Source of the DNA: Lachnospiraceae bacterium | Lineage (GTDB): Bacteria > Bacillota_A > Clostridia > Lachnospirales > Lachnospiraceae | Assembly: GCA_017652545.1 (NCBI GenBank) | Contig: JAGCAV010000207.1 | Location: 1 to 8,233 of the forward strand | DNA length: 8,233 nucleotides | Direction of reading: 5' to 3' | Shown here: one piece after another, positions 1 to 8,233 of the stretch | How the letters are laid out: each line of letters begins with the position of its first letter | Numbering within the stretch: the stretch's first letter is position 1 | Program-made: the position numbers and the translations under genes | The notes under the pieces: model-generated | Databases searched by the model: none | The model's input: the letters and a program-made list of their open reading frames with translations, nothing else | What the model was told of the DNA's origin: nothing

Positions 1-1
1 C

Positions 2-460
2 CAGATCACCACCTTTATGACCTATACGGTCGATGGCGCGATGCATGAAGAATACCTGGCTGCTGATGGAGGAGATCCTGATCCGGGTGAGCCGGTCCGG
101 ACACCTGCCGGGAATACGCATGATGATGACGGGAAATCCCATACCGGCGTTTTTCAGATGACACCCTGGCCTCTGGCAGCACCGGTAATCGTTTCGATGA
201 TCAGGGGGAAAACACCTCCGCTTTCCATGAAGATCATCCTGCGCCTGGGAAATGAGCCCGCGGCAAAACTGATGTCAAAGGCAGACCTTTCTTTCCCTCT
301 GACGGATATCAAAGGGCTGTTTCTGAATATCACCTGTGACAGGGAAAAAGTAACATGCATTACCGGAACATCTCTGTCCGTATTTACAACAGACAAGTCA
401 GTCGAACATATCTGGGACGAGGCTGCAGAACGTTTTCTCAGCGCCTTTACGGAAGACTGA
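2..460 (+). CDS. DUF5721-like protein, 3' part (5' end outside window)
   Basis: The frame is open from the first bases of the window to a TGA at 458-460, so this is the C-terminal 152 residues of a gene that begins upstream. The ATG at 17 has no ribosome binding site and lies inside a conserved-looking stretch (ITTFMTYTVDG), so it is not taken as the start. From memory of the family, the pattern resembles DUF5721 of Lachnospiraceae: T-F-x-T-Y-x-V-D-G near the left end, then an IRGKTPPLSMKIILRLG block, a GLFLNITCD block and a TGTSLSVFTTDKSVEHIWDE block. The function of that family is not known to me. An acidic, Gly/Asp-rich, low-complexity stretch (AADGGDPDPGEP and onward) lies between the first two blocks and is probably a variable loop. 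No signal peptide or membrane segment is visible. It converges on the hicB-like gene with 12 bp between stop codons. The family call rests on pattern recall only. Confidence 0.6.
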   Translation, partial: QITTFMTYTVDGAMHEEYLAADGGDPDPGEPVRTPAGNTHDDDGKSHTGVFQMTPWPLAAPVIVSMIRGKTPPLSMKIILRLGNEPAAKLMSKADLSFPLTDIKGLFLNITCDREKVTCITGTSLSVFTTDKSVEHIWDEAAERFLSAFTED

Positions 461-472
461 ATGCCAGGATGA

Positions 473-754
473 TCATTCATCCCATCCGTCATACATTCTG
501 TAAATGACGGAGACATTTCTGATAAACTCATTTTTCCCCAGCCGGGGACGAATGTCCTCGTGTTCGGTGATCGGCGGCAGAACCCCGTCTTCCTCCAGCT
601 CAATTGTGATCCAGTTAAGCGCGGCGGCGTTGATCTCCTCCAGACAGTCGTCGATCGAGAACCCTGTCGCTGTGCATCCCTCAAGATCGACCATTGTTGC
701 CGTATATGTACCGTCTTCGTTCGGACGAATGACAGCCGGATAGATAAATCTCAT
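473..754 (-). CDS. HicB-like antitoxin domain protein (orphan)
   Basis: This small 93-residue protein has the HicB/UPF0150 signature. An N-terminal strand (MRFIYPAVIRPNEDGTYTAT) is followed by DLEGCTATGFSIDDCLEEI, which matches the family's D-L-P/E-G-C-x-T-x-G-x-(S/T)-x-E/D-E-A pattern. An acidic helix and a short C-terminal strand (FIRNVSVIYR) follow. HicB proteins normally use this partly degenerate RNase H-like fold to inhibit the HicA mRNA interferase, and many also bind their own promoter. No C-terminal helix-turn-helix or ribbon-helix-helix extension is evident here. A good ribosome binding site (AAAGGAA, 761-767) sits 6 bp before the ATG, and a promoter lies just upstream. No hicA-like ORF (about 60 residues with a G-S-H-x-x-Y/F motif) lies on either side, so this is a solitary HicB. 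Such stand-alone genes are common in Bacillota and may have lost or never had a toxin partner. Confidence 0.8.
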   Translation of the reverse strand: MRFIYPAVIRPNEDGTYTATMVDLEGCTATGFSIDDCLEEINAAALNWITIELEEDGVLPPITEHEDIRPRLGKNEFIRNVSVIYRMYDGWDE

Positions 755-760
755 ATGGGC

Positions 761-767
761 TTCCTTT
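761..767 (-). promoter_or_regulatory. Ribosome binding site of the hicB-like gene
   Basis: Read on the minus strand this is AAAGGAA, 6 bp before the ATG at 752-754. It supports that start codon. Confidence 0.65.
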
Positions 768-804
768 CTGCAGACATGAACGGTGCCTGTCTGTTTGCTT
801 TCGC

Positions 805-833
805 ATTATAATATATATGCTTCAAAAAGTCGA
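805..833 (-). promoter_or_regulatory. Promoter of the hicB-like gene
   Basis: On the minus strand a perfect -10 box TATAAT (805-810) is preceded by a 17-bp spacer and a -35-like TCGACT (828-833, four of six matches to TTGACA). Transcription would start near 798, giving a leader of about 43 nt. This fits a sigma-A-type promoter reading leftward. The sequence match is direct; activity is inferred. Confidence 0.55.
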
Positions 834-908
834 GGCGCATGAAGAAAAGGGAAGTCTTGAGCCTGTTTCATGCTGTCAATGTGTAATGATATCAATAAAT
901 GATACCCC

Positions 909-970
909 GGACCGATTGACCGTGCATATGAATATTGGTAAACTCAATACAGGATCGGTCCTGCCGGTCA
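909..970. promoter_or_regulatory. Array of GACCG/CGGTC boxes around the DUF362 promoter
   Basis: Two GACCG boxes (910-914 and 918-922) face two CGGTC boxes (956-960 and 965-969). GGACCGAT (909-916) and ATCGGTCC (954-961) form a perfect 8-bp inverted repeat, and TGACCG (917-922) pairs with CGGTCA (965-970) as a second 6-bp repeat. The left pair overlaps the predicted -35 box and the right pair lies just after the predicted transcription start. That placement suits a repressor with looped or paired binding, or alternative RNA/DNA pairings. The repeats are seen directly; an operator role is inferred. Confidence 0.4.
916..944 (+). promoter_or_regulatory. Candidate promoter of the DUF362 gene
   Basis: TTGACC (916-921, five of six matches to the -35 consensus) is followed by a 17-bp spacer and TAAACT (939-944, four of six matches to TATAAT). 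Transcription would start near 951, leaving a leader of about 67 nt. The leader holds a short TCCGG-GGAA-CCGGA hairpin (974-987) and, after five more bases, a run of six T (993-998). That could be a weak attenuator but is too short to call a terminator. Between this promoter and the hicB promoter (834-908) nothing else is recognised. Confidence 0.45.
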
Positions 971-1017
971 GTATCCGGGGAACCGGAAAAGGTTTTTTAA
1001 GCAAGGAGAGATAAAGC

Positions 1018-2142
1018 ATGGAAAAATCAAAGGTATATTTTACAGATTTCCGAACAAAGCTTGATGTGCCCATCACCGAAAAGCTGAAAAAGCTCTGCCG
1101 GAAAGCCGGGATCGGAAGTATTGAGATGGACGGCAAGTTTGTTGCGATCAAGATGCATTTCGGAGAACTCGGAAATCTTGCTTTCCTGCGCCCGAATTAC
1201 GCAAGAGCGGTTGCTGATCTTGTAAAGGAAGCCGGCGGCATGCCGTTTTTGACCGACTGCAATACACTGTACCCCGGAAGCCGTAAACACGCGCTGGAGC
1301 ATCTGGACTGCGCCAATATCAATGGATTCAGTCCGATGTCCACCGGATGCCAGATCATCATCGCAGACGGTCTTCGCGGCACGGATGATGTGACGGTTCC
1401 CGTCGTGAACGGAGAATACTGTCAGGAAGCCTATATCGGCCACGCCATCATGGACGCCGACATCTTTATTTCACTGAGCCATTTCAAGGGTCATGAGAAT
1501 ACGGGCTTCGGCGGTGCCCTGAAAAACATCGGTATGGGCTGTGGCAGCAGGGCCGGCAAGATGCAGCAGCATAACCACGGAAAACCCCATGTGGATGCCA
1601 GCCTCTGCAGGAACTGCAAACGCTGCGCAAAGGAATGCGGTTCAAATGCGATCTCATATGAGACCGGAAAAGCGGTCATCGATCAGAATGAGTGCAAGGG
1701 ATGCGGGAGATGTATCGGTGCCTGCGCCTTTGATGCCATCTCGAATGACAATGACAATGCAAACGAGGTGCTGTGCTGCAAGATGGCCGAATATGCGCAG
1801 GCCGTCTGTCACGGCCGTCCGACCTTCCACATCTCCATTGTCCGTGATATTTCTCCAAACTGTGACTGTCACAGCGAGAATGATGCTCCGATTCTTCCGA
1901 ATATCGGCATGTTTGCGTCCTTCGATCCGGTTGCGCTTGATCAGGCCTGTGTGGACGCATGTCAGAAGCAGCAGCCGATATCAAACAGCCAGCTTGGCGA
2001 CAATCTGGCAAAACCGGGCTGGAACTGGAACAGAGATCATTTCCTGGACAGCAATCCGAATGTGCGTTACAGGGAAACACTTGAACATGGCGAGAAGATC
2101 GGGCTGGGCAGCCGCGATTATGAGCTTATTGTGATGAAATAA
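1018..2142 (+). CDS. DUF362 domain protein with two 4Fe-4S clusters
   Basis: This complete 374-residue protein starts at an ATG preceded by AAGGAGAG (1003-1010). Residues 1-180 and about 265-325 form the DUF362 domain, recognisable from an SHFKGHENTGFGGALKN-type block (154-170) followed by IGMGCGSRAGK, and from a late FASFDPVALDQACVD block (299-313). Inserted between them is a bacterial ferredoxin-like module. Cluster 1 is C197, C200, C203 and C207; cluster 2 is C226, C229, C232 and C236. Both follow C-x2-C-x2-C-x3-C and both end in an AI dipeptide typical of 2[4Fe-4S] ferredoxins. An additional cysteine-rich patch (NCDCH, 281-285) might bind metal. No signal peptide is seen, so it is likely cytoplasmic. 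DUF362 proteins have no settled function; an electron-transfer or redox role is inferred from the clusters. It appears monocistronic and converges on the acyl ligase gene, so a link to the fatty-acid genes is not supported. Confidence 0.85.
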   Translation: MEKSKVYFTDFRTKLDVPITEKLKKLCRKAGIGSIEMDGKFVAIKMHFGELGNLAFLRPNYARAVADLVKEAGGMPFLTDCNTLYPGSRKHALEHLDCANINGFSPMSTGCQIIIADGLRGTDDVTVPVVNGEYCQEAYIGHAIMDADIFISLSHFKGHENTGFGGALKNIGMGCGSRAGKMQQHNHGKPHVDASLCRNCKRCAKECGSNAISYETGKAVIDQNECKGCGRCIGACAFDAISNDNDNANEVLCCKMAEYAQAVCHGRPTFHISIVRDISPNCDCHSENDAPILPNIGMFASFDPVALDQACVDACQKQQPISNSQLGDNLAKPGWNWNRDHFLDSNPNVRYRETLEHGEKIGLGSRDYELIVMK

Positions 2143-2211
2143 AAGGAAGTCTGCAGACGTACACCTGACAGCAGGTTCCATCATGCAGACATGCGGATAT
2201 ATGTATGTGAA

Positions 2212-3594
2212 TTACATATGAATCAGGTAACGCTGTACCTTGCCGGTGGCTGTTCTCGGCAGCGGGTCTTTGACGAAAAGCACATCGCGAAGCTGCTGTC
2301 CTCTGGGATATTCCTTCATCAGGGGACCGAGAATTTCCAGCACCCGGCTGCGTGTCATTATGCCTGATCTGTCATGGATCACCAGAACGGGGGCATGGTC
2401 TTTTTCGAGGATCGCAAGGTCGCAGTCCTCAAGAAGCCTGTGGACCCGTTCTTCATATTCCGGAAGAAAGATCTTGGTACCATCCTGCAGTACCAGGATC
2501 TCTTTTTTTCTGCCGATTATGTGCAGCCGGCCGTTTTCATCAAAGCGTCCGAGATCACCTGACGAGAGGATGCCATCCTTCATGACCATCGTGGTTTCTT
2601 CCGGGAATTTATAATACCCCTGCATCATACACCGGTCCGCGCGGATCAGGATTTCACTGTCGGAAGAAAGTTCGATATGAACGTCGGGACACAGGGCGAG
2701 CGCATACGGATCTCCGGAAACACTGATCGCCACCCCTGAACTGGTCTCCGTCATGCCATATCCGAAGCTGACCCGGATTCCCTTTGCGCGCACAGCTTCA
2801 AGAAGCGGGAGCGGGCAGTCGCCGGCCCCGACCAGAACTGTGGAAAGCCCGGGATTGAGCGCATTCTGTTTCAGAAGAAAACCGAGAAGGGCCGGAACGA
2901 GAGAGACAGCAGTCGGCCTGAAAAACAGAGGATCGGCGTTTATGTAACGCAGGCCTCTGCCGATACATACGCAGGCTCCGCACTGAAGGCCCCAGAGAAG
3001 GGAACACACAAAACCGAAAACATGATTGAGCGGCAGAACACATAAAAGGGAATCCTCCCGGTCAAGCGGCAGCATGCAGCTTCCGTTCCAGGCACTGCTC
3101 ATCAGACTGGAATCGGTGAGCACAACAGCCTTGCACGCGCCGGTTGTACCGGAGGTGAAGAAAAGAATATTTCCCGGAAAAGGCGCCAGGAGACGCTCCC
3201 CGGAGGGAGGCAGAGAGGGCAGAACGTTAAGCGCATCGGACAGTTCATCGATCAGATCCTCATCCCCCCACAGACAGTCGATATCTGTATAACGGATCTG
3301 GCTGCGCAGAAGCTCTTCAGGTGCGTTCCCGTCAAGCATAACCGTCTGTATGCCGGACAGCGGCCCCGCCAGAGAAGTGAGGACACAGTCCAGGCTCCCG
3401 TCACAGAGGATACCAAGACTGCGGCATCCTTTCGAAATGAGCTCGTCCCGACGGGACAGCACCAGCTGATACAAAGCGCCGTATGTCACAGTTCCGATCC
3501 TGTCACCATCCGTACAATACGTAAGAGCCGGCGATTCCGGCTGCCCGGCGGCCTGCGCCCGCAAAAGTTCTTCAAATCCGGAAAATCTTGTCAT
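2212..3594 (-). CDS. AMP-forming acyl ligase (acyl-CoA/acyl-ACP synthetase family)
   Basis: The 460-residue protein starts at the ATG (3592-3594), 8 bp after GGAGGG (3603-3608). An earlier in-frame ATG at 3663 would run back into the thioesterase gene and is rejected. All core ANL-superfamily motifs are present: the phosphate loop T147-S-G-T-T-G-A-C-K155, the Y279-G-M-T-E283 motif, the adenosine-ribose Asp in SSGDLGRF (D347), the hinge region GRLHIIGRKKEI (R362) and the C-terminal PRTATGK motif with the catalytic lysine K452. It should therefore activate a carboxylate as acyl-AMP and pass it to a thiol. It is shorter than typical long-chain acyl-CoA synthetases (about 500-560 residues), nearer to OSB-CoA ligase or DltA size. 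Co-transcription with a carrier protein and an acyl-ACP thioesterase suggests that it loads a fatty acid onto that ACP, but a CoA acceptor is equally compatible with the sequence. Substrate is not determinable from motifs alone. Confidence 0.85.
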   Translation of the reverse strand: MTRFSGFEELLRAQAAGQPESPALTYCTDGDRIGTVTYGALYQLVLSRRDELISKGCRSLGILCDGSLDCVLTSLAGPLSGIQTVMLDGNAPEELLRSQIRYTDIDCLWGDEDLIDELSDALNVLPSLPPSGERLLAPFPGNILFFTSGTTGACKAVVLTDSSLMSSAWNGSCMLPLDREDSLLCVLPLNHVFGFVCSLLWGLQCGACVCIGRGLRYINADPLFFRPTAVSLVPALLGFLLKQNALNPGLSTVLVGAGDCPLPLLEAVRAKGIRVSFGYGMTETSSGVAISVSGDPYALALCPDVHIELSSDSEILIRADRCMMQGYYKFPEETTMVMKDGILSSGDLGRFDENGRLHIIGRKKEILVLQDGTKIFLPEYEERVHRLLEDCDLAILEKDHAPVLVIHDRSGIMTRSRVLEILGPLMKEYPRGQQLRDVLFVKDPLPRTATGKVQRYLIHM

Positions 3595-3602
3595 ATGCCT
3601 TT

Positions 3603-3608
3603 CCCTCC
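3603..3608 (-). promoter_or_regulatory. Ribosome binding site fixing the acyl ligase start
   Basis: GGAGGG on the minus strand lies 8 bp before the ATG at 3592-3594, in the 16-bp gap after the thioesterase stop codon. It decides the start against the upstream in-frame ATG at 3663. Confidence 0.75.
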
Positions 3609-3610
3609 GG

Positions 3611-4327
3611 CTACCTGTATGCCATCTGCATCCGGAATACCATTTTGTCAGTCTCACCTGCAATGCTGATCCGGTCCTGATCTTCTGCGTATCTGATGAG
3701 AAGCTGCTGGCCGAGCCGCACTTCGCTTACATATTCGACACAGATCTCACGGATCTCTTTCTGATACCATTCAAAAGGCAGTATATCCTGCACGATATCA
3801 ACGTAACGGGCATTGTTCAGATGCCCGTTCATATCCACCAGGCTGGGAGGTATCGTGATTTCGGCGCTGCGGTCCGTATTTTTAACGGCAAATCTTTTCG
3901 GAAGAGGGATCTCATCCCCTGTTTCCTCACCCGGGATCGTGATGTCATACTTCTCGGGGAAGGCTATTTTCCGTTCCTTCGCGTCCATCAGGACCCAGAG
4001 AGAAGATGTTTCAATGACCGGATTGCCCTGTTCATCACAGAACCGGCAGTAACGCGGAAAGAAAAGATGCATCGTCCTGCCGGGCCAGGTTCTGAGCGTC
4101 AGGCGCTCGTCATAGACCGGAAGCCGGTGAATACGCGCACGATGATGGGAAACGACCCAGAGAAGCCCACGGTCCAGGGTCTTTTCCCTGGGACAGCCCA
4201 GCAGGATCGTATGCTCGATCGCTGCCTCCTGAAGCATGGAGAACATGGATGAAAGACGAAGGCGGCGATACATGTCAACATGAGCGGCCTTCAGCTGAAC
4301 AGGCTTTTCAAAAATGTCCGTGCTCAT
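3611..4327 (-). CDS. Acyl-ACP thioesterase (FatA/FatB-like, double hotdog)
   Basis: The chosen start, ATG at 4325-4327, gives 238 residues and follows the ACP stop by 2 bp; a GAGG (4339-4342) precedes it within the ACP gene. An in-frame ATG at 4399 would lie deep in the ACP gene and is rejected. The N-terminal hotdog holds MYRRLRLSSMFSMLQEAAIEH and the strand DERLTLRTWPG. The second hotdog has VDMNGHLNNARYVDIV, matching the plant FatA/FatB D-x-N-x-H-x-N-N signature. By recall of the Umbellularia enzyme, D165, N167, H169 and E202 (in EYVSEVRLGQ) line up with its Asp/Asn/His/Glu catalytic set. The Cys beside that Glu in plants is Val203 here. The enzyme should hydrolyse acyl-ACP to free fatty acid in the cytoplasm. 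It is the middle gene of an ACP-thioesterase-ligase operon. Chain-length or double-bond preference cannot be read from the sequence. Confidence 0.85.
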   Translation of the reverse strand: MSTDIFEKPVQLKAAHVDMYRRLRLSSMFSMLQEAAIEHTILLGCPREKTLDRGLLWVVSHHRARIHRLPVYDERLTLRTWPGRTMHLFFPRYCRFCDEQGNPVIETSSLWVLMDAKERKIAFPEKYDITIPGEETGDEIPLPKRFAVKNTDRSAEITIPPSLVDMNGHLNNARYVDIVQDILPFEWYQKEIREICVEYVSEVRLGQQLLIRYAEDQDRISIAGETDKMVFRMQMAYR

Positions 4328-4329
4328 CT

Positions 4330-4584
4330 TCACTTTTTCCTCGCCAGACGTTTTTCTATGGCACTGACCACATCCCCGAATGTTGACAGCTTTGCCCACT
4401 GGCGATCGGGGATCTTCACGTCGAAACGGCTTTCCAGGCGGCAGATAATCAGTGTAAAGCCCATGGAATCAATAGCTGTATCTGTATTGATCACGGTGTC
4501 ATCATACAGAGGTGTTCCTTCCATTTCGGGAACACACTCATACACAACCTCTTTGCAGATCTCGGAAATCTCCTGTCTGGTCAT
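4330..4584 (-). CDS. Acyl carrier protein, stand-alone
   Basis: This small, mostly helical protein has the phosphopantetheine attachment motif T-A-I-D-S-M-G-F. The serine is residue 40 with the start used here. The preferred start is ATG 4582-4584, because GAAGGA (4591-4596) sits 6 bp upstream of it. The next ATG upstream (4600-4602) has no ribosome binding site and lies only about 10 nt from the predicted transcription start. That gives 84 residues, usual for an ACP. The motif is D-S-M rather than the D-S-L of the housekeeping FASII AcpP, and the helix after it (IICRLESRFDVKIPDRQW) differs from AcpP, so this is a specialised carrier. It is the promoter-proximal gene of the leftward operon and would carry the acyl chain handled by the downstream thioesterase and ligase. 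Holo-ACP synthase is not in the window. A PCP-like role with a non-fatty-acid substrate is possible. Confidence 0.85.
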   Translation of the reverse strand: MTRQEISEICKEVVYECVPEMEGTPLYDDTVINTDTAIDSMGFTLIICRLESRFDVKIPDRQWAKLSTFGDVVSAIEKRLARKK

Positions 4585-4590
4585 AGCTTG

Positions 4591-4596
4591 TCCTTC
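4591..4596 (-). promoter_or_regulatory. Ribosome binding site deciding the ACP start
   Basis: GAAGGA on the minus strand lies 6 bp before ATG 4582-4584. The upstream in-frame ATG at 4600-4602 has only A/T-rich leader before it, so the shorter 84-residue ACP is preferred. Confidence 0.65.
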
Positions 4597-4618
4597 TTTC
4601 ATTTTTAAATTTTATCAA

Positions 4619-4627
4619 ATTATAGCA
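4619..4627 (-). promoter_or_regulatory. Extended -10 promoter of the ACP-thioesterase-ligase operon
   Basis: The minus strand reads TGCTATAAT, a perfect -10 hexamer (4619-4624) with the TG dinucleotide of an extended -10. No convincing -35 hexamer is found at 16-18 bp (AACCTG at 4642-4647 with a 17-bp spacer). Transcription would begin near 4612, leaving a leader of about 28 nt to the preferred ACP start. Confidence 0.6.
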
Positions 4628-4645
4628 TAAAAACGGGTAAACAGG

Positions 4646-4674
4646 TTTATTTTTTGTTCATTTGAATGTATAAT
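4646..4674 (+). promoter_or_regulatory. Promoter of the isomerase operon
   Basis: A perfect TATAAT (4669-4674) lies 47 bp upstream of the isomerase ATG. The hexamer 17 bp before it (TTTATT, 4646-4651) is a poor -35, which suggests dependence on an activator or on the T-rich upstream context. The predicted transcription start is near 4681. The -35 region overlaps that of the opposite operon's promoter, so the two are likely to be co-regulated or to interfere with each other. Confidence 0.55.
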
Positions 4675-4693
4675 TCATATAGTTTTTTTGAAC
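4656..4693. promoter_or_regulatory. Palindromic half-sites at the isomerase promoter (candidate operator)
   Basis: TGAAT-N5-ATTCA (4663-4677) is a perfect inverted repeat with the -10 box TATAAT in its middle. A second, overlapping palindrome TTCA-TT-TGAA spans 4657-4666, and an outer pair GTTCA (4656-4660) and TGAAC (4689-4693) flanks the whole. A protein bound here would block the -10 element. The repeats are seen directly; an operator role and the regulator are unknown, and the A/T-rich composition raises the chance of coincidental palindromes. Confidence 0.4.
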
Positions 4694-4707
4694 GAATGGA
4701 AAAAAAC

Positions 4708-4716
4708 AAGGAGGAG
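4708..4716 (+). promoter_or_regulatory. Very strong ribosome binding site of the isomerase gene
   Basis: AAGGAGGAG is nearly the full anti-Shine-Dalgarno complement and ends 5 bp before ATG 4722-4724. It implies high translation of the isomerase. Confidence 0.8.
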
Positions 4717-4721
4717 AAATC

Positions 4722-6116
4722 ATGGATAAAAACACAAGGATCTGTATCATCGGAGGCGGTCCGGCCGGATTGTCCGCGGGCATGTATCTTGAACAGAAAG
4801 GGTATGAAAATTACACCATTCTGGAAAAGCTCGGACGTGTCGGCGGCAAGTGCTGGTCACCCCATTACAACGGAAGGCGTTACGAGATGGGCGCCATCAT
4901 GGGCGTACCTTCCTATTATGCTGTTCACGATGTTGAGGAGTTCTGCGGAATCACGCATGACGGGCCGAAGCTGAACCGGAATTACAAGGATCGTACCGGC
5001 AAAGTGATCGAGCCCTTCGATCCGAAAAAGAATCCGCTCAAGATCCCGCGTCTCCTGAAGATGAAAAAGCAGCTGAAGAAATTCGGTGAACTGCTGGAGA
5101 CCAAGTACAAGGGATATGATATCAACGGCCACAGGGGCGTAGCCGAAGGTCGTTATGACGGATTTTCTGCTGCCAGCGCAAAACGTGAGCCGGTCAGCGG
5201 TGTCAATCCGAATCTGAAAGACCTGTCGCTTCCCTTCTCGGAATTCTGTAAGAAAAACGGTGTTGAACTGATTCAGGATATCTGGATCGGACCCTTTACC
5301 TCATTCGGATACGGATATTTTGATGAGATCCCGGCAGCATATGTTGTGAAATACCTGGACTTCCAGACCTGCATGAACTTTGTCAAGATCAATCTGTGGA
5401 CCTGGAAAGAAGGAACGCAGTTCATCTGGGAATCCCTGAATGAGCATCTTAAAAATCCGGCCCGGCTCAACAGCCACATTGAAAAGGTTGAACGAAGAGA
5501 CGGAAAGGTGTATGTGACCGTAAACGGAGAAGTGGAAGAGTATGACAAGATCATCGTCACCTCGCCGCTGTATGTCCCCAACAAGGAAGGCCGCGACGAC
5601 GGGCTTGTCGGTATGGTAGATTACTTTGACGCACGCCAGGATGAGAAGAAACTGTTCTCCAAGATCGAATATGAGCGCTACGATGTGCTGGCTGTGGAGA
5701 CAAAGCCGGAGGATCACCCCGAAATATCATACTATGTATTTGACAACATGATCCCTGAGCGCCTTGGACATCTGATGGTCTATTACCGCCGCTGGAGAGA
5801 TTCCGTGGAGCAGGTCATCACGACCTATGCACTGCGCAAACATAAGAATTCTGAGGAAGTTCCGTATGAGAAATGCAAGAAGATGGTTCTCCATGACCTG
5901 AAGGCCATGAAGAATCCGGCTTCCAAAGTCGTCAATGAATGGAGCGTTTACTATTTCCCGCATGTTTTCTCAGAAGCTTACAGGGACGGCTGGTATGACA
6001 AGGTCGAAGCCATGCAGGGCAAGTATGACACCTACTATGCCGGTGAGATCATGTCCTTCGGTGATATGGATGAGACAGCCGAGTATTCAAGAGAACTGGT
6101 CGAGCGTTTCTTCTAA
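4722..6116 (+). CDS. Polyunsaturated fatty acid double-bond isomerase-like flavoprotein (C. acnes PAI family)
   Basis: This 464-residue soluble flavoprotein has an N-terminal FAD Rossmann motif (G11-x-G13-x-x-G16), an acidic E35 for the adenosine ribose, and the GRVGGKC segment of amine-oxidase-like enzymes. A C-terminal FAD motif covers about 438-455 (YYAGEIMSFGDMDE). Compared from memory with the Cutibacterium acnes linoleate isomerase (PAI, about 424 residues), long stretches agree: GMYLEQ, GRRYEMGAIMGVPSY, GYGxFDxxPAAYVxKYLDF, PERLGHxMVYYxRW and AGEIMSFG. R86 and F220 line up with PAI Arg88 and Phe193, which hold the fatty-acid carboxylate. PAI converts linoleic acid to trans-10,cis-12 conjugated linoleic acid by FAD-mediated hydride abstraction and return, with no cofactor consumed. 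The protein carries an extra stretch of about 23 residues near 138-160 and one of about 12 near 284-305. It is first in the rightward operon, followed after 63 bp by a second flavoprotein. Family is confident; regiochemistry and substrate are inferred. Confidence 0.88.
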   Translation: MDKNTRICIIGGGPAGLSAGMYLEQKGYENYTILEKLGRVGGKCWSPHYNGRRYEMGAIMGVPSYYAVHDVEEFCGITHDGPKLNRNYKDRTGKVIEPFDPKKNPLKIPRLLKMKKQLKKFGELLETKYKGYDINGHRGVAEGRYDGFSAASAKREPVSGVNPNLKDLSLPFSEFCKKNGVELIQDIWIGPFTSFGYGYFDEIPAAYVVKYLDFQTCMNFVKINLWTWKEGTQFIWESLNEHLKNPARLNSHIEKVERRDGKVYVTVNGEVEEYDKIIVTSPLYVPNKEGRDDGLVGMVDYFDARQDEKKLFSKIEYERYDVLAVETKPEDHPEISYYVFDNMIPERLGHLMVYYRRWRDSVEQVITTYALRKHKNSEEVPYEKCKKMVLHDLKAMKNPASKVVNEWSVYYFPHVFSEAYRDGWYDKVEAMQGKYDTYYAGEIMSFGDMDETAEYSRELVERFF

Positions 6117-6128
6117 TGGAAATCAGGC

Positions 6129-6159
6129 GTGAGGCGGGAAGACGTTTCTTCCCCCTCAC
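6129..6159 (+). other. Intercistronic RNA hairpin between the two flavoprotein genes
   Basis: The left arm GTGAGGCGGGAAGA (6129-6142) pairs with TCTTCCCCCTCAC (6147-6159): 13 base pairs, a single bulged C and a four-base loop (CGTT). No T-run follows, so it is not a classical intrinsic terminator. It may protect or punctuate the polycistronic mRNA, or set the expression ratio of the genes on either side. The pairing is seen directly; the role is inferred. Confidence 0.65.
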
Positions 6160-6168
6160 AGGACAGAT

Positions 6169-6174
6169 GGAGAG
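6169..6174 (+). promoter_or_regulatory. Ribosome binding site deciding the start of the second flavoprotein
   Basis: GGAGAG ends 5 bp before ATG 6180-6182. The longer frame from GTG 6129 has no such site and its start would be buried in the hairpin stem. Confidence 0.7.
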
Positions 6175-6179
6175 AAAAC

Positions 6180-7739
6180 ATGAAATATTACAAAGATCAC
6201 TATGACGTGATTGTGATCGGCGGCGCACTGGCCGGCCTTTCCTCAGCGCTTATGCTGGCGGACAAGGGGCTGGATGTGCTTGTCCTGGAACGCCACAATC
6301 TGCCTGGCGGGATTGCGACCAGCTTTGTCCGCGGCGGTATCGAGATTGAAGCCGCCCTGCATGAGATGATGTCCATCGGCCCGAAGGAAAACAGGCTGAA
6401 GGTCGGAAAGTTTCTGGATGACATGGGCGTAGATATCAACTGGCTGCCTGTACCGGAGTGCTACCACGCGTCGCTGCCGGGACTGGAAGTCACACTTCAT
6501 CCCGGACTTGAACGCTTTTCCAGGGAGATCGATGAGCAGGTGCCCGGAACATACGAAAAGGTCCTCTCGCTGTTAAAACTCTGTGATGAGGTCTTTAACA
6601 GTGTGAATGAGCTGTCCATTCACCCCATGAGCAAACCCCAGATGCTTCTGAAACATGAAGCTTTCGTGAAAACTGCCGGATATTCGACAAAGGAAGTCAT
6701 AGACAGCTTCCAGCTGCCGCAGAAGGCAGTTGATCTGCTTGCGCCGTACTGGATCTATGTGGGCAGCGGTTTTTCGGATCTGCCGTTTACCATCTATTCC
6801 GTTCTGATGGCCGACTATGTCGGGTATGGTTCCATGATCCCGAAAGATCTGAGCCATGAGATGAGCCTGAAGATGGCTGAACGGGCAGCTCAGATGGGGG
6901 TCCAGATCGAATACTGCCAGCATGTGGAAAAGATCCTTGTGGAAAACGGAAGGGCATACGGGGTGCGGACCAGAAGAGGTGATGAGATCCACGCTGACTA
7001 TGTCATCTCATCCGCCTATCCGAACGCCGTATACACGCATATGATCGAGCCTGCATCCGAGGTTCCCGAAAAAGCGACTAAGATGGTCAATGGCAGACGG
7101 ATCGGCCTGACCGCCTTTTCTGTGATCATGATTCTCGATCAGACGGCAGAAGAGCTCGGTATTCATGATTACAGCGTTTTCCGCGGTGACACCATGGATA
7201 CGGACAAACTGTATGAGAATCTCGCGGGACTTGGACCTTACCGGTATCTGACATGTATCTGCCATAATCTGGCAAATGAAACGGTAACGCCTCCGGGGAC
7301 ATGCTCATTTTCCATCACGACGCTTCCGCAGGTTGACGGCTGGAAAACGGTTACAGCAGATGAGTATGACAGGGTCAAGCATCAGGTCGCCAGACAGATG
7401 ATTGATGATATGTCCGCCTACCTCGGTGTCAATCTGCTTGATCATATACTTGAGATCGTGATCGAGACGCCGATGTCGGTAGCGCATTATACCGACGCCT
7501 GGAACGGATGCATCTACGGATATGCGCATACCATGCAGGACCATATCATCGCAAGGCTGCAGACGGCCAAAGAAGAACAGATCATCGGCGGTCTGGAGTT
7601 CGCCGGAGCGCATGCGATCTCCGGTGACGGAATGGGCCCGCAGGTGACCAACGGACGAAAAGCGGCCAAAAATGTGCTGGATGATCTGGAGAAAAGGAAA
7701 CAGCAGTCAAAGAACAGGAGAAAGGAGGCACAGAGCTGA
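6180..7739 (+). CDS. CrtI/retinol-saturase-like FAD oxidoreductase
   Basis: This 519-residue protein has the phytoene desaturase (CrtI)/carotenoid isomerase/RetSat architecture. The N-terminal FAD-binding fold DVIVIGGALAGLSSA is followed by E37 and LPGG (41-44), and the C-terminal FAD motif lies in EFAGAHAISGDGMG (473-486). The middle Gly of G-x-G-x-x-G is Ala16. The family acts on conjugated or polyunsaturated chains, either removing hydrogens (CrtI), isomerising (CrtISO) or saturating a double bond (RetSat). No carotenoid synthesis gene (phytoene synthase) is in view. Sitting behind a fatty-acid isomerase and directly coupled to a reductase gene, a fatty-acid double-bond reductase is the most attractive reading. 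It remains an inference; a desaturase or a thiol-carried acyl substrate cannot be excluded. The lysine/arginine-rich C-terminus (505-516) may favour membrane or nucleic acid contact, or may simply be variable. No signal peptide is seen. Confidence 0.8.
   Translation: MKYYKDHYDVIVIGGALAGLSSALMLADKGLDVLVLERHNLPGGIATSFVRGGIEIEAALHEMMSIGPKENRLKVGKFLDDMGVDINWLPVPECYHASLPGLEVTLHPGLERFSREIDEQVPGTYEKVLSLLKLCDEVFNSVNELSIHPMSKPQMLLKHEAFVKTAGYSTKEVIDSFQLPQKAVDLLAPYWIYVGSGFSDLPFTIYSVLMADYVGYGSMIPKDLSHEMSLKMAERAAQMGVQIEYCQHVEKILVENGRAYGVRTRRGDEIHADYVISSAYPNAVYTHMIEPASEVPEKATKMVNGRRIGLTAFSVIMILDQTAEELGIHDYSVFRGDTMDTDKLYENLAGLGPYRYLTCICHNLANETVTPPGTCSFSITTLPQVDGWKTVTADEYDRVKHQVARQMIDDMSAYLGVNLLDHILEIVIETPMSVAHYTDAWNGCIYGYAHTMQDHIIARLQTAKEEQIIGGLEFAGAHAISGDGMGPQVTNGRKAAKNVLDDLEKRKQQSKNRRKEAQS
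7721..7728 (+). promoter_or_regulatory. Ribosome binding site of the reductase gene
   Basis: AAAGGAGG lies inside the end of the preceding gene, 10 bp before ATG 7739-7741. The ATG shares one base with the upstream TGA stop (TGATG), an arrangement that usually couples translation of the two genes. Confidence 0.75.
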
Positions 7740-8233
7740 TGAAGATCAAGGGATTTCTGAAGGATGTCGGCGGTGCCTCACGCGTAACAAAGGCAAGACT
7801 CGACGCTTTCGCCCAGGCCTCACCCTCCCTTCCCGACAAGGATCCCATCGGGGATGTCGCAAGGGAATGGCACCCGGGCAGGATCGCGCTCAGAGTCGCA
7901 TCCGTTACGCCCACCGGAAAGACGGCAAAGACCATCCGGCTTGAAAGAACCGACGGGAAACAGCTCCCGCCGTTTTATGCCGGGCAGTATATGGTACTGG
8001 ATCTGAAGATCGGGGATCACATCATCTCCAGGCCATATTCCATATCATCCGCGCCTTACCAGGCAAGGGAAAAAGAAGACGGGAAAACACCCTTCACGGA
8101 GATCACGGTGCGTCGGTCAAAAGGCGATGGTTTTGTCTGTGATTTTATCAATGATGAGCTGAAACCGGGTGATGAACTGACGGCTGTCATGGGCTGCGGC
8201 CAGTTCTACTATGAACCGCTCCGGGATGCCCGG
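7739..8233 (+). CDS. Ferredoxin/flavodoxin-NAD(P)H reductase-like protein, 5' part
   Basis: The frame is open from ATG 7739-7741 to the end of the window, giving the first 165 residues. After a basic, apparently unstructured N-terminal lead of about 45 residues comes an FNR-type FAD-binding beta barrel. VASVTPTGKTAKTIRLER starts the first strands, AGQYMVLDL (81-89) is the usual G-Q-Y/F segment, and R98-P-Y-S101 (SRPYSISSAP) is the hallmark flavin-binding R-x-Y-S motif. It continues with RRSKGDGFVCDFIND and LKPGDELTAVMGCGQFYY. The NAD(P)H-binding half, and any C-terminal 2Fe-2S domain, would lie beyond the window. Such proteins shuttle electrons between NAD(P)H and a ferredoxin, flavodoxin or partner flavoenzyme. 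The one-base overlap with the CrtI/RetSat-like gene suggests that the two proteins work together and supports a reductive role for that enzyme. Which acceptor it serves is unknown. Confidence 0.82.
   Translation, partial: MKIKGFLKDVGGASRVTKARLDAFAQASPSLPDKDPIGDVAREWHPGRIALRVASVTPTGKTAKTIRLERTDGKQLPPFYAGQYMVLDLKIGDHIISRPYSISSAPYQAREKEDGKTPFTEITVRRSKGDGFVCDFINDELKPGDELTAVMGCGQFYYEPLRDAR

Follow-up and report, generated by a model that had tools for sequence, protein, structure and literature searches.

Two divergent sets of genes lie side by side in a Lachnospiraceae genome, one beginning with a fatty-acid isomerase of the PAI type and the other encoding an acyl carrier protein (ACP), a thioesterase and a ligase. 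The question that this locus raises is what the two sets do together. Few of the genes that bring about conjugation and saturation of polyunsaturated fat in the rumen have been named, and the process matters for milk fat. The text available in PMC7339423 states that the rumen producers of trans-10 fatty acids have not been unambiguously identified.

Organization of the locus

The features of the window (the whole stretch of 8,233 nucleotides that was analysed) are as follows.

2212..3594, minus strand: AMP-forming acyl ligase (460 aa), assigned by PF00501; closes the carrier operon in the window
3611..4327, minus strand: acyl-ACP thioesterase (238 aa), assigned by PF01643 and PF20791
4330..4584, minus strand: dedicated acyl carrier protein (84 aa), assigned by PF00550
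4585..4721, no strand: divergent control region of 137 bp, from the sequence
4722..6116, plus strand: PAI, assigned by its match to 2b9w; first gene of its operon
6180..7739, plus strand: FAD oxidoreductase of the CrtI/CRTISO fold (519 aa), candidate conjugated double-bond reductase
7739..8233, plus strand: FNR-type reductase, N-terminal part (165 aa), assigned by PF00970; cut by the end of the window

The open reading frames and the protein families agree with the arrangement given in the initial annotation, in which PAI, the CrtI-like protein and FNR run in one direction and ACP, thioesterase and ligase run divergently. The shared control region of 137 bp given there is also correct, provided that ACP starts at 4584. 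This start is favoured because the ACPs of relatives open with MDRNQIAEICKEV and similar sequences; a start at the upstream ATG at 4602 would leave a gap of 119 bp to PAI. The CrtI-like gene starts at 6180 and not at the GTG at 6129 of the ORF list, as the alignment consensus opens MKFYKDHYD, and FNR starts on its last base. The control region contains a TATAAT at 4669–4674, and a GGAGG ribosome-binding site precedes PAI. The GTGCA element of relatives is absent from the window's control region, and Rfam gave no match at gathering cut-offs. A promoter scan found 4 elements, against 3.6 in shuffled sequences, and there were 6 terminator-like elements, against 3.5 in shuffles (sd 2.2).

Comparisons were made with three samples. 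The first consists of 80 genome loci whose PAI is 83–94% identical to that of the window, being the closest 80 of 307. The second is a family sample of 299 genomes, with a centre genome (G002) that was chosen for having the locus, and the third is a class sample of 391 genomes, in which CrtI-like and PAI matches were limited to E = 1e-60 or better. Synteny counts rest on tblastn, with testable loci as denominators, because the custom gene caller, by which neighbours were named, overlooks some genes where GC content is low (L121, L123). ORF clusters include antisense artefacts, and were annotated only for the locus families. By tblastn, the order within the carrier operon is ligase–ACP–thioesterase in most relatives, as against ACP–thioesterase–ligase in the window. 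A DUF362–ferredoxin gene (1018–2142) was considered as a further member of the locus and rejected, since tblastn finds it in 2 of the 80 loci (L007 and L036), where over 8 kb separate it from PAI. Plasmid carriage was also rejected, the evidence being 3 distant matches with identities of at most 27.3%.

Proposed pathway

On the best reading of the sequence, the locus represents a biohydrogenation unit of uncultured anaerobic Clostridia, with ruminant guts as the source of many. We consider it likely that its products isomerise polyunsaturated fatty acids and reduce the conjugated bond, probably by the trans-10 route.

In the first step, for which the homology is strong, PAI with its FAD would act on free linoleic or α-linolenic acid and shift one of its double bonds into conjugation. 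The product would most likely be trans-10,cis-12, as it is with Cutibacterium (Propionibacterium) acnes. The second step is suggested by the fold of the CrtI-like flavoprotein, by the order of the genes and by its partner: this protein would reduce one bond of the conjugated diene to give a trans-monoene such as trans-10-18:1. Electrons would pass from NAD(P)H to the adjacent FNR (FAD, then 2Fe-2S) and from there to the flavoprotein, and a large 4Fe-4S/FAD oxidoreductase of many relatives may help to supply them. In the third and least secure step, the ligase may load a fatty acid on the dedicated ACP and the thioesterase may release it, such that substrate or product would be kept or moved about as acyl-ACP. 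The pathway would serve to detoxify polyunsaturated acids and to dispose of reducing power.

The isomerase

Among solved structures, the best match of the window PAI is PDB entry 2b9w, which is the isomerase of C. acnes (E = 2.1e-134). The homology is full-length, with 222 of 416 aligned residues identical (53%), and the gene is a true homologue, as the description of it as a PAI-type fatty-acid isomerase implied. The FAD dinucleotide motif GGGPAG is kept. So are R88, F168 and F193 of the C. acnes enzyme, which we take to be its substrate residues (carboxylate and gate): they correspond to R86, F195 and F220 of the window PAI, and these are invariant in 25 PAI sequences.

At the other 194 of the 416 aligned positions the window PAI and the C. 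acnes enzyme differ, and this clade of PAI might therefore place the bond differently, such that the same pathway would run through the cis-9,trans-11 form, giving rumenic and then vaccenic acid. We regard such a trans-11 branch as somewhat unlikely: a characterised relative, C. acnes PAI, gives the trans-10,cis-12 form, the presumed carboxylate and gate residues are unchanged, and no Butyrivibrio occurs among the 80 locus titles.

The carrier operon

The ligase matches AMP-binding PF00501 (E = 1.5e-32), and its translation in the window shows a TSGTTGACKA loop and the motifs GRKKE and TATGK. Of 64 called ligases, 62 contain GR.[KS][ED] and 58 have a GK motif close to the end, while the canonical loop SGTTG is found in just 3, most of the 64 having TSGTT, another residue and then KA. 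The solved chains closest to the window ligase belong to CoA ligases, for example those for 4-coumarate, oxalate and succinylbenzoate, an observation that was counted against the acyl-ACP step. The thioesterase matches PF01643 (E = 9.5e-21) and PF20791 (E = 2.4e-10), its solved relatives are 2ess, 2own and 4gak, and the motif D.N.H.NN..Y is present in 56 of 66 called thioesterase genes. The ACP matches PP-binding PF00550 (E = 6e-5) and has the phosphopantetheine motif DSM; a D/E-S-M/L motif occurs in all 55 called ACPs. The substrates of PAI are probably free acids, and therefore the set of ligase, ACP and thioesterase is not obviously needed for isomerisation.

The carrier operon may instead indicate that the locus serves lipid building rather than disposal. 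In lipid assimilation or membrane remodelling, the ligase and ACP would take in polyunsaturated acids from outside the cell, tailoring would be the task of PAI and the CrtI-like protein, and the acyl-ACP would go to phospholipid, with the thioesterase used for editing only. The conserved divergent placement of the carrier operon is in keeping with this, and the ACP serine motif (55/55) and a ligase with most of its motifs argue for acyl-ACP chemistry. However, 60 of the 64 testable loci have the thioesterase, which would release the chain again, and overall we judge this explanation to be quite unlikely.

The CrtI-like protein and FNR

The CrtI-like protein matches Amino_oxidase (E = 5.7e-18). 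Its best NCBIfam profiles are carotenoid isomerase (E = 2.6e-30, under the cut-off of that profile) and phytoene desaturase, and its nearest solved fold is the gamma-carotenoid desaturase 4rep, so that it is placed within the CrtI-type fold. Because the CrtI family also includes desaturases and isomerases, reduction is proposed here as a candidate activity. For FNR, the window holds the N-terminal domain only (165 aa), but a full-length relative of 395 aa (L001:5314–6501) carries FAD_binding_6, NAD_binding_1 and Fer2, that is the FAD, NAD and 2Fe-2S domains expected of the FNR-type reductase originally proposed. The pattern C....C..C is present in 69/69 called FNR proteins of more than 350 aa.

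The fold of 4rep and the best profiles are what would be expected if the substrates in the gut were plant carotenoids or retinoids, isomerised or saturated by the CrtI/CRTISO-like protein and FNR, PAI being a paralogue that acts on a related polyene. The scores are nevertheless well under the curated cut-offs (TIGR02730, 105.7 against 586.9 bits; TIGR02734, 99.1 against 238.1), the neighbours are fatty-acyl genes, and PAI keeps its fatty-acid residues. Phytoene synthase (PF00494) was found in 0/20 genomes with a close or distant CrtI-like gene (completeness unstated; the control rang in 7/14), which rules out own carotenoid synthesis in the 20 tested genomes, although not the use of dietary carotenoids. 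Isoprenoid chemistry is thus very improbable.

According to the initial annotation, a usual association of CrtI-like and FNR genes with carotenoid or unrelated genes would speak against its reading. The carotenoid part of this does not apply (phytoene synthase 0/20), but CrtI–FNR pairs are often found without PAI. In the class sample, 16 genomes have a CrtI-like match, 13 of them only distant versions (32–40% identity), and PAI matches of E = 1e-60 or better are absent from all 13. A close CrtI-like gene (at least 50% identity) stands beside PAI in 8/10 distinct genomes when the family and class samples are pooled (7/9 without G002); of the remaining two, one retains a remnant of PAI and the other lacks PAI. 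FNR adjoins the distant CrtI-like gene, without PAI, in 12/13 class-sample loci and in 5/5 fetched family-sample loci. Judged from sequence, this pairing fits a general NAD(P)H-fed reductase pair.

Conservation of the gene set

In the 80-locus sample, the CrtI-like gene follows PAI in 78/79 testable loci and FNR is present in 73/74, while the divergent ligase is found in 69/73, ACP in 61/64 and the thioesterase in 60/64. The six families are therefore conserved together across genomes, as had been proposed, and the two operons are regularly found together; rarity of the combination is what would have told against the proposal. One locus (L066) has PAI, ligase and ACP and lacks both the CrtI-like gene and FNR. 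Chance adjacency of unrelated genes in one strain, for which nothing speaks beyond its general possibility, is refuted by the counts for the CrtI-like gene and FNR across loci with far diverged fourfold sites, and its probability is negligible.

In the family sample, PAI of at least 60% identity occurs in 7 genomes, with the CrtI-like gene adjoining in 7/7 (6/6 without G002). However, in 5/12 PAI genomes of this sample (PAI 54–58% identical) PAI has no CrtI-like neighbour. In one of the five, G221, the contig ends and the downstream side cannot be judged. In 3 of the 5 a 4Fe-4S/FAD oxidoreductase replaces it. The route of isomerisation and then hydrogenation in the initial annotation is thus partly supported, by six-family conservation, by PAI homology, by the domains of the full-length FNR relative and by the result for phytoene synthase (0/20), and is weakened by these five genomes; the reaction itself is a prediction from sequence.

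Ruminants are named, or a RUG tag is present, in 61 of the 80 locus titles, a rumen bias that may partly reflect the query, since the loci are the closest 80 of 307. The median identity of PAI in this sample is 87% for protein and 39% at fourfold sites, which indicates long and strong purifying selection. Recent horizontal transfer as the cause of the 83–94% PAI identity is not supported, as fourfold-site identity to the window is 26–52% in ten loci (raw values, without a saturation expectation). An older transfer to Sphaerochaetaceae is possible, mis-binning being an alternative.

Relation to known systems

The Lactobacillus CLA-HY/DC/DH/ER set also takes polyunsaturated to less unsaturated acids overall, and does so by hydratase chemistry. 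The MCRA-type hydratase (PF06100) has no match among the 9 window proteins, in keeping with the distinction originally made from the Lactobacillus route. MCRA is over its cut-off in 2/15 genomes that have the locus or its CrtI-like gene (G004 and G049, both locus-bearing), and these two count against the proposed pathway. With the CrtI/CRTISO/RetSat flavoproteins there is likeness in fold and in full-length profile similarity, as judged from 4rep and the carotenoid profiles; the differences here are the absence of phytoene synthase (20 genomes), the FNR/2Fe-2S partner and the PAI neighbour.

The two-step logic of isomerisation and then reduction of a conjugated diene is shared with the linoleate isomerase and CLA reductase (CLA-R) of Butyrivibrio fibrisolvens, the latter reportedly described by Fukuda in 2007. 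That system differs in having trans-11 products, and is set apart from this locus by descriptions and not by the CLA-R sequence. Its reductase is stated also to convert trans-10,cis-12-CLA to trans-10-18:1 (text available in PMC7339423), and its isomerase is described as membrane-bound (text available in PMC12254105). An excerpt of PMC6249431 reports that no isomerase gene was found in the genomes of that study.

In C. acnes, trans-10,cis-12-CLA is given as the end product (text available in PMC7339423), and the presence of PAI by itself is therefore no sign of a reductase. The window PAI differs from this single enzyme, as first suggested, by standing at the head of an operon that also encodes FNR and a candidate reductase, with a divergent carrier operon in addition. 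The presence of PAI in rumen Lachnospiraceae MAGs is already published: the main text of Zhang (2023; PMC10019597) lists homologues in 7 of 228 rumen MAGs (Lachnospiraceae 2, Oscillospiraceae 1, unclassified 4), obtained using BLASTp at 40% identity or more together with correlations. The likeness to the present locus is in gene family and taxa, and the words "reductase" and "operon" have no occurrence in that main text. Searches of the open-licence PMC literature gave no description of a cluster that combines a candidate reductase with an electron chain and a carrier set.

Significance

The conserved locus ties the trans-10-type isomerase family to a candidate reductase of its own. It gives named genes for expression, for quantification in metatranscriptomes and for use as markers, and it would suggest a function for the CrtI–FNR gene pair that recurs in anaerobes. 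We suggest tentatively, as an idea that is plausible if not quite probable, that variation in this locus may lie behind the trans-10 shift and milk fat depression, and that CrtI–FNR may represent a wider, unrecognised class of anaerobic conjugated-double-bond reductases.

Gene content of the window

The six genes proposed in the initial annotation are borne out by open reading frames and profile scans, and are arranged as follows:

Genes of the locus (coordinates, strand, product)
2212-3594, minus strand, AMP-forming ligase
3611-4327, minus strand, acyl-ACP thioesterase
4330-4584, minus strand, acyl carrier protein (ACP)
4722-6116, plus strand, fatty-acid double-bond isomerase (PAI)
6180-7739, plus strand, CrtI-fold flavoprotein (CrtI-like)
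7739-8233, plus strand, FNR-type reductase (FNR), first 165 residues

The start codons of ACP and PAI are 137 bp apart, given an ACP start at 4584. The ATG of PAI is preceded by a GGAGG site and that of the CrtI-like gene at 6180 by GGAGAG, while the last base of the CrtI-like gene is the start of FNR. A protein with a HicB-like antitoxin fold is encoded at 473-754 on the minus strand; a profile scan of nine window proteins found no HicA toxin among them.

Among solved structures the window PAI is closest to that of the C. acnes isomerase, 2b9w (E 2.1e-134), and 222 of 416 residues in the aligned parts are identical to C. acnes PAI. Residues R88, F168 and F193 of the C. acnes enzyme, which we take to have roles in holding the acid, align with R86, F195 and F220, and these are invariant in an alignment of 25 sequences reaching down to 53% identity. 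Judged by its sequence, the window protein is a real PAI. A full-length relative of FNR (locus L001, 5314-6501) has FAD_binding_6, NAD_binding_1 and Fer2 domains, and the pattern C....C..C is present in all 69 called FNR proteins longer than 350 aa. By its family, FNR is an electron carrier, running from NAD(P)H through FAD to 2Fe-2S.

Conservation in related loci

A genome scan with the window PAI gave 307 stretches encoding a relative, of which the best 80 (83-94% identity) were retained with flanks of up to 10 kb. Genes were counted by tblastn, each count being restricted to loci that extend far enough on the side in question. The expected synteny of the six families is indeed conserved in these best 80: the CrtI-like gene lies immediately 3' of PAI on the same strand in 78/79 testable loci (gap 9-592 bp, median 69.5) and FNR is present in 73/74, with a divergent ligase in 69/73, ACP in 61/64 and thioesterase in 60/64. 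The exceptions include L066, which lacks a CrtI-like or FNR gene at the expected position and has its thioesterase downstream of PAI; L061 and L078, with no carrier set (ligase, ACP and thioesterase) within the range searched; L003, where the carrier set is about 5 kb off on the plus strand; and L001, with no ligase in range.

PAI has a median of 87% protein identity to the window and 39% identity at fourfold-degenerate sites (80 loci), the values being 80% and 36% for the CrtI-like gene (77 loci) and 52% and 34% for the ligase (63 loci). Such far-reaching divergence at fourfold sites means that the genes have long been conserved under selection, most strongly in PAI. The same locus occurs on two contigs binned as Sphaerochaetaceae (Spirochaetes; L054 and L064, PAI 85%), which reflects either an old transfer or mis-binning.

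A 937-aa 4Fe-4S/FAD oxidoreductase, kin to GltD/Nfn, is found in 26/37 loci of at least 20 kb, and it lies at most 8 kb downstream, on the same strand, in 27/50 testable loci. Of the 37 loci of this length, 20 have HypA, and the count for each HypB query is 14. These nickel chaperones, HypA plus one or two HypB, repeatedly accompany the oxidoreductase (e.g., L007, L029, L041, L059, L116, L125).

In relatives, the 200 bp upstream of PAI contains a promoter-like element, GTGCA(A/T)TT, usually 18 bases from GTGCA to TATAAT (e.g., L007, L009, L014, L041, L059). With a motif derived from the same data as were scored, a score of at least 11 was reached by 41/77 PAI upstream regions, compared to 3/302 other upstream regions and 0/45 on the ligase side. 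GTGCA with TATAAT 14-18 bases further on is seen in 28/77 PAI upstream regions, compared to twice in 2.66 Mb of strand sequence from elsewhere. The element, which is absent from the window, could serve as a site for an operon-specific activator or as an unusual -35 element.

PAI with and without CrtI-FNR

The family sample consisted of 299 genomes centred on G002 (the genome of L005), which was picked for having the locus. A PAI match better than 1e-100 was found in 12, G002 included. Where PAI is at least 60% identical, the CrtI-like gene adjoins it in 7/7 genomes (6/6 without G002). Where it is 54-58% identical, the CrtI-like gene adjoins in 0/5, one of which (G221) is on a contig that stops 166 bases past PAI and so is untestable downstream; the oxidoreductase adjoins in 3/5. 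The PAIs of L125, L127 and L129 (54-57% identical to that of the window) adjoin the oxidoreductase, not CrtI-FNR, which is perhaps an alternative reductase arrangement.

A CrtI-like gene of at least 50% identity occurs in 8/299 family-sample genomes, in 7 of these beside PAI. The eighth, G081, carries two PAI-free copies; HypA, HypB and the oxidoreductase accompany one, FNR the other. In the class sample (391 genomes, limit E 1e-60), PAI was found in two, G002 and G550, and a CrtI-like gene of at least 59% in three, two of them beside PAI. The third, G345, has PAI reduced to its last fifth. Aligned pieces of G345 and its relative G550 are 90-95% identical, and G345 has lost a single segment of about 3.6 kb that runs from a point in PAI to a point in the thioesterase, and with it ligase and ACP (L150 of G345, 10457-10996, compared to L151 of G550, 4133-7736); CrtI-like, FNR, oxidoreductase, HypA and HypB are retained. 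The remaining 13 class-sample genomes have a distant CrtI-like gene (32-40%), with FNR adjacent in 12/13; in the family sample FNR adjoins the distant gene in 5/5 fetched of six, G290 ending too soon to tell. Because FNR adjoins distant CrtI-like genes where PAI is absent, CrtI-FNR appears to be an old pairing, with PAI a later addition. Adjacent PAI-free pairs recur (L120-L124, L152-L162, L164), several beside a gene that is TetR-like by eye.

Function and habitat

Synthesis of carotenoids by the organisms themselves is rejected for the genomes scanned: phytoene synthase (PF00494) was found in 0/20 genomes with a close or distant CrtI-like gene, the control being positive in 7/14 known genomes. 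The MCRA hydratase (PF06100) was over the cut-off in 2/15 genomes, G004 and G049, both locus-bearing, and its route would not be the main one in these genomes.

In the best 80 of 307, ranked by identity to the window PAI and hence not an unbiased survey of habitat, a ruminant is named in 25 genome titles (24 RGIG titles, which also give the animal and the gut site, and one red deer), 36 carry the tag RUG, presumably rumen uncultured genome, and the other 19 state no host in the part shown.

According to PMC7339423, trans-10 producers have no unambiguous identification; among 28 cultures, trans-10 products came from C. acnes alone, which goes no further than CLA. A trans-10 shift is tied to OTUs of Lachnospiraceae NK3A20, the [Eubacterium] coprostanoligenes group and Muribaculaceae in PMC9853040, and two MAGs with another isomerase type are likewise described as correlated in PMC10019597.

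Neither PAI nor its occurrence in rumen MAGs is novel. To the extent covered by our searches of the open-licence PMC literature, the novelty lies in the conserved cluster, in which a candidate reductase is accompanied by an electron chain and a carrier set. The best reading at hand is that of the initial annotation, in which we infer every catalytic step: polyunsaturated fatty acids would be isomerized to a conjugated product and then partly hydrogenated. To this we add that the product is likely to belong to the trans-10 branch (the C. acnes-type trans-10,cis-12 route).
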